Assembly: GCF_014218275.1 (NCBI RefSeq)
Contig: NZ_AP023213.1
Coordinates: 1,342,001 to 1,406,000, forward strand
Source of the DNA: Citrifermentans bremense
GTDB taxonomy: Bacteria; Desulfobacterota; Desulfuromonadia; Geobacterales; Geobacteraceae
Length of the DNA: 64,000 nucleotides
Reading direction: 5' to 3'
Part shown: positions 1 to 64,000 of the stretch, piece by piece
Numbering within the stretch: position 1 is the stretch's first letter
How the letters are laid out: each line of letters opens with the position of its first letter
The notes under the pieces: model-generated
The model's input: only the letters and a program-made list of their open reading frames with translations
Databases searched by the model: none
Told to the model about the DNA's origin: nothing
Made by a program: the position numbers and the translations under genes

Positions 1-2688
1 GTGCTGGGGATCAGCTTCCCGGTCTATCTCCTGATCACCAAGTCCGACCTGATCCCGGGGATGGCGCCTTTTTGCGCGGCGCTCCCCGCCTCGGCCCTCG
101 ATCAACCCATGGGGCTGGCAAGGGGGGAGCTGGCGACTGAGCTCCCGCTTTTCATGGAGCGCTTCTTCCAGGGTCTCGACGAAGAGCTGAGGCACCTGCG
201 CCTGATCCTGTTGCAGCAAAGGGAACCGGGAGAAAAAGACGCGGATTTCCTGCTCTTCCCCGACCGGGTCCGGGCCCTGTACGCCCCTCTAAATGCCTTC
301 GTGCAGACGGCCTTTGGCGCCAACCATTACCAGGAGACTCCCCTTCTGCGCGGCATCTACTTTTCAAGCGCCAACGCTGCCGGCGCTTCCTTGCCGGCAG
401 GAGACCTCTCCCCATCGGCACCCCCGCTGTTCCTGCACGATTTCTTCGAGAGGGTGCTTCCAGGCGACCGGGGGCTGTGGAGTCCGGGAGCGCTGGCATT
501 AAGGCGGCAGAGGCTGGCGGTCAACCTGGCGCTGGTTGCCTGGAGCCTGACCGGAGTGGCACTCTGCCTTATGCTGAGCTACTCCTTCGCGAAGAACATG
601 AGGGTGATCCGGGACGCGTCACAGCTCGTGTCGCGTGCGCCGCAGCTGCAGGGAGCTGTCCCGCTCGACCTGGCCGCAATGGGACGGTTGAGCAGCATGA
701 TTACCCAGGTGGAGCAGCAAAACCGCAAGTGGTGGATCCCGCGCTTTGGGCTCAACCGCAGCAAGGAGCTCGAGTCGGAGCTTAAAGTTCGCTTCTGCAA
801 CGGTTTCCGGGACCGTTTCCTGGTCTTTTTCGACCGCAGCCTTGCCGATACCGTTTCCAGTTTTTCCCCCGGCACGACGGACCAGCTCTTTGGAACCTGC
901 GTCCTGCACCTCAGCCGCCGCTGCAACCTGCTGAAGGGGCGGCTCGAGGGAGAGAACTCCCGGGCGCTGGCGTCGCGGCCTCTCCCCGACAACCCGCTGC
1001 TACTGCTGTCCCAGCACGCCGGCGGCCCCTCGTTTGGAAGCCTCTACCTCGACTACCTCAACTGGCGCGCCGACCGCGATGGGATCAAAAAGGAGCTGGA
1101 TTGGCTGCAAACGCTGCTGAAGCAGGCGTACCTGGTAAACGGGAGCGGGCTCTCCTGGCTGCTGGAATTCGTAGACCGTCTGCACCCCGAGGCGGCGGTC
1201 ACGCTGCAGCAGTTTTGGGCAGGGTCGAGGCAGCTGCCGCAAGAGCCTTTCATCCCTCCGTCTTTGACCGGGAAGGGTAGGGAGGAGCTCCGTCTGCTGC
1301 TGGCGCAGATATCGGCAGCCCATCCCGAGCCGGGTGTACTGGCGCGGGAGAAGGGTGAATTCGAGGCGAAGTACCGAGCGGCCTGCTTCAACGCCTGGCG
1401 GCGCTTCGCCTGGGAGTTCCCCAAAGGGGACCAGCGCCTCTTGGCGTCCAAGGAGTGGCGTTTCGCGGCAGCCAACATGGCGGGTGACAAGGGCCCCTAC
1501 CTCTCTTTCATGAAGAGGGCTTTGGCGGAGCTTCAGCCTCTGGCCGGAGGGGGCCATCTTCCCGCCTGGATCATGCAGCTTTACCGTTTCCAGCTCTTAA
1601 GGGCAGCGGGACCGGCTGCAGGCGTTGCATCTTCAACTGCGGACCCAACCGGTGGTGTAGCCGAGCGGCTGAAGAGACTGGCGAACGGGAAGAGGAGCGG
1701 CCCTGAAGGGGTTCCAGGCGCCGATGTGGCCAAGGAGTACTTCGATGCGCTGGCTCGTGTAGCACCCGTCGCCAAATCCAGATCGCTCGCGCTCCAGATG
1801 GCGCGCGAGGCGTTCGCGAACTCACGCGAGGTCAACAAGTCTCCCCTGTTTCTTGCCGCCGATGCCGCGCAGCGGCTTAACGCACTCCTGGTGCAGGCCG
1901 ACGGCGACGACACCTTCTTGCGGCTGGTTTCCGGCCCCATAGCCTTTTACGGGACCTTCGTGAGGATGGAAACCGCCTGCGAGCTGCAGGCACAGTGGGA
2001 AGAGAAGGTGCTGAGGGAAGTGCAGGGGACAAGCGATGAGCAGACGCTGCAGTACCTCCTGGGGAAGGATGGGCCGGTGTGGCGCTACGTCGGCCAGTTC
2101 GCGGATCCTTTCCTGGGGTGGAGCCCTGGGCGCGGTTACTACGCGAGGGCCGTCCTCGGGGGCTCGGTCCCGTTCAGCTCCGAGTTCTACACCTTTCTTG
2201 CCAAGGGAGCGAAGACCAGGGTTGCAGCCTCAGCCGCGCCCAAGGCGAGCTACCAGGTAACCATCAAGGGGCTTCCCACCGACGCCAACGCGGAGGCACT
2301 CGTGAAGCCGCAGGGAACTCGGCTCGAACTGCAATGCGCGTCGGGATCACAGGTGATGTCGAACATGAACTACCCGGTGAGCAGGCCCTTCGTCTGGTCG
2401 CCCGACAGCTGCGGGGAGGTGCTGTTCCAGATCGATGTCGGCGACACGGTCCTCACCAGGCGCTACCCGGGATCCCGCGGGTTTGCCGCTTTCTTAAAGG
2501 ACTTCCACGGCGGCAGGCGCACCTTTTACCCCAGCCAGTTTCCCGCCGAGCGCCAGGCCCTGGAGAAGATGGGGATCCGGTTCATCAAGGTCAATTACCA
2601 GATCTTCGGCATCGGCGACGTCTTGTCGGGACAGGAGGAGGCGCTCCCGGAACGGGTACCCCGCAAGGTGGCGGAGTGTTGGGACTAG
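1..2688 (+). CDS. tssM: Type VI secretion membrane-complex protein TssM (IcmF family), 3' part
   Basis: This is the C-terminal part (895 codons in view) of the large inner-membrane T6SS protein TssM/IcmF, which with TssJ and TssL forms the trans-envelope complex that docks the contractile tail. The frame is open at the window edge, so the true start and the N-terminal membrane hairpin and GTPase-like part lie upstream; the GTG at base 1 is not a credible start. A hydrophobic segment near residues 175-195 fits the last inner-membrane helix, followed by the long periplasmic region and the beta-rich C-terminal domain. The family call comes from overall sequence character and the immediate tssA-tssB-tssC context. 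The stop lies 11 bases before tssA. Confidence 0.9.
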   Translation: MLGISFPVYLLITKSDLIPGMAPFCAALPASALDQPMGLARGELATELPLFMERFFQGLDEELRHLRLILLQQREPGEKDADFLLFPDRVRALYAPLNAFVQTAFGANHYQETPLLRGIYFSSANAAGASLPAGDLSPSAPPLFLHDFFERVLPGDRGLWSPGALALRRQRLAVNLALVAWSLTGVALCLMLSYSFAKNMRVIRDASQLVSRAPQLQGAVPLDLAAMGRLSSMITQVEQQNRKWWIPRFGLNRSKELESELKVRFCNGFRDRFLVFFDRSLADTVSSFSPGTTDQLFGTCVLHLSRRCNLLKGRLEGENSRALASRPLPDNPLLLLSQHAGGPSFGSLYLDYLNWRADRDGIKKELDWLQTLLKQAYLVNGSGLSWLLEFVDRLHPEAAVTLQQFWAGSRQLPQEPFIPPSLTGKGREELRLLLAQISAAHPEPGVLAREKGEFEAKYRAACFNAWRRFAWEFPKGDQRLLASKEWRFAAANMAGDKGPYLSFMKRALAELQPLAGGGHLPAWIMQLYRFQLLRAAGPAAGVASSTADPTGGVAERLKRLANGKRSGPEGVPGADVAKEYFDALARVAPVAKSRSLALQMAREAFANSREVNKSPLFLAADAAQRLNALLVQADGDDTFLRLVSGPIAFYGTFVRMETACELQAQWEEKVLREVQGTSDEQTLQYLLGKDGPVWRYVGQFADPFLGWSPGRGYYARAVLGGSVPFSSEFYTFLAKGAKTRVAASAAPKASYQVTIKGLPTDANAEALVKPQGTRLELQCASGSQVMSNMNYPVSRPFVWSPDSCGEVLFQIDVGDTVLTRRYPGSRGFAAFLKDFHGGRRTFYPSQFPAERQALEKMGIRFIKVNYQIFGIGDVLSGQEEALPERVPRKVAECWD

Positions 2689-2699
2689 GAGGAACAATC

Positions 2700-4016
2700 A
2701 TGCAAGACCTGGCATTGGACGAGCTGCTTGCTCCCATCAGCGAAAAGGCACCGGCGGGAACCGATCTGCGCTACACCTCCTTCTACGAGGAGATAATGGA
2801 AGCCCGCCGCAGCGATGATGCAGTGGCCCACGGGGACTGGCGCCATGATGTAAAAGCTGCGGACTGGAACAAGGTGATCAAGCTCTGCGTCCCCGCCCTT
2901 TCCAGCAAGAGCAAAGACCTGCAGATAGCGGTATGGCTTTGCGAGTCGCTTATCGTTGTGGACGGGTTTCCCGGTTTCGATGCGGGGCTGCGCCTGCTCA
3001 GGGAGCTCATGGAGCAGTACTGGGACTCGATTTACCCTTTGAGCAGCGACGAGGAACTGGAATACCGGGCAGCCCCGCTCGATTTTCTCAACGAGAAGGT
3101 GGCGACGCATGTGAAGAAGATCCCTCTCACCGATCCGCTGGTTACGCCCGGGTACTCGTGGCTCAAATGGAACCAGTCGCGGGGTGTTGGCTATGAGGCG
3201 GATACCAGGAACGATTACGGCGAGGTGGAGGAAGAAAGGAAGAGCCGACGGGACACGCGCATCTCCGAGGGGGCCCTCACCGCAGAGGAGTTCGACGCCG
3301 CGGTGGAAAAATCCCGCGGCCCCTTCTCGGACAAACTGCTGGAAAGCCTGCAGCGTTGCCAGGAGAGCCTCCAGGCGCTGGAATGGGAGATCGAGGCGAA
3401 GTGGCTCCCCTCCTCGGCCCCGAGCCTATCCTCCTTGGGGGGCGCCATGAACAGCTGCCTGATGCTGGCGCGCAAGTGCTACGGCGAGGATGCCCCTTGC
3501 GCCAAGGAGGCAGAAGCACTGGAGAGCGAAGCGCATGGCACAGAAGAGAAGGAGAAGGAAAGCGTCGCCGCACCGGCGCTTCGGCAACTCTGCGGTGTCG
3601 ACGCCGCCCCCCTGTCCCGCGCCCCGGAGCAACTGGAGACCTCCTTGTGGGGTGAGAGCCTCGCCATGCTGGAGGGGGGACGTCTTGAAGCGGCCTTGAG
3701 CATGCTGCTCTACACCGGCAACGGCTGCGAATCCACCCGTGACCGCAACCGGGTCCGCCTGCTGATGGTGAAGCTCTGCCTGAGAGCGGGAAGGGCTGAC
3801 CTCGCCAGGCCGATCGTGGAGGAGTTGCACGACATGATCGAGGAGCTGAAGCTGGAGCGCTGGGAATCGCCGGTGTGGATCGCCGAGGTGCTGCACGCCT
3901 ACTACCAGTGCCTGCAGGCGGGCGGGCTCCCTGATGAAGACCTTACCTTGTCGCGGGTCCTGTTCAAACGGATCTGTTCCCTCGACGTCACCAAGGGGAT
4001 CCCTTACCGGATCTGA
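2700..4016 (+). CDS. tssA: T6SS protein TssA (ImpA N-terminal domain)
   Basis: Encodes a 438-residue TssA-type protein, which helps prime and cap assembly of the T6SS tail tube and sheath at the baseplate. The N-terminal ImpA domain is recognisable: an LLAPI start, a conserved DLRY segment, then the helical WCES/YWD-type region. The open frame begins much earlier (about 2079), but that stretch overlaps tssM and carries no family similarity. The ATG at 2700, preceded by an AGGAGGA-like ribosome site, gives a protein beginning exactly at the domain. It lies between tssM and tssB in one operon. Confidence 0.92.
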   Translation: MQDLALDELLAPISEKAPAGTDLRYTSFYEEIMEARRSDDAVAHGDWRHDVKAADWNKVIKLCVPALSSKSKDLQIAVWLCESLIVVDGFPGFDAGLRLLRELMEQYWDSIYPLSSDEELEYRAAPLDFLNEKVATHVKKIPLTDPLVTPGYSWLKWNQSRGVGYEADTRNDYGEVEEERKSRRDTRISEGALTAEEFDAAVEKSRGPFSDKLLESLQRCQESLQALEWEIEAKWLPSSAPSLSSLGGAMNSCLMLARKCYGEDAPCAKEAEALESEAHGTEEKEKESVAAPALRQLCGVDAAPLSRAPEQLETSLWGESLAMLEGGRLEAALSMLLYTGNGCESTRDRNRVRLLMVKLCLRAGRADLARPIVEELHDMIEELKLERWESPVWIAEVLHAYYQCLQAGGLPDEDLTLSRVLFKRICSLDVTKGIPYRI

Positions 4017-4039
4017 ATTTTCAGGCAAAAGGAGAGACC

Positions 4040-4570
4040 ATGACAAAATCCGAAAGCCTGCAACACAGGCTGGAACGAGTGCGGGCGCCGCGGGTCCGCA
4101 TCACCTACGACGTAGAGACCGGCGGCGGCATGGAGACGAAGGAGATCCCTTTCGTGGTGGGGGTCCTCGCCGACCTGTCGGGAAAGCCGGAGCACCCTTT
4201 GCCGAAGCTGAAGGAGCGGAGCTTCGTGGAGGTGGACCGCGACAACATCGATTCGGTGCTGGAGGGGATGCGGCCCAGAGCGGCGTTCCGCGTCACGAAC
4301 CGGTTGGCTGTAGAGGGGTCCCAGCTCGCCGTCGACCTCCGCTTCAAAAGCCTCGATGACTTTCATCCCGAGAAGGTGGCCCTGCAGGTGGAACCGCTCA
4401 GGAGGCTCATCGAGGCGCGCAACAGGCTCTCGGATCTCCTCGGGAGGCTGGACGGAAACGACCGACTGGAACAGCTGCTGCAGGATGCGCTTTCCAGCCC
4501 GGAGAGGCTGAAGCTGATCTGCGAGGAGGCGAAGACCGCCAAGGGACCCGACACCGAAAGCGCCGGATAA
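4040..4570 (+). CDS. tssB: T6SS contractile sheath small subunit TssB (VipA)
   Basis: A 176-residue TssB/VipA homologue. TssB pairs with TssC to build the contractile sheath that propels the Hcp tube. Family landmarks are a near N-terminal VRITYDVETGG segment, PFVVGVLADLSG, and a RNRLSDLLGRLDGN-type C-terminal helix that interlocks with TssC. Length is normal for the family. The start has a good ribosome site (AAGGAGAG) and tssC follows 11 bases later, as is almost universal in T6SS loci. Confidence 0.95.
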   Translation: MTKSESLQHRLERVRAPRVRITYDVETGGGMETKEIPFVVGVLADLSGKPEHPLPKLKERSFVEVDRDNIDSVLEGMRPRAAFRVTNRLAVEGSQLAVDLRFKSLDDFHPEKVALQVEPLRRLIEARNRLSDLLGRLDGNDRLEQLLQDALSSPERLKLICEEAKTAKGPDTESAG

Positions 4571-4581
4571 AGGGGGAGACC

Positions 4582-6069
4582 ATGGGAGAACAAGTGAGGG
4601 AGCCGGAAGTGCAGTACGCGGAGCAGACACCCCGAAAAGGGCTTTTGGAGCTCATCATAGAGGAAGGACGCCTTGCCCGCGGCGTCTGCCGCCATGAGCA
4701 CGCGGCGGACCTCGTGGGCGAGCTGGCGCAGCAGGTACTTCAGGGGGAAATGACGGTAACCCGCGACACGGAAGAGATGATCAACCGGCGGATCGCCCAG
4801 CTGGACGCGCTCATCTCGGACCAGGTGAACGAGATCATCCACCATCCCGATTTCCAGAAGCTGGAAGCATCCTGGTGCGGGCTTGAACACCTGGTGCGCC
4901 AGAGCGAAACCGGAGCGAACCTCAAGATAAGGGTCCTGAACGTCTCGCGCCAGGACCTCGTGCAGGACATGGAGAAGGCGGCGGAGTTCGATCAGTCCGC
5001 TCTCTTCAAGAAGGTTTACGAGGAGGAGTTCGGCAGCTACGGGGGAGAGTCCTACGGTTGCCTTGTGGGCGACTTCGAATTCGGCAACACGCCTCAGGAT
5101 CTCTCTTTGCTGACACGGATGTCGGAAGTCGCGGCTGCCGCACATGCACCGCTTTTGACCGCCGCATCTCCCTCGCTTTTCAACATGGAAGCCTTCGGCG
5201 AACTGGACAGGCCCAGGGACCTGGCGAAGATCTTCCAGGGGGCGGAGTACGCCAAGTGGAAATCGTTCCGGATCTCCGAAGACGCGCGCTACGTGGCGCT
5301 TTGCCTGCCACGGGTGCTGATGCGGCTCCCCTACGGTCAAGATGGCGAGCCGGTGGAATCGTTCCAGTTCGAGGAGGATGTCGACGGCACCGATCACTGC
5401 AAGTATCTCTGGGGCAATGCGGCATACAGGCTGGCGGAACGGGTGACCGAGGCCTTCGCAAGATACGGCTGGGCCGCGGCGATCAGGGGGGTGGAGGGCG
5501 GCGGGCTCGTCAGCGACCTTCCCGTCCACTGCTTCAAGACCGGTGAGGGGGAACTGGCCCAGAAGTGTCCGTCGGAGATCGCCGTCACCGACCGGCGCGA
5601 AAAGGAACTGGCGGACCTTGGGTTTGTTCCGCTGGTCCATTGCAAGGGAACCGACAACGCCGCGTTCTTCAGCGCCCAAAGCGCCCATCGTCCCAAGACC
5701 TACGACTCCGACGCGGCTAACGCGAATGCACGGCTGTCGGCCCAGTTGCAGTACATCCTCGCCGTCTCCCGCTTCGCCCATTACCTGAAGGCGCTGATGC
5801 GCGACAAGGTGGGTAGCTTCGACACCAGGAAAAACGTGGAAGACTACCTGAACCGCTGGATCAGCAATTACGTGCTACTGGACGACGATGCCGGCCAGGA
5901 GATGAAATCGCGCTACCCACTGCGGGAGGCCAGGGTGGAGGTGTTCGAAGATCCCGCCAAGCCAGGCGCCTACCGCGCCGTCGCATTTTTGAAGCCGCAC
6001 TTTCAGCTTGACGAGCTCACCGTCTCCCTGAGGCTTGTGGCCAGCCTGCCGGCACCGGCAAGGCAATGA
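4582..6069 (+). CDS. tssC: T6SS contractile sheath large subunit TssC (VipB)
   Basis: A 495-residue TssC/VipB homologue, the large sheath subunit. Recognisable stretches include the FQKLEASWCGL helix, the LVGDFEFG strand and the SDLPVHCFKT region near the middle, all typical of the family at normal length. It follows tssB by 11 bases with its own GGGGGAGA ribosome site and precedes hcp by 13 bases, so sheath and tube proteins are made from one message. Confidence 0.96.
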   Translation: MGEQVREPEVQYAEQTPRKGLLELIIEEGRLARGVCRHEHAADLVGELAQQVLQGEMTVTRDTEEMINRRIAQLDALISDQVNEIIHHPDFQKLEASWCGLEHLVRQSETGANLKIRVLNVSRQDLVQDMEKAAEFDQSALFKKVYEEEFGSYGGESYGCLVGDFEFGNTPQDLSLLTRMSEVAAAAHAPLLTAASPSLFNMEAFGELDRPRDLAKIFQGAEYAKWKSFRISEDARYVALCLPRVLMRLPYGQDGEPVESFQFEEDVDGTDHCKYLWGNAAYRLAERVTEAFARYGWAAAIRGVEGGGLVSDLPVHCFKTGEGELAQKCPSEIAVTDRREKELADLGFVPLVHCKGTDNAAFFSAQSAHRPKTYDSDAANANARLSAQLQYILAVSRFAHYLKALMRDKVGSFDTRKNVEDYLNRWISNYVLLDDDAGQEMKSRYPLREARVEVFEDPAKPGAYRAVAFLKPHFQLDELTVSLRLVASLPAPARQ

Positions 6070-6082
6070 GGAGGATGCAGCC

Positions 6083-6580
6083 ATGGCATTTGACGCGTTC
6101 CTGAAGATAGAAGGGATACCCGGAGAGAGCACGGACGACAAGCACAAGGAATGGATCGAGATCCTCTCCTACAACTTCTCCGTCATGCAGCGCCCGAGCG
6201 GTTCCGCCAGCACTGCCGGCGGCGCCTCATCCGAGCGGGCGAACTTTTCGGACTTCAACATCGTGAAGGCGCTGGACAAGGCCTCCCCGAAACTTTTCGA
6301 AGCCTGCGCCACCGGTAGGCACATCCCCACAGTGACGCTGGAACTCTGCCGGGCCGGAGGCGACAAGCTGAAATACATGGAGTACAAGCTCAGCAACGTC
6401 ATCATCAGCATGAACCGCCCCGGCGGCACTTCGCACGCCGACGAAAGCCTCCCCCTTGAAGAAATATCATTCAATTACGGCAAGATCGAGCTGGCCTACA
6501 CCCAGCAAAACCGCGCCGACGGTTCGGGCGGCGGCCAGATCGCGGCCGGCTGGAACCTCGAAACCAACAAGAAGGTCTGA
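6083..6580 (+). CDS. hcp: T6SS tube protein Hcp (TssD)
   Basis: A 165-residue Hcp homologue, the hexameric ring protein that stacks into the T6SS inner tube and can chaperone small effectors. The start MAFDAFLKIEGIPGES and the internal FNIVKALDKASPKLFEAC match the Hcp1 family. The frame extends 16 codons upstream into the end of tssC; the ATG at 6083, behind a GAGGA ribosome site, is chosen because it gives the canonical Hcp N-terminus. The next gene starts two bases after its stop. Confidence 0.96.
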   Translation: MAFDAFLKIEGIPGESTDDKHKEWIEILSYNFSVMQRPSGSASTAGGASSERANFSDFNIVKALDKASPKLFEACATGRHIPTVTLELCRAGGDKLKYMEYKLSNVIISMNRPGGTSHADESLPLEEISFNYGKIELAYTQQNRADGSGGGQIAAGWNLETNKKV

Positions 6581-6582
6581 AG

Positions 6583-7065
6583 TTGCCGGCCCGCAGGGGA
6601 AGCATCCCCTATCTCAAGCGATCGCTGCTGGACAGGCTCGTCGCTGCCGCCCCGGCGGGCGATGGGCCTGTCCGAAATCGGCGCGGACTTCCAGTGGAAG
6701 TGCTGGACTCCCTGCTGCGCGACCTGGAAAACCTTCTCAACACGAGGAGGAGTATCCCGCTCGCGCCGGACCGCAGGCGACAGTCGCAGAATTCCATTCT
6801 CAGCTATGGCACAAGGGATTTCAGCACGCATAATCCCCGCACCGCCGTCGCCAGGGAACAGATCCGGCTGGAGATACAGAGGTTGCTGCTCTCTTTCGAA
6901 CCTCGTCTCAGAGAGGTCGTGGTCCGGGTCGATGACCTGACTGATGCGGGCCGGACCCTGCAGTTCAGGGTTGAGGGGCTCTTGCTGATCGAGCCGCACC
7001 CTTCCCCTGTGACCTTCGCCACCTGCTTCGACATCAACAGCGGCGCCTATTCCGTGTTCAAGTGA
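6583..7065 (+). CDS. tssE: T6SS baseplate wedge protein TssE (GpW/Gp25 family)
   Basis: A 160-residue protein of the T4 gp25-like family, a baseplate wedge component that seeds sheath polymerisation. It keeps the typical core: SLLRDLENLLNTRR, SILSYG, an AREQIRLEIQRLLLSFEPRL helix and a closing FRVEGLL strand. The start is a TTG two bases after the hcp stop, where the hcp end supplies little ribosome-site sequence, so translation is probably coupled to hcp. The following tssF starts 8 bases downstream. Confidence 0.9.
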   Translation: MPARRGSIPYLKRSLLDRLVAAAPAGDGPVRNRRGLPVEVLDSLLRDLENLLNTRRSIPLAPDRRRQSQNSILSYGTRDFSTHNPRTAVAREQIRLEIQRLLLSFEPRLREVVVRVDDLTDAGRTLQFRVEGLLLIEPHPSPVTFATCFDINSGAYSVFK

Positions 7066-7072
7066 GCAAGAG

Positions 7073-8845
7073 ATGGATGATGATTTCCTCGACTATTACG
7101 AAAGAGAACTCAGCTTCATCCGGGAGATGGGGGGCGAATTCGCCCGGAAATACCCGGCCGTTGCGGGAAGACTTCTGCTGGAGCCGGACCGGTGCGAGGA
7201 CCCGCATGTCGAGAGGCTGATCGAGGCGTTTGCCCTTATCTGCGCCAGGATGCACAAAAAGCTCGACGACGATTTGCCCGAGATCACGCAGTCCCTTCTG
7301 AACGTTCTTTACCCGCACTGCACGAACCCGATACCTTCCCTTTCGGTGGTTAGATTTTTGCCCCTGCTGAAGAACATCCCGGATGCGGGGTACCTGATCC
7401 CGAAAGGGACACACCTCTTTTCGCGGCCGGTTGATGGTGTTCGCTGCCGGTTCGCCACCGCCTATCCGGTGACGCTCTGGCCTATGGAAGTGGTTAGCGC
7501 CACGTTCGTGGAACAGGCCATTACCATCAGGCTCAAGCTGCACTACAAGCTAACCTTCGCCACTTTTCCCTCCGAAACTGTCCGTTTCTACCTCAACGGC
7601 CAGCGCCAGCACACCTTTCAACTCTACGAGCAGTTGCTCAACAACGTCTCCCGCATCGAATGCGTCGCGGTCGGTAAAAAGGTTCCCCCGGTGGCGCTGG
7701 CGCAGAATTCCGTTCGCCCGGTGGGATTTGGCGAAGACGAGATGCTGCTTCCTTTCCCAAGGCAGTCGTTCAAGGGTTACCGCCTGCTCTTGGAGTACTT
7801 CACCTTTCCGGAGAAGTACCTCTTCTTCGATGTGGCTGGGCTGTCGTCCACGGCCCTCGCCGATTTCGGGGACACCCTGGATCTGAACATATACCTGGGC
7901 CGCCCGGCGGAAGCTTCCCTCCCTGTCCGCGCCGACACCTTCTGTCTCCATGCCACCCCAGCTGTCAACCTTTTCAGCAAGATAGCCGAGCCGATCCGGA
8001 TCGAACACCGTCAGACCGAGTACCGGGTGGTCCCCGATTTGCGGAGCCCGGAATCTGTGGAGATCTTCAGCATCGACCGGGTTAGTGGCGTCTCTGATGC
8101 AGCCCTTCCGGAGGCCAGGGTGTATTGGCCCCTCTACGAAATGACCCGTCCCGAGGGAGGAGACGTCGGCTGCATCGAGGGGTTGTGGTGGCAGATGCAG
8201 CGCAGGCCTTCGGGGAAGGTAGGGGATAGCGGGACCGAGGTCTTTCTCTCCTTTTGCGATTTCGCTTCCGATCCCACTGACCCGCCCGATGAAACTGTGA
8301 CCGTGCGGGCAACCTGCAGCAACCGCGATCTTCCTGGCACGCTCCCCTGGGGGGATCCGGCGGGCGATTTCGACACCGAGGCAGCTGCGCCGATCGAGTC
8401 GATTCACACCATGGTGAGACCGACTGCAGCGCGTCGCCCGAAGCTGTCCGGGGCTTTGCAGTGGCGCCTCCTCTCGCATCTTTGCCTCAACCACCTTTCG
8501 CTTCTGGAATCGGACGGGGCTGCGCTCAATGAGATGCTGAGGCTTTACGACATCGAAGATTCCCTTACGACGCGGCAACAGGTAAGCGGAATCGTCTCGG
8601 TAGCATCAAGGCACGTCACCAGGAGAATCGGCGCACTGTTTTGCCGTGGCGTCGAAGTGACCATCGAGTTCGACGAGCGGCAGTTCGTCGGGAGCGGTGT
8701 CTACCTTTTCGCCTCGGTCCTGGAGCGGTTCCTGGGAGAGTACGTTTCGCTGAACTCTTTCGTGCAGTTGGTGGCCAAAAGCCGCCAGCGCAAGGAAGTC
8801 ATCAAGAAATGGGCGCCGAGGAACGGGGACCGGGTGCTGCTGTAA
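7073..8845 (+). CDS. tssF: T6SS baseplate protein TssF
   Basis: A 590-residue TssF homologue, the largest baseplate wedge protein, which works with TssG, TssE and TssK. The N-terminus (DFLDYYERELSFIREMG, then FARKYP and DPHVERLIEAFA) is diagnostic for the family, and the length is normal. The next gene, tssG, starts 15 bases after its stop, the usual pairing. Confidence 0.95.
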   Translation: MDDDFLDYYERELSFIREMGGEFARKYPAVAGRLLLEPDRCEDPHVERLIEAFALICARMHKKLDDDLPEITQSLLNVLYPHCTNPIPSLSVVRFLPLLKNIPDAGYLIPKGTHLFSRPVDGVRCRFATAYPVTLWPMEVVSATFVEQAITIRLKLHYKLTFATFPSETVRFYLNGQRQHTFQLYEQLLNNVSRIECVAVGKKVPPVALAQNSVRPVGFGEDEMLLPFPRQSFKGYRLLLEYFTFPEKYLFFDVAGLSSTALADFGDTLDLNIYLGRPAEASLPVRADTFCLHATPAVNLFSKIAEPIRIEHRQTEYRVVPDLRSPESVEIFSIDRVSGVSDAALPEARVYWPLYEMTRPEGGDVGCIEGLWWQMQRRPSGKVGDSGTEVFLSFCDFASDPTDPPDETVTVRATCSNRDLPGTLPWGDPAGDFDTEAAAPIESIHTMVRPTAARRPKLSGALQWRLLSHLCLNHLSLLESDGAALNEMLRLYDIEDSLTTRQQVSGIVSVASRHVTRRIGALFCRGVEVTIEFDERQFVGSGVYLFASVLERFLGEYVSLNSFVQLVAKSRQRKEVIKKWAPRNGDRVLL

Positions 8846-8859
8846 CGGGAGGTCAGACC

Positions 8860-9897
8860 ATGCATCCTGCCGGGTCCGAAGAGCGCCCCGAAGCTAGAAG
8901 GCGCCTGTTCCGGGAGTTCTACCGCTATTCCTTTTTCCAGGCCGTTAATTACCTGGAGCGCAGCCGTTTTGCAGGCGGCGACCTCGGGCACGTCTTCAGT
9001 CCGGAAGTTGAGCCGGTCCGGTTCTGCGCCAGTACCGGTTTTTCGTTTCCAGCCAGCGACATAGCGAACCTGGAGGAGGGGAGGGACGGAGTTCCCCCGC
9101 AGATGGAAGTGGCGTTTCTGGGGGTGGTCGGCCCGGCAGGAGCGCTCCCCGATTGGTACCACGAAATGGCGCTGGAGCGGAACCGGGCGAAGGATCCGGC
9201 AATGACCGCCTTTTACGATCTCTTCCATCACCGGCTCATCTCGCTGTTTTACCTGGCATGGAAGGTAAGCCATGTCATGGCGGGGAAGAAACGCGACAAC
9301 ACGGACCGCTTTTCCAACTATCTGCTCAGTCTCATCGGGCTTGGAATGCCGGGGTCAGCCGGAGCTTGCTCCGTTGAGCGGGCACCGCTTTTCTTTTGCG
9401 GGCAGATAGCCCGAAGGATCCCGACCGCGGGAATGCTCGCCGCGGTGGTTCAGTACCAGTCAGGCCTTGCTGTGGCAGTGGAGCAGTTCGTGCCCCGGCT
9501 CATCACTTTGGAACCGGAGGACCGGCCGATCATCGGGCAATACAACTGCGAGCTTGGCAAGAATGCCTGCTGTGGCGGCGCAGTTTGGGAGGCCCAGGCG
9601 ACCTTCCGCCTCTGTCTTGGTCCTATGTCCTTCCGGGAGTTCAACGATCTGCTTCCCGGCAGCGAGAGGCTGGCTTCACTGGTCGCACTGGTCAGGTATC
9701 TGGTTGGCGCGGAGTACGAGTTCGAGGTGCGGCTGGTGCTGAAAAAGGAAGAAGTACCGCCTCTGGTTCTCGGGGCTGCGGGGCAGGAGGCTCCGAGGCT
9801 TGGCTGGTCGATGTGGATGAAGACACCGGGGACGACGCTGCCTGTCGATCCTCTGGTGACACTTCGGGAGCAGCCACAGAGCTCCCATGTCCGGTAG
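8860..9897 (+). CDS. tssG: T6SS baseplate protein TssG
   Basis: A 345-residue TssG homologue, partner of TssF in the baseplate wedge. The FREFYRYSFFQAVNYLE segment near the start and a middle region with FYDLFHHRLISLFY are typical. The frame begins about 220 bases earlier inside tssF, but the ATG at 8860, after an ACGGGAGGT ribosome site, gives the canonical N-terminus. This is the last structural gene before the AT-richer effector block. Confidence 0.93.
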   Translation: MHPAGSEERPEARRRLFREFYRYSFFQAVNYLERSRFAGGDLGHVFSPEVEPVRFCASTGFSFPASDIANLEEGRDGVPPQMEVAFLGVVGPAGALPDWYHEMALERNRAKDPAMTAFYDLFHHRLISLFYLAWKVSHVMAGKKRDNTDRFSNYLLSLIGLGMPGSAGACSVERAPLFFCGQIARRIPTAGMLAAVVQYQSGLAVAVEQFVPRLITLEPEDRPIIGQYNCELGKNACCGGAVWEAQATFRLCLGPMSFREFNDLLPGSERLASLVALVRYLVGAEYEFEVRLVLKKEEVPPLVLGAAGQEAPRLGWSMWMKTPGTTLPVDPLVTLREQPQSSHVR

Positions 9898-9945
9898 TAA
9901 AGAACCTACCTAAGGCCAACAGCAAGTCGCGAAAGAGGAGCGGTC

Positions 9946-11052
9946 ATGCTTGTAGATGCGATAAAAGGAGTTGCGGCGCCACATCTCGCAAGGATGATGT
10001 CCCGCGACCTCCAGAAAGCGGAGCAGGGCAAAACCGCCGCCATGCGTCAGCACGAATACATGGTAGCGCGCGAATCGATCCTGGGAGATCTTTCATCTAT
10101 GCCGGTTTCAACCACGCAGGAGTGCATCACTAATGCTAAGGCGGCGCGACGCAAGGAGCGCCTTGATTTGGTGAGCAGAGAATTAGTCGCCTGCCCGAAG
10201 CACGCGACCGAGGCGGCCAGGCTGCGGAAGGATATGGACGAGGTTGAATACATGCGCTGCGCGAAGCACGTATATCTCGCCAATGATCCTAAGGCGCCTG
10301 CCGAGCTGCGCGCCAACCCACCCCCGGGGTTTTTGAGGCCAACACCAGAGCAACTTAAGGAGATGGGACTTCACGATAAGATACTAGCGCCGCCTGACAG
10401 CAACTTTAGAGCTGCAATCTATTTGAAAGACCCCACGGTATGGGGGAGTAATGCCGCACCTAAGGCAGTGCTGGCTTTAAGAGGGTCAACACCCCAAGAA
10501 GAGGATTGGAACAACAATTTCAGCCAAGATGCTAACCATAAGTCGCTTTACTACCAGAAGGCAGTGCAGATGGGTAATCTGTTGGCTGCAATGAAAGTTA
10601 GTATTCATATAGTCGGACATTCGTTAGGTGGTGGTTTAGCCAGTGCCGTCCAAGGTGGGAGTGGCCTTTCAGCATCTACGTACAACGCAGCGGGTCTTCA
10701 TCCTGCCACAGTTGCCCGGTATTCCAAGGACTCCGAACACACGGCGGCCGAGGCTGAAAAAATTACGGCGGTTAGAGTAAAAGATGAAGTGCTGACCAAA
10801 ACACAGGAGAATTTTGTGGAGTCCAGAGGTTTGTCACTCCTTGCCAATGAGGCAGTGGGAACCAAACGAGATTTGGCGCCATTTCATGACGAGGCCGCTT
10901 ACAGGAGTTTGAAAACTGAGGGTAAAATACTCGGTTCGGAAAGCTATGACAGCTATCTTCACGGAATGGATGAGGTAATAGCTGCGACGGAAAAGGGCAA
11001 GACTTCCGACGAAGCCACATTGAAAAACTGTAGCGATAACAGGAGGGCATAA
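9946..11052 (+). CDS. Putative T6SS lipase/phospholipase effector (GxSxG hydrolase)
   Basis: A 368-residue protein with a clear alpha/beta-hydrolase nucleophile elbow, VGHSLGGG, placing the catalytic serine at residue 226. D280 (in VKDEV) and H339 (in YLHGM) are plausible triad partners by spacing, resembling class-3-lipase-like folds. No signal peptide is visible, as expected for cargo loaded in the cytoplasm. Position between tssG and vgrG, with two ankyrin-repeat genes behind it, is the classical layout of a T6SS lipase effector with immunity. The block is visibly more AT-rich than the tss genes, suggesting separate acquisition. Effector status and substrate are inferred; no activity can be read from the sequence. 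Confidence 0.72.
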   Translation: MLVDAIKGVAAPHLARMMSRDLQKAEQGKTAAMRQHEYMVARESILGDLSSMPVSTTQECITNAKAARRKERLDLVSRELVACPKHATEAARLRKDMDEVEYMRCAKHVYLANDPKAPAELRANPPPGFLRPTPEQLKEMGLHDKILAPPDSNFRAAIYLKDPTVWGSNAAPKAVLALRGSTPQEEDWNNNFSQDANHKSLYYQKAVQMGNLLAAMKVSIHIVGHSLGGGLASAVQGGSGLSASTYNAAGLHPATVARYSKDSEHTAAEAEKITAVRVKDEVLTKTQENFVESRGLSLLANEAVGTKRDLAPFHDEAAYRSLKTEGKILGSESYDSYLHGMDEVIAATEKGKTSDEATLKNCSDNRRA

Positions 11053-11056
11053 AATA

Positions 11057-11884
11057 ATGCAATCTCTAGTGCGCTGCCTGTGGTGTTCTGTCAAAATAAT
11101 AGGAGCTTTTTCGATGATGACAAACTGCGCAAACTCAGAAAATTCCTTCAATTTGAGGTCGCCTCAGTATTATTTTGAAGATCTTCAGACTCTCAAACTG
11201 CTGACTGCAGCTATGTCCGGTGATGCAACCGCTGCGAAAGACTACGTGACAAAAGGAGCAGATCCGAACGATGAAGGGCCGTTAGACAGTGAGTACAATC
11301 GTCTGCGATTGCTGCACTACGCCATCGCTGCGAAAAAACCTGCTGCTGTTCGTATCTTACTAGATGTGGGGGCTGATCCTGAAATGAGTGTACGAGGATT
11401 TGGCCCTGCTTTTCTGTTCGTGATCACACATCAAGATGTCGAGATGATGTCATTGCTTCTGGATCACCGTCCAGTCAAAACTTTGAGCAGCGAAACACTC
11501 AAAGATATGATGCTCGTGGCAGCAACTCATAATCGGTCTGCTTGTCTTGATCTTTTACTCGATCGTGGTGCACCAATTGATTACCCCGATGACGCCGATT
11601 TCACAGCCATGATGCGGGCGATGGATGCAGAGAATTACGACATGGTGGAGTCCCTCTTGTTACGTGGCGCTTCTGTCCACATCGAGACAAGGTGCGGCAT
11701 GACACCGGCATATTCTGTGGAGTTTCACCTGAAGAAGTACAAGGTAGGCAGCCCCACGTACAACAAGGTGCTGCGTCTGAAGGAACTGATGCAAGAACGT
11801 GGTGCTGTTTTCCCTCCACCTACCCCTGCTGAAGTAAGGGCAAAACGGGGAATAAAAGACGATCCAAGTTTGTACCAACACTAG
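11057..11884 (+). CDS. Ankyrin-repeat protein, probable immunity protein (copy 1)
   Basis: A 275-residue protein starting four bases after the lipase gene behind an ACAGGAGG ribosome site. After a short hydrophobic N-terminus (roughly residues 1-22, possibly an export signal) it contains ankyrin-type units such as LLHYAIAAKKPAAVRILLDVGADPE and CLDLLLDRGAPID. A secreted ankyrin protein directly behind a lipase effector suggests an immunity protein acting in the periplasm, where T6SS lipases attack. Its closest relative is the next gene. Immunity function is inferred from position only. Confidence 0.65.
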   Translation: MQSLVRCLWCSVKIIGAFSMMTNCANSENSFNLRSPQYYFEDLQTLKLLTAAMSGDATAAKDYVTKGADPNDEGPLDSEYNRLRLLHYAIAAKKPAAVRILLDVGADPEMSVRGFGPAFLFVITHQDVEMMSLLLDHRPVKTLSSETLKDMMLVAATHNRSACLDLLLDRGAPIDYPDDADFTAMMRAMDAENYDMVESLLLRGASVHIETRCGMTPAYSVEFHLKKYKVGSPTYNKVLRLKELMQERGAVFPPPTPAEVRAKRGIKDDPSLYQH

Positions 11885-11948
11885 CTCCTGCAGCATTGGC
11901 TGCTTTCTTGAAAAGCAAGATGAGCCGCCATAACAGGAGGAAATAAAA

Positions 11949-12869
11949 ATGCTCCCTGCTTTAATTGGTAGTGAAATTTTTATTTTCAAAATAATCGGAA
12001 TCATATTTATGATCTCAACTCGTGCGAGCACGGAGCCTTCGTTTAACTTGAGACCACCTGAATACTACTTTGAAAATCCAAAAACGATATCATTGCTGGA
12101 TGCAGCGCTGACAGGTAACACGTCTAAAGCAAAAGAATGGGTTCAAAAGGGAGCTGATCCAAATGATGAAGGTCCCATGATAAGTTCGTATTATCGTCTG
12201 AGGCTGCTGCACTATGCTATCGCAGCTAAGAACCCTGATGCCGTACGTACTTTGTTGGACGTTGGGGCCGACCCTGAACTAGCCGCACTGGGTTACGGAG
12301 CGGCTTTTCAATTTGCCATCACGCTCGACGATGTCACCATGATGAAGTTTCTCCTTGATCTTAGACCTGTCCCTACTTTGTCGAAAAGCATATTGAAAAA
12401 GATGATGTTCCATTTCGTGATCCAGCCTCGTCCCGCCTGTCTGGATCTTCTTCTTAACCGCGGAGCACCGATCGATTGTACTGACAATGCCGACTACACC
12501 GTAATGATGCGGGCTATGGATGCCAAGGATTACGACTTGGCTCACTGGCTTGTCTGGCGCGGTGCCTCCGTGAAAGTCGAGGCTCATGACGGTATGACGC
12601 CCGCTTATTCAGTGCAGTCCCACCTGAACAAGTACAAGGTCGGCAGCCCCGCCTACGAGAAGGTGCTGCGCCTGAAGGAACTGATGCAAGCGCGTGGCGC
12701 CGTTTTCCCTCCGCAATCCCCGGAAGAAGTGAGGGCGCAATGGGAAAACAGACGCGGATGCGAGAATGTATCAGCACTAGCTCGCCCCGCAGCCAGGATC
12801 CACAATTACCCCCGGCCCAACTCGGAACGCCTATGCCCTACACTCAGCAGGAAAAGCTCATCTCGATAG
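11949..12869 (+). CDS. Ankyrin-repeat protein, probable immunity protein (copy 2, shifted C-terminus)
   Basis: Paralogue of the preceding gene (306 residues): same RBS context (AACAGGAGG), hydrophobic N-terminus (about residues 1-27) and the same ankyrin units in the same order. The two align almost to the end, then differ: copy 1 ends YQH-stop, while here the equivalent YQH-stop (ending at 12780) lies in another frame because this copy carries one extra base between about 12729 and 12780. Translation therefore runs about 30 codons further and overlaps vgrG by 37 bases. Either the tail is a tolerated frameshift product or the base is an error. Confidence 0.62.
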   Translation: MLPALIGSEIFIFKIIGIIFMISTRASTEPSFNLRPPEYYFENPKTISLLDAALTGNTSKAKEWVQKGADPNDEGPMISSYYRLRLLHYAIAAKNPDAVRTLLDVGADPELAALGYGAAFQFAITLDDVTMMKFLLDLRPVPTLSKSILKKMMFHFVIQPRPACLDLLLNRGAPIDCTDNADYTVMMRAMDAKDYDLAHWLVWRGASVKVEAHDGMTPAYSVQSHLNKYKVGSPAYEKVLRLKELMQARGAVFPPQSPEEVRAQWENRRGCENVSALARPAARIHNYPRPNSERLCPTLSRKSSSR

Positions 12870-14884
12870 CGACTCCGCTTGGGCCTGACGTATTGTTACT
12901 GACGGCAATAAGCGGCGCTGAAGGGCTCTCGAAGATGTTCAGCTTCGAGCTCTCGATGCTCTCTGAGAACCACGCGGTACCTTTCGACCGCATAATCGGC
13001 AAAGGCGCGACCGTTACCATCCGGCTGGCAGACGGCGGAAAGAGGTACCTGAACGGAATCATCTCCAGCTTTTCGCAAGGCAGAGGCGGTGGCGAAGAGG
13101 GGAGCGACGCGAGGTTCAGCTCCTACCGTGCCACCCTGGTCCCGTGGTTGTGGGTTTTGACCAAAAGATCCGACTGCAGGATCTTCCAGAACCGGTCTGC
13201 AGTCGAGATCGTTGAGGAGGTATTCAAGGGGCACGGTTTCGGCAACTTCCGTCTCGAGCTCATCTCCAGCTACACCCCTCGTGAATTCTGCGTCCAGTAC
13301 CGTGAGACCGACTACGATTTCGTCTCCCGCCTGCTTGAAGAGGAGGGGATCTTCTATTTCTTCGCGCACGAGAACGACAAGCATACCCTGGTGCTTGCCG
13401 ACGCCCCCGGAGCGCACAAGCCATGCCCCGGGCAAAAGACCGCGTCTTGTCAACTAAGCGCCGGTGCTGTCAGGGAGAAGGACGTGATCACCTCCTTTGA
13501 AATCAGCAGGCAGATCGGAGCCTCCAGGTACATCGCCGGCGACTTCAACTTTAAAATCCCCAAAGCGAGCCTGGTGGTGGAAGCGCAGGGAAGGGACAAA
13601 AGGCAGATCGGAAATCGCGAGATCTATGAACACCCCGGGCGCTATGACAACAAAGCCGCTGGCGACTCATTGGCAAAAGTACGCATGGAAGAAGACGAAG
13701 CCCACTCAATCGGGATCACCGGCACCAGTGACTGCCGCGGTTTTGCCTCAGGTTTCAGATTTACCCTCGAGGGACATCCTCGCCAGGATCTGAACGCACA
13801 GGATTATCTCCTGGCGTCGGTGCATCATGAGGCAAGTGAAGGTTATGGCGACGACGGCGGGTTTGTCTATGGAAACAGCTTTCAGTGTCTCCCCCACAAG
13901 ACCCCCTACCGTCCGCGCCGCCACACCCCGAAGCCGGTGATAAATGGGACCCAGACCGCGATGGTTGTCGGGCCGCCCGGTGAGGAGATCTACACCGACG
14001 AGTACGGCAGGGTGAAGGTTCAGTTCCACTGGGACCGCGCCGGAAAGAGCGACGACAAAAGTTCCTGCTGGATCAGGGTGAGCCAGCTGTCGGCGGGAAA
14101 CGGGTGGGGTGCGCTCCAGCTGCCTCGCGTAGGGCAGGAGGTCGTCGTTGATTTCCTGGAAGGGGATCCGGACCGACCCATAATAGTGGGACAGCTCTAC
14201 AACGGGGTGAACCTGCCGCCGTACCCCCTTCCCGCACACAAGACCAAAAGCTGCATCAAGTCTCAATCCTCCCCCAAGGGGGAGGGGTTCAACGAGATCC
14301 GTTTCGAGGACAAAAAGGGTGAAGAGCAGCTCTTCATCCACGCCGAAAAGAGGCAGGACAACCGGGTGAATGGCGACTCCCTGGAATGGGTGGGGGAGGA
14401 TCGACACCAGATCGTCGTGGGGGATCAGTATCGGAAAGTGTCGGGAGACCAGCATCTCACCGTGGCGGGAGACCGCAACGAGAAGGTGACCGGAACCGTC
14501 TCACTCACCGTCGGCTCAGACCTGCAGCAGAAGGTGGGCGGGAAGCATGCGCTGGCCGCGGGAGAGGAGATCCACCTGAAGGCGGGAACCAGGCTCATCG
14601 TCGAGTCAGGGGCCCGGATCTCGCTCAAGGTCGGTGCCAGTTTCATCGACATCGGTCCGGCCGGTGTCAGCATTGTCGGGCCTTGCGTCCTTATCAATCA
14701 GGGTGGGACGGCTGGGTTCGGTTCGGGAGCCGCGCCTGACCTCCCGCAGCCGCCGAAGGAAGCCGACGGGGGGAGTGGCGCAAAAGCCGACTGCACGATG
14801 CAAGGCAAGCCGCCAACGGCGGGTCCCCAGGCGGCGTCGCTGAAATCGGCGGCAAGGGAGCACAAGATGTTCTGTACCGTTTGA
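12833..14884 (+). CDS. vgrG: T6SS spike protein VgrG (TssI)
   Basis: A 683-residue VgrG, the trimeric spike tip that carries effectors. The order is gp27-like domain (LISIATPLGPDVLLL onward, with REFCVQYRETDYDFVSRLLEEEGI), gp5 OB-fold (VVGPPGEEIYTDEYGRVKVQF, then SCWIRVSQ and GNGWG), and gp5 C-terminal repeats forming the beta-helix (about residues 500-630). A short glycine/proline-rich tail follows, with no added enzymatic domain. The frame is open from 12740, but the ATG at 12833 gives the canonical start. It overlaps the end of the second ankyrin gene. Confidence 0.95.
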   Translation: MPYTQQEKLISIATPLGPDVLLLTAISGAEGLSKMFSFELSMLSENHAVPFDRIIGKGATVTIRLADGGKRYLNGIISSFSQGRGGGEEGSDARFSSYRATLVPWLWVLTKRSDCRIFQNRSAVEIVEEVFKGHGFGNFRLELISSYTPREFCVQYRETDYDFVSRLLEEEGIFYFFAHENDKHTLVLADAPGAHKPCPGQKTASCQLSAGAVREKDVITSFEISRQIGASRYIAGDFNFKIPKASLVVEAQGRDKRQIGNREIYEHPGRYDNKAAGDSLAKVRMEEDEAHSIGITGTSDCRGFASGFRFTLEGHPRQDLNAQDYLLASVHHEASEGYGDDGGFVYGNSFQCLPHKTPYRPRRHTPKPVINGTQTAMVVGPPGEEIYTDEYGRVKVQFHWDRAGKSDDKSSCWIRVSQLSAGNGWGALQLPRVGQEVVVDFLEGDPDRPIIVGQLYNGVNLPPYPLPAHKTKSCIKSQSSPKGEGFNEIRFEDKKGEEQLFIHAEKRQDNRVNGDSLEWVGEDRHQIVVGDQYRKVSGDQHLTVAGDRNEKVTGTVSLTVGSDLQQKVGGKHALAAGEEIHLKAGTRLIVESGARISLKVGASFIDIGPAGVSIVGPCVLINQGGTAGFGSGAAPDLPQPPKEADGGSGAKADCTMQGKPPTAGPQAASLKSAAREHKMFCTV

Positions 14885-14919
14885 GAGCCGGAAACTGCCG
14901 GTCCGTGAGACTGGAAAAG

Positions 14920-15453
14920 ATGACAAATTCCACTATTACCGCACTGAAAAACGAGCTCTTCTCCGGTGAGCCCACAACCGTCTTTGCCATCGTCGACGGC
15001 GCGACGGTAACGGGCCTGACCCGATATCTGGCATCCTTCCAACCTCGGCACGTCTGCCTCTATGCCGGAGAGTTGGCGCCTGATATGGCGGAGGTGGCCC
15101 CCCGTCTCGCCTTACTCGAGCGGGATGCACCGTTCACCGACTGGCTTCTGGGCAACGGGTGGGGAAGGGGCTGGGGGATTTACGGGAAAACCGGCAGCCG
15201 TTTCACGGAGCTTCGGTGCCACTTCCGGCGGTTGGCCAAGGTCGCTGATGAGGCCACAGGGCGTCCGCTGTATTTTCGCTTCTACGACCCGAAGCTGCTG
15301 GCAATCTACTTGTCAGGATGCAGCAGGAAAGAGTTGCGAGAGTGCTTTGGGCCGGTGCAGCAGTACCTGGTCGAGGATGTCGTTCTTGGAAGCCTGGCCA
15401 GGATGCAGCTGGTCGACGACGAACTGCGCAAGGAATCGGTATCCTTGGGGTAG
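14920..15453 (+). CDS. DUF4123 protein, likely VgrG effector-loading adaptor
   Basis: A 177-residue DUF4123-type protein. Members (Tap/Tec adaptors) bind effectors and load them on the cognate VgrG. Features seen: an early TVFAIVDGA strand, a central GWGRGWGIYG loop and the FRFYDPKLLAIYL motif typical of the family. The frame begins at 14881, but the ATG at 14920, behind GGAAAAG, starts at the domain. It follows vgrG directly. Because the lipase gene lies on the other side of vgrG, this adaptor may serve it; that link is inference. Confidence 0.82.
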   Translation: MTNSTITALKNELFSGEPTTVFAIVDGATVTGLTRYLASFQPRHVCLYAGELAPDMAEVAPRLALLERDAPFTDWLLGNGWGRGWGIYGKTGSRFTELRCHFRRLAKVADEATGRPLYFRFYDPKLLAIYLSGCSRKELRECFGPVQQYLVEDVVLGSLARMQLVDDELRKESVSLG

Positions 15454-15474
15454 CTGTGAATGGGAGGATAGGGC

Positions 15475-15879
15475 ATGGACATCAGATCCGACAAGATAGA
15501 TGAACTGGCACGTGCTGCTTTCCTGGCGAAACTGGATGCCGCATTCTCACGGGACCTGCAGGACTACGTGCTGATAGACCAATCCGAGCGCCACCAGTTT
15601 CTATCCCTCGCGATGGCAATGGCCGGGGCGAGAGGACTGGTGACCGAGCAGGGGATAGCCTCCTACGCCCTGGCCTTGTGGTATCTCGGCGCCGATTTCG
15701 AAGAAAAAAGCGACGAGCTCCAGGCACTGCTTGCCGGTTCCTTGCCAGAGGTGCGCAAAGTCCACGCGATGAACAAGTGGGTGGAAACCTTGATAGGCGA
15801 CCCCGAAAACACAGCGTCAGCCGACAAGGCACTGTTGCAGGCCCTAAAGCTCAGTGTGCCTTGGGCCAGATCGCACTGA
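15475..15879 (+). CDS. Uncharacterised protein at the end of the T6SS operon
   Basis: A 134-residue soluble protein I do not recognise by family. It has a GGGAGGATAG ribosome site, starts 21 bases after the DUF4123 gene, and appears largely alpha-helical (alternating charged and alanine/leucine segments). A single central stretch with LAMAMAGARGL and ASYALALWYLGADFEE could be a packing core. Small helical proteins often follow DUF4123 genes in T6SS vgrG islands, so a role in loading or stabilising cargo is plausible but unproven. No toxin motif is visible. Confidence 0.6.
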   Translation: MDIRSDKIDELARAAFLAKLDAAFSRDLQDYVLIDQSERHQFLSLAMAMAGARGLVTEQGIASYALALWYLGADFEEKSDELQALLAGSLPEVRKVHAMNKWVETLIGDPENTASADKALLQALKLSVPWARSH

Positions 15880-15926
15880 TCCAGTAGTCCCAGTCATGTT
15901 TTCTCCGACTCCCTCACAATTACATC

Positions 15927-15975
15927 TTGACACCGAAACAAAACCCCACTATAAGTGATAACAGTTTTCATTATC
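15927..15975 (+). promoter_or_regulatory. Promoter with overlapping Fur box upstream of the DUF3793 gene
   Basis: TTGACA at 15927-15932 and TATAAG at 15950-15955 are separated by exactly 17 bases. Immediately behind the -10, bases 15957-15975 read GATAACAGT-T-TTCATTATC, matching 14 of 19 positions of the Fur box consensus, including the whole right arm CATTATC. A repressor bound there would cover the start site. This predicts iron-repressed expression of the two genes that follow. Confidence 0.62.
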
Positions 15976-16074
15976 GCAGAAAATGCACGCCGGCTTAAGG
16001 GATTGACCCGGGCCGCGGCAACTTTGATCGGTGCGGTAGGTTGCTATGACTTGGGCAGAATCGGTGGAGGGGTT

Positions 16075-16818
16075 ATGGCTGCAATAGGTAATAGGGAAAA
16101 CCATCCTTTGGACAGGAGTGAAGCAACTGTACCAGCGGTTGCTGCACGCGGGGCAAGGCCGGGGTGGCAGGATTTCTCCAGGCTTTATACCGAAGACCGC
16201 GACTGTCTCGCCTCTTTCCTCGCCCTCGAACTGGCCGAGGTGTTACGGGGAGCCAAGCCCGCCAATCTCGTCTGCCTGGCCAACAAGCGCCGCTCCTGCG
16301 GCCGCAACCTTTACCTGCTCTGGAAGGAGCATGGTTCAGCGCTCATCGAGGCAAGCGGGCTCAAGGTGCGGGTGCTTGCTGACCGCGGGACCTCTGTGCT
16401 TCTTCTTCTCTACTCCCGGGACGCGCTGGGTTCCTTGCTGGCGCAAAAAAGTGTGCGGGTCATTCTGCGCAAGGCGGGGTACGCCGAGCCCGACCGTTTC
16501 GAGGCGGTGCTCTCGGAGTTGGAGCACCGCCTCGAGGTGGAAGGGTTCCCCCATGAGATCGGCGTGTTCCTGGGGTACCCGCTGAAGGACGTGGTGGGGT
16601 TCATGGGGTGGGCGCCGCTCTCCTTCACCTGCCAGGGCCCGTGGAAGATCTTCGGCAACCCTGCGCCGAGCCTGGAGCTGGCGGAGAACCACCGCAAATG
16701 CCGCTGTGAGATGTCGCTGCAGCTCGCCTCGGGTTGCAACCCGCTCGACTGCCTGAAAAAGAACAACGGCTGCGGTGAATCGACGCAGGCGCAGCAGCTT
16801 TTTTTGTCGGCAGCTTGA
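16075..16818 (+). CDS. DUF3793 family protein
   Basis: A 247-residue DUF3793 protein. Family signatures seen are an ANLVCLANKRRSCGRNLY segment, a GVFLGYPLKDVVGFMG motif (around residues 160-178), and a C-terminal FGNP. The frame is open from 15955, across the promoter, so the ATG at 16075 behind GGTGGAGGGG is chosen. The biochemical role is unknown; members commonly sit next to flavodoxin or metal-uptake genes. Here a Fur-box promoter precedes it and a DUF2325 gene follows by 58 bases, suggesting an iron-limitation response. The cysteine-containing C-terminus (CRCEM, CNPLDCLKK) might bind metal. Confidence 0.75.
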   Translation: MAAIGNRENHPLDRSEATVPAVAARGARPGWQDFSRLYTEDRDCLASFLALELAEVLRGAKPANLVCLANKRRSCGRNLYLLWKEHGSALIEASGLKVRVLADRGTSVLLLLYSRDALGSLLAQKSVRVILRKAGYAEPDRFEAVLSELEHRLEVEGFPHEIGVFLGYPLKDVVGFMGWAPLSFTCQGPWKIFGNPAPSLELAENHRKCRCEMSLQLASGCNPLDCLKKNNGCGESTQAQQLFLSAA

Positions 16819-16876
16819 AAGTGAACGTCAGAACCGTTCCGTGGCACCGGCGCGTGCTTTTACGAAGGAGGACGAT

Positions 16877-17167
16877 ATGTGTATAGCTCTCATTGGCGGC
16901 ATGGACCGCCTAGGTAAACATTATCAGGAAGAGGCGGAGCGGGCCGGAGTGTCGCTGCAGGTCTTCAGCAGCTCGCAGACCAACATCGCGGCGAAACTCA
17001 GGAAAGCCGACGCCATGGTCATCTTCACCAACAAAGTGTCGCACCGGGTGAAGATCGAGGCGATGCAGGTGGCCAAGGCGATGGACATACCGGTTTTCAT
17101 GCACCATGCCTGCGGAGTCTGCACCTTCAGAAACTGCCTGAAGTGCATCGCGAACCGGGAACAGTAG
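16877..17167 (+). CDS. DUF2325 family small protein
   Basis: A 96-residue DUF2325 protein beginning CIALIGGMDRL, with a Rossmann-like GG turn, a KADAMVIFTNKVSH strand-helix and a C-terminal CGVCTFRNCLKC cluster of four cysteines that could bind a metal or undergo redox chemistry. The start has a GAAGGAGG ribosome site. It lies 58 bases behind the DUF3793 gene with no terminator between, so it probably shares the Fur-box promoter. Molecular function is not known for the family. Confidence 0.8.
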   Translation: MCIALIGGMDRLGKHYQEEAERAGVSLQVFSSSQTNIAAKLRKADAMVIFTNKVSHRVKIEAMQVAKAMDIPVFMHHACGVCTFRNCLKCIANREQ

Positions 17168-17271
17168 TGGCTCCCCGTCCCGGCAGCGGTATTTGCCGAG
17201 TTTGACTTCATATTTGCCGCAGGTTGTGGTACGAGTATGTGGTTGTCGAATCCTAAGCTACCCGGGGTTAC

Positions 17272-17925
17272 ATGCATACAAGCCGGTGCGGCACATTTCA
17301 AAAAACGCTCGGATGGGGCATTGGCGCTGCATCGATCACCATGCTCGCCATCTTGTACTTCGATGTGCCGCTGGCGCTGTTCGTAAAGAACCATCTTTAC
17401 GCCAACACCTCTTGGTCGAAGCTCACCTCCGAGATGCCGGATTTGCTGCTGGTGGTGGTGCTTTTATCCATGCTGGCCTCGCTTTCGGTGTACCTGGTCC
17501 GGTCCAGGAAAGGCATTTACGACGCGACCACCTTCTTCTGCTACTTGGTGCTCTGGGTGGCCCCCCTGTCCTACCTGTCCAAGATGGTGCTGAAGATCGC
17601 CTTCGGCCGCATCAACACCAGGTATTGGCTGCAGCACCCTGATCTTTACGGCTTCTACTTCTTCCAGATGCGGGAGAGGTACGACGGCTTCCCTTCGGGG
17701 CACATGCTGGTCATAGTCGCCATCATCGCGGCGGTCTGGCGCTTCTACCCGAAGACCCGCCCCTTTTGCCTCTTGACGGCCGCCCTCCTCGGCTGCGCCC
17801 TGGTGGCGACCAACTACCACTTCCTGAGCGACGTCATCGCCGGCACCTGCTTCGGCGTCGCGCTCGAGGCGGCATGCTGCCGTCTGCTGATCCGTGACCC
17901 CCTGCAGCTCCCGTGCGATCGCTAA
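17272..17925 (+). CDS. PAP2-family membrane phosphatase
   Basis: A 217-residue membrane protein with about five or six hydrophobic segments and the three-part PAP2 phosphatase signature: a lysine/arginine motif KIAFGR (residues 108-113), PSGH at 141-144 and a late H183...D187 in NYHFLSDV. Relatives dephosphorylate lipid phosphates such as undecaprenyl pyrophosphate, phosphatidylglycerol phosphate or lipid A precursors. The specific substrate cannot be read from the sequence. It stands alone between a DUF2325 gene and a zinc-ribbon gene. Confidence 0.85.
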   Translation: MHTSRCGTFQKTLGWGIGAASITMLAILYFDVPLALFVKNHLYANTSWSKLTSEMPDLLLVVVLLSMLASLSVYLVRSRKGIYDATTFFCYLVLWVAPLSYLSKMVLKIAFGRINTRYWLQHPDLYGFYFFQMRERYDGFPSGHMLVIVAIIAAVWRFYPKTRPFCLLTAALLGCALVATNYHFLSDVIAGTCFGVALEAACCRLLIRDPLQLPCDR

Positions 17926-17985
17926 TGACGGCTCCCCGCAGGCCCGCCCGGCGCACCTCTCAGCAGCGCACCGGCAGCTTTTTCC

Positions 17986-18014
17986 TTGCATCTGCTGCCG
18001 AATTCCCCTATATT
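17986..18014 (+). promoter_or_regulatory. Sigma-70-like promoter for the leader of the zinc-ribbon gene
   Basis: TTGCAT (17986-17991) and TATATT (18009-18014) are separated by exactly 17 bases. Transcription would begin near 18021, about 150 bases before the next start codon, leaving a leader that contains a terminator hairpin. Confidence 0.45.
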
Positions 18015-18105
18015 TCAACAGCACATCAACGACATAAAACGCTTAAACCAACGATTCGTACAGATGCGGGATCCAAGCCGGGCCCGTGTTCCTATAACGC
18101 AATGG

Positions 18106-18139
18106 AAAGGGTTTAGCCGCCGACGGTTAAGCCCTTTTT
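18106..18139 (+). terminator. Intrinsic terminator in the leader of the zinc-ribbon gene
   Basis: A 13-bp stem (AAGGGTTTAGCCG against CGGTTAAGCCCTT, with two G-U pairs) and a tetraloop-sized gap is followed directly by TTTTT. It lies between the candidate promoter at 17986 and the start codon at 18169. It would therefore either end a short RNA of about 120 nt or act as an attenuator. Confidence 0.7.
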
Positions 18140-18168
18140 GTTTGAGCAACAAAGGTCAGGGAGGCCCA

Positions 18169-18615
18169 ATGCAAAAAAGAGTTTTAGCGGCAGGAGACAT
18201 GGTCGATTCGCAGTGCACGCGGTGCAAGGCACTTCTCAACCACACCATCATCGCCATGGTTGACGGCCAGGTGGTCAGGGTAAAGTGCAATACCTGCGGC
18301 AGCGAGCACAACCATCGTCCTGCCAAAGAGCCCAAGGTTACCGCGGCGAAGGCACCCAAGGCGGCCAAAGAGGCCAAAGCGCCTCGCGCCAGGGCGGTCA
18401 AGGCGCCGGCCATCTCCGACGAGGCGGTCTGGGAGGAGATGATCAGCCCGCTCGACCCGGATCTCGCCGTCCCCTACAACATGGAGGGGAAATTCCGGGC
18501 CAACACCCTTATCGCGCACTCCACCTTCGGGATCGGCGTCATAGCCTCGTCGCAGGCAGGAAAGATCGAGGTCGTCTTCAAGACCGGGCGCAAGCTTTTG
18601 AGAAGCGCCTGCTAG
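18169..18615 (+). CDS. Zinc-ribbon protein with lysine/alanine-rich linker
   Basis: A 148-residue protein in three parts. The N-terminus has a two-CxxC zinc ribbon (CTRCKALLNH and CNTCGSEH); a central linker rich in alanine, lysine and proline (about residues 45-85) follows; the compact C-terminal domain has FGIGVI and KIEVVFKTGRKLL, reminiscent of KOW/CarD-like beta domains. The fold suggests a nucleic-acid-binding protein, though the exact function is unknown. The frame is open from 17986; ATG 18169 follows GGGAGGCCC. Its upstream leader contains a terminator. Confidence 0.7.
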   Translation: MQKRVLAAGDMVDSQCTRCKALLNHTIIAMVDGQVVRVKCNTCGSEHNHRPAKEPKVTAAKAPKAAKEAKAPRARAVKAPAISDEAVWEEMISPLDPDLAVPYNMEGKFRANTLIAHSTFGIGVIASSQAGKIEVVFKTGRKLLRSAC

Positions 18616-18632
18616 ATCAACCTGCACGCAGT

Positions 18633-18672
18633 AAAAAGGGGATGGAGCCCTCCAGGCTCCATCCCCTTTTCC
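18633..18672. terminator. Bidirectional intrinsic terminator
   Basis: A perfect 16-bp inverted repeat (arms AAAAGGGGATGGAGCC and its complement) with a 5-base loop lies between two convergent genes. It ends in runs of T on both strands, so it can serve both the zinc-ribbon gene and tex. Confidence 0.9.
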
Positions 18673-18697
18673 TTTTTCCCGGCACTAGCTTCCGTGC

Positions 18698-20962
18698 TTA
18701 CTTCTTCACCCGGAAACCCGCCTTCTCCCACGCCGACTGATCGTTCGCCGGCTTTTCCTTTTGCTGTGGCCTTCTCGCCTCCGGGACCTTGGGCGCTTTC
18801 TCCGGTTCCGCCTGCTTTATCGAGAGCGAGATCCTCTTTCTCTCCGGATCGGCCGAAAGCACCTTCACCTTCACGATCTCTCCGACCTTTACCGCATCGT
18901 TGGGGTCCTTGGTGAACCGGTGCGAGAGCTGGCTTACGTGCACCAGCCCGTCCTGGTGCACCCCTATGTCAACGAAGGCGCCGAAGGCGGCCACGTTGGT
19001 CACCACCCCCTGCAGGATCATCCCCTCCTTGAGGTCGGCGATGGTCACGACGTCCTCGCGGAAGCTAGCGCTCTGGAACTGCTCGCGCGGGTCGCGCCCG
19101 GGTTTCTTCAACTCCGCCAGGATATCCCGCAGCGTCGGGATGCCGATGGTGTCGGTCACGTAGCGCTCGATTTTGATACCGGCCGAAAGCCCCGGGTCCG
19201 CCACCAGTTGTGGCAGGCTCACACCCAGGTCGGCCGCCATCTTCTCGACCACCGCGTAGTTCTCCGGGTGCACCGCCGTGTTGTCCAGCGGATTCTCGCC
19301 CCCCCTGATCCTCAAAAAGCCCGCCGCCTGCTCGAAGGCCTTGGGGCCGAAGCGCGCCACCTTCAAAAGCGCCTGCCGCGACGCGAACGCCCCATGCTCG
19401 TCCCGGTGCCGCATTATGGCCCGCCCCTGGCTCTCGGAGAGGCCGGCGACGTAGGAGAGTAAAGCCCAGGACGCGCTGTTCAGGTCGACGCCGACGAAGT
19501 TGACGCAGGATTCCACCACCGCGTCCAGCGCCTTTTTCAGCAGGGTCTGGTTCACGTCGTGCTGGTACTGTCCCACCCCGATGCTCTTGGGATCAATCTT
19601 CACCAGCTCGGCGAGCGGGTCCTGGAGCCTCCTCCCGATGGATATGGCGCCGCGGACGGTGAGGTCGAGTTCGGGGAACTCTTCCCTGGCGATCTCCGAG
19701 GCCGAATAGATGCTGGCACCGGCCTCGTTCACCATCACGGTGTCCGCTTTTATCCCCGCCTTCCTCAAGGCGTCCCGCACGAAGATCTCGGTCTCGCGCC
19801 CCCCGGTGCCGTTGCCGATGGCGATGAGAAGTGAGTCGTTGCGCTTGACCATCCCGATAAGCTCCGCGCCTGCCGCCTCGGCCTTGGCCCCACCGGTATG
19901 CGGGTAGATGGTGACATGCTCCAAAAAGCGCCCGGTCTCGCTGATCGCGGCGAGCTTGCAGCCGGTCCTTAGCCCCGGGTCGATGCCGAGCACCCGCCTT
20001 CCTCCTGCCGGGGGAAGGAGCAGCAGGTTCTTCAGGTTCTGCGCGAAGACGGCGATGGCCGCCTCGTCGGCGCGGGTCTTCGCCTCCAGTCTCAGCTCCA
20101 CCTCGATAGAGGGGGCGATGAGCCGCTTGTAGGCGTCGGCGGCCGCCGCTTCCAGGATCCCCTTGAAGATGCTCTCCCGCTTGACCAGCGCCCCCTTGAG
20201 CCTCCCGACGATCTCCTCTTCCGGCGCGAGCAGGGTGAGCCTCAGCACGTCTTCCTTTTCGCCGCGCCGCATGGCGAGCATGCGGTGGGACGGTATCGAC
20301 TTCAGCGGCTCCTGGTAGTCGTAGTACATCTGGAATTTTCCGTCCCGGTCGGCACCTTCGCCGATCAGCTGCGAGCCGAATATCCCCTGCTCCCTGGTCA
20401 GGTCGCGCACCATGCCGCGCAGCTCCGCGTTCTCGGAAAGCTGCTCGGCTATGATGTGGGCAGCACCTTCCAGGGCCGCCTCCGCATCGGGCACCCCCAG
20501 CTCGGCGTTGACGAAGGGGGCCGCCGCCTCTGCGGGGCTTCCCGCCGTCAACTCCTGCGCCGAGATCAGCTCGGCCAGGGGCTCCAGGCCCCTCTCCCGC
20601 GCGATGGTGGCCTTGGTCCGGCGCTTCGGCTTGTAGGGGAGGTACAGGTCCTCCAGGTCGGTCTTCTTGCGGCAGGCTGCGATCCGGGCAGAGAGCTCCG
20701 GGGTCAGTTTTCCCTGCTCCTCGATGCTTTTCAGCACCGTGGCCTTGCGCTCGGCAAGCTCGCGGTGGTAGATCAGCAGGTCCTCGATCTGTCGGATCTG
20801 GACCTCGTCCAGCTCCCCGGTCTGCTCCTTGCGGTAGCGCGCGATGAAGGGGACGGTCCCCCCCTCGTTCAAAAGCGCCACCGTCTGGAGCACGCCGCCG
20901 CGCGGCAGCCCGCTTTCTTCGACTATGATTTCAAGCAGTTGAGGTGTGTCTGTTGCGTGCAT
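18698..20962 (-). CDS. tex: Tex-family RNA-binding transcription accessory protein
   Basis: A 754-residue Tex protein: helical N-terminal domain (TVPFIARYRKEQTGELDE), YqgF/RNase H-like domain (RVLGIDPGLRTGCKLA and VMVNEAGASIYSASE), helix-hairpin-helix region (SIGVGQYQHDVNQ, ENPLDNTAVHPE) and a C-terminal S1 RNA-binding domain (EGMILQGVVTNVAAFGAFVD). Tex binds nucleic acid and supports transcription and stress tolerance. The frame extends to 21052, but the start at 20962 is preceded by a GGAGGAG ribosome site and yields the canonical N-terminus. A lysine-rich tail follows the S1 domain. Confidence 0.95.
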   Translation of the reverse strand: MHATDTPQLLEIIVEESGLPRGGVLQTVALLNEGGTVPFIARYRKEQTGELDEVQIRQIEDLLIYHRELAERKATVLKSIEEQGKLTPELSARIAACRKKTDLEDLYLPYKPKRRTKATIARERGLEPLAELISAQELTAGSPAEAAAPFVNAELGVPDAEAALEGAAHIIAEQLSENAELRGMVRDLTREQGIFGSQLIGEGADRDGKFQMYYDYQEPLKSIPSHRMLAMRRGEKEDVLRLTLLAPEEEIVGRLKGALVKRESIFKGILEAAAADAYKRLIAPSIEVELRLEAKTRADEAAIAVFAQNLKNLLLLPPAGGRRVLGIDPGLRTGCKLAAISETGRFLEHVTIYPHTGGAKAEAAGAELIGMVKRNDSLLIAIGNGTGGRETEIFVRDALRKAGIKADTVMVNEAGASIYSASEIAREEFPELDLTVRGAISIGRRLQDPLAELVKIDPKSIGVGQYQHDVNQTLLKKALDAVVESCVNFVGVDLNSASWALLSYVAGLSESQGRAIMRHRDEHGAFASRQALLKVARFGPKAFEQAAGFLRIRGGENPLDNTAVHPENYAVVEKMAADLGVSLPQLVADPGLSAGIKIERYVTDTIGIPTLRDILAELKKPGRDPREQFQSASFREDVVTIADLKEGMILQGVVTNVAAFGAFVDIGVHQDGLVHVSQLSHRFTKDPNDAVKVGEIVKVKVLSADPERKRISLSIKQAEPEKAPKVPEARRPQQKEKPANDQSAWEKAGFRVKK

Positions 20963-21085
20963 GCTCACTGTTTCTCCTCCCGAAAAAGAGGGTACTTCTA
21001 ACACTCTTTGCGAGCATCGGGCAAGAACTTTCCCGTAACGCCGTGCTTTCACGGCTGCAAGCGCCCGGCGCCCCTCTCACGCTTC

Positions 21086-21114
21086 TTGACCGGACCGGTG
21101 AAAACGGCTATTCT
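21086..21114 (+). promoter_or_regulatory. Sigma-70-like promoter of the dCMP deaminase-nrdR-rib cluster
   Basis: TTGACC (21086-21091), a 17-base spacer and TATTCT (21109-21114) lie 30 bases before the dCMP deaminase start, the first gene of a tightly packed + strand run through ribE. Confidence 0.6.
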
Positions 21115-21143
21115 GGCCAAATTTCAAATGAGAGGGACTATTT

Positions 21144-21599
21144 ATGGGCCGTCCGAGTTGGGATGAGTATTTCATCGAAATCACACGCCTGGTAGCCAAG
21201 CGCTCCACCTGTCTCAGGCGGCAGGTGGGGGCGGTGCTGGTCAAGGACAAGAACATCCTTGCCACCGGCTACAACGGTGCACCATCCGGGACCGCCCATT
21301 GCCTCGACATAGGGTGCCTCAGGGAGAAGATGGGGATCCCGTCCGGCGAGCGCCACGAGCTCTGCCGCGGCCTCCACGCCGAGCAAAACGCCATCATCCA
21401 GGCGGCGAAGCACGGCACCTCCATAGAGGGGGCGACCCTTTACTGCAACACCATGCCCTGCATCATCTGCTCGAAGATGGTGATCAACTCCGGGATCAAG
21501 CGCGTGGTGTACCTCTCGGGGTACCCGGACCAGCTTGCCGAGGAGATGATCCGGGAGTCCGGTATCCTCGTCGAGAAATACGAGGAGCCCCAGTCATGA
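21144..21599 (+). CDS. Deoxycytidylate (dCMP) deaminase, ComEB-like
   Basis: A 151-residue zinc-dependent deaminase that converts dCMP to dUMP for thymidylate synthesis. The catalytic HAEQNAI (proton-shuttling glutamate and zinc ligand) and the paired zinc cysteines in PCIIC are both present, as is the YNGAPSG substrate loop typical of dCMP deaminases. Its stop overlaps the nrdR start (ATGA), so the two nucleotide-metabolism genes are translationally coupled. Confidence 0.93.
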
Positions 21600-22048
21600 A
21601 GTGCCCGTTCTGCAATTTCTCCGACAGCAAGGTAGTCGACTCCCGACCCGACAAGGGGGGAGCCGCCATCAGGCGCCGGCGCGAGTGCGAGTCGTGCGGC
21701 AAGCGTTTCACCACTCACGAGCGGGTCGAGGAGGTCCTCCCCCTGGTCACCAAGAGGGACGGCAGGCGCGAGCCCTTCGAGCGGATGAAGCTCGTCAACG
21801 GGATCCAGAAGGCGTGCGAGAAGCGTCCGGTCTCGGTGGAGACCATCGAGAAGATGGTCGACCGCCTGGAGACGCGCCTGCAGGAAAGCGGCGAGAGGGA
21901 GATCCCCACCACCACGCTCGGCGAGTGGATCATGTCGGAGTTGCACGGCATCGACCAGGTCGCCTACGTCCGCTTCGCCTCGGTCTACCGCTCCTTCAAG
22001 GACATCAACGAGTTCATGGAAGAGCTGCAGGACCTTTTGAAGAAGTAG
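21596..22048 (+). CDS. nrdR: Transcriptional repressor NrdR of ribonucleotide reductase genes
   Basis: A 150-residue NrdR. The N-terminal zinc ribbon (MKCPFC ... CESCGKRF) binds DNA (NrdR boxes), and the following ATP-cone senses ATP/dATP ([12 protein letters not shown]). The length and the [13 protein letters not shown] motif are canonical. It overlaps the upstream deaminase gene by four bases and lies just before the riboflavin genes, an arrangement common in bacteria. Confidence 0.97.
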
Positions 22049-22057
22049 GGGGGAGAG

Positions 22058-23167
22058 ATGTCTGACCTACACCTTAAAATGATGCGGCTCGCGCTTGCCG
22101 AGGCGAGAAAGGGAGTCGGCAAGACCGCCCCCAACCCCGCCGTCGGCTGCGTCATTGTCCGCGACGGCGAGGTGGTCGGGCGCGGCTGGCACAAGAAGGC
22201 GGGGACCCCGCACGCCGAGGTGCATGCACTTGCCGCCGCCGGCGCGAAGGCGGCCGGTGCCGACGCCTACGTGACGCTCGAGCCCTGCTCCCACTTCGGC
22301 AAGACACCTCCCTGCGCCAAGGCGCTCATCGAGGCGAAAGTGGCCCGGGTCTTCGTGGCCATGGTCGACCCCAACCCGCGGGTCTCCGGCAGGGGAATAG
22401 AGATGCTCCGGGAGGCGGGGATAGCGGTCGAGGTCGGGCTTTTGGCAGAGGAGAGCCGCGAGCTGAACCTCCCCTTCATCAAGTGGATCCAGACCAGGCT
22501 CCCTTTCGTAGTGCTGAAGAGCGCGCTGACTTTGGACGGCAAAAGCGCGACGGTAAGCGGCGATTCCAAGTGGGTGACCGGCGACCGTGCCCGGCGCGAG
22601 GTGCACCGGCTGCGCGGGCGCCTCGACGCCATCATGGTCGGCGTCGGAACCGTGGTGAAGGACGATCCCCTTCTGACCTGCAGGGTCCCCGGCGGCAAGG
22701 ACCCGCTGCGGGTGATCGTCGACTCGACCCTGAGGATACCGCTTCATGCAGCGATCCTCGATGTGCAGTCGAAAGCCGGAACCGTCATAGCCACCTGCAG
22801 CGCGGACCAGGCGAAGATGGAGGCGCTCAGGGCGCGCGGCGCCGAGGTCCTCAGCTGCCGCGAGACAGATGGACGTGTCGATCTCACCGACCTTTTCGCG
22901 CAGCTGGGGGCGCGCGGCGTGCAGTCCATGCTGCTCGAAGGTGGCAGTCACCTGGCGGGCGCAACCCTTCGTGCCGGGCTCATCGACAAATGCATGATCT
23001 TCCTGGCGCCGAAGCTCGTGGGAGGGGCCGGCATGGGACTCTTCGCAGGAGAGGGGGCGTTCCTCATGGCGGACGCCATCGCTCTCGAAGAGGTGAGGGT
23101 AAAGCGGGTGGGGGTCGACCTCCTGGTGGAAGGCATCCCGGTAAAACCAAAAAGTCAGAACCATTAG
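22058..23167 (+). CDS. ribD: Bifunctional riboflavin biosynthesis deaminase/reductase RibD
   Basis: A 369-residue RibD. The N-terminal cytidine-deaminase-like domain has the zinc motif HAEVHAL and PCSHFGKTPPC; the C-terminal reductase domain has SALTLDGKSA and ESMLLEGGSH-like signatures. It performs the second and third steps of riboflavin synthesis from the GTP product of RibA. GGGGGGAGAG precedes its ATG. It begins the rib gene run ribD-ribE-ribBA-ribH. Confidence 0.96.
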   Translation: MSDLHLKMMRLALAEARKGVGKTAPNPAVGCVIVRDGEVVGRGWHKKAGTPHAEVHALAAAGAKAAGADAYVTLEPCSHFGKTPPCAKALIEAKVARVFVAMVDPNPRVSGRGIEMLREAGIAVEVGLLAEESRELNLPFIKWIQTRLPFVVLKSALTLDGKSATVSGDSKWVTGDRARREVHRLRGRLDAIMVGVGTVVKDDPLLTCRVPGGKDPLRVIVDSTLRIPLHAAILDVQSKAGTVIATCSADQAKMEALRARGAEVLSCRETDGRVDLTDLFAQLGARGVQSMLLEGGSHLAGATLRAGLIDKCMIFLAPKLVGGAGMGLFAGEGAFLMADAIALEEVRVKRVGVDLLVEGIPVKPKSQNH

Positions 23168-23179
23168 AGGTTTTTCTTC

Positions 23180-23824
23180 ATGTTCACAGGTTTGATAGAA
23201 ACGGTTGGCGAGCTGGTCTCCATCGAGAAGCGGGGCGCCTCGGGAAGCCTCACGGTTAAGACGTCGCTCCCCTTGGACGAAGTCCCCATCGGCGCCTCGA
23301 TCGCAGTCAACGGCGCCTGCCTCACCGTGGTCCGCAAAGGGGGGGGCGCGGTGACCTTCGACATCTCCCCCGAAACCATCGACCGCACCGGCTTCAAGAA
23401 CCTGAAAAGCGGCTCTCCGGTCAACATGGAGCGCGCCATGAGGCTTTCCGACCGACTGGACGGGCACCTGGTCTCCGGGCACGTCGACTGCGTCGCCACC
23501 GTGATCGAGCGCCGGGAGGTCGCAGGCAACATCGTCTTCTCCTTCCGCTTCCCGCGCGAGTTCGGCAAGTACATAGCCTCCAAGGGCTCGGTCGCCATCG
23601 ACGGGATCAGCCTCACCGTGAACACGGCCGGCCCCGACAGCTTCAGCATCAACGTGATACCGCACACCGCGGCAAAGACCACGCTCATCTCCAAGCGGGT
23701 GGGGGACGAGGTCAACATCGAGACGGACCTTTTGTGCCGCTACCTCGAGCGCTTGCTCTTGGGGAGGGAGGGGAGCGGCGAAGGAGTGACGCTGGACCTG
23801 CTGGCAAAAACAGGGTTCCTGTAA
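23180..23824 (+). CDS. ribE: Riboflavin synthase alpha subunit
   Basis: A 214-residue riboflavin synthase made of two similar lumazine-binding barrels, starting MFTGLIETVG with the second repeat beginning around residue 98 (DGHLVSGHVD). It dismutates two 6,7-dimethyl-8-ribityllumazine molecules into riboflavin. Both barrels carry the NGACLTV / DGISLTV core motif. No FMN riboswitch is seen before ribD or ribBA. Confidence 0.96.
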   Translation: MFTGLIETVGELVSIEKRGASGSLTVKTSLPLDEVPIGASIAVNGACLTVVRKGGGAVTFDISPETIDRTGFKNLKSGSPVNMERAMRLSDRLDGHLVSGHVDCVATVIERREVAGNIVFSFRFPREFGKYIASKGSVAIDGISLTVNTAGPDSFSINVIPHTAAKTTLISKRVGDEVNIETDLLCRYLERLLLGREGSGEGVTLDLLAKTGFL

Positions 23825-23932
23825 CGGCTTTCTCTTTCACTTTGCCCCTTTTTTTGTTATGGTCGACGATCTAGATTCAGTTACCGGAGCTGGTGCATCC
23901 ATTCCCGCTCAGAGTAAGAGAGGTTAAAAAAC

Positions 23933-25135
23933 ATGTCTGTTGCAAGCATAGAGGAAGCGATTGAGGAGATCAGGGCCGGCAGGATGGTCATCCTCGCCGA
24001 CGACGAGGACCGCGAGAACGAGGGCGACCTCACCATGGCGGCCCAGTGCGTCACGCCGGAGGCCATCAACTTCATGGCGAAATACGGCCGCGGCCTGATC
24101 TGCCTTACCATGACCTCGGAGCGCTGCGACCGTCTCGACCTGCAGCCGATGGTCCAGACCAACACTTCATCCTTCGGCACCGCCTTCACCGTTTCCATCG
24201 AGGCGAAGAAGGGGGTCACCACCGGCATCTCGGCGGCGGACCGCGCCCATACCATACTCACCGCCGTGGCACCCGATGCCACCGCGGCCGACCTCGCCAG
24301 GCCGGGCCACATCTTCCCGCTCAGGGCCCGCAACGGCGGCGTCCTGGTCCGCTCCGGGCAGACCGAGGGCTCGGTCGATCTCGCGCGTCTGGCCGGGTTG
24401 GAGCCTGCCGGCGTCATCTGCGAGATCATGAACGACGACGGCACCATGTCGCGCATGCCCGAATTGAAGAAGTTCGCCAAGGAGCACGGCATCAAGGTCT
24501 GCACCGTGGCCGACCTCGTCGCCTACCGCCTGAAGCACGAGTCGCTGGTGCGCCGCTCCGTCGACGTCGCGCTCCCGAGCCAGTACGGCAGCTTCCGCGC
24601 CGTGGCCTTCGAAAACGACATCGACAAGCTGGAGCACCTGGCCCTGGTCAAGGGGGACATCAAGGGTGACGAGCCGGTGCTGGTGCGGGTCCATTCCGAG
24701 TGCCTCACCGGGGACGTCTTCGGCAGTGTCAGGTGCGACTGCGCCGACCAGCTGCACAGCGCCATGGAGCGGATCGAGAAGGAAGGGAAGGGGGTCATCC
24801 TCTACATGCGCCAGGAAGGGCGCGGCATCGGGCTCACCAACAAGCTGAAGGCCTACGCGCTGCAGGACCAGGGGCACGACACCGTGGAGGCGAACCTGGC
24901 GCTCGGCTTCAAGGCGGACCTCAGGGACTACGGCATCGGCGCGCAGATCCTGGTGAACCTGGGCGTGAAGAAGATCCGGCTCATGACCAACAACCCGAAG
25001 AAGCTCATCGGTCTCCAGGGGTACGGCATCAACATCGTGGAGCGCGTTCCCATCGAGATCCCGGCTTCCAAGTGCAATGAGAAGTACCTGAAGACCAAGC
25101 GCGAGAAGATGGGGCATCTGCTGGAGAATATTTAA
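23933..25135 (+). CDS. ribBA: Bifunctional DHBP synthase / GTP cyclohydrolase II RibBA
   Basis: A 400-residue fusion. Residues 1-200 are DHBP synthase ([11 protein letters not shown] active-site loop; THAGVITA-equivalent GHIFPLRA), and residues 205-400 are GTP cyclohydrolase II with its zinc site [14 protein letters not shown] and RQEGRGIGL. It supplies both branches of riboflavin synthesis. The start ATG at 23933 follows AGAGAGGTT. RibBA and RibH are separated by a low-complexity 150-base gap. Confidence 0.97.
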
Positions 25136-25283
25136 AGGCAGAGATAAGGCAAAAGAGATAAAGCAGATAAAGATTAAGATTTAGAAAAGGCTTAGGCTCA
25201 ATCTTAATCTTAGTCTCAATCTTGTTTTCTAGTCTCAACTCAATCTTAATCTTAATCTCAATCTGGATTTACCAGGAGTGACT
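25136..25283. repeat. Low-complexity purine/pyrimidine repeat between ribBA and ribH
   Basis: The gap holds purine-rich AGATAAAG/AGATTAAGATT repeats followed by several copies of CTCAATCTTAATCTTA on the same strand. The two halves are complementary in part, so a long imperfect hairpin is possible. No T-run terminator follows and no ORF is present. Confidence 0.55.
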
Positions 25284-25751
25284 ATGCCAAAATATGTAGA
25301 GGGAAAACTCAACGCCGAGGGGCTCAGGTTCGGTATCGTAGTCGGCCGTTTCAACAGCTTCATCGGCGAGCGCCTGCTCGAAGGGGCACTCGACGCGCTG
25401 CTGCGCCACGGCGCCGACGACGCGCAGATCACCGTGGTCCGGGTCCCCGGGGCCTTCGAGATCCCGCTCACCGCGCAGAAGATGGCCGCTACCGGCAACT
25501 ACGACGCCCTCATCTGCCTGGGCGCCGTGATCCGCGGCTCCACCCCCCACTTCGACTACGTGTCCTCCGAGGTCTCCAAGGGGATCGCCCACGTATCGCT
25601 TGCCACCGGCGTCCCCGTGGCCTTCGGAGTGCTGACCACCGACACCATCGAGCAGGCGATCGAGCGCGCCGGGACCAAGGCCGGCAACAAGGGCTTCGAC
25701 GCCGCCATGACCGTGATCGAAACCGCCAACGTCTTCAAGGAGATGAAATAA
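25284..25751 (+). CDS. ribH: 6,7-dimethyl-8-ribityllumazine synthase
   Basis: A 155-residue lumazine synthase, which condenses the pyrimidine and DHBP products. Seen: [11 protein letters not shown] near the start, [10 protein letters not shown], the phosphate-binding [14 protein letters not shown] and [20 protein letters not shown] lies six bases upstream, but it abuts the ACCAGGAG ribosome site, so the ATG at 25284 is chosen. NusB follows immediately, a widespread gene pair. Confidence 0.97.
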
Positions 25752-26189
25752 TTGACGACACGCAGAGAAGGTAGAGAACTTGCGCTGCAGGCGCTTTATT
25801 CCAAGGACCTGGTGCTGCAGGATGCCAACACCACGCTGAAGAGGATCACCGAGAGCTTCAGCGAGGGTGAGGAGCCGACCCTCTCGGTCAACTCCAAGGC
25901 TTACGCCTTCGCTTCCGAGCTGGTGAACGGTGTGGTGAGCAACCTGCAGGCGATCGACAGCCGCATCGCGGAGAAGTCCAAGCACTGGAGCATGGCCCGC
26001 ATGGCGCGCGTGGACCTCAACATCCTGCGCCTGGCCGTGTTCGAGCTTTTGTACCGCCCGGACATTCCGAAGAACGTCACCATGAACGAGGCCATCGAGG
26101 TCGCCAAGAAGTTCGGCGCCGACGATTCCGCCTCCTTCGTCAACGGCATTCTCGACGAGATCGCCTCGACTGTGACGGACAAAGAGTAG
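25752..26189 (+). CDS. nusB: Transcription antitermination factor NusB
   Basis: A 145-residue all-helical NusB, which binds boxA RNA with NusE (S10) and supports rRNA transcription antitermination. It starts with TTG directly behind the ribH stop ([16 protein letters not shown], a signature helix) and contains [17 protein letters not shown]. Coupling to ribH explains the weak start. Confidence 0.95.
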
Positions 26190-26285
26190 CCGCAGCGAGT
26201 CCGCGCCGAAAGGGTGCGGGCGATGCGCGACCTCCTCTGTTTAGCCAGCTGTAAAAAATTATCATGTACTGACCAACGAGGGATT

Positions 26286-27596
26286 ATGAAAGAGATAAAG
26301 ATTGGCCTTCTCGGTTTCGGCACCATCGGCGCCGGTGTGGTAAAGCTTCTTGCCGCGAACAGCGCGCTCTTGACGGAGAAAACCGGCACCCGGATCTCCC
26401 TGAAGAGCATCGTCGACCTCGACATCACCACCGACCGCGGCGTCAGCACCGAAGGGATCGTCCTCACCCGCAACGCCGAGGAAGTGCTGACCGATCCGGA
26501 AATCTCCATAATCATCGAGCTGATCGGCGGCTACGAGCCCGCCCGCAGCTTCGTCCTTAAGGCCATCTCCCACGGCAAGCACGTGGTTACCGCCAACAAG
26601 GCGCTTCTCGCCGTGCACGGCGAGGAGATCTACGCTGCCGCCAAGGCAAACGGCGTCGAGGTCCTCTTCGAGGCAGCGGTGGGCGGCGGGATCCCCGTCC
26701 TTTCCGCCATCAAGGGGAACCTCGCCGGGAACCGTTTCTCCACCGTGCTCGGCATCGTGAACGGCACCTGCAACTACATCCTGACCCGGATGACCCACGA
26801 CGGGGCCGACTTCTCCGAGGTGCTGAAGAGCGCCCAGGAGCTTGGCTACGCCGAGGCTGACCCCACCTTCGACATCGAGGGGGTCGACACGGCGCACAAG
26901 CTCTGCATCCTGCTTTCGCTTTGCTTCGGCACCAAGATCGACCTGAAGGACATCTACTCCGAAGGGATCACCTCGATCTCCTCCGAGGACGTCGACTTCG
27001 CCAAGTCCTTCGGCTACAGGATCAAGCTCCTGGCGATAGGGAAGATGGACGGAGGCCAGATCGAGGCGCGCGTGCACCCGACCATGATCCCGATCGACTA
27101 CCCGCTGGCCGACGTGCACGGCGTGTTCAACGCCATCAGGCTAACCGGCGACTTCATCGGCCCGGTGATGTTCTACGGCAGGGGCGCCGGGATGGACGCC
27201 ACCGCGAGCGCCGTCGTTGGCGACGTCATCGATCTTTCCCGCAACATGGGCGTCGGCATCTCCCGCCGCTGCGCGCCTCTTGGCTACCTCGACGAGAAGG
27301 TAAGCAACCTCCCCATCAAGCCCATGGGCGAGATCGTCAGCAAGTACTATATCCGCTTCCAGGCCCTGGACCGTCCCGGCGTGCTGGCGCGCATCGCCGG
27401 AGCCCTGGGCGCCAGCGGCATCAGCATCGCCTCCATGCTGCAGAGCGCGAGGAGCGCCAGCGAAGTGGTTCCCATCGTCATCATGACCCACGAGGCGCGT
27501 GAAGCGGACGTACGCCGCTCCCTTGCCGAGATCGACACCTTCGAGGTCATCCGCGGCAAGAGCACCTTCATCAGGATTGAGGACAACCTCGAATAG
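26286..27596 (+). CDS. hom: Homoserine dehydrogenase
   Basis: A 436-residue homoserine dehydrogenase: NAD(P)-binding GLLGFGTIGAGV, catalytic region VTANKALLA, GGGIPVLSAIKGNL and the C-terminal ACT domain (about residues 350-436, RPGVLARIAGALGASGIS) that usually mediates threonine feedback. The frame begins earlier at 26214, but the ATG at 26286 behind GAGGG gives the canonical start. It reduces aspartate semialdehyde to homoserine for threonine and methionine. Confidence 0.95.
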   Translation: MKEIKIGLLGFGTIGAGVVKLLAANSALLTEKTGTRISLKSIVDLDITTDRGVSTEGIVLTRNAEEVLTDPEISIIIELIGGYEPARSFVLKAISHGKHVVTANKALLAVHGEEIYAAAKANGVEVLFEAAVGGGIPVLSAIKGNLAGNRFSTVLGIVNGTCNYILTRMTHDGADFSEVLKSAQELGYAEADPTFDIEGVDTAHKLCILLSLCFGTKIDLKDIYSEGITSISSEDVDFAKSFGYRIKLLAIGKMDGGQIEARVHPTMIPIDYPLADVHGVFNAIRLTGDFIGPVMFYGRGAGMDATASAVVGDVIDLSRNMGVGISRRCAPLGYLDEKVSNLPIKPMGEIVSKYYIRFQALDRPGVLARIAGALGASGISIASMLQSARSASEVVPIVIMTHEAREADVRRSLAEIDTFEVIRGKSTFIRIEDNLE

Positions 27597-27623
27597 ATAA
27601 AGAAGGCGAGTGCAAAAGCAAAA

Positions 27624-27656
27624 AGAGCGGGGTCAATTGACCCCGCCCTTTTTTGT
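27624..27656 (+). terminator. Intrinsic terminator after hom
   Basis: A perfect palindrome GCGGGGTCAATTGACCCCGC sits about 30 bases past the hom stop and is followed by CCTTTTTTG. Confidence 0.9.
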
Positions 27657-27776
27657 TTCAAACCCGCTAAACCCGTAGCTCAAAAAGACTCGGAACGGCG
27701 TTCAGAAGGTTTTTGCTTTTGTCTTGCCTCAGTGGTTCCTCTGTGTACCTCTGTGGTGAGTGCCTTTTGCCTTGCC

Positions 27777-28340
27777 TTAGGCCTGGTTTTTCGCTTCCGC
27801 CTCGTACTTCTCCACCACGCTCCTGTAATGCGCCTCGAACCCTGCTGCCGACTTTTCCTCGGCCGCGCGGTACCCCGCCACGATGTCCTCGCGCATCTCC
27901 TCCGGGAGCACCCGCTCCGCCAGGGGGTAGAGTATGTCGTCCTCCTTGGCGATATGATCCCGCAGAAGCTCCAGGTACCCCCTCGCGTTGGCGACTATGG
28001 CCTCTTCCTGTCCCGCTTCGCCGGCTAAGGCGCGGGTCGCCGCCTCCTCCATCCCCTTCACGAAGGCCCTTCCCAGGTCGTGCTCCATCAGCATTGCCGC
28101 CACGGGGCTGTTGGCCTTGGGCATGCCGTTTGCCACCAGGGCTTCGAACAGGACATCCTCCTCCTTGGCGTGGTGGAAACGGTCGGCGTAATTCCTGATG
28201 AAGTCGACCCCGTCCAGGTAGAACCGGTAATTCTTGAAGGTGCCCTCTTCAGTGCGTTTCGCGTTCTGCTCCAAAAGGGCGAGCATGCGCAGTATCAGCT
28301 GGTGTTCGTCCTTGAGCCTCTGGGTGATGTCCCGTTTCAT
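27777..28340 (-). CDS. Hemerythrin-like di-iron protein
   Basis: A 187-residue protein of the hemerythrin HHE-domain family. Histidine/glutamate ligand spacing is visible in KDEHQLILRML, FHHAKEEDVLFEAL, MLMEHDLGRAFV and LRDHIAKEDDILYPL. Such proteins bind oxygen or NO at a di-iron centre, or help repair Fe-S proteins. The ATG at 28340 follows a GAGGAGGA ribosome site; the ORF track frame running to 28694 lies over the next gene. It ends the three-gene operon described at 28343 and 28879. Confidence 0.9.
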   Translation of the reverse strand: MKRDITQRLKDEHQLILRMLALLEQNAKRTEEGTFKNYRFYLDGVDFIRNYADRFHHAKEEDVLFEALVANGMPKANSPVAAMLMEHDLGRAFVKGMEEAATRALAGEAGQEEAIVANARGYLELLRDHIAKEDDILYPLAERVLPEEMREDIVAGYRAAEEKSAAGFEAHYRSVVEKYEAEAKNQA

Positions 28341-28342
28341 CC

Positions 28343-28801
28343 CTAGTTCCTCCTCTCCCCGTTGATGCCGATCACCGCGGTCTCGAGCGGTATCTCCTTG
28401 CCGGAGAGCGTGAGCGCCTGACGCACCATCATGTCCAGACCGCGGCAGCAGGGGACTTCCATGATGGCAACGGTGATGCTCTTTACCTCGTTTTCCCTGA
28501 AGATCGTCGCCAGTTTTTCCACGTAGGGGGTGCTGTCGTCGAGTTTCGGGCAGGCTATCGCCAGTGCCTTTCCCTTCAAAAGGTCGCTGTGGAAGCTTCC
28601 CAGCGCGAAGGCGACGCAGTCCGCCGCGATCAGTATGTCGCTGTCCTGGAACCAGGGGGCGGTGGGGGGGACCAGGTGCAGCTGCACCGGCCACTGCCGC
28701 AATTCCGAAGCCGCCTTAACCGTGGTCTCCTGCTCGTTTGCCTCGTTCCTCTCGATAACCCTTGCCATGCTGCCCGGGCAGCCGCATCCTGCATGTGCCA
28801 T
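28343..28801 (-). CDS. Uncharacterised protein with CGCPGSM motif, related to Fe-S protein C-termini
   Basis: A 152-residue protein starting MAHAGCGCPGSM, resembling a metal-binding peptide. The rest (WFQDSDILIAADCVAFALG, KGKALAIACPKLDD, MEVPCCRGLDMM) resembles the C-terminal half of larger ferredoxin-type proteins found in Desulfuromonadota. In those relatives an N-terminal pair of 4Fe-4S clusters precedes this domain; here that part is absent. Its stop lies two bases before the hemerythrin start, so the genes are coupled. Function unknown; a redox or NO/oxygen response is suggested by the neighbours. Confidence 0.65.
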   Translation of the reverse strand: MAHAGCGCPGSMARVIERNEANEQETTVKAASELRQWPVQLHLVPPTAPWFQDSDILIAADCVAFALGSFHSDLLKGKALAIACPKLDDSTPYVEKLATIFRENEVKSITVAIMEVPCCRGLDMMVRQALTLSGKEIPLETAVIGINGERRN

Positions 28802-28878
28802 GTTCTTATCTCCTGTTATTGTAATTATTTTGAATGGTGCCGGTTATGTCGATGGTGCCCAAGTCCTTCAGGCACCGG

Positions 28879-29103
28879 CTAATTTTCCGCTTTTTGATCC
28901 AAATAGTCATTTATTTCTTTTTCGACCGAGGCTTCCTGCTCCTTGGTCAGCCCGTGGATCGATACCACGTCCTTCAGAAGGCAGATACCGACCTTGCAGG
29001 TGACGCAACCGATCTCGTAGCGGTTCAGGATCTCGCCGATCCCGGGGTGGCTTGCTATCACGTTTTGTATCGCCGCATCTCCTAAGCCGTTTTTGAATTC
29101 CAT
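28879..29103 (-). CDS. DUF1858 small protein (ScdA N-terminal-like)
   Basis: A 74-residue protein with a DUF1858/ScdA_N-like domain: ASHPGIGEILNRYEIGC, then CVTCKVGICLL with paired cysteines. In iron-repair proteins of the YtfE/RIC/ScdA group a comparable domain precedes a hemerythrin domain; here the two parts are separate genes in one operon. The longer frame to 29175 is not used because ATG 29103 follows GGAGGGAGC. Confidence 0.85.
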   Translation of the reverse strand: MEFKNGLGDAAIQNVIASHPGIGEILNRYEIGCVTCKVGICLLKDVVSIHGLTKEQEASVEKEINDYLDQKAEN

Positions 29104-29161
29104 CTGCTCCCTCCTGTGCGTTTCGTTGAACTGAAGATAGCGCCGCCAAGGAAAATTGTTT

Positions 29162-29175
29162 ATGACATGGGTCAA
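29162..29175 (-). promoter_or_regulatory. CRP/FNR-type operator upstream of the DUF1858-hemerythrin operon
   Basis: On the minus strand bases 29175-29162 read TTGAC-CCAT-GTCAT, one base off the symmetric TTGAC-N4-GTCAA used by HcpR/FNR-like regulators. It is about 60 bases upstream of the first start codon. Together with the hemerythrin gene this suggests control by oxygen or nitrosative stress. Confidence 0.45.
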
Positions 29176-29286
29176 AAATATACGATTCTCCGCATGCCTT
29201 GGAAAATGGCTCTATGATCGGAGAATCATTGACCTCTTCATGAATGCGCGTAGAATTGGTGGCTAAAACAAAAAATGGAGGCGGCG

Positions 29287-29940
29287 ATGGAACATGACCT
29301 GAGATCGCAGATAGCTGCGCTGGAGCATTCCTACCGCGCGAATTCCCCAGAAAAGGCGGAACTCCTCGACAAGGCGTACCGGGATATTGCCGCCTGTGCC
29401 AGCACGGCAGGAGCCCCAAAGGCCGGCGGCGAGGCCCCCGATTTCACCCTGCCCAACGCGGTGGGGATACCGGTCAGGCTCTCCGATGCGCTTACCAACG
29501 GGCCCGTGGTGCTCACCTTCTACCGGGGGATCTGGTGACCATACTGCAGCCTTCAGTTGAGGGCCTACCAGAAGATCCTCCCGCAAGTGTTGCACCTTGG
29601 GGCGGCGCTCATCGCGGTCTCGCCGCAGAGCCCGGACAAGACCCAGGCGACGCTCTTGAAGAACTTCCTGCAGTACGAGGTCTTGAGCGACCTGGGAAAC
29701 CAGGTCGCCCGCAGCTACGGGCTCGTGTACCGGCTTCCGGACTGGGTGCGCGAGCTCTACATCTCCTTGGGGGTGAACCTTCCAGAGTACAACGCCGACC
29801 AGTCGTGGGAGCTTCCTTTAGCGGGAACCTTCGTGATCGGGCAAAACCGGCGTGTCATCCTGAGCTACGTGGACAGCGACCCTAGGAACCGTCTGGAGCC
29901 GCAGGCAATACTGGATGTGCTGGGGGCGAAGCACGCTTAA
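29287..29940 (+). CDS. Peroxiredoxin-like selenoprotein read through an in-frame UGA
   Basis: Two open frames, 29287-29538 and the continuation to 29940, are the same frame interrupted only by UGA at 29536-29538. Read as selenocysteine, the active site becomes FYRGIW-U-PYC, the redox motif of the AhpC/TSA-like (YRGxWCPYC) family with the first cysteine replaced. Surrounding sequence is continuous before (GEAPDFTLPNA) and after (SLQLRAYQKILPQ, LIAVSPQSPD), total 217 residues, U84 and C87. A SECIS-like hairpin lies just after the UGA. A conventional annotation would show two pseudogene halves. The enzyme should reduce peroxides or disulfides; its partner is unknown. Confidence 0.85.
29544..29571 (+). 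promoter_or_regulatory. Bacterial SECIS-like hairpin after the UGA
   Basis: CTG...CAG (29544-29546 with 29569-29571) and GCCTTC...GAGGGC (29549-29554 with 29559-29564) form a two-part stem with a four-base apical loop AGTT. The loop G (29556) is 18 bases after the UGA, in the range used by bacterial SelB-dependent SECIS elements. The fold was made by eye. Confidence 0.6.
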
Positions 29941-29944
29941 GTCT

Positions 29945-29985
29945 ATCCCTCACCCCACCCCTCTCCCAGAGGGCGAGGGAGAGCT
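29945..29985. repeat. REP-like inverted repeat between the selenoprotein and pfk genes
   Basis: A C-rich arm (CCCTCTCCC) and a G-rich arm (GGGCGAGGG) separated by AGA form a hairpin. This CACCCC/CTCTCCC-type palindrome is a common intergenic repeat in bacteria. It has no T-run, so it is not a convincing terminator; a T-run lies 50 bases further. Confidence 0.5.
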
Positions 29986-30076
29986 GGATGAGAGGGCGAG
30001 TTGGGAAGAGTTGGGGGCTGTATTTTTTTTGAAGGGGGGCCATGTCCCCCGTAGCTTCAGCGAAGGGGGAGGCCAG

Positions 30077-31162
30077 GTGTCCAAAAGAATCGGAATACTC
30101 ACCGGGGGAGGGGATTGCCCCGGGCTTAACGCAGTGATCAGGGGGGTGGTCAAGTCGGCGGTCGGCCGCGGCTGGAAGGTGGTCGGTATAGAGGACGGCT
30201 TCGACGGGTTCCTGCACCCGGAGAAGTGCCGCTGTCTCGGGCTCGAAGAGGTGCGCGGCATCCTCCCCTTGGGGGGCACCATACTCGGCACCAGCAACAG
30301 GGGAAACCCCTTCGCCTTCCCGATGGTGCGCGAAGGGAAAGTGGAACTGGTCGACGTCTCCGACGAGGTCTGCTCCCGCATAAAGCACCTGGGGCTTTCG
30401 GCTCTGGTCGTCGTCGGGGGGGACGGCTCGCTGAAGATCGCCCAGGAGCTGATGCGCCGGGGCGTCCCCATCGTGGGGGTCCCGAAGACCATAGACAACG
30501 ACCTTCTGGAAACCGACGTCACCTTCGGCTACAACACGGCGCTCGAGACCGCAACCGAGGCGCTCGACAAGCTCCACTCCACCGCGGAGAGCCACCACCG
30601 GGTCATGGTGCTGGAGGTCATGGGACGCTACGCCGGATGGATCGCCCTAGAGTCCGGGATAGCCGGCGGCGCCGACGTGATCCTCGTTCCGGAAATCCCC
30701 TACGACATCGAGAAGGTTTCCCAGGCGATCCTCGAGCGCGGCCGCCGCGGCCGCCGCTTCAGCGTGGTGGTCGTGGCCGAAGGCGCTTTCCCCAAGGGAG
30801 GCGGGCGCGTGGTCAAGGAGGCCGCGGGGGGGAAATCCGTCGTGGAGCGCCTGGGCGGGGTAGGGGAAGCCTTTTCCCGGGAGCTCGGCGGGGTGCTGGA
30901 GATGGACATCAGGGTCACGGTGCTGGGGCATCTGCAGCGCGGCGGGTCTCCCTCGACCTTCGACCGCTGCATAGGAAGCCGCTTCGGGGTGAAGGCGGTG
31001 GAACTGATCGAGAGCGAGGCCTTCGGCCACATGGTCTGCCTCAAGGGGCGCCACATCACCTCGGTGCCGATCGAGGACGCGATACGGAGCCTCAACCTCA
31101 TCGATCCTGGGGGCGAGATGGTGCGCCACGCCGAGGCGCTCGGCATCATGCTGGGGAGGTAA
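30077..31162 (+). CDS. 6-phosphofructokinase
   Basis: A 361-residue phosphofructokinase: GILTGGGDCPGLNAVIRG (nucleotide/phosphate site), VVGGDGSLK, PKTIDNDL (catalytic TIDND with a lysine before it, as in mixed-substrate group III enzymes) and EVMGRYAGWIA. The GGDG glycine suggests ATP use rather than PPi, but that is inferred. GTG 30077 with GGGGGAGG is chosen; the frame is open from 29915. It phosphorylates fructose-6-phosphate. Confidence 0.92.
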   Translation: MSKRIGILTGGGDCPGLNAVIRGVVKSAVGRGWKVVGIEDGFDGFLHPEKCRCLGLEEVRGILPLGGTILGTSNRGNPFAFPMVREGKVELVDVSDEVCSRIKHLGLSALVVVGGDGSLKIAQELMRRGVPIVGVPKTIDNDLLETDVTFGYNTALETATEALDKLHSTAESHHRVMVLEVMGRYAGWIALESGIAGGADVILVPEIPYDIEKVSQAILERGRRGRRFSVVVVAEGAFPKGGGRVVKEAAGGKSVVERLGGVGEAFSRELGGVLEMDIRVTVLGHLQRGGSPSTFDRCIGSRFGVKAVELIESEAFGHMVCLKGRHITSVPIEDAIRSLNLIDPGGEMVRHAEALGIMLGR

Positions 31163-31169
31163 GTTACTG

Positions 31170-31198
31170 TTGACTTTGACTAATGTCTGCTCTAGACT
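31170..31198 (+). promoter_or_regulatory. Sigma-70-like promoter of the GAF/chemoreceptor gene
   Basis: TTGACT (31170-31175), a 17-base spacer and TAGACT (31193-31198) lie 79 bases before the chemoreceptor-like start. Confidence 0.5.
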
Positions 31199-31276
31199 GC
31201 GGAACCTGGAGCAGACCGTGAAAAATCCCGCATCGCGCCCCTGTGCGTCGAGCGGGAGCAAAGAGGTGCCCTGAAC

Positions 31277-33268
31277 ATGAAGAACCCATTCGCCGATGCC
31301 AACAGAAGTGTGAAATACGCGCTCATCGGCTTTTTCCTTGGCATATCGGCACCGCTTGGCTGGATACTGCTGCGCCTGATGCTTTTCTCCGACCCCAACG
31401 TCCCCTTAGCCGTCCAGGCCTTTGCCGAGATGAAGCAAAGCGCGCAGGGTATGGCGCTCTACATCTACATGGGCGGGGGCACCGCCTGCGTCCTCGCCGT
31501 GTTCGGCCATTTCATCGGCCGCGCCGTGGACGAACTGCACCAAAAAGGGGAGAGGCTCGACGCCCTGGTGCAGGAAGTCGACGCCCAGAAGAAGCTGTTC
31601 GAGAACCGTTACAAGGTGCTGGACAACAACATAAAGAACTTCCACAAGATCGGCAGCCGGATCCAGAAGGCGGTGCAAAAGGACGACGTGCTGGCGCTCT
31701 GCGTCGAGGGGTTGCACGAGGTGCTCGGCTACGAGCGAGTCAACGTCCTGATGGCGGACCCGGAGCGAAAGAACCTCTACTTCGCAGTGACCGCGGGGAA
31801 CGAGGCGCCGGTCGGGCCCGAGGTGACCATCCCGCTGGACGGCCGATCCGGCGTCATCTTCAAGAGCTTCCAGGACAAGCAGGTCTACTTCATAGAGAAC
31901 ATCACCGACTACCCCGCAGACTTCATGCTGCAGCCCCCCTTCAACGGGATCGAGCCTCTGCGCTCCACCACCTTCATCCTCTGCCCCATCGTCCTTAAGG
32001 GCGAGACCATAGGCGTCTTCGGCCTCGACAACAAGAAGAGCCACCGGGCTCTGAACGACACCGACGTCGACACCATCCGGCTCTTTGCGGACCAGGCGGC
32101 CGCCGCGCTGATGCGGATCAGCCTGCTCCAGTCCATAGACCTCCTCACCCTGGAGCTGGGTAAGACCTTCTCCGAGACCCTGATGAAGAGGGAGAACTAC
32201 TCCTCGAACCTCTTCCGCCTCAAAAGCGCCGCCGATTCCCTGGCGAACGGGGCGCTGAAGATCGACGCCGCCGCGCACGGGATGATGGAATCGGTGGACG
32301 GCGCCAGCGTCTCCGCCGCGGAGATCTCCATCGCCACCGACCAGATCACCCAGAACATGGACGCGCTCTCCGACTCGGTCTACAAGTCGGTCTCCGCCAT
32401 GGAGCAGATCACCACCACGCTCAGGCAGGTGGAAAAGAGCACCGGGCACTCGCACGGCCTCTCCGTCCGGGTTAAGGAACATGCCGAGCAGGGGACGCAG
32501 ATCGTGCGCGAGACGGTGGATGCCCTCGCCGAGATCCAGCGCTCGGTCGACCTTTCCTACCAGGGGATCAAGCGGCTCAGCGCCAACAGCGGCAGGATCG
32601 AAGGGTTCGTCAGCGTCATCAACGACATCACCAAGAGGACCAACCTCCTGGCCCTGAACGCCTCCATCATCGCGGCCCAGGCGGGGGAATACGGCAAGAG
32701 CTTCGGCGTCGTCGCCGACGAGATCCGGAACCTCTCCCTGCAGACCGGGCTCTCCACCGGCGAGATCACCGGGATCATCGAGGAGATCATGACCGAGTCC
32801 AGGACCGCCGCGGACAACGTCACCGCCACAAAGGACCTGGTGAAGAAAGGGGTGAAGTTAGGCCAGCTGACCGGCGCCTCCCTGACGAGCATCCTGGACA
32901 GCTCGCAGAAGGCGCTGGACATGACCCAGCAGATCAAGCTCGCCACCCAGGAGCAGGCGACCTCGGTGCAACTGGTGAGCCGCTCCATCGAGGACGTGAG
33001 CTCCATGACCATGCAGATCTTCAAGGCTTCGAAGGAGCAGGCGCAGGCGACCAAGACCGTGGCGCGGGCTCTCGAGGACGTGAAGGAGATGAGCCACAGC
33101 GTCGCCTCGTCGGTCGGCAGGCAGACCGCCGACAGCAACGAGATCAAGGGGGCGATAGATTACGTCGCCAGGATGGCCGATGGCATCTTCGACGGGATCG
33201 AGCAGCGCCAGAACGAAAGCGGCGCCGTTGTGAACGAGCTCGAACAGATGAGGGCCAGCGCGGAATAG
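31277..33268 (+). CDS. Membrane protein with GAF and methyl-accepting signalling domains
   Basis: A 663-residue protein: two N-terminal transmembrane helices (about residues 14-38 and 57-80) with a short loop between, a coiled-coil linker, a GAF domain (about residues 130-285, [40 protein letters not shown]), and a C-terminal MCP signalling helix pair with the conserved tip [17 protein letters not shown]. The sensing unit is cytoplasmic GAF rather than a periplasmic ligand pocket. It likely feeds a CheA pathway in response to an internal signal. No cheR/cheB genes adjoin. Confidence 0.88.
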
Positions 33269-33312
33269 GCCGCAAAGAGAAATGACTGGACATTTATATG
33301 TCCCTGTGTTAA

Positions 33313-33341
33313 TTCACTAACGGTGTTTGGCCCGCTATAGT
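33313..33341 (+). promoter_or_regulatory. panB: Promoter upstream of panBCD leader
   Basis: TTCACT (33313-33318), a 17-base spacer and TATAGT (33336-33341). The inferred transcript starts near 33348 and would run about 255 bases before the panB start codon. Confidence 0.45.
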
Positions 33342-33467
33342 CAAGTGGAGCCGCGACGGACACCGGAATAAGATACATACCGCCTGGATTTCGCAAGGAA
33401 CCGGTACGGGAAGCGATAGCTTGGAGAGCGTCTTGCGCCGTTTTTGCGCGCATCCCGCTATTTGACA

Positions 33468-33497
33468 GCGTCTTCCTACCAGAAGGCGTTTTTTTTT
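33468..33497 (+). terminator. Intrinsic terminator in the panB leader (attenuator candidate)
   Basis: A seven-bp stem CGTCTTC/GAAGGCG with a six-base loop is followed by a run of nine T residues. It lies after the promoter but about 100 bases before panB, so transcription must bypass it to reach panB. Confidence 0.7.
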
Positions 33498-33603
33498 GTC
33501 TTGCAGGCGATTGCCGGCTGCGGCGACACCTTGTTTTGAAGCAGCGTATACCATTTTGCCCGTGCAGAAACGGGGCGGGGAAACCCGCGGGGGTAGCGGA
33601 TAG

Positions 33604-34407
33604 ATGCAGAAGCAGAAAACCATCCTCGATTTTCAAAGGATGAAGGCTGAAGGGGAAAAGATAGCGGTCCTGACCAGCTACGACTTCCCCATGACCGGGA
33701 TCATGGATGCCTGCGGCATCGACATGATCCTCGTGGGGGACTCGGTGGGGGTCGTGGTCGCAGGGTACGACAACACGCTGCCGGTCACCATGGAGGACAT
33801 GATCTACCACACCCGCGCCGTGATGCGGGCGCGCCCCAAGGCGTTCGTGGTGGCGGACCTTCCCTTTCTCTCCTACCAGACCGATCTGAAGAGCGCGAGG
33901 CTGAACGCCGGCCTCCTGGTGAAGGATGGCGGCGCCGCGGCCGTAAAGCTCGAAGGGGGCGTCAACGTGGCGGAAACCATAAGCGCCATCACCGACATGG
34001 ACGTGCCGGTCATGGGGCACATCGGCCTCACCCCGCAGTCGCTGCACCGCATGGGCGGCTTCAAGGTGCAGGGCAAGGGGGAGGAGCAGGCCGAGAAGCT
34101 CATGGCCGACGCCCTGGCCGTCGAGCGTGCCGGGGCCTTCGCCGTGGTGCTGGAAGGGATCCCCATGTCGCTGGCGCAGAAGATCACCGCGGAGCTCACC
34201 ATCCCGACCATCGGCATCGGGGCGGGGCCGCACTGCGACGGCCAGGTGCTGGTGATCCACGACATCCTGGGCCTTTGCAGCAAGTACTCCCCGAAGTTCG
34301 TCAAGCGCTACGCGGAACTCGCCCCCCTGATCGGCGAGGCCTGCTCCAACTACATAGCCGAGGTAAAAGGCGGCACATTCCCGGAAGAAAGGCACGGTTT
34401 CAAATGA
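33604..34407 (+). CDS. panB: 3-methyl-2-oxobutanoate hydroxymethyltransferase PanB
   Basis: A 267-residue PanB, the first committed step of pantothenate synthesis, adding a hydroxymethyl group to 2-oxoisovalerate. Signatures seen are [35 protein letters not shown], the VKLEGG active-site strand and [12 protein letters not shown]. The stop TGA overlaps the panC ATG. Expression is probably set by the upstream leader. Confidence 0.96.
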
Positions 34408-35243
34408 TAGTCATCCATTCGGTCGCGCAGATGCAGCAGTACGCGAGGGAAAGGCGGGGCGAGATCGCCCTGGTTCCCACCATGGGTTACCTGCACGAGG
34501 GGCATGCCTCCCTCATGGTGGAAGCGCGCAAGCGCGCTAAGTTCGTGGTGGCGAGCATCTTCGTCAACCCCACCCAGTTCGGCGTCAACGAGGACCTGGA
34601 CAGCTACCCGCGGGACCTCGAGCACGACAAGGAGATAGCCGAGAAGGCCGGCGTCGACGTCATCTTCGCACCCACCGCCGCCGACATGTACCCCGCGGGG
34701 TACCAGAGCTACCTGAACGTCGAGGAGATCACCGCGCACCTTTGCGGCGCCAGCAGGCCGGGCCATTTCCGCGGCGTCACCACCGTGGTCGCCAAGCTGT
34801 TCAACATCGTCGCCCCGAAGGTCGCCCTATTCGGCAAGAAGGACTTCCAGCAGCTCGCCGTCATCAGGCGCATGGTGCAGGACTTCAACTTCGACGTCGA
34901 GATCGTGGGGATGCCGATCGTGCGGGAGAAAGACGGGCTCGCCATGAGCTCCAGGAACACCAAACTCTCCCCCGCGGAAAGGGAACAGGCGCTTTGCCTC
35001 TCCCGTTCCATAGCTGCAGCGAAGAAGGCTTTCAGGGGAGGGGAGCGGGACGTCGCTGCGCTGAAAAAGGCCGCCGTCGCCGTGATCGAGGCAGAGAAGT
35101 CGCCGCAGATCGACTACCTTGAGTTCAGGGACCAGGACAGCCTGCTCCCGTTGGATAAGGCGGATGAGAGGACGCTCCTCGCACTGGCGGTGCGGGTGGG
35201 TTCGGTACGATTGATAGACAACAGCATACTAGGGGAGGATTAG
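34404..35243 (+). CDS. panC: Pantothenate synthetase PanC
   Basis: A 279-residue pantothenate synthetase with the HxGH nucleotide-binding motif ([14 protein letters not shown]), FVNPTQFG, the [17 protein letters not shown] loop and SSRNTKL. It joins pantoate and beta-alanine using ATP. The start overlaps the panB stop (ATGA). PanD follows five bases after its stop, so all three are cotranscribed. Confidence 0.97.
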
Positions 35244-35248
35244 AAGAT

Positions 35249-35653
35249 ATGGACAGGAAGATGCTGAAGAGCAAGATCCACAGGGCCACCGTAACCGGCG
35301 CGGACCTTCACTACGAGGGAAGCATCACCATCGACCTCGACCTCATGGAAGCGGCCGACATCATCCCGTACGAGGCCGTCTGCATCTGGGACGTCACCAA
35401 CGGGAGCCGTTTCGAGACCTACGCCATCGAGGGCGAGCGCGGTTCCGGCGTCATCTGCATCAACGGCGCCGCCGCAAGGCTCGTGGCCCCGCAGGACCTG
35501 GTCATCATCGCCAGCTTCGTCAACATGGACAACGCCGAGGCCATGGCCCACGAGCCGAAGCTCGTCTTCGTGGACGACAAGAACCGTATGCTCGAAAGCC
35601 GCAAGGAAGTGGCCGGCCAGGCGACCCTGAAGAGCGTGCACTGGAAGAACTAG
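35249..35653 (+). CDS. panD: Aspartate 1-decarboxylase PanD
   Basis: A 134-residue PanD proenzyme that makes beta-alanine for PanC. Autocatalytic cleavage at G24-S25 (in HYEGSIT) gives a pyruvoyl enzyme; the residue position is the same as in E. coli. K9 (KIHR) and the N72-type INGAAARL segment are in place. It completes panBCD. Confidence 0.97.
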
Positions 35654-35685
35654 GGTAATTTCCCGGGCACCCGAAGCAAAAAACA

Positions 35686-35756
35686 GGGACGCTGATAGAA
35701 TCTGTGGGGTCTGCTTTAAAAGAGACTGCCCGTTTCCGTCGGCGTCCCCATTTTTA
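35686..35756 (+). terminator. Branched stem-loop terminator after panD
   Basis: Outer arms GGGACGC (35686-35692) and GCGTCCC (35742-35748) enclose an inner hairpin built on GGGGTCT...AGACTGCCC, and the outer stem is followed by CATTTTTATT. It ends panBCD, but the size (about 70 nt) and branching are larger than a simple terminator, so a stable RNA is also possible. Confidence 0.6.
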
Positions 35757-35847
35757 TTGGTTCAGCATCCTATTGTTCAGTCGCAGGCTTGCGCGGCTCC
35801 ATTTCCTTTAGGTCACGTCTGCAGTCAACGCTTTTGGGGGTCTCTCC

Positions 35848-37104
35848 TTGGGTTCGAAAAAGAGAATATACGCCGCCTCATACCTTATCCCCGTATCCTC
35901 TCCTCCCGTCGCCGGCGGCGCCGTCGCGGTGGAGAACGGGGTGATAGCAGCCGTCGGGACCCTGCACGAGGTTCAGGCCGCCTGCTCCGCCCCGGTCACC
36001 GATCTGCCGGGGTGCGTGATCATGCCGGGGCTCGTCAACGCGCACACGCACCTGGAGCTGACCCATTTCCCCGCCTGGAAGCTGCGCAAGGACCTGGACT
36101 ACCTCCCGAAGCGCTACGTCGAATGGATCCAGCAGGTGGTGAAGATCAAGCGCGCCCTTTTGCCCGGCGAAATGGAGCACTCGGTCCGGGAGGGGATTCG
36201 GCTTTGCCTGGAATCCGGCACCACCTCGGTCGGCGACATCCTCTCCGACTTTTCCCTGGCCCCCCTCTACCGCGACACGCAGCTTTCCGGCAGGGTGTTC
36301 CTGGAGGCGATAGGGCACGACCCCTTGCAGGGCGAAAACCTGCTGCGGCGCATCGAGGCCACGCTAGACGCACTTTCCGGGACGCTCCTGCCGGCGATCT
36401 CTCCGCACACCCCGCACACCGTCTCGCCGCAGCTCTTGCAGGACTTGCACGCGCTGGCGGTGAAGAGGGCCATTCCCAAGGCGATCCATCTCTCGGAGAC
36501 GGCGGACGAAGCCTCCTTCATGCATGACACCACGGGGGATATCGCCGAACTGATCTACCCCATGGCACACTGGGAACAGTACCTGCCGCACCCGATGCAC
36601 ACAACTTCCACCCGCTTCCTTCTCGATCTCGGCGTCCTCGACCCCTCCACCCTCGCGGTCCATGCCGTGCACGTCACCCCGGACGATGTGAGGGTGTTGA
36701 AGGAAAAGGGGTGCAGCGTGGTGCTCTGTCCCCGCAGCAACGACCGTCTTTTCGTAGGCTCTGCCCCGCACAAGCTGTTGAAGAGCGCCGGACTTTCCCT
36801 CGCCCTTGGGACCGACTCGCTCGCCAGCAACGACTCCCTTTCCCTTTGGGACGAGCTCCGCTACCTGCAGCAGCAGGCCCCAGGCGTCTTCAGCCCCGAG
36901 GAGCTGATTGCCATGGCCACCATCGGGGGAGCCCGCGCGTTGCAGATAGAGGGGAGCGCCGGTTCGCTCGAAGTCGGCAAGCGCGCCGACTTCCAGGTTC
37001 TTTCCTGCGGCAGCGCAAGCGAGGCCACCATCCACACCGCCCTCCTCACCAAAGGGCGCCTGGAGCAGGTCTACGTCGCAGGAGAGCAGTACCCGAAACC
37101 GTAG
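35848..37104 (+). CDS. Amidohydrolase, probable aminodeoxyfutalosine/adenosine-type deaminase
   Basis: A 418-residue metal-dependent deaminase of the MtaD/aminofutalosine-deaminase group. Metal ligands appear in NAHTHLEL (HxH), KAIHLSET, AVHAVHV and LGTDSLASNDS. Geobacter relatives use the futalosine route to menaquinone, so aminodeoxyfutalosine deaminase is the best guess. SAH/MTA deaminase is an alternative. It starts with TTG (LGSKKRIYA); no better ATG exists. It is transcribed alone. Confidence 0.75.
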   Translation: MGSKKRIYAASYLIPVSSPPVAGGAVAVENGVIAAVGTLHEVQAACSAPVTDLPGCVIMPGLVNAHTHLELTHFPAWKLRKDLDYLPKRYVEWIQQVVKIKRALLPGEMEHSVREGIRLCLESGTTSVGDILSDFSLAPLYRDTQLSGRVFLEAIGHDPLQGENLLRRIEATLDALSGTLLPAISPHTPHTVSPQLLQDLHALAVKRAIPKAIHLSETADEASFMHDTTGDIAELIYPMAHWEQYLPHPMHTTSTRFLLDLGVLDPSTLAVHAVHVTPDDVRVLKEKGCSVVLCPRSNDRLFVGSAPHKLLKSAGLSLALGTDSLASNDSLSLWDELRYLQQQAPGVFSPEELIAMATIGGARALQIEGSAGSLEVGKRADFQVLSCGSASEATIHTALLTKGRLEQVYVAGEQYPKP

Positions 37105-37130
37105 TCGCAGTTAGCTGGTCACTTGAAAAT

Positions 37131-37163
37131 AAGAAAAGCCCTCGGGAAACGGGGGCTTTTCGT
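37131..37163 (+). terminator. Intrinsic terminator after the amidohydrolase
   Basis: Stem AAAAGCCCTCG against CGGGGGCTTTT with a short GGAAA-type loop, with a T-run included in the descending arm, 27 bases after the stop codon. Confidence 0.85.
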
Positions 37164-37171
37164 TTATCAGG

Positions 37172-37520
37172 TTGCGCTGGCGGAACGCGGGTGCAGGCGT
37201 CATCGCTTGCGCACCTTCCGCCGTTTCTTCTCCGGGTTGGAATACCGCCATCAAGGTACCGCGCCAGGTTGAGCGTGCGTCGGCCAGCAATTTCGCGGCA
37301 CCACAGAGCCACGTCACATGCATGTCATGGCCGCACATATGCGAGACCGGAACGGTATTACTCTCTCGATCGGTGGCGGTTACCTTGCTGGCATACGGCA
37401 GATCCGGCTTCTTCGACCGGCAACGCGTCCATATCGGCTCGCAGCATGACCGTAGGCCCATCGCCGTTGCGGAGCAGGCCGACAACGCCGGTTTTGCCGA
37501 CACCCATATAATACTCCTGA
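37172..37520 (-). pseudogene. Remnant of an M20-family amidohydrolase
   Basis: On the minus strand the first frame gives [17 protein letters not shown] and [13 protein letters not shown], and a second frame gives PVSHMCGHDMHVTWL and TLMAVFQPGEETAEGA. Together these are the middle of an M20 amidohydrolase (hippurate/IAA-hydrolase group) broken by a frameshift near 37420 and lacking both ends. The metal residues CGHDMH are still present, so the loss is recent. It lies at the edge of the minus-strand island. Confidence 0.8.
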
Positions 37521-37523
37521 ACT

Positions 37524-38594
37524 TTAGGCTTGCGCACCTAGCTCTGCCGCTAACCCGGACAGTGTGGCGCAGTCTTCCAAACCGTCGAGGAAGCGCTGTG
37601 GAATGCCCGAGAGACCCACCTGCGCGCCGACCAGCGCACCGGTCAGGATGGCGCGCGCCTGATTCTGGCCGCCGCCGTTCACCGCATGGAGCAGGGCGGA
37701 TTCAAAATCGTCGCTGTAGCGCGCCCCAAGGTAATAGGCCGCCGGCAACTGATGATAGATGGCGCACGGCATGCCGTAGACGATCGATACCTTCCAGGCC
37801 GGTTCGATGCGGATCGCGGGATCGGCAGCAGCCGCGGCCATGTAGGACGGTGTAAGCAGGGCATCGGGTGAGGCGAATCGTCCGGCGCGTGGCGGGTCCG
37901 GAGCACCGGGTCGCGGCGGCCCCAAGTTGTCGCTGGTGACGGCATGAAACGGGAGCGCCCCGTTTTTAACCAGTTTCATCAGTCGGTTGGACAGGTGCGC
38001 GTCCAGGGGGTGTCCCTGTACCAGCTGCCCCAGCACAGCGCCGTAGGCTACGGTCATGGATACCACTACGTCGTCGTTTTGGGTGAGGAGGGTATTGCCG
38101 GTAATGGCGGCGGCAAGCTGCGCTGGGGCAGCCGCGTAACGCACCGCCAGGGCAAGGGTGCGCTCTATCGCTTCGGTAGTGTCAGCATGTCCACCGGTCT
38201 GCCCCCAAGGCAGTCTTTGCTCGACCCTTTGCCGCCACAGCTCGCGGATGGACTGGCTGGTGTAGCTGCCCGGGCCGCTGATGGGGGTGCCATCAAGAAG
38301 CGGCAGCAGATCCTTATCCATGCGGCGACAAAAGTCAGCCTCGTCATAGCCTCCGCAGGAAACCAGTGAGGCCAGCAACAACTTGAGGATGAACCCCGCC
38401 TGGGAGAGCTGGCCAGCCTTTAGTCCGGCGTGGTAGCGACCGGGTTTGGGATCGGTGTACCCGGTTATCCATTCGCCGTAATCGCGGCGCAGTTCGGCAA
38501 GGTCGTAATACCAATGCGGCCCGAGCCCAAGGGCATCCCCAATAAAGGCGCCCATGATGGCACCAGCCGCGCGATCCTTAGTTGTTTCAGGCAT
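37524..38594 (-). CDS. ADP-ribosylglycohydrolase-like protein with degenerate metal site
   Basis: A 356-residue protein of the DraG/ADP-ribosylglycohydrolase fold, with [11 protein letters not shown] at the start and the C-terminal [20 protein letters not shown]. The usual metal motifs (TDDT near the start, GGDxDT near the end) are replaced by LSQAG and GGGQNQ. The J1-crystallin-like part of the family shows similar loss, so this may bind rather than cut ADP-ribose. ATG 38594, preceded by GAGG, is used instead of the GTG three codons earlier. It is flanked by gene fragments. Confidence 0.7.
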
Positions 38595-38791
38595 AGTGAA
38601 CACCTCATTCTACCAGGACATGTGTTCGGACCATATTGGCGAAAAATACCAATTATAAGCAAAGAGTCAATGTTCCTTGCGCATTTTAACAGTCGTAAAT
38701 TTAGCATGTTACGGCATTCCGGCAACAGTTTATTCCCTGCCGAATCATGGAGTCGTCAAGTACTAAATTCCTCGCATGTTGCCCCCGACTC

Positions 38792-39691
38792 TCACCATGC
38801 ACCCGCCACTACAAACAGCTCAAGGCTGATCAAGTCATCCACGAAATGCATGCCAAGTCGCTCGAACAGCCTGCACGATCCGTAGCAGGCATTCCAGAGG
38901 GTACGATCGAGATCGAAGGCTGCATGAGCCTGGATGCTGCCGTCATCTTGCGGAGCGATGGTCGCAGGGATGCGGATCTCCCGGGTGATATCTCTTATTT
39001 TCAACTTTCCTGTGACAATCCCTTTGACTGCGTTTAACGAATTCTCTTCCCTGGTTTCCCATCCCGTCGAGGTGAACGAAGCTGTCGGAAAACGATCCAC
39101 AGCGAAGAAATCGTCAGATTTAAGGTGGCGGATCAACACATCGCGCCAACCGCCATCCTGCAGATCCAGATTGGAAATGCTGGTCATGTCCAGTTCGATA
39201 TACCCTCGGGAGAGCTTTCCACCCGTGATGGACAGTTCTCCCGCCTTGATGCCGATGCTGCCGTAGTGCCGTTTGTTCAGGTTTCGGCCGATCCACTCCA
39301 GGGTGCTTTTTTCTGTGTTGACCCGGTAGGGGCCATCCCGCAACCCCAATGAGGCCGCCGTTTCTTCCACCTCGAGCGGCAGTCCTTCCTTGCGCCAAGC
39401 GGCAAGCCCGCCGGCCAGCACCGAGACCTTGGCGTAACCGGCTTGCTGCAGTCGTTCGCAGGCCAATTCTGCAGATCGGGTCGTGCCGGTAGCGTCGTAG
39501 AGGATCAGTTCCCGATTTCGATCAGGGACCAGTTCGGCGATCTGATCGATAAAGGCAACCTCATAGACACAGGCGTTCAGGGCACCGGCCACATGACAGG
39601 CGGCATAATCCTCCGGCGTCATCACATCGATCACCACAGCACCGTTCTGGAGGCGCAGCATCATTTGGTTGGATGACAAGGTATGGCTCAT
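38792..39691 (-). CDS. Rhodanese-YceI fusion protein
   Basis: A 299-residue two-domain protein: an N-terminal rhodanese-like domain (about residues 5-105, VIDVMTPEDYAACHVAGALNA) lacking the catalytic cysteine (YDATGTTRSA instead of C-x-x-G-x-R), and a C-terminal YceI-like lipocalin domain (about 125-295, YRVNTEKSTLEWIGRNLNKRHYG), which binds isoprenoids in YceI relatives. No signal peptide is seen, unusual for YceI. The role is unknown. Confidence 0.78.
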   Translation of the reverse strand: MSHTLSSNQMMLRLQNGAVVIDVMTPEDYAACHVAGALNACVYEVAFIDQIAELVPDRNRELILYDATGTTRSAELACERLQQAGYAKVSVLAGGLAAWRKEGLPLEVEETAASLGLRDGPYRVNTEKSTLEWIGRNLNKRHYGSIGIKAGELSITGGKLSRGYIELDMTSISNLDLQDGGWRDVLIRHLKSDDFFAVDRFPTASFTSTGWETREENSLNAVKGIVTGKLKIRDITREIRIPATIAPQDDGSIQAHAAFDLDRTLWNACYGSCRLFERLGMHFVDDLISLELFVVAGAW

Positions 39692-39721
39692 GGCACTCGC
39701 TCCTTCTCGCGCGATGTTAGA

Positions 39722-39796
39722 CTAGAACCTGTAGGTCAGCCAGGTCGTCACATAGACAACATCCTCTCCGGGGCCTTTCTGTTTCAGGAAGGGGCC
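39722..39796 (-). pseudogene. C-terminal remnant of an outer-membrane barrel protein
   Basis: The minus-strand frame ending at 39722 reads GPFLKQKGPGEDVVYVTTW and then LTYRF before its stop, the aromatic-ended C-terminal strand typical of outer-membrane barrels. Nothing upstream in that frame is barrel-like, so only the last 24 or so codons survive, next to the VIT gene. Confidence 0.5.
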
Positions 39797-39840
39797 CGCA
39801 AAAAAAATGACCGTGAATTGCTGCGAACAGCAGGTGACAA

Positions 39841-40566
39841 TCAGACCGCCGTGCCGAAAAGGGCGCCTATTGCCGCCGTGACCGCCATCGCCAGGGCTCC
39901 CCACAGAGCAACACGAACTGCCCCGACAACAACGCTTGCCCCCCCGACTCGTGCGGCCAAAGCGCCCAGAATCCCCAGACACAAAAGTGAGCCGCCTGCC
40001 ACCACGGGAATGAAATGGGCAGATGGACTGATCAAGGCGATGAGTAGCGGCAAGGCTGCACCCACTGAAAAAGTTACTGCAGAGGCCAGTGCCGCCTGCA
40101 GGGGACGGGCGATGACTATTTCCGAAATTCCCAGTTCATCGCGCGCATGTGCCTCTAGCGCATCGTGTGCCATAAGCTGCTCGGCGACCTGCCTTGCGAT
40201 TGAGGGATCAAGTCCTCTCCTGACATATATGGCCGCCAACTCCTGGCACTCAGTCAAAATGTCCGTCTTAAGCTCACGTCGCTCACGGTCAAGGTCGGCC
40301 TTCTCGGTGTCGGACTGTGAACTGACGGACACATACTCTCCCGCCGCCATTGACATGGCACCTGCCACCAAGCCCGCTACCCCCGCTAAGAACACATTAC
40401 CGCGCACTGCGTTGGCGGCTGCCACCCCCACAACGAGGCTTGCCGTAGAAAGAATGCCGTCGTTTGCGCCCAGCACCGCTGCCCGCAGCCAACCGATTCT
40501 GGTTGCATAGTGCTGCTCAAGATGTTTAGGCATCCTACCCACCTGTGGTTTTGTAATTGGCTCCAT
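39841..40566 (-). CDS. VIT1/CCC1-family iron/manganese transporter
   Basis: A 241-residue membrane protein of the VIT family: IGWLRAAVLGANDGILSTASLVVGV in the first two helices, AMSMAAGEYVSVSSQ in the third, a cytoplasmic acidic/helical loop, and two C-terminal helices. Such proteins export or store Fe or Mn. A second start, MPKHLEQ, lies 11 codons in. It belongs to the minus-strand island. Confidence 0.88.
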   Translation of the reverse strand: MEPITKPQVGRMPKHLEQHYATRIGWLRAAVLGANDGILSTASLVVGVAAANAVRGNVFLAGVAGLVAGAMSMAAGEYVSVSSQSDTEKADLDRERRELKTDILTECQELAAIYVRRGLDPSIARQVAEQLMAHDALEAHARDELGISEIVIARPLQAALASAVTFSVGAALPLLIALISPSAHFIPVVAGGSLLCLGILGALAARVGGASVVVGAVRVALWGALAMAVTAAIGALFGTAV

Positions 40567-40771
40567 CGTCTAAATCCGCATGGATCAGATGCTCAACTTT
40601 GGGCGGTTCCCCATCAATCTGGAACGCCCGCACCGCGTCCTCCACCTGACGATCGGCCTTGGTTATGCGGTCATGCTGCCTCAGGTGCTCAACCCAGGTT
40701 TCATTGCTGAAGGTTTCGACGAAACGGCCGGGAACGGCGGGGTCATAGAAGACACTCCAGAAAAACGCTCC
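40535..40771 (-). pseudogene. C-terminal fragment of an MFS transporter with an ABM-like tail
   Basis: The frame ending at 40535 contains [20 protein letters not shown] and [18 protein letters not shown], which correspond to the C-terminal antibiotic-monooxygenase-like tail of large MFS exporters. It is fused, without intact upstream transporter, onto the end of a wrbA remnant. The end overlaps the VIT gene start. Confidence 0.65.
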
Positions 40772-40779
40772 GTCGCGAC

Positions 40780-41194
40780 CTGGAGGAGGAAGGTATGGAA
40801 CGTAAGAATAGTCGATTCCTGGCCGCCATGTTGGGTAGCCGAGCTGGCGAAGACGCTTCCTGCCTTCACGACCAGCTCCCCTTGCAGCCAGAGACCGCCA
40901 GTAGCGTCGAGGAATTGCCGCATCTGTCCGCACATGTTGCCAAAACGGGTCGGGGTCCCGAAGACTATCGCGTCGTAGTCGGGGAGTACCTCAACTGTGC
41001 AGACGGGTACATGAGCAAATGCCTTCTGCGCCTCTATTGCTCCCATTTTCTCCAACACGTCATCAGGGAGGGTTTCAGGTACACGCTTTAATACAGCCAC
41101 CCCCTCCTGGCAATTCCCTGACCCCTTCGGCCACCGCCTCTGCCATCCGGTGTATGTGACCGTACATTGAATAGTAAACCACGAGTACTTTCAT
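40780..41194 (-). pseudogene. wrbA: Truncated and frameshifted wrbA (NAD(P)H:quinone oxidoreductase)
   Basis: The ATG at 41194 begins [18 protein letters not shown], as in WrbA, continues to about 41105, then shifts frame and resumes as [36 protein letters not shown] and [11 protein letters not shown]. After LTFHTFLL it stops matching and runs into the MFS fragment. The flavodoxin-like FMN site is present, but the reading frame is broken and the last third is missing. Confidence 0.85.
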
Positions 41195-41816
41195 GGTCTC
41201 CTCCGATCATTAGATGTTTGACTGCAGTATGGGCAAAACATAGACGGTTAACGGATATGGATTATACCATCCGTAAACCTTCGGTCGAGGAGGGTACGGA
41301 TTCTGGACTTCGGGTTTTTGCAGCGATTTCTGACGAATGTTGCATAGCCCAAAAATCTGTTTGACATCGTAACTAGGCACTGGAGCAGTTGTTGCGGGTG
41401 GTTTCCCTTTGGAAGAGGGCAATTGATTGCCTTGGAGCGACGAGCAGCCTTGCTTTGCGGATGTTTCCGCCTTCCGCCTGGCGCGTGCGGGCGGCAACTC
41501 TAGTAAGTTAGCTGTTCAAACTCTGCTGAGAGTTTGTTGCTCCATTGTTTCAGGCCTGTAAGCGTGCCTATTGATACCCTCGGTTTCGTTTTACGTACTT
41601 GCTGCTCAGAAAGGGGGACAATTCTTTTCGGCACTGGCACTTACCTCACCTTATGGGGGATCCGATTTCCCTTTGGGGTATGTATAGTCTTTACATACCC
41701 CAAAAAGCACAGGATTTCAGGATACACCAGTGCACTATCCTGGATAATAGAAAAAGAAAAAGCCCTGAAATTATCAGGGCTTTTCGTACTGCTCCGGTCC
41801 TTGGTGGACCTTCAAT
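41195..41816. other. Spacer between the wrbA remnant and ssrA
   Basis: About 620 bases with no recognisable gene. A proline-rich minus-strand ORF (41497-41210, ending NPYPPRPKVYGWYNPYPLTVYVLP) could be a small real protein but has no RBS that I can support. The segment 41757-41784 is the ssrA terminator. Confidence 0.5.
41757..41784 (-). terminator. Intrinsic terminator of ssrA
   Basis: On the minus strand AAAGCCCTGA and TCAGGGCTTT form a stem with a short AT loop, followed by TTTCTTTTTC. It begins about 33 bases past the CCA end of the tmRNA. Confidence 0.88.
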
Positions 41817-42167
41817 TGGTGGAGGTGGCGGGAATCGAACCCGCGTCCGAAAGTCGTACACAAAAGGCGTCTACATGCTTATACCTGTTTTTAATTTAAC
41901 CTCTCAGGACTCCACAGGCCGGGATTCCTGATCGGCGGTTCCGCTAAATTTCGCCGCAGGGCCACGGACTCTCCCTGAAACTATCCCACTGAATGACGTT
42001 CTATCCTCCCCCGTGGGAGAAGCGAGGTAGAACGTTAGCAGGTTATTAAGCTGCTAAAGCGTAATCGTAATTGTCGGCGCTTAATGCGTCCCGGATTGTT
42101 TAACGAGCCACCCGGACCTCGGCATGCAACCTTTGCTTATTACCCCCGTCGAAACCTTTACACCCCC
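41817..42167 (-). ncRNA. ssrA: tmRNA (transfer-messenger RNA)
   Basis: A complete 351-nt tmRNA on the minus strand. Its 5' end GGGGGTGTAAAGGTTTCGAC and 3' end TTCGATTCCCGCCACC...ACCA pair as the acceptor stem, and the genomic CCA is encoded. The tag reading frame ends in TAATAA and encodes ADNYDYALAA (42049-42078). With SmpB it rescues stalled ribosomes and tags the peptides for proteolysis. smpB lies just upstream on the same strand. Confidence 0.97.
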
Positions 42168-42204
42168 ATAAATCTTTTTAAAATCGGCATCTCTTGGACA
42201 GCCG

Positions 42205-42678
42205 TTACTCCCTGTCTCTCGCACCCCTGTTTCTGTCTTTCAGCCCCTGGACTATGTCGCGCTGCATGTCCTTCTCTTTCATGACTTCGCGCTTGTCGTA
42301 GTTCTTCTTACCCTTGGCCAGCCCCAACTCGGTTTTCACCTTGCCGTCCTTGAAGTAAACCCGCAAGGGGATCAGGGTGTACCCCTGCTCGCGGATCTTG
42401 GCAAAAAGCTTCACGATCTCCTTCTTATGCAGCAAAAGCTTCCTCATCCTGTCGGGGTCGTGGTTCTCCCGGTTCCCGAAATCGTAGGGGTTGATGTGGA
42501 AGTTGTGCAGGAAGGCTTCGCCGTTTTTCACCATGGCGAAGGAGTCGTTCAAGTTCGCCTTGCCATTACGCAGGGACTTCACCTCGGTCCCCTGCAGCAC
42601 CATCCCTGCCTCGTAACGCTCCTCGATGAAATAATCGTGGAAGGCTTTCTTGTTGTTGCAGATCAGCTTCTCACCCAT
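42205..42678 (-). CDS. smpB: SsrA-binding protein SmpB
   Basis: A 157-residue SmpB with [30 protein letters not shown], the [10 protein letters not shown] strand and the basic C-terminal tail. The frame runs upstream to 42708 with only a TTG; ATG 42678 gives the standard [13 protein letters not shown] start. It is 37 bases before the tmRNA, so both are likely co-expressed. Confidence 0.95.
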
Positions 42679-42828
42679 AAAGTGAGATACTACCAGATCA
42701 CCGGACAAAAAGACAGGGGTAAAAACTGTGGACGTTTACCGGCCCTTCCAGATCCCAAGCTGCCCACACCGCTAAGTACCGCCCGGAGAATCATCACCTG
42801 CCACGTCTGTGCCTGTGGATTAAAAACA

Positions 42829-43430
42829 TAGAAATATCTAATATTAAAAATATTCCAGAGGGTTAATCGCCGGGGTATATCTCATAGTGTGTTTACAGAT
42901 TGTCGTTCGCGTGAGGCCGATGTAGACGCAGTAATGTGTATCTCGAGGTGGATTAAATGCGAAAGCTTTGGCTGTTTCTGTTGACGATCTTTTGCAGCGG
43001 TTGCACGACGCACAGCGATGTGAACAGTGAACGGTTGAAGTCGCTGCCGTACCATTATTCGCAGTTCGACATGACCTTAGCCTGGGAGATCAAACAGGCG
43101 GGAATGGAGACGGTTGTAGATGGTGTGGCAAAAAATCTCCGCTACGCCTTCATGGAAGGGGTTGAGGTTTGGATCGCTGCAGTCGATGCTGCGGGCAAGA
43201 CGAGAGCTCGTAACGTATGCTTCATCCCGTACCAGGTCAAACAGGATGGGATCTTTCCCTTCAGCGTAAAACTTCCGATTCCAGTCGAACCAGGCATGGT
43301 ACTGAAGCTCACCTACAAGTACAAAGGTTCCGACGGAGGCGACGGAGGTGAAAACTGGATGCAGAGTTTCGAATGGGCTGTGCCGTAGTTGTAAATGAGC
43401 AAGAAGCAAGACTTGACCCCGAGGCTCCGA
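42829..43430 (+). repeat. Duplicated lipoprotein locus, copy A
   Basis: From about 42829 (AATATTAAAAATATTCC) through the gene and its stop, this is near-identical to 52789-53390, including the leader and RBS. The two copies are 10 kb apart in the same orientation. Confidence 0.8.
42957..43388 (+). CDS. Small lipoprotein of unknown function (copy A)
   Basis: A 143-residue protein with a signal peptide of about 15 residues ending in CSGC, so likely lipidated at C16. The mature part has no recognised domain; it contains KLPIPVEPGMVLKLTYKYKG and ends ENWMQSFEWAVP. It is almost identical, including about 130 bases upstream, to a second copy at 52917. Its 3' end is the first of three related tails (see findings). 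RBS CGAGGTGG. Confidence 0.6.
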   Translation: MRKLWLFLLTIFCSGCTTHSDVNSERLKSLPYHYSQFDMTLAWEIKQAGMETVVDGVAKNLRYAFMEGVEVWIAAVDAAGKTRARNVCFIPYQVKQDGIFPFSVKLPIPVEPGMVLKLTYKYKGSDGGDGGENWMQSFEWAVP

Positions 43431-43469
43431 TTTATGGTGGCATCGGAGAGTTAAGCTGCCGGGCTGCCA

Positions 43470-44966
43470 ATGCAGCCTCCAGCACCTCATCTTCAGCAGT
43501 TAACCGCTGGCCATCAAACAAAATGCTGCCGTTACTGCTTTGAACCCCACCAATCACATACTAAGGTGCTCCTGTTGTTACAGCAAAAAACAGATAATCC
43601 CACAAAGACTGCAGCAACAGGTAGCCCCCCTCTCATTACCAGCGTGACAATCCCCCTGTCGCTGGCTACCCTACTTTTTTTTCTGGCACAGGAGCCAGAA
43701 CTGCGACTGGCAGTGCCGCTACTGGTAGGGATTTCTGCTGCAGCGACCATGGTGCTCGCGTTTGTATTGTACCGGGGGGAGCAGCGTCCGTATGCCTGGT
43801 CGCCGGCTCTCATCTTGGGGGTAGCCCTCATCCTGCGGCTCATGTTCGTGCTGGCCCCGGCGCAGTTGTCGGACGACATCTACCGCTACGTCTGGGACGG
43901 CCACAATGTCCTCTCCGGGATTAACCCTTATGCCGCCGCTCCCGCCGCCGTGGTACCGCCGGCGAAACTGAAACCGATCCACGCCGCCATCAACCACAAG
44001 GAGTACACCACCATCTACCCGCCTGCCGCGCAATTCGTCTTCGCGGCGGGCACGGCGCTGGGGGGAACGGTAACCGGCCTTAAGGCGTTCTTGGTGCTGA
44101 TCGACCTCGCTCTCTGCGCAATGATGATCCTCCTCTTGCAGAAGCTGGATTTGCCGATCTGGCGAGCGGTGCTGTACGCCTGGAATCCGCTGCCCGTACT
44201 GGAGATCGCAGGATCCGGGCATGTGGACGGGGCCGGCATGGCACTATTTCTGGCGGCCCTTTTGTTGCTGCTCAGCTACGGCGGGAGGCGGACGGGCGCG
44301 GCCGGCTCCGGGGCCGTCTTCGCCGCGGCGGCCCTCGTCAAACTTTTCCCGCTGGTACTGGGGCCGGTGCTCATCCTGCTTGCTCCGCGCCCCCGACGCC
44401 CGCACTTCCTGGCCGGGTTCTGCGGAGGATTTGCGCTGCTCTCGGTCCCGTTCCTGCCGGACCTCGTGAGAATACTCGACAGCCTGGGTGCCTACGCGAA
44501 GAACTGGGAGTTCGCCGGCTTCGCCTTCAACGTTTTGCGCAGCGCCACCGGGTCCGGGAGCCTCGCGCGGCTCGCACTGGTGGCGCTTTTGCTGGGCTGC
44601 ATTGCCGCGTTGACCTGGCGCGCGGCCGTTGCGCAGGACGCGTCCCCTCTGGCGACGCGGGCTAGGCGCGCCCTTTACACCTGCTACGCGGTCACCATGG
44701 CTCTTTTGCTCACCACCCCGACCCTGCAGCCGTGGTACGCCGTTACCCTCGCGACCCTGCTTCCTTTCGCAGCCGGACCGGCGGGAATCGTCTTTTGCTG
44801 GGCGGTACTACTCACCTACTGGGTGCAGCTCCCGTATTTCATTTTGGGACAGTGGATCGAGAGCGGATGGGTGACCGCCGCGGTGTTCATGGCACCGGTC
44901 ACGGCGTGGGGCATGGGGAAATTACTATCGAGCAGCCGCCAGGTCAGCTTGCCCGCCGGGAGATGA
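43470..44966 (+). CDS. Polytopic glycosyltransferase (GT87/mannosyltransferase-like)
   Basis: A membrane protein of up to 498 residues with roughly ten hydrophobic segments. The DDIYRYVWDGHNVLSGINPYA segment is the typical acidic active-site loop of GT-C/GT87-type, polyprenyl-phosphate-using glycosyltransferases, and RAVLYAWNPLPVLEIAGSGH follows. The first 32 codons look non-homologous, and GTG 43566 is an alternative start. It lies tail-to-tail with a glycosyltransferase (23 bp overlap), suggesting glycan assembly. Confidence 0.75.
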   Translation: MQPPAPHLQQLTAGHQTKCCRYCFEPHQSHTKVLLLLQQKTDNPTKTAATGSPPLITSVTIPLSLATLLFFLAQEPELRLAVPLLVGISAAATMVLAFVLYRGEQRPYAWSPALILGVALILRLMFVLAPAQLSDDIYRYVWDGHNVLSGINPYAAAPAAVVPPAKLKPIHAAINHKEYTTIYPPAAQFVFAAGTALGGTVTGLKAFLVLIDLALCAMMILLLQKLDLPIWRAVLYAWNPLPVLEIAGSGHVDGAGMALFLAALLLLLSYGGRRTGAAGSGAVFAAAALVKLFPLVLGPVLILLAPRPRRPHFLAGFCGGFALLSVPFLPDLVRILDSLGAYAKNWEFAGFAFNVLRSATGSGSLARLALVALLLGCIAALTWRAAVAQDASPLATRARRALYTCYAVTMALLLTTPTLQPWYAVTLATLLPFAAGPAGIVFCWAVLLTYWVQLPYFILGQWIESGWVTAAVFMAPVTAWGMGKLLSSSRQVSLPAGR

Positions 44967-46416
44967 ACAGCTCGTCCAGGTCCTTCAGGAGCACGAGAGC
45001 GAAACCTACCGGGAACAGGAGAAACAGCGGGATGGCGCCGAGGGCACCGCGTTCCCAGGCGAAGGCGACCGGCAGCAGGGAGAAGCTGAACAGGAGCACG
45101 TTCAGCACAAGGTATGGGAGGCTGCGCTGACGGTAGAGAAAGGCGAGCCCCGGGACCCGCTCCCGCCCACGCACACCGAACTTCGGGGTGCGCTCGAAAC
45201 TGCCGCCGAAGGAGACCATCCCCTTCAGTACCGACAGCGAGATGCTCGGCGCGAGGCCTATGGCAAGCGCCGGGAGCAGGCAGAGCTGCCCAGGTTTGAG
45301 CGTCCCGCTACGGGCGGCATAATAGAGAAAGTATCCCGTGATGGCGCCGCTCGTGCCGAGGAAAAGCGGGAGATCGATGCGCAGGATCTGATGCAGCCCA
45401 ATGCCGACCCGGAAGGTTACCGCCGGGTACAGGGTTAGCATGACCACGACGCCCAGGAGCCAGTAGCAGTTGGCGGTAAGATGGGCAACAGCCTCGAGCT
45501 TGACGGCTACGGGAAGCTTCGAGGCGAGCAGACGGGGCAGGATCTTCCGGGCGGTCTGGATCGACCCTTTGGCCCAGCGCTGCTGCTGGCTGCGCAGAGC
45601 GCCGACAGTGATCGGAAGCTCGGAAGGAACGGTGCATTCCTCGCGGTAGACGAAGCGCCACCCGGCAAGCTGGGCCCGGTAGCTGAGGTCGAGATCCTCG
45701 GTGACGGTGTCCGACTGCCACCCGCCGGCCTCTTCGACGGCGCTCCTGCGCCAGACCCCGGCAGTACCGTTGAAATTGAAGAAGAGCCCCTTCAGGTAGC
45801 GAACCCGGTGCTCGATGCTGAAGTGGGGCCCGAGCAGCAGGGCCTGCACCCCCGTGAACCAGGAATGATCGGCGTTGCAAAAGCCCCAACGCGCCTGAAC
45901 CATGCCGACCCTGCCGTCGCGGAACCATGGCACGGTATGCTGCAGGAAGTCCGGGGCCGGGATGAAATCGGCATCGAACAGGGCCAGGAATTCCCCGCGC
46001 GCATGACGCATCCCCTCGGCGAGGGCGCCCGCCTTGAAGCCTGCGCGGTGGGCGCGCCGCAGCACCTGGATGTCCACTCCCCTCCCACGCCAGTAAAGAA
46101 CCCGCTCGTCCACCAGGGACCGCGTGTCGTCGCTCGAATCGTCCAGAACCTGGATCTCTAGCCGGTCGGCAGGCCAGTGCAGCGAGGCGGCGGCGTCGAT
46201 CAGGCGTCGCACCACGAAACGCTCGTTGTAGAGGGGGAGCTGAACGGTGACGCGAGGAAAACCTTCCTGCGTCGTGAACGGTGGCGGAGGGGGCGCAACG
46301 TCGTGAGTATCGAAACAGAGGCACTTGAGCAGCCAGAGCCGGTGCGCGCCGTACAGGCAGAGGCCTAGCAGGGCGCAGAAATGCAGTGCGGTCAAAATGG
46401 GGGGAAGCAGCGGCAT
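44944..46416 (-). CDS. Family 2 processive-type glycosyltransferase
   Basis: A 490-residue GT2 enzyme with four or so transmembrane segments. N-terminal helix, then VQLPLYNERFVV, VLDDSSDDT (DxD nucleotide-sugar site), LFDADFIPAP, TEDLDLSYR and QQQRWAKGS, the full set seen in cellulose/hyaluronan-synthase-like or glucomannan-synthase-like transferases. The product is unknown. It overlaps the C-terminus of the convergent GT87-like gene. Confidence 0.88.
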   Translation of the reverse strand: MPLLPPILTALHFCALLGLCLYGAHRLWLLKCLCFDTHDVAPPPPPFTTQEGFPRVTVQLPLYNERFVVRRLIDAAASLHWPADRLEIQVLDDSSDDTRSLVDERVLYWRGRGVDIQVLRRAHRAGFKAGALAEGMRHARGEFLALFDADFIPAPDFLQHTVPWFRDGRVGMVQARWGFCNADHSWFTGVQALLLGPHFSIEHRVRYLKGLFFNFNGTAGVWRRSAVEEAGGWQSDTVTEDLDLSYRAQLAGWRFVYREECTVPSELPITVGALRSQQQRWAKGSIQTARKILPRLLASKLPVAVKLEAVAHLTANCYWLLGVVVMLTLYPAVTFRVGIGLHQILRIDLPLFLGTSGAITGYFLYYAARSGTLKPGQLCLLPALAIGLAPSISLSVLKGMVSFGGSFERTPKFGVRGRERVPGLAFLYRQRSLPYLVLNVLLFSFSLLPVAFAWERGALGAIPLFLLFPVGFALVLLKDLDELFISRRAS

Positions 46417-46892
46417 CAGGGTTCCTCAGGTTCGTGGCAGACGCAGGGGACGCCTAGAGGCTTTTCCTCAAACAGGTAGCGCTCGGGCCTCCACGCCCTC
46501 GGGGAGGCGGCGGAACCGGGCGCGCCGGCCACATCCTCTCCCGAGACCACCCAAAACTTGCCGACCCAGGTGTGCCAGATCCCCTGCAGCGCGAGCTTCC
46601 CTTCCGTGTCGCTAGCGCCTCTGCCCAGGATTTCGCCGCGGGACTGGGCCTCCTGGTAGCGCACCAAGGCGTAGGGGGAGCGCGGTGCGAGACCGGATGC
46701 CGTCAGGGTAAAGGCGCCGCTCGCCTCGCGGTAGCTCATCGTGCCGTGGGCACCACCCTTGACGATGGACCAGGTGGCGGGGTCCTTGGCGAAGAGGAGC
46801 AGCCTCTTCTGGCCCGACGCCGCCTCGGCGGTACCGGTCCAGAAGAGCAGCAATAGCGCCGGCAGCATCATCGGTCTAGTCAGTGAAAACAT
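46416..46892 (-). CDS. Secreted protein of unknown function
   Basis: A 158-residue protein with a Sec signal (about 25 residues, ending TAEAA). The middle (GAFTLTASGLAPRSPYALVRY, KFWVVSGEDV) looks beta-rich, and the end CVCHEPEEP has two cysteines. The frame starts with a TTG at 46898, but ATG 46892 is used. The stop overlaps the GT2 start by one base, so they are coupled. Function unknown. Confidence 0.6.
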   Translation of the reverse strand: MFSLTRPMMLPALLLLFWTGTAEAASGQKRLLLFAKDPATWSIVKGGAHGTMSYREASGAFTLTASGLAPRSPYALVRYQEAQSRGEILGRGASDTEGKLALQGIWHTWVGKFWVVSGEDVAGAPGSAASPRAWRPERYLFEEKPLGVPCVCHEPEEP

Positions 46893-46904
46893 ACGCAAAA
46901 TGAG

Positions 46905-47786
46905 CTAGCGCCCTTCTCTCTTATCCCAGGCCTCCCATCCCCCCTTGTAATTTCTCGCTTCGGGGAGCCCCGCCAACTGGTGCACAGTCCAGGCATAGCC
47001 GGAACGAACGCCGCCCAGGCAGTAATACACGACCGGCTTTTTGAGGTCAACACCCTGTTTGGTCAGAAGCTTCCGCAGCTCAGTCGCGTTCAGGGGCCTG
47101 CGTTCCTTCCCGGTGTAGAAGTCGTCCCAGGGGATATGCACCGCACCGGGGATCCTCCCCTTCAGCCACTCGAAGGTGGAACGTACGTCGATCACGGTGC
47201 AGGCATCCTTCTGTCCCTGCAGTTCTTCGGTCGAGATTACGGTCCGCGGCTTGACCTGGACCTGGTAGGGGACCCTCTTGGCCTGCCGTTGCTCCGCTCC
47301 CGCGACCAGCGGGAGTCCCACTCCGCGCCATGTCTGGATGCCCCCGTTCAACAGGCGGACCGGCCCCTTGTGCCCGAGCCACGAGAACAGCCAGGCGTCG
47401 TACCCTTCGCCTCCCCAGCTCTTGTCCGCATCACCGTAGATGACGAGCGGGGTGCGCTCGGAAATCCCCATCGCCCCCAGGAGGGCGGCCAGCTCGTTGG
47501 GTGGAAAGGAGCTGTACTTCACGCCACGCGCGTCGGTACGGGTGTATTCGTCCCAGGAAAAGGAGATGGCACCCGGGATGTGGCCGGCCAGCCACTCAGA
47601 GCGGGGACGGGCATCGAGAATGACCCAGTTGCCGGCGCTCCCCTTCAGTCGGGAGGCATCGATGAGCCCCAGGTCCGCCGCTTTTGCGGACAAAGGGAGA
47701 AAGACCTGCACAAGAATTACCGCCAAAACAGCGGTCACAAGGCGCGGACTACGCACCGTCTGTATCATCCGAATGATTTTAGACAT
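46905..47786 (-). CDS. Secreted two-domain rhodanese (thiosulfate sulfurtransferase-like)
   Basis: A 293-residue exported protein (hydrophobic signal about 17-37, ending SAKAA) with two rhodanese domains. The first (VILDARPRSEWLAGHIPGAI, IYGDADKS) lacks a catalytic cysteine, as in rhodanese halves; the second has YYCLGGVRSGYA with the active-site Cys. It may handle sulfur in the periplasm. The larger secreted rhodanese at 50399 is related in layout. Confidence 0.88.
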   Translation of the reverse strand: MSKIIRMIQTVRSPRLVTAVLAVILVQVFLPLSAKAADLGLIDASRLKGSAGNWVILDARPRSEWLAGHIPGAISFSWDEYTRTDARGVKYSSFPPNELAALLGAMGISERTPLVIYGDADKSWGGEGYDAWLFSWLGHKGPVRLLNGGIQTWRGVGLPLVAGAEQRQAKRVPYQVQVKPRTVISTEELQGQKDACTVIDVRSTFEWLKGRIPGAVHIPWDDFYTGKERRPLNATELRKLLTKQGVDLKKPVVYYCLGGVRSGYAWTVHQLAGLPEARNYKGGWEAWDKREGR

Positions 47787-47840
47787 CGACTATCTCCTGG
47801 TCTCCTGTACCCGCACGCGTCGCCGATGCGGTTAAATCCC

Positions 47841-48551
47841 TTATCTTTTTCTTCCAGCAAGCTCCGCGCGAAGTTCACGCGCTATCACCCAAAGGATGGT
47901 GCAACCTGCCTGCACGGTGCCGCTCACGGTCCGGCTGATCTTAGATACGCCGGCGCTGCGCCGGCGGTACGGTACGTCAACCTCGCCGATATTCAGCCCG
48001 TGGCGCACCGCCCTGACCTGCATCTCGACGGTCCAGCCGAATGCCCTGTCCTGCATGGACAGCCTCTCCAATGCATCCCAGCTGATCACCCGCATGGGCC
48101 CCAGGTCACGGAAACGGTGCCCCCAGAAAAGCCGGATCAGCGAGGTGGCCAGGAGGTGACCAAAGCGCTGCTGGAAGCTGAGCGCACCGTTTTCCACCGG
48201 GACGCGCCCCCCCAGCATGAGATCGGCCTCCCCGGCACAGACCGGGGCGAGCAGTTCCGGGAACAGCGACAGATCATCGCTGCCATCCGCGTCGACAAAG
48301 GCGACTATGGCCGGCGGGTTTTCGCGCAAAGCGGCCAGCCCGGCGAGGCAGGCCCGGCCGTAACCCGGCACCGGCTCGTACACCACCGACGCTCCGAAGG
48401 AGGCCGCAACCTGCGCCGTCGCATCGCTGGAGCCGTTATCGACCACGATGACGCGGCAGATCCCGGCAGGAACCCGGGCCAGCACACCCGGCAGCGCAGC
48501 CTCCTCGTTCCGGGCCGGTATCACCAAAGCTGTTTCGGTTGCATCCCTCAT
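47841..48551 (-). CDS. Family 2 glycosyltransferase (dolichol-phosphate-mannose-synthase-like)
   Basis: A 236-residue GT2 protein: ALVIPARNEEAALPGVLARV, IVVDNGSSDATAQVAASFGA, AFVDADGSDD (DxD) and the RHGLNIGEVDVPYRRR motif seen in DPM1-like and undecaprenyl-linked sugar transferases. No transmembrane segment is evident. ATG 48551 is chosen over the 48599 frame start. It is adjacent to a TVP38 gene, with the start overlapping that gene's stop. Confidence 0.85.
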   Translation of the reverse strand: MRDATETALVIPARNEEAALPGVLARVPAGICRVIVVDNGSSDATAQVAASFGASVVYEPVPGYGRACLAGLAALRENPPAIVAFVDADGSDDLSLFPELLAPVCAGEADLMLGGRVPVENGALSFQQRFGHLLATSLIRLFWGHRFRDLGPMRVISWDALERLSMQDRAFGWTVEMQVRAVRHGLNIGEVDVPYRRRSAGVSKISRTVSGTVQAGCTILWVIARELRAELAGRKR

Positions 48552-49264
48552 TCGGTAGCTGCCAAACCTCCCTGGCTCGCCTTGCGGCGGCGATAGCACA
48601 CCGGAACCAGGACAACAGCCAAAACGAGGCCAATCCCCGCCAGGGCCGCGGGGGAAACGCGGCCGCTCAGAAGATCGAGCAGCGAGCTGGAGAAGACGAT
48701 GAAGGCGACGGTCGCCGGCAGCATGCAGACAAAGCTAGCCAGCACGTAGTGGGCGAAGCGGATCTTCGTAAGCCCGAAGGCGTAGTTCAAAAGGTTGAAG
48801 GGAAAGGCCGGGATCAGTCGGGTGAAGGCGACTACCTTCCAGCCGTGCAGCGCCACCTCGCTCTGGAGCCTCTCCCACTTGGGACCGGTGAGCCTTGACG
48901 CTACCCAGTCGCGCGCCGCGTAGCGAGCGACCAGGAAGGCAAGCGAGGCCCCTATGGTCGCGCCGACGATGGTGTAGACCACGCCCCAGACGGGGCCGAA
49001 CACGATCCCCCCTACCAGGGTGAGCGGCAGCGCAGGCAGGAAAAGGACCGGCGCCAAGGAGTAGATCAGGACGTAGATGAACGGGGCCAGGGTCCCGTAT
49101 GAGGCGATCAAGACCTTCAGGCGGTCCTGCTGGAGATACTCGCTCGCTCCCGACAGCTGAACGCCCGCTACGGCGGCAGTAAGCAGGGCAATCAGCACAA
49201 CCGGCTGCCAGGGGGTCTTCCCGCGCCCCCCCGCTGCCACGGCATGGTTACGTTCCCGCGACAC
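48548..49264 (-). CDS. TVP38/TMEM64-family membrane protein
   Basis: A 238-residue DedA-related membrane protein: the central SNARE-associated fold with LPALPLTLVGGIVFGPVWGVV, FTRLIPAFPFNLLNYAFGLTKI and five or so hydrophobic stretches. The frame begins at 49411, but GTG 49264 after AAGGAGGG gives the typical length. Family members flip or transport lipid-linked or small molecules; the specific role is unknown. Confidence 0.85.
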   Translation of the reverse strand: MSRERNHAVAAGGRGKTPWQPVVLIALLTAAVAGVQLSGASEYLQQDRLKVLIASYGTLAPFIYVLIYSLAPVLFLPALPLTLVGGIVFGPVWGVVYTIVGATIGASLAFLVARYAARDWVASRLTGPKWERLQSEVALHGWKVVAFTRLIPAFPFNLLNYAFGLTKIRFAHYVLASFVCMLPATVAFIVFSSSLLDLLSGRVSPAALAGIGLVLAVVLVPVCYRRRKASQGGLAATE

Positions 49265-49311
49265 GGCAAATCCCTCCTTTTGTTTGAAGCTTTTCTTGAG
49301 CAGTAGGCGGT

Positions 49312-49476
49312 TCACGTAGGTAAGGAGGCCGCCGGTCCGGCGATCTGTCCGGGGGTCCCTTCTTTTTTCAGGAAGGTGCAATCCCCAACACAGACGCCGC
49401 AGTTGGTACAACCGCTTTTCGTTTCGGCAAGCAGTTTAACAAGGCCCGGACGGACCGCCGTTTTTCCCGTCGCCAT
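49312..49476 (-). CDS. Small 4Fe-4S-motif protein, likely truncated N-terminus
   Basis: A 54-codon frame with CTNCGVCVGDC, a 4Fe-4S binding motif, after a lysine/leucine start ATG (49476). Its proximal sequence resembles the N-terminus of larger Fe-S oxidoreductases of Geobacterales, but the reading frame stops 20 residues after the motif. It may be a remnant or a small ferredoxin-like protein. It is shorter than usual gene callers accept. Confidence 0.4.
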   Translation of the reverse strand: MATGKTAVRPGLVKLLAETKSGCTNCGVCVGDCTFLKKEGTPGQIAGPAASLPT

Positions 49477-49486
49477 GGCGCCCCCC

Positions 49487-50326
49487 CTACGGCGTCTTGA
49501 AGTAGAGCGCCACGGAGTAGTTTGCTCCGGCCGCGGTGTTCTGACCGTAGAGGTCGGGGCGGTAGCCGAGCTCGACGCCCATCGACGGGGTGACCTGATA
49601 GCCCAGGGTCAGATCGAGCTTGCCCAGGTCGAAGTTGTTGGTCGTGGTCGGGTTGCCTGAGCCGTCCACCTTGCTCCCGTTGTCGATGCTGTAGATGCCG
49701 TCGAGTTTCGCGCGGGTGAAGAAGTTCTTGCCCAGGTCGAAGCCGATCTCGACGAGGTAGCGGAGTTCGTCGGAGGGGTCGCCGGCGCGCAGGCGGTAGC
49801 CGATCTCGAGGTTCGCGTAGCCCGGCAGTTTCGGGTAGAGCGAGCGACCGTAGAGCAGGCGCAGCTCGGTGTCGTACTGGTCGTTGCCCATGGGAAGAGG
49901 GTCGTTCCTGTCGTAGCCGCCGGGAACCTTCACGAGGAGCTGCGTAGAGATGACGCCGACCGCGTCGTTCTGGAAGAGGCGGTAGCGCGCGCCCAAGTCG
50001 ACGTCGCCGATGCCGTGCGCCGTGGCGCGGCTCAGGTCGTTGTCGTTCTCCAGCCATTTGTAGGAGATGGAGTTAAGCACGGTGAGGCTGTCGGTAATGC
50101 CATACTCGAAGTAGTTGCTCAGGTTGTAGTCGGTGAACTCGCCGCGGTCGGAGAGATCCCTGCGGTTGCCGTCCCGGTCGAAGTTCTTGTCCGCGTAGTA
50201 GAAGTTGAATGAGCCTTTTTCGTAGAAGCCCCCCTTGTTGGCGGTCCAGGCCCCTGCGAAGCAGGACGACACCTGGAAGGCGCCCAGAAGTGCGACTACG
50301 GCCAGCGATGCGAGAAGCGTTTTCAT
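49487..50326 (-). CDS. Outer-membrane beta-barrel protein (porin-like)
   Basis: A 279-residue exported protein (signal about residues 1-24, ending SSCFA) made of alternating amphipathic strands (YGITDSLTVLNSISYKWLEN, GDVDLGARYRLFQND). It ends with YSVALYFKTP, a barrel-like closing strand. It lies directly after a four-domain rhodanese gene. In Geobacter extHI, a rhodanese lipoprotein also pairs with an outer-membrane barrel; the similarity of layout is noted but orthology is not established. Confidence 0.78.
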   Translation of the reverse strand: MKTLLASLAVVALLGAFQVSSCFAGAWTANKGGFYEKGSFNFYYADKNFDRDGNRRDLSDRGEFTDYNLSNYFEYGITDSLTVLNSISYKWLENDNDLSRATAHGIGDVDLGARYRLFQNDAVGVISTQLLVKVPGGYDRNDPLPMGNDQYDTELRLLYGRSLYPKLPGYANLEIGYRLRAGDPSDELRYLVEIGFDLGKNFFTRAKLDGIYSIDNGSKVDGSGNPTTTNNFDLGKLDLTLGYQVTPSMGVELGYRPDLYGQNTAAGANYSVALYFKTP

Positions 50327-50344
50327 GATTTCCTTCCTGTTCTC

Positions 50345-50374
50345 AAAAGGAAGGCGCCGAAAGCGGCGCCTTCC
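50345..50374 (-). terminator. Terminator between rhodanese lipoprotein and porin-like genes
   Basis: A perfect 10-bp stem (GGAAGGCGCC and its complement) with a six-base loop, ending in TTTT on the minus strand, between 50399 and 50326. It would reduce read-through from the rhodanese into the porin gene. Confidence 0.75.
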
Positions 50375-50398
50375 CTACTGAAGATGCACGGGTTCGTC

Positions 50399-52309
50399 TT
50401 ACAGTCCGCCGGTCGCGACGGGACGGCCGGAGGGGTCCTGCCGCCAGCCGTCGGTACTTCCCGGGACGGACGGGCTCGCCAGGTAGGCGTCATCTTTCAC
50501 GTAGTTGGTGGACCACCCTTCCCAGCCGTCCGAGTAGTTGCGGATGTTGGTGTACCCCATCAGGTGGGCGTAGAGGTAGGCGAGTGCGGAGCGGTAGCCG
50601 CTGCCACAGTAGAAGATGGTTTCCTGGCCGAAGTCGATGCCGAGGCCGCTCCAGAGCGACTTGACCTCCTCGTAGCTTCTCAGGGTGGCGTCGCCGTCCA
50701 CGTAGATCCCGGCGGAGTCGTCCGCGTTGTAGGCCCAGACAGCCCCCGGGATGCGTCCCTTGTTCACCACATAGCCGTAGCCGCTGATCATGCCGGCATA
50801 CTCGCTGCCGGCGCGCACGTCGACCATCTTCGCGGTCGTGTTGTAGACCGACTCCACATACGAGGTGGTGGCGAGGAGCGCAGGCTTGGTTGCGCCGGTG
50901 TAGGTGGTGGCGACCGGGGTGTTGATGGTAGTCTCGGTCGGGTACCCTGCGGCCTGCCACGCCTGGATGCCGCCGTTCAAGAAGCGTACGTCGGTGACCC
51001 CCGCGTACTTGAGGATCCACCAAAGGCGCGCCGCGAAGATGTTCGAGTCGCTGTAGACGACGACGGTGGTGTCGGGGGTGATCCCCATGCTCCCAAGCGC
51101 GGTTTTCAGCTCTGCGTCGGGAAGCAGGAACCAGCGCGGGTAGCCGTTTTCATAGACGTCGGAGTTCGAGTGGATGGCGCCGGGGATGTGTCCGAGGAGG
51201 TAAGAGTTGTCGGCCCACCCATTGGCCATGTCCTCGAAGCTCCCCCATTGGGTTTCGAAAATCACGTACTTGTGGTTGCGGTCGTAAGAGTACTGCGGCG
51301 GCGCGGCCGAGGTGCTCCCGGGTTTATGGTAGTCGATCAGCGCCTTGACCCATGCCGGGTAGACGGCATCGGCGTAGTTGGTCGCCTTCTCCATCGGGTA
51401 CGATGTGTTGTCTGCCCAGTCCCAGGCCGATGCGTCGTAGTTGGAGCACTTGCCGTAACCCATAAGGCGGAGCAGGAAGTAGGCATAGCCACTGCGGATA
51501 CCCGCGGTGCAGTAGGCGGTCACCTCCTTGTCGGGGGTGATGCCGCGGGACTCCAGCATCGACTTCAGTTGCTGGTAACGGATGGTGGACTTGTCGGTGT
51601 TGTAGTACCAGGCATACGGGAGGTTCACCGCGCGCGGGATATGTCCGCCGCGGGTCTCGCCGTAAAGCTGCCACCCGGAGAATTCCTCATCGGTGCGGGT
51701 ATCGATCACGGCGAAATCGTTGTCGAAGAGGCGGCTCGCGATCTTCGAGGAGGTCGACTTGAGCGAGCTCTGCACGCTGGGGATAAAGGTCGCGGCGGCG
51801 CGGGTTACCGTGGCGCTCTGGGTGGGACGCCCGTCGGCGGCCCACTTGTCCCAACCGCCGTCGAGGATGTGGACGTTGGTGCTCCCCAAGTATTCGAGCA
51901 TCCAGAAGAGACGCCCGGCAGCCCCCCACGAGGCCGTAGTGTTGTCGTAGATGACGATCTTTTGCTCTCTGGTGATGCCGGCAGCACCCAGCTGGGCGGC
52001 CAGGGTGTCGGTATCCTTGAGGCCGGCCCCCTTGGTCCAGAACGCGCTGTGCTGCAGGTTGATGGCACCTGGGACGTGTCCTGCCGCGTAGGCCGAAGCC
52101 GAGCGCGCGTCGATGATCAGGAGGTCGGCGGCCTGCAGGCTTTGCTGCACCGAATCGGCGGAGACCAGAAGATCAGCGTTGGGAAACTCCGTTGCCGCGG
52201 CGGCGAGTTTCGCCTTGTTGGCGGTTTTGTCCGTGACGCTGCTGCCGCACCCGGCAAGGAGCAGCACACAGAGCATCATGAGCAGCATGCTCTTCACTAC
52301 ATGTTTCAT
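50399..52309 (-). CDS. Lipoprotein with four rhodanese domains
   Basis: A 636-residue lipoprotein (signal LLLAGCGSS, Cys about 21) with four tandem rhodanese domains at about 45-165, 180-325, 335-455 and 470-615. Only the second (AYCTAGIRSGYA) and fourth (FYCGSGYRSAL) contain the catalytic cysteine; the first and third have DNTT and SDSN there. Two catalytic/inactive pairs suggest tandem duplication of a two-domain ancestor. It may act in periplasmic or cell-surface sulfur or selenium chemistry, as extH does. ATG 52309 follows GGAAGGT. Confidence 0.88.
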   Translation of the reverse strand: MKHVVKSMLLMMLCVLLLAGCGSSVTDKTANKAKLAAAATEFPNADLLVSADSVQQSLQAADLLIIDARSASAYAAGHVPGAINLQHSAFWTKGAGLKDTDTLAAQLGAAGITREQKIVIYDNTTASWGAAGRLFWMLEYLGSTNVHILDGGWDKWAADGRPTQSATVTRAAATFIPSVQSSLKSTSSKIASRLFDNDFAVIDTRTDEEFSGWQLYGETRGGHIPRAVNLPYAWYYNTDKSTIRYQQLKSMLESRGITPDKEVTAYCTAGIRSGYAYFLLRLMGYGKCSNYDASAWDWADNTSYPMEKATNYADAVYPAWVKALIDYHKPGSTSAAPPQYSYDRNHKYVIFETQWGSFEDMANGWADNSYLLGHIPGAIHSNSDVYENGYPRWFLLPDAELKTALGSMGITPDTTVVVYSDSNIFAARLWWILKYAGVTDVRFLNGGIQAWQAAGYPTETTINTPVATTYTGATKPALLATTSYVESVYNTTAKMVDVRAGSEYAGMISGYGYVVNKGRIPGAVWAYNADDSAGIYVDGDATLRSYEEVKSLWSGLGIDFGQETIFYCGSGYRSALAYLYAHLMGYTNIRNYSDGWEGWSTNYVKDDAYLASPSVPGSTDGWRQDPSGRPVATGGL

Positions 52310-52504
52310 TACCTTCCTCCTCAGAATTAATCCATAAAATCGCAGTAACTGCGAAGAACAAACCGACGTGCCCATCTCGTGCGGCGCGAAGCTATCAAGG
52401 CCCCCTAACAATGTCAAATTGATATATTTGTAAAACAATGACAATGTTATCGTTTTTTCCCATAACGCTGGATAAAGTTGGGGCAAACGAGCCAGCTCTG
52501 GTGA

Positions 52505-52735
52505 TCGACGACAGGAGCCGAGCCGGCCCCTGACCTCGGAAATGATTATAATGCTTTGCTAAGATGCGGGCTGCGTTTAGCTAAGGAGGGAGACAGTGGA
52601 AGCCTAGCCCTAGAGCAATGGGGACGAAATCGCAACTTTCCCGTGGTAGTTGGGATTCAGTCGGATGGCTGTGGGATTGGCATCGACTATAAGCTGAATG
52701 CCATCGCAGGAAAAAGGAAGCACTTTATCGAATAG
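52505..52735 (+). pseudogene. Open frame with a serine-protease-like GDSGS motif
   Basis: No ATG is visible, but the open frame after the TGA at 52502 holds KEGDSGSLALEQ and FPVVVGIQSDGCG before its stop at 52735. GDSG(S/G) with a following VVGI strand is the catalytic-serine region of trypsin-like proteases. It is best read as a C-terminal fragment, about 75 codons, rather than a gene. It precedes the second lipoprotein copy. Confidence 0.4.
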
Positions 52736-52788
52736 CTATCTCTTCCTCACGAAGTGCAGGCGCTCCCTGTCATGAACAATTATAAGTA

Positions 52789-53390
52789 GTAGAAATATTT
52801 AATATTAAAAATATTCCAGAGGGTTAATCGCCGGGGTATATCTCATAGTGTTTACAGATTGTCGTTCGCGTGAGGCCGATATAGAAGCAGAGAAGTTGTG
52901 TCCCGAGGTGGATTAAATGCGAAAGCTTTGGCTGTTTCTGTTGACGATCTTTTGCAGCGGTTGCACGACGCACAGCGATGTGAACAGTGAACGGTTGAAG
53001 TCGCTGCCGTACCATTATTCGCAGTTCGACATGGCCTTGGCCTGGGAGATCAAACAGGCGGGAATGGAGACGGTTGTAGATGGTGTAGCAAAAAATCTCC
53101 GCTACGCATTCATGGACGGGATCGAGATTTGGGTTGCAGCAGTCGATGCCGCGGGCAAGACGAGAGCGCGTAATGTGTGCTTCATCCCGTACCAGGTCAA
53201 ACAGGATGTGATATTTCCCTTCAGCGTAAAACTTCCGATTCCAGTGGAACAAGGCATGGTACTGAAGTTCACCTACAAGTACAAAGGTTCCGACGGAGGC
53301 GACGGAGGCGAAAACTGGATGCAGAGTTTTGAATGGGCCGTGCCGTAGTTGTAAAAGAGGAAGAAGCAGGCTTGAACCTAAGGCTCGCAA
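52789..53390 (+). repeat. Duplicated lipoprotein locus, copy B
   Basis: Leader, RBS and gene are near-identical to 42829-43430, with small changes in the region just before the start codon. A third tail-only copy occurs at about 53890. Confidence 0.8.
52917..53348 (+). CDS. Small lipoprotein of unknown function (copy B)
   Basis: A 143-residue paralogue of the protein at 42957 with the same signal and lipobox, differing at about eight residues (for example MALAWEIKQ and VEQGMVLKFTYK). It is followed by the leader-like tail that precedes the gene at 53416. Function unknown. Confidence 0.6.
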   Translation: MRKLWLFLLTIFCSGCTTHSDVNSERLKSLPYHYSQFDMALAWEIKQAGMETVVDGVAKNLRYAFMDGIEIWVAAVDAAGKTRARNVCFIPYQVKQDVIFPFSVKLPIPVEQGMVLKFTYKYKGSDGGDGGENWMQSFEWAVP

Positions 53391-53415
53391 AAACTGCTGG
53401 TAGTCAGGAGGTTAT
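53344..53415 (+). repeat. Leader-like tail repeat, copy 2
   Basis: From CCGTAGTTGTAAA through GAAGAAGC to the RBS, matching copies at about 43384 and 53890. It lies between the second lipoprotein and the gene at 53416, with about 72 bases from CCGTAG to the start codon. Confidence 0.6.
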
Positions 53416-53781
53416 ATGTTTAAAGAAGGTACGAAATATACCAGGGCCGAAATAAATGCGGTTTTAGGAGGCAGCGTGCAGTCATACCTACCTACCAAAG
53501 GTGGTGAAGTTGTTGCCGCATGCCTTACGGATAAATACAATCCTAATGCTCCCAAGGTAATCTTAGTGGGACAAGGACCGATCATAGAAAGTGCTGGCAA
53601 GATGCTAGGACAACAGCTTTCACCTATTCCTATATTCATGAAGCGGGCCGTCAATGCTTGGGAATATGTAGGAAGATATAAAGCCCTACGCTACCTTACA
53701 ATCCCTAGAGAAATGGAGCCATACATTAGAGCGTCAGGTCGTTCTGATGTTGTTGGAGTTCTACTGATGGAGCAGGTATAG
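53416..53781 (+). CDS. Uncharacterised protein found alongside nucleases
   Basis: A 121-residue protein whose sequence pattern (KYTRAEINAVLGGSVQSYLP, PKVILVGQGPIIESAG, MKRAVNAWEYVGRYK) recurs as a domain attached to or beside HNH and other nucleases; I do not have a verified family name. It has a GGAGGTTAT ribosome site. Function unknown; it may recognise DNA or a modified base. Confidence 0.55.
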   Translation: MFKEGTKYTRAEINAVLGGSVQSYLPTKGGEVVAACLTDKYNPNAPKVILVGQGPIIESAGKMLGQQLSPIPIFMKRAVNAWEYVGRYKALRYLTIPREMEPYIRASGRSDVVGVLLMEQV

Positions 53782-53822
53782 AAAACTAAGCGAGTCAGGG
53801 GACCAGGGAAACCAGGGGGAAG

Positions 53823-53870
53823 CGTATAAGATTACAAGTTTCTTCTTACTGAATTTTATAAACTTATACG
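53823..53870. repeat. Inverted repeat between 53781 and 53961
   Basis: CGTATAAG (53823-53830) and CTTATACG (53863-53870) are exact complements, enclosing an AT-rich loop of 32 bases. No T-run follows. Confidence 0.6.
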
Positions 53871-53888
53871 TGTCCACTTCGCTCTCTC

Positions 53889-53960
53889 CGTAGTTGTAAA
53901 TGAGCAAGAAGCGAAACTTGACCTCAAGCTTTCGCAATTTAGCTGGTATAGGAGTTTAAT
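53889..53960 (+). repeat. Leader-like tail repeat, copy 3
   Basis: Begins CCGTAGTTGTAAATGAGC and matches the 3' tail of the lipoprotein copies, but there is no lipoprotein gene in front. It lies immediately upstream of a gene, at the same distance (about 71 bases) as copy 2. Confidence 0.6.
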
Positions 53961-54458
53961 GTGGATATAAGTGAGGTAAGATCGCCACAGCTTTTCACGA
54001 TGTACTGTGAAATTCTCCACTTGCTTAAGGAACGAGGTCTGATAAGAAGCACAAACAATCCCGTTGCCGATTACGCTGAACGTCTTGTCTCAACAGCCTT
54101 GAGTCTTTCGTTGGCACCTAAATCAACCACAGGATATGATGCCGTTGACACAGAAGGCAGAAAATATGAAATAAAGGGTCGCCGTGTTACTCACCTCAAC
54201 AAATCTAGGCAATTAAGTGCTATAAGAGGCCTATCTCATTGCCACTTCGATTTCCTTGCTGGAGTCCTGTTCAGGGAGGACTTTACAGTCCTAAAAGCCT
54301 GTTTAATACCACATAGTTCTGTGCATCAATTCGGCAAATTTCGAGAGCATGTAAATGCTACAATTGTTCACCTTAGGGATTCTGTTTGGGATGATCCAGA
54401 AGTTGTTGACATAACCGAGGCTGTCAAGGCTGCTCAAGCTGAATGTACCTCACAATAG
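53961..54458 (+). CDS. DUF6998-like protein with a possible PD-(D/E)xK nuclease core
   Basis: A 165-residue protein beginning with GTG after GGAGTTTAAT. It contains NPVADYAERLV and GYDAVDTEGRKYEIKGRR; D...ExK spacing in the latter fits the PD-(D/E)xK nuclease core seen in DUF6998-type proteins. HFDFLAGVLF is typical of the same group. No methyltransferase adjoins. A nuclease or restriction-related role is inferred. Confidence 0.6.
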   Translation: MDISEVRSPQLFTMYCEILHLLKERGLIRSTNNPVADYAERLVSTALSLSLAPKSTTGYDAVDTEGRKYEIKGRRVTHLNKSRQLSAIRGLSHCHFDFLAGVLFREDFTVLKACLIPHSSVHQFGKFREHVNATIVHLRDSVWDDPEVVDITEAVKAAQAECTSQ

Positions 54459-54490
54459 TTTCGGACCAGGGATGGGCAGAGTAGAGTGGA

Positions 54491-54574
54491 GGCCTGGGGG
54501 CAGGTCTTTAATCTAAACAATGCCGTTAGCCAAGCTGGCTCAAAAATTCAAGAAACAAGATCTGACCCCCAAGC
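54491..54574. repeat. REP-like palindrome R1
   Basis: GGCCTGGGGGCAGGTCTT at one end and AAGAAACAAGATCTGACCCCC at the other are imperfect complements with about 45 bases between. Family of related palindromes at 55226, 56441, 57283 and 61657. Confidence 0.7.
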
Positions 54575-54607
54575 TTCGTTGGTCAAAACACACTGAAAGG
54601 GGGAGAA

Positions 54608-55150
54608 ATGGCACAAATAAATATCAACTGGCATTGGATAACATATGAAATAGGATCTAAGTGGAAAAAAGATGTACTGCCCCAGTTGGGAAAATTGGAA
54701 ATATCAGAATCGGACCTGTCTAGTTCTGTGTATGTAATAAGGGTCGCTGGGTACTTTGCAATAAAATATCCTAAGGCCATATCTCCAGTTCTCTACATCG
54801 GTGAGGGCAATTTTAAAACCAGAATAGAGCAGCACCGGAACTGGCTCGGTAATATGTCAGAGATTATGAGTGAATTCCCCTTGGAAATAGCCTTTTGTCT
54901 TCCAAAATGCACAGGCAACAATCATTGTAGACATAAGGACACTGAAGCGGCGATGTTGCATGCATTTAAAGACAAATTTGGTCTTGCTCCTTTAAAAAAC
55001 AAACAAATGGAGTACGCGAGAATTGATCACGAATATCTCCCAAGGTTAGCATTTAATGATGCTATTAATATAGGTAGAGGGGTCAGATGTGACTGGGCTA
55101 TAGAGCCCATGCCTTCTAATATTCACTACAATGAATATCATAGAGTCTAG
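54608..55150 (+). CDS. GIY-YIG-like nuclease domain protein
   Basis: A 180-residue protein with VYVIRVAGY, then ISPVLYIGEGNFKTRIEQH, resembling the GIY-YIG core (VYV... and YIGxG...R...H). A CxxC...H-like segment (CLPKCTGNNHCRH) could bind metal. A GGGGGAGA ribosome site precedes the ATG. The nuclease call is suggestive only. Confidence 0.5.
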   Translation: MAQININWHWITYEIGSKWKKDVLPQLGKLEISESDLSSSVYVIRVAGYFAIKYPKAISPVLYIGEGNFKTRIEQHRNWLGNMSEIMSEFPLEIAFCLPKCTGNNHCRHKDTEAAMLHAFKDKFGLAPLKNKQMEYARIDHEYLPRLAFNDAINIGRGVRCDWAIEPMPSNIHYNEYHRV

Positions 55151-55225
55151 AGAAGTTAATTCATTTTGTTGGACAATCCGGACGGGAGGAATCAATCTCC
55201 ATTTTTTTTTAAGCCAATGTTGTAC

Positions 55226-55297
55226 GGGCAGGGGGAAGGTCTTTATTCTTGAATTGTTTTGTTTAGGCAGCACCCAAAATCAAGAAACAAGACCTGA
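55226..55297. repeat. REP-like palindrome R2, left part, interrupted by IS110 relic
   Basis: Contains GGCAGGGGGAAGGTCTTTATTCTT and AATCAAGAAACAAGACCTGA. The palindrome is broken after CCTGA, and its continuation CCCCCAGGCCCC is found on the far side of the IS110 element at 56385. Confidence 0.75.
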
Positions 55298-55396
55298 TAA
55301 TCATCTAAAAGGCACCTCCTTGCATAGCAAGAGAGCAAACATCTTCCTGATATGCTGTTACCGAGACGCCAATCTCGTAACATCAGGAGGTGCCCG

Positions 55397-55985
55397 ATGA
55401 AACTGTACTCTGGAATAGATCTCCATTCAACCAACAGCTATTTGGCAATCATCGACGGTAAGGGGAAGCGCATCTTCCATGAGAAGCTGCCTAATGACAT
55501 CACAACGATTGTCCAACGACTTGAGTTATTCGCTGGCACTCTACAAGGAGTGGGACAGCATCGAGGCTGTGATCGAGAGAAAGCTTAAACTGGAGGACAG
55601 GTACAAACTGTTACTCACTGTTCCTGGCATCGGCAAGATCATAGCTTTAACCATCATGCTCGAAACTGGTCCGGTGGATCGGTTTCAAAATGTCGGCAAC
55701 TATGCCTCATACTGTCGACTTGTCTCCTCACGGTGGACTAGCAACGAAAAGACAAAAGGAAAAGGCAACAAGAAGAACGGCAACAAGTACCTCTCTTGGG
55801 CCTTTTCTGAAGCTGCTGAATTTGCACGACGCTATGATGAAAGAGCCAGAGCCTATTACAACCGCAAGTTGAGAAAGACCAACTTCATGGTAGCCCATAC
55901 AGCGCTTGCACACAAACTGGCGAGGGCCGCGTACCACATCATGCGGGACCAAGTCGAATTTGTGCAGGAAAAGATATTCACATAG
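55397..55985 (+). pseudogene. Defective IS110-family transposase
   Basis: N-terminal DEDD part MKLYSGIDLHSTNSYLAIID (55397 to about 55540) and C-terminal transposase-20 part (LLLTVPGIGKIIALTIML, CRLVSS, NRKLRKTNFMVAHTALAHKL) are in different frames with the middle missing: about 165 residues of N-C match remain of a usual 330-400. The first catalytic aspartate is kept, but the frame is broken near 55535-55570. Confidence 0.85.
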
Positions 55986-56383
55986 GAACTGGCTGGAGCG
56001 GTGAGCCCGCCTAGGGGTTGGGAAAACCACGAGACCTGATTGGCAGCCGCTCCTCCCAGACATACTAGGTTATCGACGTCTTTACTGCCATGCCGTGAGC
56101 CAGCAAGGGGCTGGTTAACAACCATTAGACCTGAAACAATCGATTGGACACGGCCTGGAACCGAAGGTTTTCTGGTCCGCAAAAAGCGGAAGGGGCCAAG
56201 CTTCGCATACTTCCTAAGTGGCCTTGATCCTGATGGGTGACTGGGTGCAGCAAAGGCTGACATCCGAAGTGAACGAAATAACGGCAATGTACGGATGGCG
56301 ACGACCGACAACAGCAGGGCTTGAAGAAACACCTTCTTGCTTACGGGACGTTTTTGCCCTTGACCGGCAGCCTTTTAATGGGT
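55986..56383 (+). other. Noncoding 3' part of the IS110 relic (bridge-RNA candidate region)
   Basis: About 400 bases between the transposase stop and the element's right end. No ORF above 70 codons has family character. It contains short inverted repeats (for example CGGTGAGCCCGCC region and CCGCAAAAAGCGG). In IS1111-group relatives the guide (bridge) RNA is encoded here; presence is inferred from position. Confidence 0.4.
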
Positions 56384-56516
56384 GACCCCCAGGCCCCATG
56401 ACCCCCAGGCCCCAGGTGGGGAGACTAAGAGCCGTGAATAGGGTGGGCAAGTCTTGTTTTTGATTTTCCCATTTGCCGATGGCTGGAATTCAAGAATAAA
56501 CCTGACCCCCAGGCTT
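56384..56516. repeat. REP-like palindromes R2 right part and R3
   Basis: GACCCCCAGGCCCC occurs twice at 56384-56414. R3 (about 56441-56516) contains GGTGGGCAAGTCTTGTTTTT and ATTCAAGAATAAACCTGACCCCC. These match the right half of R1 and R5. Confidence 0.65.
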
Positions 56517-56551
56517 CTTGACCGATACGATGAGCTTACTGGGTGCAAGGC

Positions 56552-57262
56552 ATGGAACCGACCTTAGATTTCACAGAGTGGTTTGACCGCAAAGGACTGG
56601 ATAGCTATGAGATGATGTTTGCTGACCAAGGGATGAATATCGTTTTTAACGAGGAAATTGCCAATGGCTTTATGCGATACATTATCCGCATGAATCTACT
56701 AGAGGCATGCAACAACAACAGAATCATTGCCTGTCTTGTTTGTGGCGGCCCATTTATAGTCAGCGGAGGCTTGTGTAAGTGTTATCAAACTGTTCCTGAT
56801 CGTCATAATTTCCGTTGTTTCATCTCTGATGAACTTTGGATAGATGTGGATAATGTTTTTAAGAAAATTAAAAATGGGATAAAGCTCAGAAGGCTTAGGA
56901 AAACTCGAATTCTTCTAGAGAATGAGGCCTCTGGATCATATGACACAACAGACTTGGAGATAATATATAAGCTGCAAGTAGGATTGTGTTATTACTGCAT
57001 GTGTCCAATATATAGTTCGGGTGCTGAGAAGTTTACCATAGATCACCTTATGCCGCTATCGTCAGGTGGCTCTCACTGGCCAGCGAACATTGCTTTAGCA
57101 TGTAAAAGCTGCAATTCAAAGAAATCATGGACATCCGAAAGGTTTTATATCAAAAAAATCAGAAGCGTTAAAAGTGATGAATGGGTCCAGGAGCATAAGG
57201 AGTTTGTTTCATACATCAAGAGGCACAAGAGGAAAATTTTTGGGCCATTGTGTGACGAATGA
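56552..57262 (+). CDS. HNH endonuclease domain protein
   Basis: A 236-residue protein (ATG 56552; a GTG three codons upstream is possible). The C-terminal half has a full HNH motif: CYYCMCPIYSSGAEKFT, IDHLMPLSSGGSHWPANIAL and CKSCNSKKSW, with four zinc-type cysteines. The N-terminal half carries a second pair of cysteines (CLVCGGP, CKCY). It is bracketed by palindromes R3 and R4 and two IS110 relics. A defence or homing role is possible; none is proven. Confidence 0.78.
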   Translation: MEPTLDFTEWFDRKGLDSYEMMFADQGMNIVFNEEIANGFMRYIIRMNLLEACNNNRIIACLVCGGPFIVSGGLCKCYQTVPDRHNFRCFISDELWIDVDNVFKKIKNGIKLRRLRKTRILLENEASGSYDTTDLEIIYKLQVGLCYYCMCPIYSSGAEKFTIDHLMPLSSGGSHWPANIALACKSCNSKKSWTSERFYIKKIRSVKSDEWVQEHKEFVSYIKRHKRKIFGPLCDE

Positions 57263-57282
57263 GTTAGTAGGTACGGTTACGT

Positions 57283-57356
57283 GGCCTGGGGGGCAGGTCT
57301 TGAATCTTGACATTACCACCACCAGCGGGCTTCTAAATTCAAGAAATAAGACCTGA
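57283..57356. repeat. REP-like palindrome R4, interrupted by a second IS110 relic
   Basis: GGCCTGGGGGGCAGGTCTTG and ATTCAAGAAATAAGACCTGA form the usual palindrome, cut at the same point (after CCTGA) as R2. CCCCCCAGTCTT resumes at 57451 after the relic. Confidence 0.75.
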
Positions 57357-57450
57357 TAATCATCAAAAAGGCACCTCCTGGCATAGCAAGAGACAAAACC
57401 ATTGTTGGCAATGCTGGATTGCCACATAACGGACAGCCTTTTTAATGGGT
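57357..57450 (+). mobile_element. Minimal IS110-related relic (ends only)
   Basis: A 94-base segment starting TAATCATCAAAAAGGCACCTCC and ending CAGCCTTTTTAATGGGT, matching the two outer ends of the element at 55298-56383 with everything between deleted. It interrupts palindrome R4 at the same base as the larger relic interrupts R2. Confidence 0.72.
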
Positions 57451-57492
57451 GCCCCCCAGTCTTCCCACACCGAACAGCATAAGGAAAAAACA

Positions 57493-59262
57493 GTGAATAA
57501 TGATGCTCGCATTGTAACCATTCAGTTCATGCAGTTTAAAGCATTAAAACAATTCACTTTAAATCTCCATCAAATCAACATACTGGTCGGTCAAAACAAT
57601 TCTGGCAAGTCAACAATAATCGGTGCCCTACGTGCGCTGGCAAGCGGACTCCGAATCGCTCGAACCAAAACTCCGAGTCCTGTAGATTTCGAGTCCGGCC
57701 GGAGGTTAGCCTATAATGTCCCTGAAGATAGCTTGCCAATATCCTTGGAAAATGTTCATACAGATTATTCACTAGATGATTCACAAGTTACTTTCAAACT
57801 GAGCAACGGAAACAAACTTCACCTAGTCTTTCCAAAAGATGGTGGTTGTTTCCTCGTTCCTGATGCGCAAGGATACCCAATAACATCTGTTTCAATATTC
57901 AAGAGAAAGTTTCCCATAACTTTAACTGTGGTGCCTGTTCTTGGGCCCGTTGAACATAGAGAGCAACTGCGCGAGAAAAGTACGATTGTAAGCGGGCTTT
58001 CCACTCATCGCGCTTCAAGACATTTTAGAAACTATTGGCATTATTTTCCAGAGGACTTTGATGCATTCGCCGGTCTTGTTAGCGCGACATGGCCAGGAAT
58101 GACTATAAATCCGCCTGAAATCGGCGACAAAATGGTCGGCGAATTGAGTATGTTTTGCATTGAAGATAGAATGACCAGAGAACTCTATTGGGTGGGCTTT
58201 GGCTTCCAGATATGGTGTCAACTTTTGACACATCTGTCTCGTGCAAGGGGAACGTCGTTGGTTGTAGTTGATGAGCCTGAAGTTTATCTCCATCCTGATA
58301 TTCAACGCCAGCTATTGGCTGTGTTAAGAGATGCAGGGCCTGATGTCTTGTTGGCAACACACTCAACCGAGATTATGGCAGAGGCTGACCCTAGTGAGCT
58401 TGTGTTCATAGACAAAAACAAAAGATCAGGCGAGCGACTCCGAGACGTGACCGGAGTACAACGTGCCTTGGAAGCAGTCGGGTCGGTCCAGAACATCACG
58501 CTAACAGCTCTTGCTCGCAATAGACATGTTCTATTTCTTGAAGGGACAGATGACTTTCGCCTGCTACGCAGGTTTGCCCGAAAACTTGGCCTTTTGGAAT
58601 TGAGCGCTGGAGTGGGTATCACTCCGTTAGAATCAGGAGGTTTTGGATCTTGGTCTAGGATAACAACCCTCGCCGCTGGGATTGCTGATGCGCTTGGTGC
58701 CCCATTGATAATCGGAGCTGTTTATGACCGAGATTACTTTTGTGATGAAGAAATCGAAAAGGTAAAGTCTTGTCTATCACAACATCTCAGTCTTGCACAT
58801 GTGCACCAGTACAAGGAAATTGAGAACTATCTACTTGTTCCTTCGGCACTTGATCGTGCCATCAAACGAGCAGTGCTTGAGCGTGTCGCGCGTGATGGTG
58901 AAGAAATTCCTTCGCTACCAGATACCTATGAGTTGTTACAAAAGCTGACAGATCCGCTGAAGGATGAAATCCAATCACAGATTATTGCACGCCGAAACGT
59001 CTTCCTACGCGCTAACGGTAAAGATCAGGCAGATATTACTCTTGAAACCATCGCCCGGTTCACACCCAAGTGGAATGATTTATCCCTTAGGCTGGTTCTT
59101 CTCCCCGGGAAGGAGGTGCTAAGAATGCTGCGTGATCAAATACAGTCGCTGTTGGGCATATCTCTTACTGATTCGCGTATTATCGAAGCTATGCATAAAG
59201 ACGAGATAGCTCCAGATCTGGTGGAGCTATTAGAATCTCTCGAAGATTTTAGAAATGGATAG
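57493..59262 (+). CDS. OLD-family ATPase/TOPRIM nuclease
   Basis: A 589-residue OLD (overcoming lysogenization defect) family protein: Walker A GQNNSGKST (about residues 33-41), Walker B SLVVVDEPEVYLHP (about 253-266), the LLATHSTEIM histidine segment, then a TOPRIM nuclease with VLFLEGTDD (about 345) and VYDRDYF (about 411). Single-gene OLD proteins cut DNA and are common in phage-defence islands. The frame runs back to 57445 inside the IS relic; GTG 57493 after AAGGAAAAAA is chosen. No GajB-like UvrD partner follows. Confidence 0.88.
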   Translation: MNNDARIVTIQFMQFKALKQFTLNLHQINILVGQNNSGKSTIIGALRALASGLRIARTKTPSPVDFESGRRLAYNVPEDSLPISLENVHTDYSLDDSQVTFKLSNGNKLHLVFPKDGGCFLVPDAQGYPITSVSIFKRKFPITLTVVPVLGPVEHREQLREKSTIVSGLSTHRASRHFRNYWHYFPEDFDAFAGLVSATWPGMTINPPEIGDKMVGELSMFCIEDRMTRELYWVGFGFQIWCQLLTHLSRARGTSLVVVDEPEVYLHPDIQRQLLAVLRDAGPDVLLATHSTEIMAEADPSELVFIDKNKRSGERLRDVTGVQRALEAVGSVQNITLTALARNRHVLFLEGTDDFRLLRRFARKLGLLELSAGVGITPLESGGFGSWSRITTLAAGIADALGAPLIIGAVYDRDYFCDEEIEKVKSCLSQHLSLAHVHQYKEIENYLLVPSALDRAIKRAVLERVARDGEEIPSLPDTYELLQKLTDPLKDEIQSQIIARRNVFLRANGKDQADITLETIARFTPKWNDLSLRLVLLPGKEVLRMLRDQIQSLLGISLTDSRIIEAMHKDEIAPDLVELLESLEDFRNG

Positions 59263-59268
59263 AATGAT

Positions 59269-59448
59269 TTGACTAAACATGGCATTCAAAAAAATACATG
59301 CACTTTGGGCTTTTTTAACAAGCTTGTCAGAGCTACTCCAGACCAACTTGCGCATTATGCAATGATTCAAGTCTGCGGCAAGGTCACTCTTCGCAGCACG
59401 GGGAAGTCTTTGGGAAAAACCTATGGTAGTGGCGATCAGGTGTTGTAA
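59269..59448 (+). CDS. Small hypothetical ORF
   Basis: A 59-codon frame from a TTG (LTKHGIQKNTCTLGFF to GSGDQVL). It lacks a clear RBS and a recognised family. It could be the C-terminal remnant of a gene. Listed because it fills the gap between the OLD gene and hicA; otherwise 59263-59489 contains nothing identifiable. Confidence 0.25.
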   Translation: MTKHGIQKNTCTLGFFNKLVRATPDQLAHYAMIQVCGKVTLRSTGKSLGKTYGSGDQVL

Positions 59449-59489
59449 TTATAGATACTTACAGCGTTCAGGTTCAAGGATGTGAGGTA

Positions 59490-59508
59490 GCAACTATAAT
59501 TCAGTTGC
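59490..59508 (+). promoter_or_regulatory. Inverted-repeat operator candidate upstream of hicA
   Basis: GCAACT-N7-AGTTGC is a perfect 6-bp inverted repeat 54 bases before the hicA start. A second, ATTAT-N6-ATAAT (about 59520-59535), lies between it and the gene. Either could bind HicB. No -35/-10 pair with good spacing was found. Confidence 0.4.
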
Positions 59509-59561
59509 AAAAAAGTTGTATTATGGTGTAATAATGACACTCCGTCCCCGAAAGGTCCTTC

Positions 59562-59810
59562 ATGTCAAGATATGAAAAACTCCTAAAGCGGCTGAAAGCC
59601 AAGCCGAAAGATTTCACGTGGTCTGAGGCTACTTCTCTACTGCAACATTTCGAGTTTGAATTGTTGAAAGGGGACGGCTCACGCCGAAAATTTTATCACA
59701 AGGCAAAAAAGGTATTAATTACAGTGCACAAACCTCACCCTGGTAACATACTGAAGGAGTATGTTATAGATCTAATTATCACCGGCCTTGAGGATGGAGG
59801 ATTTCTATGA
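59562..59810 (+). CDS. hicA: HicA-family mRNA interferase toxin
   Basis: An 82-residue HicA: a double-stranded-RNA-binding-like fold with KPKDFTWSEATSLL, then GDGSRRKFYHKAKKVLI, then HKPHPGNILKEYVI. HicA cleaves mRNA in a ribosome-independent manner. This GSRRKF subtype carries H where the canonical GSHH lysine-histidine pair would be followed (the likely catalytic His is in FYH). It overlaps hicB by four bases (ATGA). Confidence 0.9.
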   Translation: MSRYEKLLKRLKAKPKDFTWSEATSLLQHFEFELLKGDGSRRKFYHKAKKVLITVHKPHPGNILKEYVIDLIITGLEDGGFL

Positions 59811-60280
59811 TGAACGATATTTTTGAATATCAAGGGTATTCAGGGTCAATTCAAATTAGTGTTAAGGATAATTGCCTGTTCGGGAAAATTCTTTTCATCA
59901 ATGATGTTATCACATATGAAGCAGATAACATCAAAGAATTGAAAAACGAATTTATATCAGCAGTCAATGACTATATAGAAACATGTAAAGAGATTGGAAA
60001 AGAGCCAGATCATCCGTTTAAGGGTTCTTTTAACGTGAGAGTCAAATCAGAGCTGCATCGTAAAGCTTCTATAAGGGCCTTTACGGAAAAAATTTCTTTG
60101 AATGAACTTGTTTCGAAGTCAATCGAAACATACCTTACCAACACAAACAATACGGTTATTGAACACCATAGCCATACCCACAATCATTACCATAGTGAAC
60201 AGAAATCTATGCCCTTTACTTTTTCTTCTGGAGGAGACGAATGGACGGCAAAAAACATCTCGGCCCGGATGTCTCACTAG
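59807..60280 (+). CDS. hicB: HicB antitoxin with a histidine-rich C-terminal extension
   Basis: A 157-residue HicB: N-terminal degenerate RNase-H-like domain (YQGYSGSIQISVKDNCLFGKI, EIGKEPDHPFKGSFNVRV) and a short DNA-binding helix segment (ASIRAFTEKISLNELVSKSI). After residue 115 it continues with a tail NNTVIEHHSHTHNHYH and more, about 40 residues longer than usual. The tail lies immediately before a SecB-like chaperone gene, so it is a candidate chaperone-addiction (ChAD) segment. It overlaps the next gene by 40 bases. Confidence 0.88.
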   Translation: MMNDIFEYQGYSGSIQISVKDNCLFGKILFINDVITYEADNIKELKNEFISAVNDYIETCKEIGKEPDHPFKGSFNVRVKSELHRKASIRAFTEKISLNELVSKSIETYLTNTNNTVIEHHSHTHNHYHSEQKSMPFTFSSGGDEWTAKNISARMSH

Positions 60281-60729
60281 TTAGTTACACGTTGCGGAGT
60301 TGCAACGCGGAGAGAGTTCTTGAACTCGAACCTGATTCGGGTGGTGATCTTCAGATCACCAATGAGTTGCATGCACCTTCTGATATAAAAACACTTAAGC
60401 CTGGAGATAAATATACTCTGCGGTTAGGTATGAAGGTTGTAGGTAAACTCAAAGATACGGAAGAAGTCGCTTTTTTCTGTGAATGTATGTTCGAAGGTCT
60501 ATTTTCGGTTACTCCTTCTAATGACACAGAAGTTGCCGTTGTTGAGGACATCAGATTCTGGGCTTTGCCATTTTCCCAGATCAGTCCTATTGTCTCTCAA
60601 TACATTACGGACACCCTTGCAAAGATGGGCCTCCGTGATATCGTTGTTCCACCAGCAGAAATAGCAAGATTTGTAGAAGTCGAAGATCCACCTAAAAAGA
60701 AAAGAGCAAGAGGCAAGGCTAAATCTTGA
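60241..60729 (+). CDS. SecB-like chaperone of a toxin-antitoxin-chaperone system
   Basis: A 162-residue SecB-fold protein. The run TLRLGMKVVGKLKDTEEVAF, FCECMFEGLFSV and LPFSQISPIVSQYITDTLAK aligns with the core of SecB ([20 protein letters not shown], then PYARECITSMVSRG). It ends with a lysine-rich tail KKKRARGKAKS. ATG 60241 has a clean GGAGGAG ribosome site inside hicB. SecB homologues of this type serve as antitoxin chaperones in HigBA, MqsRA and HicAB modules (Sala and colleagues' TAC systems). A general secretion SecB is the less likely alternative. Confidence 0.8.
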   Translation: MDGKKHLGPDVSLVSYTLRSCNAERVLELEPDSGGDLQITNELHAPSDIKTLKPGDKYTLRLGMKVVGKLKDTEEVAFFCECMFEGLFSVTPSNDTEVAVVEDIRFWALPFSQISPIVSQYITDTLAKMGLRDIVVPPAEIARFVEVEDPPKKKRARGKAKS

Positions 60730-60904
60730 TGCGTCCTGTGGGGGGGCTTGAGAGTATCTTTGGGCTTCCCAGGATTATTGTTGTAAGATAGGCGTTTAGC
60801 GCTTGAAAGCGATGGACGACCGCTTCCACCAACGTTTGCCAAGGCTTCGGTTGGCTCGCCAGAGCCAGCCGGAGCCTTTTTGCTTTGTCACCTGACGCTT
60901 TTTG

Positions 60905-61020
60905 AGGGGCAGAGGGGTCAGAGCTTGAATTTGTCGTGGATAAATGTATAACTCCTCATATAGAGGAGGCTGGCCATGGCACGACCACTCCGTATCGACT
61001 TTCCTGGAGCTTTCTACCAA
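60905..61020 (+). repeat. RAYT 5' unit a (REP plus first codons, without gene)
   Basis: Starts GGGGCAGAGGGGTCAGAGC and ends just after CTTTCCTGGAGCTTTCTACC, i.e. the REP, promoter/RBS region and first 15 or so codons of the RAYT below. It is joined directly to unit b with no gene body. Confidence 0.8.
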
Positions 61021-61684
61021 AGGGGCAGAGGGGTCAGAGGGGCAGAGGGGTCAGAGCTTGAATTTGCCGTGGATAAATGTATAACTCCTCATATAGAGGA
61101 GGCTGGCCATGGCAAGACCACTCCGTATCGACTTTCCTGGAGCTTTCTACCACGTTACCTCACGAGGTGATGAGAAGTGCGACATTTTCAAAAGTGCACG
61201 GGACCGCCTCAAATTTTTGGAATACTTGGCTTCCACTGTAGATCGGCATGGCGCAGTCATTCACGGTTATTGCCTCATGACGAACCACTATCATCTTCTT
61301 CTCGAAACTCCCCATGCTAATCTCTCACAGATCCTGCACCTTCTAAATGGGTCCTACACCACCTACTTCAATGTTAAACGCAAAAGGGCAGGGCATCTCT
61401 TCCAAGGCAGGTTTAAAGCCATCCTCGTTGAAGCTGATCAGTATGCTCTAGAGTTGTCGCGGTATATGCATCTCAACCCTGTCCGTGCTGGTATGACAAA
61501 GGAGCCGGCAACCTATCAGTGGTCGAGCTACCTCGCCTATATCGGCAAAATTCCGGGGGCAGAGGGGTCAGAGCTTGAATTTGCCGTGGATAAATGTATA
61601 ACTTCTCATATAGAGGAGGCTGGCCATGGCAAGACCACTCCGTATCGACTTTCCGGGGCCTGGGGGTCAGGTCTTTATTCTTGA
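61021..61684 (+). pseudogene. REP-associated tyrosine transposase (RAYT), truncated copy
   Basis: Unit b begins with two REP copies, then ATG 61109. Residues 1-148 match the intact RAYT at 62893 (ARPLRIDFPGAFYHVTSRG, GYCLMTNHYHLLLE with the HUH-type motif, and SRYMHLNPVRAG with the catalytic tyrosine). At 61555 the reading frame runs into another REP unit (c), so the last 165 residues are lost and unrelated codons follow to 61684. Catalytic residues remain, but the protein is probably nonfunctional. Confidence 0.85.
61555..61654 (+). repeat. RAYT 5' unit c, inserted into the truncated RAYT
   Basis: A 100-base unit, REP (GGGGGCAGAGGGGTCAG) to CGACTTTCC, inserted at codon 149 of the truncated RAYT. 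It is followed directly by palindrome R5. Confidence 0.8.
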
Positions 61685-61740
61685 ATTAGTTTGTTTAGGC
61701 TGCTCGGCAAAATCAAGAAACAAGACCTGACCCCCAGGCT
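61657..61740. repeat. REP-like palindrome R5, intact
   Basis: The most complete copy: GGCCTGGGGGTCAGGTCTTT at the left and AAGAAACAAGACCTGACCCC at the right, exact complements over the outer 17 bases, with TTCTTGAATT and AATCAAGAA as inner near-complements and a central loop of about 30 bases. Confidence 0.8.
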
Positions 61741-61980
61741 TAGGCACGGAACTGGTATTACAAGGACACGGGAATGACGGCCCTTGGTCTGCTGAGGATG
61801 ATGCAGAAATTATGATTTTGTCAGGGAGGCAATTCAAGGGTCAATGCCGCTTGAATTGTATGGCCTCAAGGCTTGCGGTTTCAAAGGAAGCGGATAGTAT
61901 AAAAGTTGCGTAACCAACCCTCACTTCTTCCCTACCTTACTCTACTTTTCATTCATGCACTTTAAGGAGGCGATGTCCCG
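61741..61980. other. Intergenic region before 61981
   Basis: About 240 bases without a recognisable gene, promoter or hairpin; the last 15 bases carry AAGGAGGCG as the RBS for the next gene. Confidence 0.6.
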
Positions 61981-62562
61981 ATGACACAGGCCACCTCAGA
62001 GACACACCATGAAGATGCACCGGGTCTTATCAGCCAGAAGATATCTCGTCAGCTGGAAAAGAAAATGAGTAATGAAGAAATACGGAGAGCGTATCTGCCA
62101 TCAAATGTGAGGATTCTGCTGGTTGCTGAATCACCACCATCAAGCTGCAAATTCTTCTATACGGGTAGTGGTATGACGCGCCACACAAGGAGGGCATTTG
62201 AGAACGCGTTCGGACTCAAATTCGACAGCACTGGACATTTTCTTGAATACTTTAAGGATTGTGGCTGTTATTTAGACGACCTGACAAAGACCTCAGTAAA
62301 CAAGCTACCATGTATCGATAGAGAACAGTTGCTCCACTCTAGCATTCCTCACTTGTCCGAACGTATCAAGCAGATGCAGCCGGTCGTGGTTGTTACTGTA
62401 CTGAAGAGAATTGAAGCGCAGGTACTGGAGGCGATCGACAAATCCGGAATACACACAGAAACGTATACTCTACCATTCCCTGGCAACGGGCATCAGAACA
62501 AGTACATTGAGTCACTTGCTGAAATTCTCAAACAGCATCTTCCCATTATAACTGCACAGTGA
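61981..62562 (+). CDS. Uncharacterised protein resembling the uracil-DNA-glycosylase fold
   Basis: A 193-residue protein. VRILLVAESPPSS near residue 45 resembles motif A of the UDG superfamily (GEAPG/GQDPY type), and LPFPGNGHQNKY near the end could correspond to the later motif (HPS). Neither is a strict match, so a UDG-fold is only a suggestion. It has a good AAGGAGGCG ribosome site. Flanked by REP units. Confidence 0.45.
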   Translation: MTQATSETHHEDAPGLISQKISRQLEKKMSNEEIRRAYLPSNVRILLVAESPPSSCKFFYTGSGMTRHTRRAFENAFGLKFDSTGHFLEYFKDCGCYLDDLTKTSVNKLPCIDREQLLHSSIPHLSERIKQMQPVVVVTVLKRIEAQVLEAIDKSGIHTETYTLPFPGNGHQNKYIESLAEILKQHLPIITAQ

Positions 62563-62722
62563 GCCTTGCGATACTGGATTGATGAATTTAACCAGTAAAA
62601 GGGGGAGAGGGGGCAGGTTCAACTTAGTGATATTTCAGCAACAAAGGTACCAAGGCAGTTCGAACGGGACGATCCGCTCCGTCAACTTCCGCACCGTTAC
62701 CGCAGAGGAAGGATGAATGATC

Positions 62723-62845
62723 ATGATGGATTTTCCGCCATTCTGGAGAGAGCTTGAGACGTTACTTACTGGTTTTGCATCCACCTCGACTGTGTTCAAC
62801 CAATATCGCGATTGCAACCAAGGGGGCAGAGGGGTCAGAGCTTGA
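62723..62845 (+). pseudogene. 5' fragment of an unidentified gene cut by a REP unit
   Basis: ATG 62723 gives MMDFPPFWRELETLLTG then FASTSTVFNQYRDCNQ, then runs straight into GGGGGCAGAGGGG, the REP of RAYT unit d, and stops at 62845. The N-terminus looks protein-like; the rest was lost when the REP/RAYT unit was inserted. Confidence 0.55.
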
Positions 62846-63840
62846 ATTTGCCGTGGATAAATGTATAACTCCTCATATAGAGGAGGCTGGCCATGGCAAG
62901 ACCACTCCGTATCGACTTTCCTGGAGCTTTCTACCACGTTACCTCTCGAGGTGATGAGAAGTGCGACATTTTCAAAAGTGCACGGGACCGCCTCAAATTT
63001 TTGGAATACTTGGCTTCCACTGTAGATCGGCATGGCGCAGTCATTCACGGTTATTGCCTCATGACTAACCACTACCATCTTCTTCTCGAAACTCCCCATG
63101 CTAATCTCTCACAGATCCTGCACCTTCTAAATGGGTCCTACACCACCTACTTCAATGTTAAACGCAAAAGGGCAGGGCATCTCTTCCAAGGCAGGTTTAA
63201 AGCCATCCTCGTTGAAGCTGATCAGTATGCTCTAGAGTTGTCGCGGTATATGCATCTCAACCCTGTCCGTGCTGGTATGACAAAGGAGCCGGCAACCTAT
63301 CAGTGGTCGAGCTACCTCGCCTATATCGGCAAAATTCCTGAGCCCGCTTGGCTTACCTGCAGATTCATCCGTGGCCTTCTTTGCCAAAGCAGTGAAGCCG
63401 CCAACCGATACCGTGAGTTTGTTGAGGACCTGCTTGGGAAGGAGTACGTTTCCCCGTTGGCTGGTGCCGTCGCCTGTGCAGTCTTGGGAAGTCCCGACTT
63501 CATTGAAGAGATAATGGCTGATTATGTAGATAATGAGCGTGCAAGGGCAGATCTACCGGCAGTCAAAGCACTTCACCATCGATATGGCATCGAGAATATA
63601 ATTTCCAAAGTGGATGAGAAAGGTTTGGCGCCACAGCTGGCCAGGCAGGTTGCGATCCACCTTTGCCACCGTTATTCCGGCGCCAGATTGTCCGAAATCG
63701 GTGGCTACTTTGAGTTAAGCTATTCGGGGGTCTCAAAGGTTAGTACCAAGTTGGAAAAATTGCTGATGTCGAACTCAGAATTGCAGCTCATTGTGCGCGA
63801 GATCCTTTGTGAACTCGGTAGGGGCAAATTCAAGCTCTGA
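62822..63840 (+). mobile_element. Intact REP-associated tyrosine transposase unit (unit d)
   Basis: REP (GGGGGCAGAGGGGTCAGAGC) at 62822, the RAYT gene 62893-63840, and an inverted REP (GGGGCAAATTCAAGCTCTGACCCC) at the end. The gene ends where the REP begins, so the REP forms the end of the coding sequence. Confidence 0.85.
62893..63840 (+). CDS. REP-associated tyrosine transposase (RAYT, IS200/IS605-like)
   Basis: A 315-residue full-length RAYT: ARPLRIDFPGAFYHVTSRGD start, the HUH-type YCLMTNHYHLLLE (about residues 54-66), catalytic tyrosine in YALELSRYMHLNPVRAG (about residue 115-130), and a C-terminal DnaA-like helix-turn-helix (LARQVAIHLCHRYSG, ARLSEIGGYFELSYS). Such enzymes mobilise REP palindromes. 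RBS GAGGAGG. It ends in the sequence GRGKFKL, which is encoded by the REP itself. Confidence 0.93.
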   Translation: MARPLRIDFPGAFYHVTSRGDEKCDIFKSARDRLKFLEYLASTVDRHGAVIHGYCLMTNHYHLLLETPHANLSQILHLLNGSYTTYFNVKRKRAGHLFQGRFKAILVEADQYALELSRYMHLNPVRAGMTKEPATYQWSSYLAYIGKIPEPAWLTCRFIRGLLCQSSEAANRYREFVEDLLGKEYVSPLAGAVACAVLGSPDFIEEIMADYVDNERARADLPAVKALHHRYGIENIISKVDEKGLAPQLARQVAIHLCHRYSGARLSEIGGYFELSYSGVSKVSTKLEKLLMSNSELQLIVREILCELGRGKFKL

Positions 63841-64000
63841 CCCCTTTGGTGCTCTTTGAGTTAAGCTATTCGGGGGTCTCAAAGGTTAGTACCAAGTTGG
63901 AAAAATTGCTGATGTCGAACTCAGAATTGCAGCTCATTATGCGCGAGATCCTTCATGAACTCGGTAGGGGCAAATTCAAGCTCTGACCCCTTTGGTGCTC
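63709..64000 (+). repeat. Two 146-base tandem copies of the RAYT 3' end
   Basis: 63709-63854 (end of the gene plus REP) is repeated directly at 63855-64000 with about three base changes. It contains the last 40 codons and the terminal REP. The second copy is cut off by the window edge. Confidence 0.9.

Follow-up and report, generated by a model that had tools for sequence, protein, structure and literature searches.

A probable selenoprotein with a peroxiredoxin-like fold, encoded across an in-frame UGA in Citrifermentans bremense

One gene in the 64,000-nt stretch of Citrifermentans bremense DNA analysed here (the window) most probably encodes a selenoprotein, in which an in-frame UGA would specify selenocysteine 84 (Sec84) and in which Sec84 and Cys87 would act as a redox pair; we put the probability of this reading at about 0.88. 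The coordinates of the gene and its signals are collected in Table 1. New here are the comparative support for selenocysteine insertion, the placement of Sec away from the peroxidatic position, and the variation between Sec and Cys within one genus.

Table 1. Features of the gene and its surroundings (window coordinates)
Feature	Position	Strand	Basis
Promoter-like TTGACC-16-TAGAAT, 10/12, tentative	29229..29256	+	Consensus match only
Ribosome-binding site GGAGG, 5 nt 5' of the ATG	29277..29281	+	Read from the sequence; close relatives similar
Gene of the probable selenoprotein: 217 codons and the stop TAA, a single UGA in frame; AhpC-TSA/Prx-like domain	29287..29940	+	Translation, Pfam
Predicted lower helix of the SECIS, 29531-29537 paired with 29566-29572; takes in bases 1 and 2 of the UGA	29531..29572	+	Prediction, pairing, frozen codons
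UGA, probable selenocysteine 84, first position of UxxC	29536..29538	+	TGA in 21/24 family relatives
Codon of Cys87, partner Cys of Sec-Pro-Tyr-Cys	29545..29547	+	Invariant in alignments A1 and A2; PDB alignments
Apical stem-loop, putative bSECIS: stem 29549-29554/29559-29564, loop 29555-29558 (AGUU)	29549..29564	+	Fold, comparison

With TGA translated as U, the gene gives a single translation whose sole U is residue 84 and which runs to the terminal TAA. The initial annotation had taken the two frames flanking the UGA for one and the UGA for a replacement of the first cysteine of a YRGxWC-x-x-C motif. Both claims stand: there is one frame of 217 codons, and the motif reads FYRGIW-U-PYC, with homologues that carry Cys at exactly this codon. 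Its expectation that standard annotation would split the gene was likewise borne out by ORF calling, which cuts it into 29275-29538 and 29557-29940. The Pfam family AhpC-TSA (PF00578) matches residues 47-190, across the UGA, with 93.9 bits (gathering score 26), the parts 5' and 3' of the UGA scoring 25.5 and 48.8 bits, respectively. The start residue at ATG 29287 is common to the close relatives L011-L027. Of 243 candidates for UGA read-through across the window, a crude filter left 30; by eye three of these show the letters U-x-x-C (29536 +, 15484 - and 61053 -). Of the three, 29536 alone lies within a Pfam domain; a Pfam search gave no family match for the other two.

The gene is flanked by a divergent small protein on one side and a phosphofructokinase on the other. 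The divergent neighbours (27780-29103, - strand) are a hemerythrin-domain protein and two proteins for which Pfam gave no match at E <= 0.001. The ORF lists of 12 loci, compared by eye, suggest that several members of the genus have similar neighbours and that those outside it have others, so the context tells little about function. Directly after the stop codon, at 29947-29973, lies a C-rich stretch with the short palindrome CTCTCCCAGAG; a search of the window within 3 mismatches found no further copy. The window also holds a tmRNA gene with the tag ADNYDYALAA (41817-42167, - strand).

Fold, active site and likely chemistry

An AlphaFold2 model based on an alignment of 36 sequences (mean pLDDT 94.3) finds its closest solved folds in the Bcp/PrxQ peroxiredoxins, followed by AhpE and ResA. 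Sec84 stands immediately before helix 85-96 of the model, and in two alignments with solved peroxiredoxins residue 84 falls on the Ser/Thr and Cys87 on the Cys of S/T-x-x-C. The classical peroxiredoxin signature reads PxxxT/SxxC. Only its cysteine is kept here, as Cys87: the Pro that stands four residues before the Ser/Thr in both PDB alignments is replaced by Arg80, invariant in our alignments A1 and A2, and the Thr/Ser itself by Sec84. The protein does present a thioredoxin-like Sec-x-x-Cys pair.

None of the curated NCBIfam cut-offs was passed by the window protein. It scored 41 bits against the thioredoxin-dependent thiol peroxidase (NF006960, cut-off 140), 29.8 bits against the ResA-type thiol:disulfide oxidoreductases (cut-off 170), which share a close fold with it and carry CxxC at a helix start, and 36.7 bits against the SelL-related redox protein (NF040769, cut-off 120), whose profile covers residues 49-211 with an E-value of 3e-9. 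Alignment A2 has 36 members, 35 of the 45 loci of a wider relative search having been taken into it. At E <= 1e-5 the thiol peroxidase model matches all 36 and the SelL-related model 35 of them; the ResA-type disulfide oxidoreductase models also match this protein group, and the best E-value of the other 35 members against the NCBIfam models is 1.2e-17.

The alternative that survives best is a selenoprotein acting mainly as a peroxidase, in which Cys87 or Sec84 would reduce hydroperoxides and the other residue would resolve. It draws on the peroxiredoxin fold, for which Bcp/PrxQ and AhpE are among the closest solved matches, on the alignment of Cys87 with the peroxidatic Cys, and on the uniform match of A2 to the thiol peroxidase model, under whose cut-off the window protein nevertheless lies well short. 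We consider it a live but less likely reading, given that the peroxiredoxin signature is lost (an invariant Arg for Pro, Sec or Cys for Ser/Thr) and that the ResA-type models match too. Since Sec84 occupies the Thr/Ser site and Cys87 the peroxidatic position, we regard a Sec-Cys thiol:disulfide oxidoreductase as more likely than a classical peroxidase. The initial annotation had left the choice between peroxidase and disulfide reductase undecided; its Sec-x-x-Cys redox pair stands, and of its two enzymes the disulfide reductase is the likelier, as Sec is not at the peroxidatic site. Reading the redox function from fold and motif, we lean towards a disulfide, not a peroxide, as the main substrate.

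For the Sec84-Cys87 redox pair we propose the following chemistry: the selenolate of Sec84, at a thioredoxin-type first position and at the start of a helix, would attack either a peroxide or, more probably, a disulfide; Cys87 would then resolve, giving a Sec84-Cys87 selenenylsulfide; and a reductant of the thioredoxin or glutaredoxin type would reopen it. We infer this chemistry and its reductant, as we do the substrate, the cell location and the actual insertion of selenocysteine.

Selenocysteine machinery and the hairpin after the UGA

The genes for selenocysteine insertion, which the initial annotation had proposed to look for, are all found in the same 4.46-Mb contig, each above its family cut-off: selA (600.6 bits), selB (395.1 bits), tRNA-Sec or selC (74.9 bits) and selD (362.1 bits). 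The selD gene (L042, G000:C1:3892030-3892947, - strand) has one in-frame TGA inside, so the selenophosphate synthetase is probably itself a selenoprotein. Among genomes with a match to the window protein, selA is present in 23 of 24 in the family and in 27 of 28 in the phylum (G000 excluded), the two exceptions being 78% and 82% complete. As selA occurs in 44 of the 48 family genomes overall, its co-occurrence with the gene within the family says little.

Downstream of the UGA, the sequence GCCUUC-AGUU-GAGGGC can form a stem-loop of 6 bp with a 4-nt loop that has a G at position 2 and lies 16 nt from the UGA, and the MFE for 29536-29580 is -9.8 kcal/mol. By the bSECIS rules given in a 2026 review, the stem has 4-16 bp, the loop 3-9 nt with a G in its first two bases, the distance from the UGA is 16-37 nt, and the MFE is <= -7.5 (PMC13188914). 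The hairpin agrees with these rules, its spacing being at the lower limit, and the earlier claim of a stem-loop at the right distance with a G in its loop is thereby upheld. Against dinucleotide shuffles, its fold was unremarkable (z -0.16 to -0.87); the stem-loop by itself therefore proves nothing, and the case for a SECIS rests on comparative data.

These data concern, first, the codons. The 16 Sec rows from the genus do not differ at all in codons +2 to +8, +10 and +11 after the UGA, and the strongest freezing over 11 conserved codons falls on +2 to +12. Synonymous identity averages 0.88 over codons +3 to +13 and 0.59 over 105 other conserved codons (p = 3e-4). When the fold was compared with synonymous recodings, the mean z was -1.58 for 44 distinct Sec rows and -0.18 for 27 distinct Cys rows (p = 6e-7); because the rows are related, the p-values of both tests overstate their independence. 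The window's own z was -1.04 (p 0.135); 12 of the 44 Sec rows lay above -1 and two above 0. The recoding test drew on 80 loci (L010-L033, L062-L089 and L092-L119), of which 71 rows were kept: L066, L083, L088 and L118 (without a regex match) and five with a repeated 45-nt stretch were dropped, and for L065 and L075, with two motif hits each, the first was taken.

The second line is pairing. In alignment A4 (22 Sec rows, including L071 and L093 from outside the family), which represents a first form of the hairpin, 96% of cells are paired against 40-51% when the structure is slid, and the lower helix is 94% paired across 19 distinct Sec sequences, values biased in favour of a structure that was derived from the window sequence. 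At 29553-29560, 13 of these 19 sequences have U-A and the other 6 have G-C, a change on both sides of the pair; one or two events may account for all six G-C rows. None of 500 shuffles reached the pairing or the covariation score of the first form, while its count of both-sided pairs (2) was reached by 102 and that of further pair types by 447 of the 500. A second form, found in other Desulfobacterota, is built around GGAGCU-GGA-AGCUC, mostly 19-20 nt from the UGA (about 19-21); here 85% of cells are paired against 32-49% when slid, and one pair is changed on both sides in 6 of 20 distinct sequences. Its covariation score was reached by 10 of 500 shuffles, its both-sided pair count by 342 and its further pair types by 499. 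The alignment for this form, A5, holds 21 of 27 rows, chosen by eye, L033 among them; it leaves out L093 (in A4) and L092, L094, L095, L096 and L100, in which the hairpin takes a third position, 23-24 nt from the UGA. Together, the comparisons support selection on the hairpin as RNA, of a kind that fits a SECIS. If it is one, SelB with GTP and Sec-tRNA(Sec) would bind it just 3' of the UGA, and selenocysteine would be inserted at residue 84 of a 217-residue protein with a peroxiredoxin/ResA-like thioredoxin fold.

A UGA followed by C is a leaky context, and a C stands directly after the UGA in every Sec row listed (the recoding set and alignments A4 and A5). Near-cognate decoding could thus put plain Trp or Cys at this codon with no use of selenium; the genome's Sec machinery, however, fits Sec insertion, as do the homologues with Cys and the selection on the SECIS-like hairpin, and we hold such ordinary readthrough to be very improbable.

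The UGA codon among relatives

At E <= 1e-20 a match to the window protein was found in 24 of 48 family genomes, the window's own included, and the aligned codon is TGA in 21 of these places and Cys in 3. A Cys homologue at the UGA position, a check suggested by the initial annotation, thus exists among the family relatives, and the absence of conservation downstream of the UGA, which it had named as evidence to the contrary, was not observed: in the family, the stretch after the UGA is well conserved. Among the relatives with names are Citrifermentans bremense and many species of Geomonas. The phylum sample gave 31 places in 29 of 395 genomes, counts that are lower bounds, since at most 7 first-look candidates were scored per genome. 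One in-frame TGA occurs in 28 of the 31 places and none in two; the remaining one, L118, contains two TGA and one TAA and is probably a decayed copy. The Sec motif was recognised by regex at 27 of the 28 TGA-bearing places and by eye at the last (FFRGVWUVFC), and UxxC is found in every Sec row in which the motif could be read.

Cys forms occur in Chloroflexota, Pseudomonadota, Bacteroidota, Bacillota and others; the search patterns of this wider survey may favour Cys forms, so that its Sec/Cys ratio was not used. A Sec relative was seen in a Myxococcota bin (L071). In a Chloroflexi MAG (L088) the sequence FYRSEWUPYCNLQLR has its TGA at the same site, and the match looks broken further on; this is either Sec within a Chloroflexi bin or a binning error. 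Plasmid homologues number 92 records, mostly named 'peroxiredoxin-like family protein' among the 20 matches listed.

The two frames produced by ORF calling might be two proteins, a short one stopping at the UGA and another starting from TTG 29557 or nearby. The AhpC-TSA domain and the redox motif straddle the UGA, though, uninterrupted Cys forms exist, and no ribosome-binding site is seen by eye before 29557, which makes this reading even less probable than ordinary readthrough. Least probable of all is a recent pseudogene or sequencing error, for although TGC becomes TGA by one base and three members of the genus have Cys, the UGA recurs, in frames that are otherwise open and conserved, both in the family (21 of 24 relatives) and throughout the phylum, which is decisive, and synonymous sites downstream are frozen.

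Within the genus, three rows carry Cys at the UGA codon (L024, L026 and L027), and all three genomes hold selA. A hairpin in line with the bSECIS rules is absent from two of the three genes; L024 retains a 6-bp hairpin in place. A quick tree with the U/C column masked comprised 76 rows, 48 Sec and 28 Cys (the 80 loci of the recoding test plus L120, minus five without a regex match). The minimum on this tree is 9 state changes, of which well-supported branches require 3; the tree drew long-branch warnings, and support is poor for 32 of its 73 inner branches. All three Cys rows from the genus fall, together with 16 Sec rows, into a supported clade of 19. A change from Sec to Cys is the natural reading of this pattern, short of proof.

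Place among known selenoproteins

Proteins of this kind are already known, as published lists include UxxC Prx-like selenoproteins, Geobacter among them. Prx-like thiol:disulfide oxidoreductase selenoproteins are given for Geobacter metallireducens and G. sulfurreducens, and a 'Prx-like' one for G. uraniumreducens (PMC1794560, Genome Biol 2006); Prx-like families with TxxU and UxxC were described in BMC Bioinformatics 2007 (PMC1914089); the GOS study lists 225 Prx-like 1 UxxC proteins (PMC2398784); and the 2026 review assigns UxxC/UxxU to PF00578 and UxxS to cd02970, besides other Prx-like forms (PMC13188914). The definition of Prx-like oxidoreductase selenoproteins in that review, a PF00578 domain with UxxC, applies to the window protein, which thus shares domain and motif with their example WP_010940744.1 as far as the catalogue describes it.

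Genera g3, g5 and g6 (G003, G006 and G007-G010) yielded no relatives of the window protein at E <= 1e-20; among their PF00578 matches (E <= 1e-5), a single one with a TGA occurs in each of G007-G010, in every case TxxU, and none in G003 or G006. The window protein and the UxxC protein of the catalogue may therefore belong to different branches. The peroxiredoxin-like selenoproteins of cd02970 (earlier AhpC-TSA_2) likewise have Sec first in their motif, as outlined in two papers (PMC13188914, PMC9312934), but this motif is UxxS, not UxxC, and Pfam AhpC-TSA_2 gave no match to the window protein at E <= 0.001. The selenocysteine peroxiredoxins of the Bcp/PrxU type (TxxU) belong to the same superfamily and differ in carrying Sec at the second, peroxidatic position, whereas the window protein has Sec first and Cys second. 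A second AhpC-TSA gene with an in-frame TGA lies about 9.4 kb past the end of the window (L142, G000:C1:1415446-1415787, - strand). We rejected it as the published UxxC protein, since it reads DFTPGU, that is TxxU; it is a candidate Bcp-type selenocysteine peroxiredoxin with Sec at the peroxidatic position. A limited literature search found no paper on selenocysteine in Geomonas and, for Geobacter bemidjiensis, only titles off the subject.

Tentatively, and with rather less confidence than doubt, we suggest that the FYRGxWUPYC proteins form a separate selenoprotein family, widespread in the phylum and without a catalogue name of its own, the catalogue having been compared by description. If so, they would represent an enzyme of peroxiredoxin fold converted to a Sec-Cys reductase of disulfides (or peroxides), marked by an invariant Arg in place of the peroxiredoxin proline and by Sec in place of Thr, with members in the Myxococcota (L071) and Chloroflexi (L088) bins as well. 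The family would use several forms of SECIS, their loops lying 16, 19-21 or 23-24 nt beyond the UGA, and would have undergone Sec-to-Cys reversions inside one genus that retains selA.

Standard ORF calling splits the gene and loses its active site; read correctly, it gives this group of Geobacter relatives one more Sec enzyme in their selenoproteome. The genus amounts to a natural experiment, with Sec and Cys at the same site in close relatives that all hold selA, in which one could study, on similar proteins, what advantage Sec brings over Cys and how a SECIS decays once it is no longer needed.
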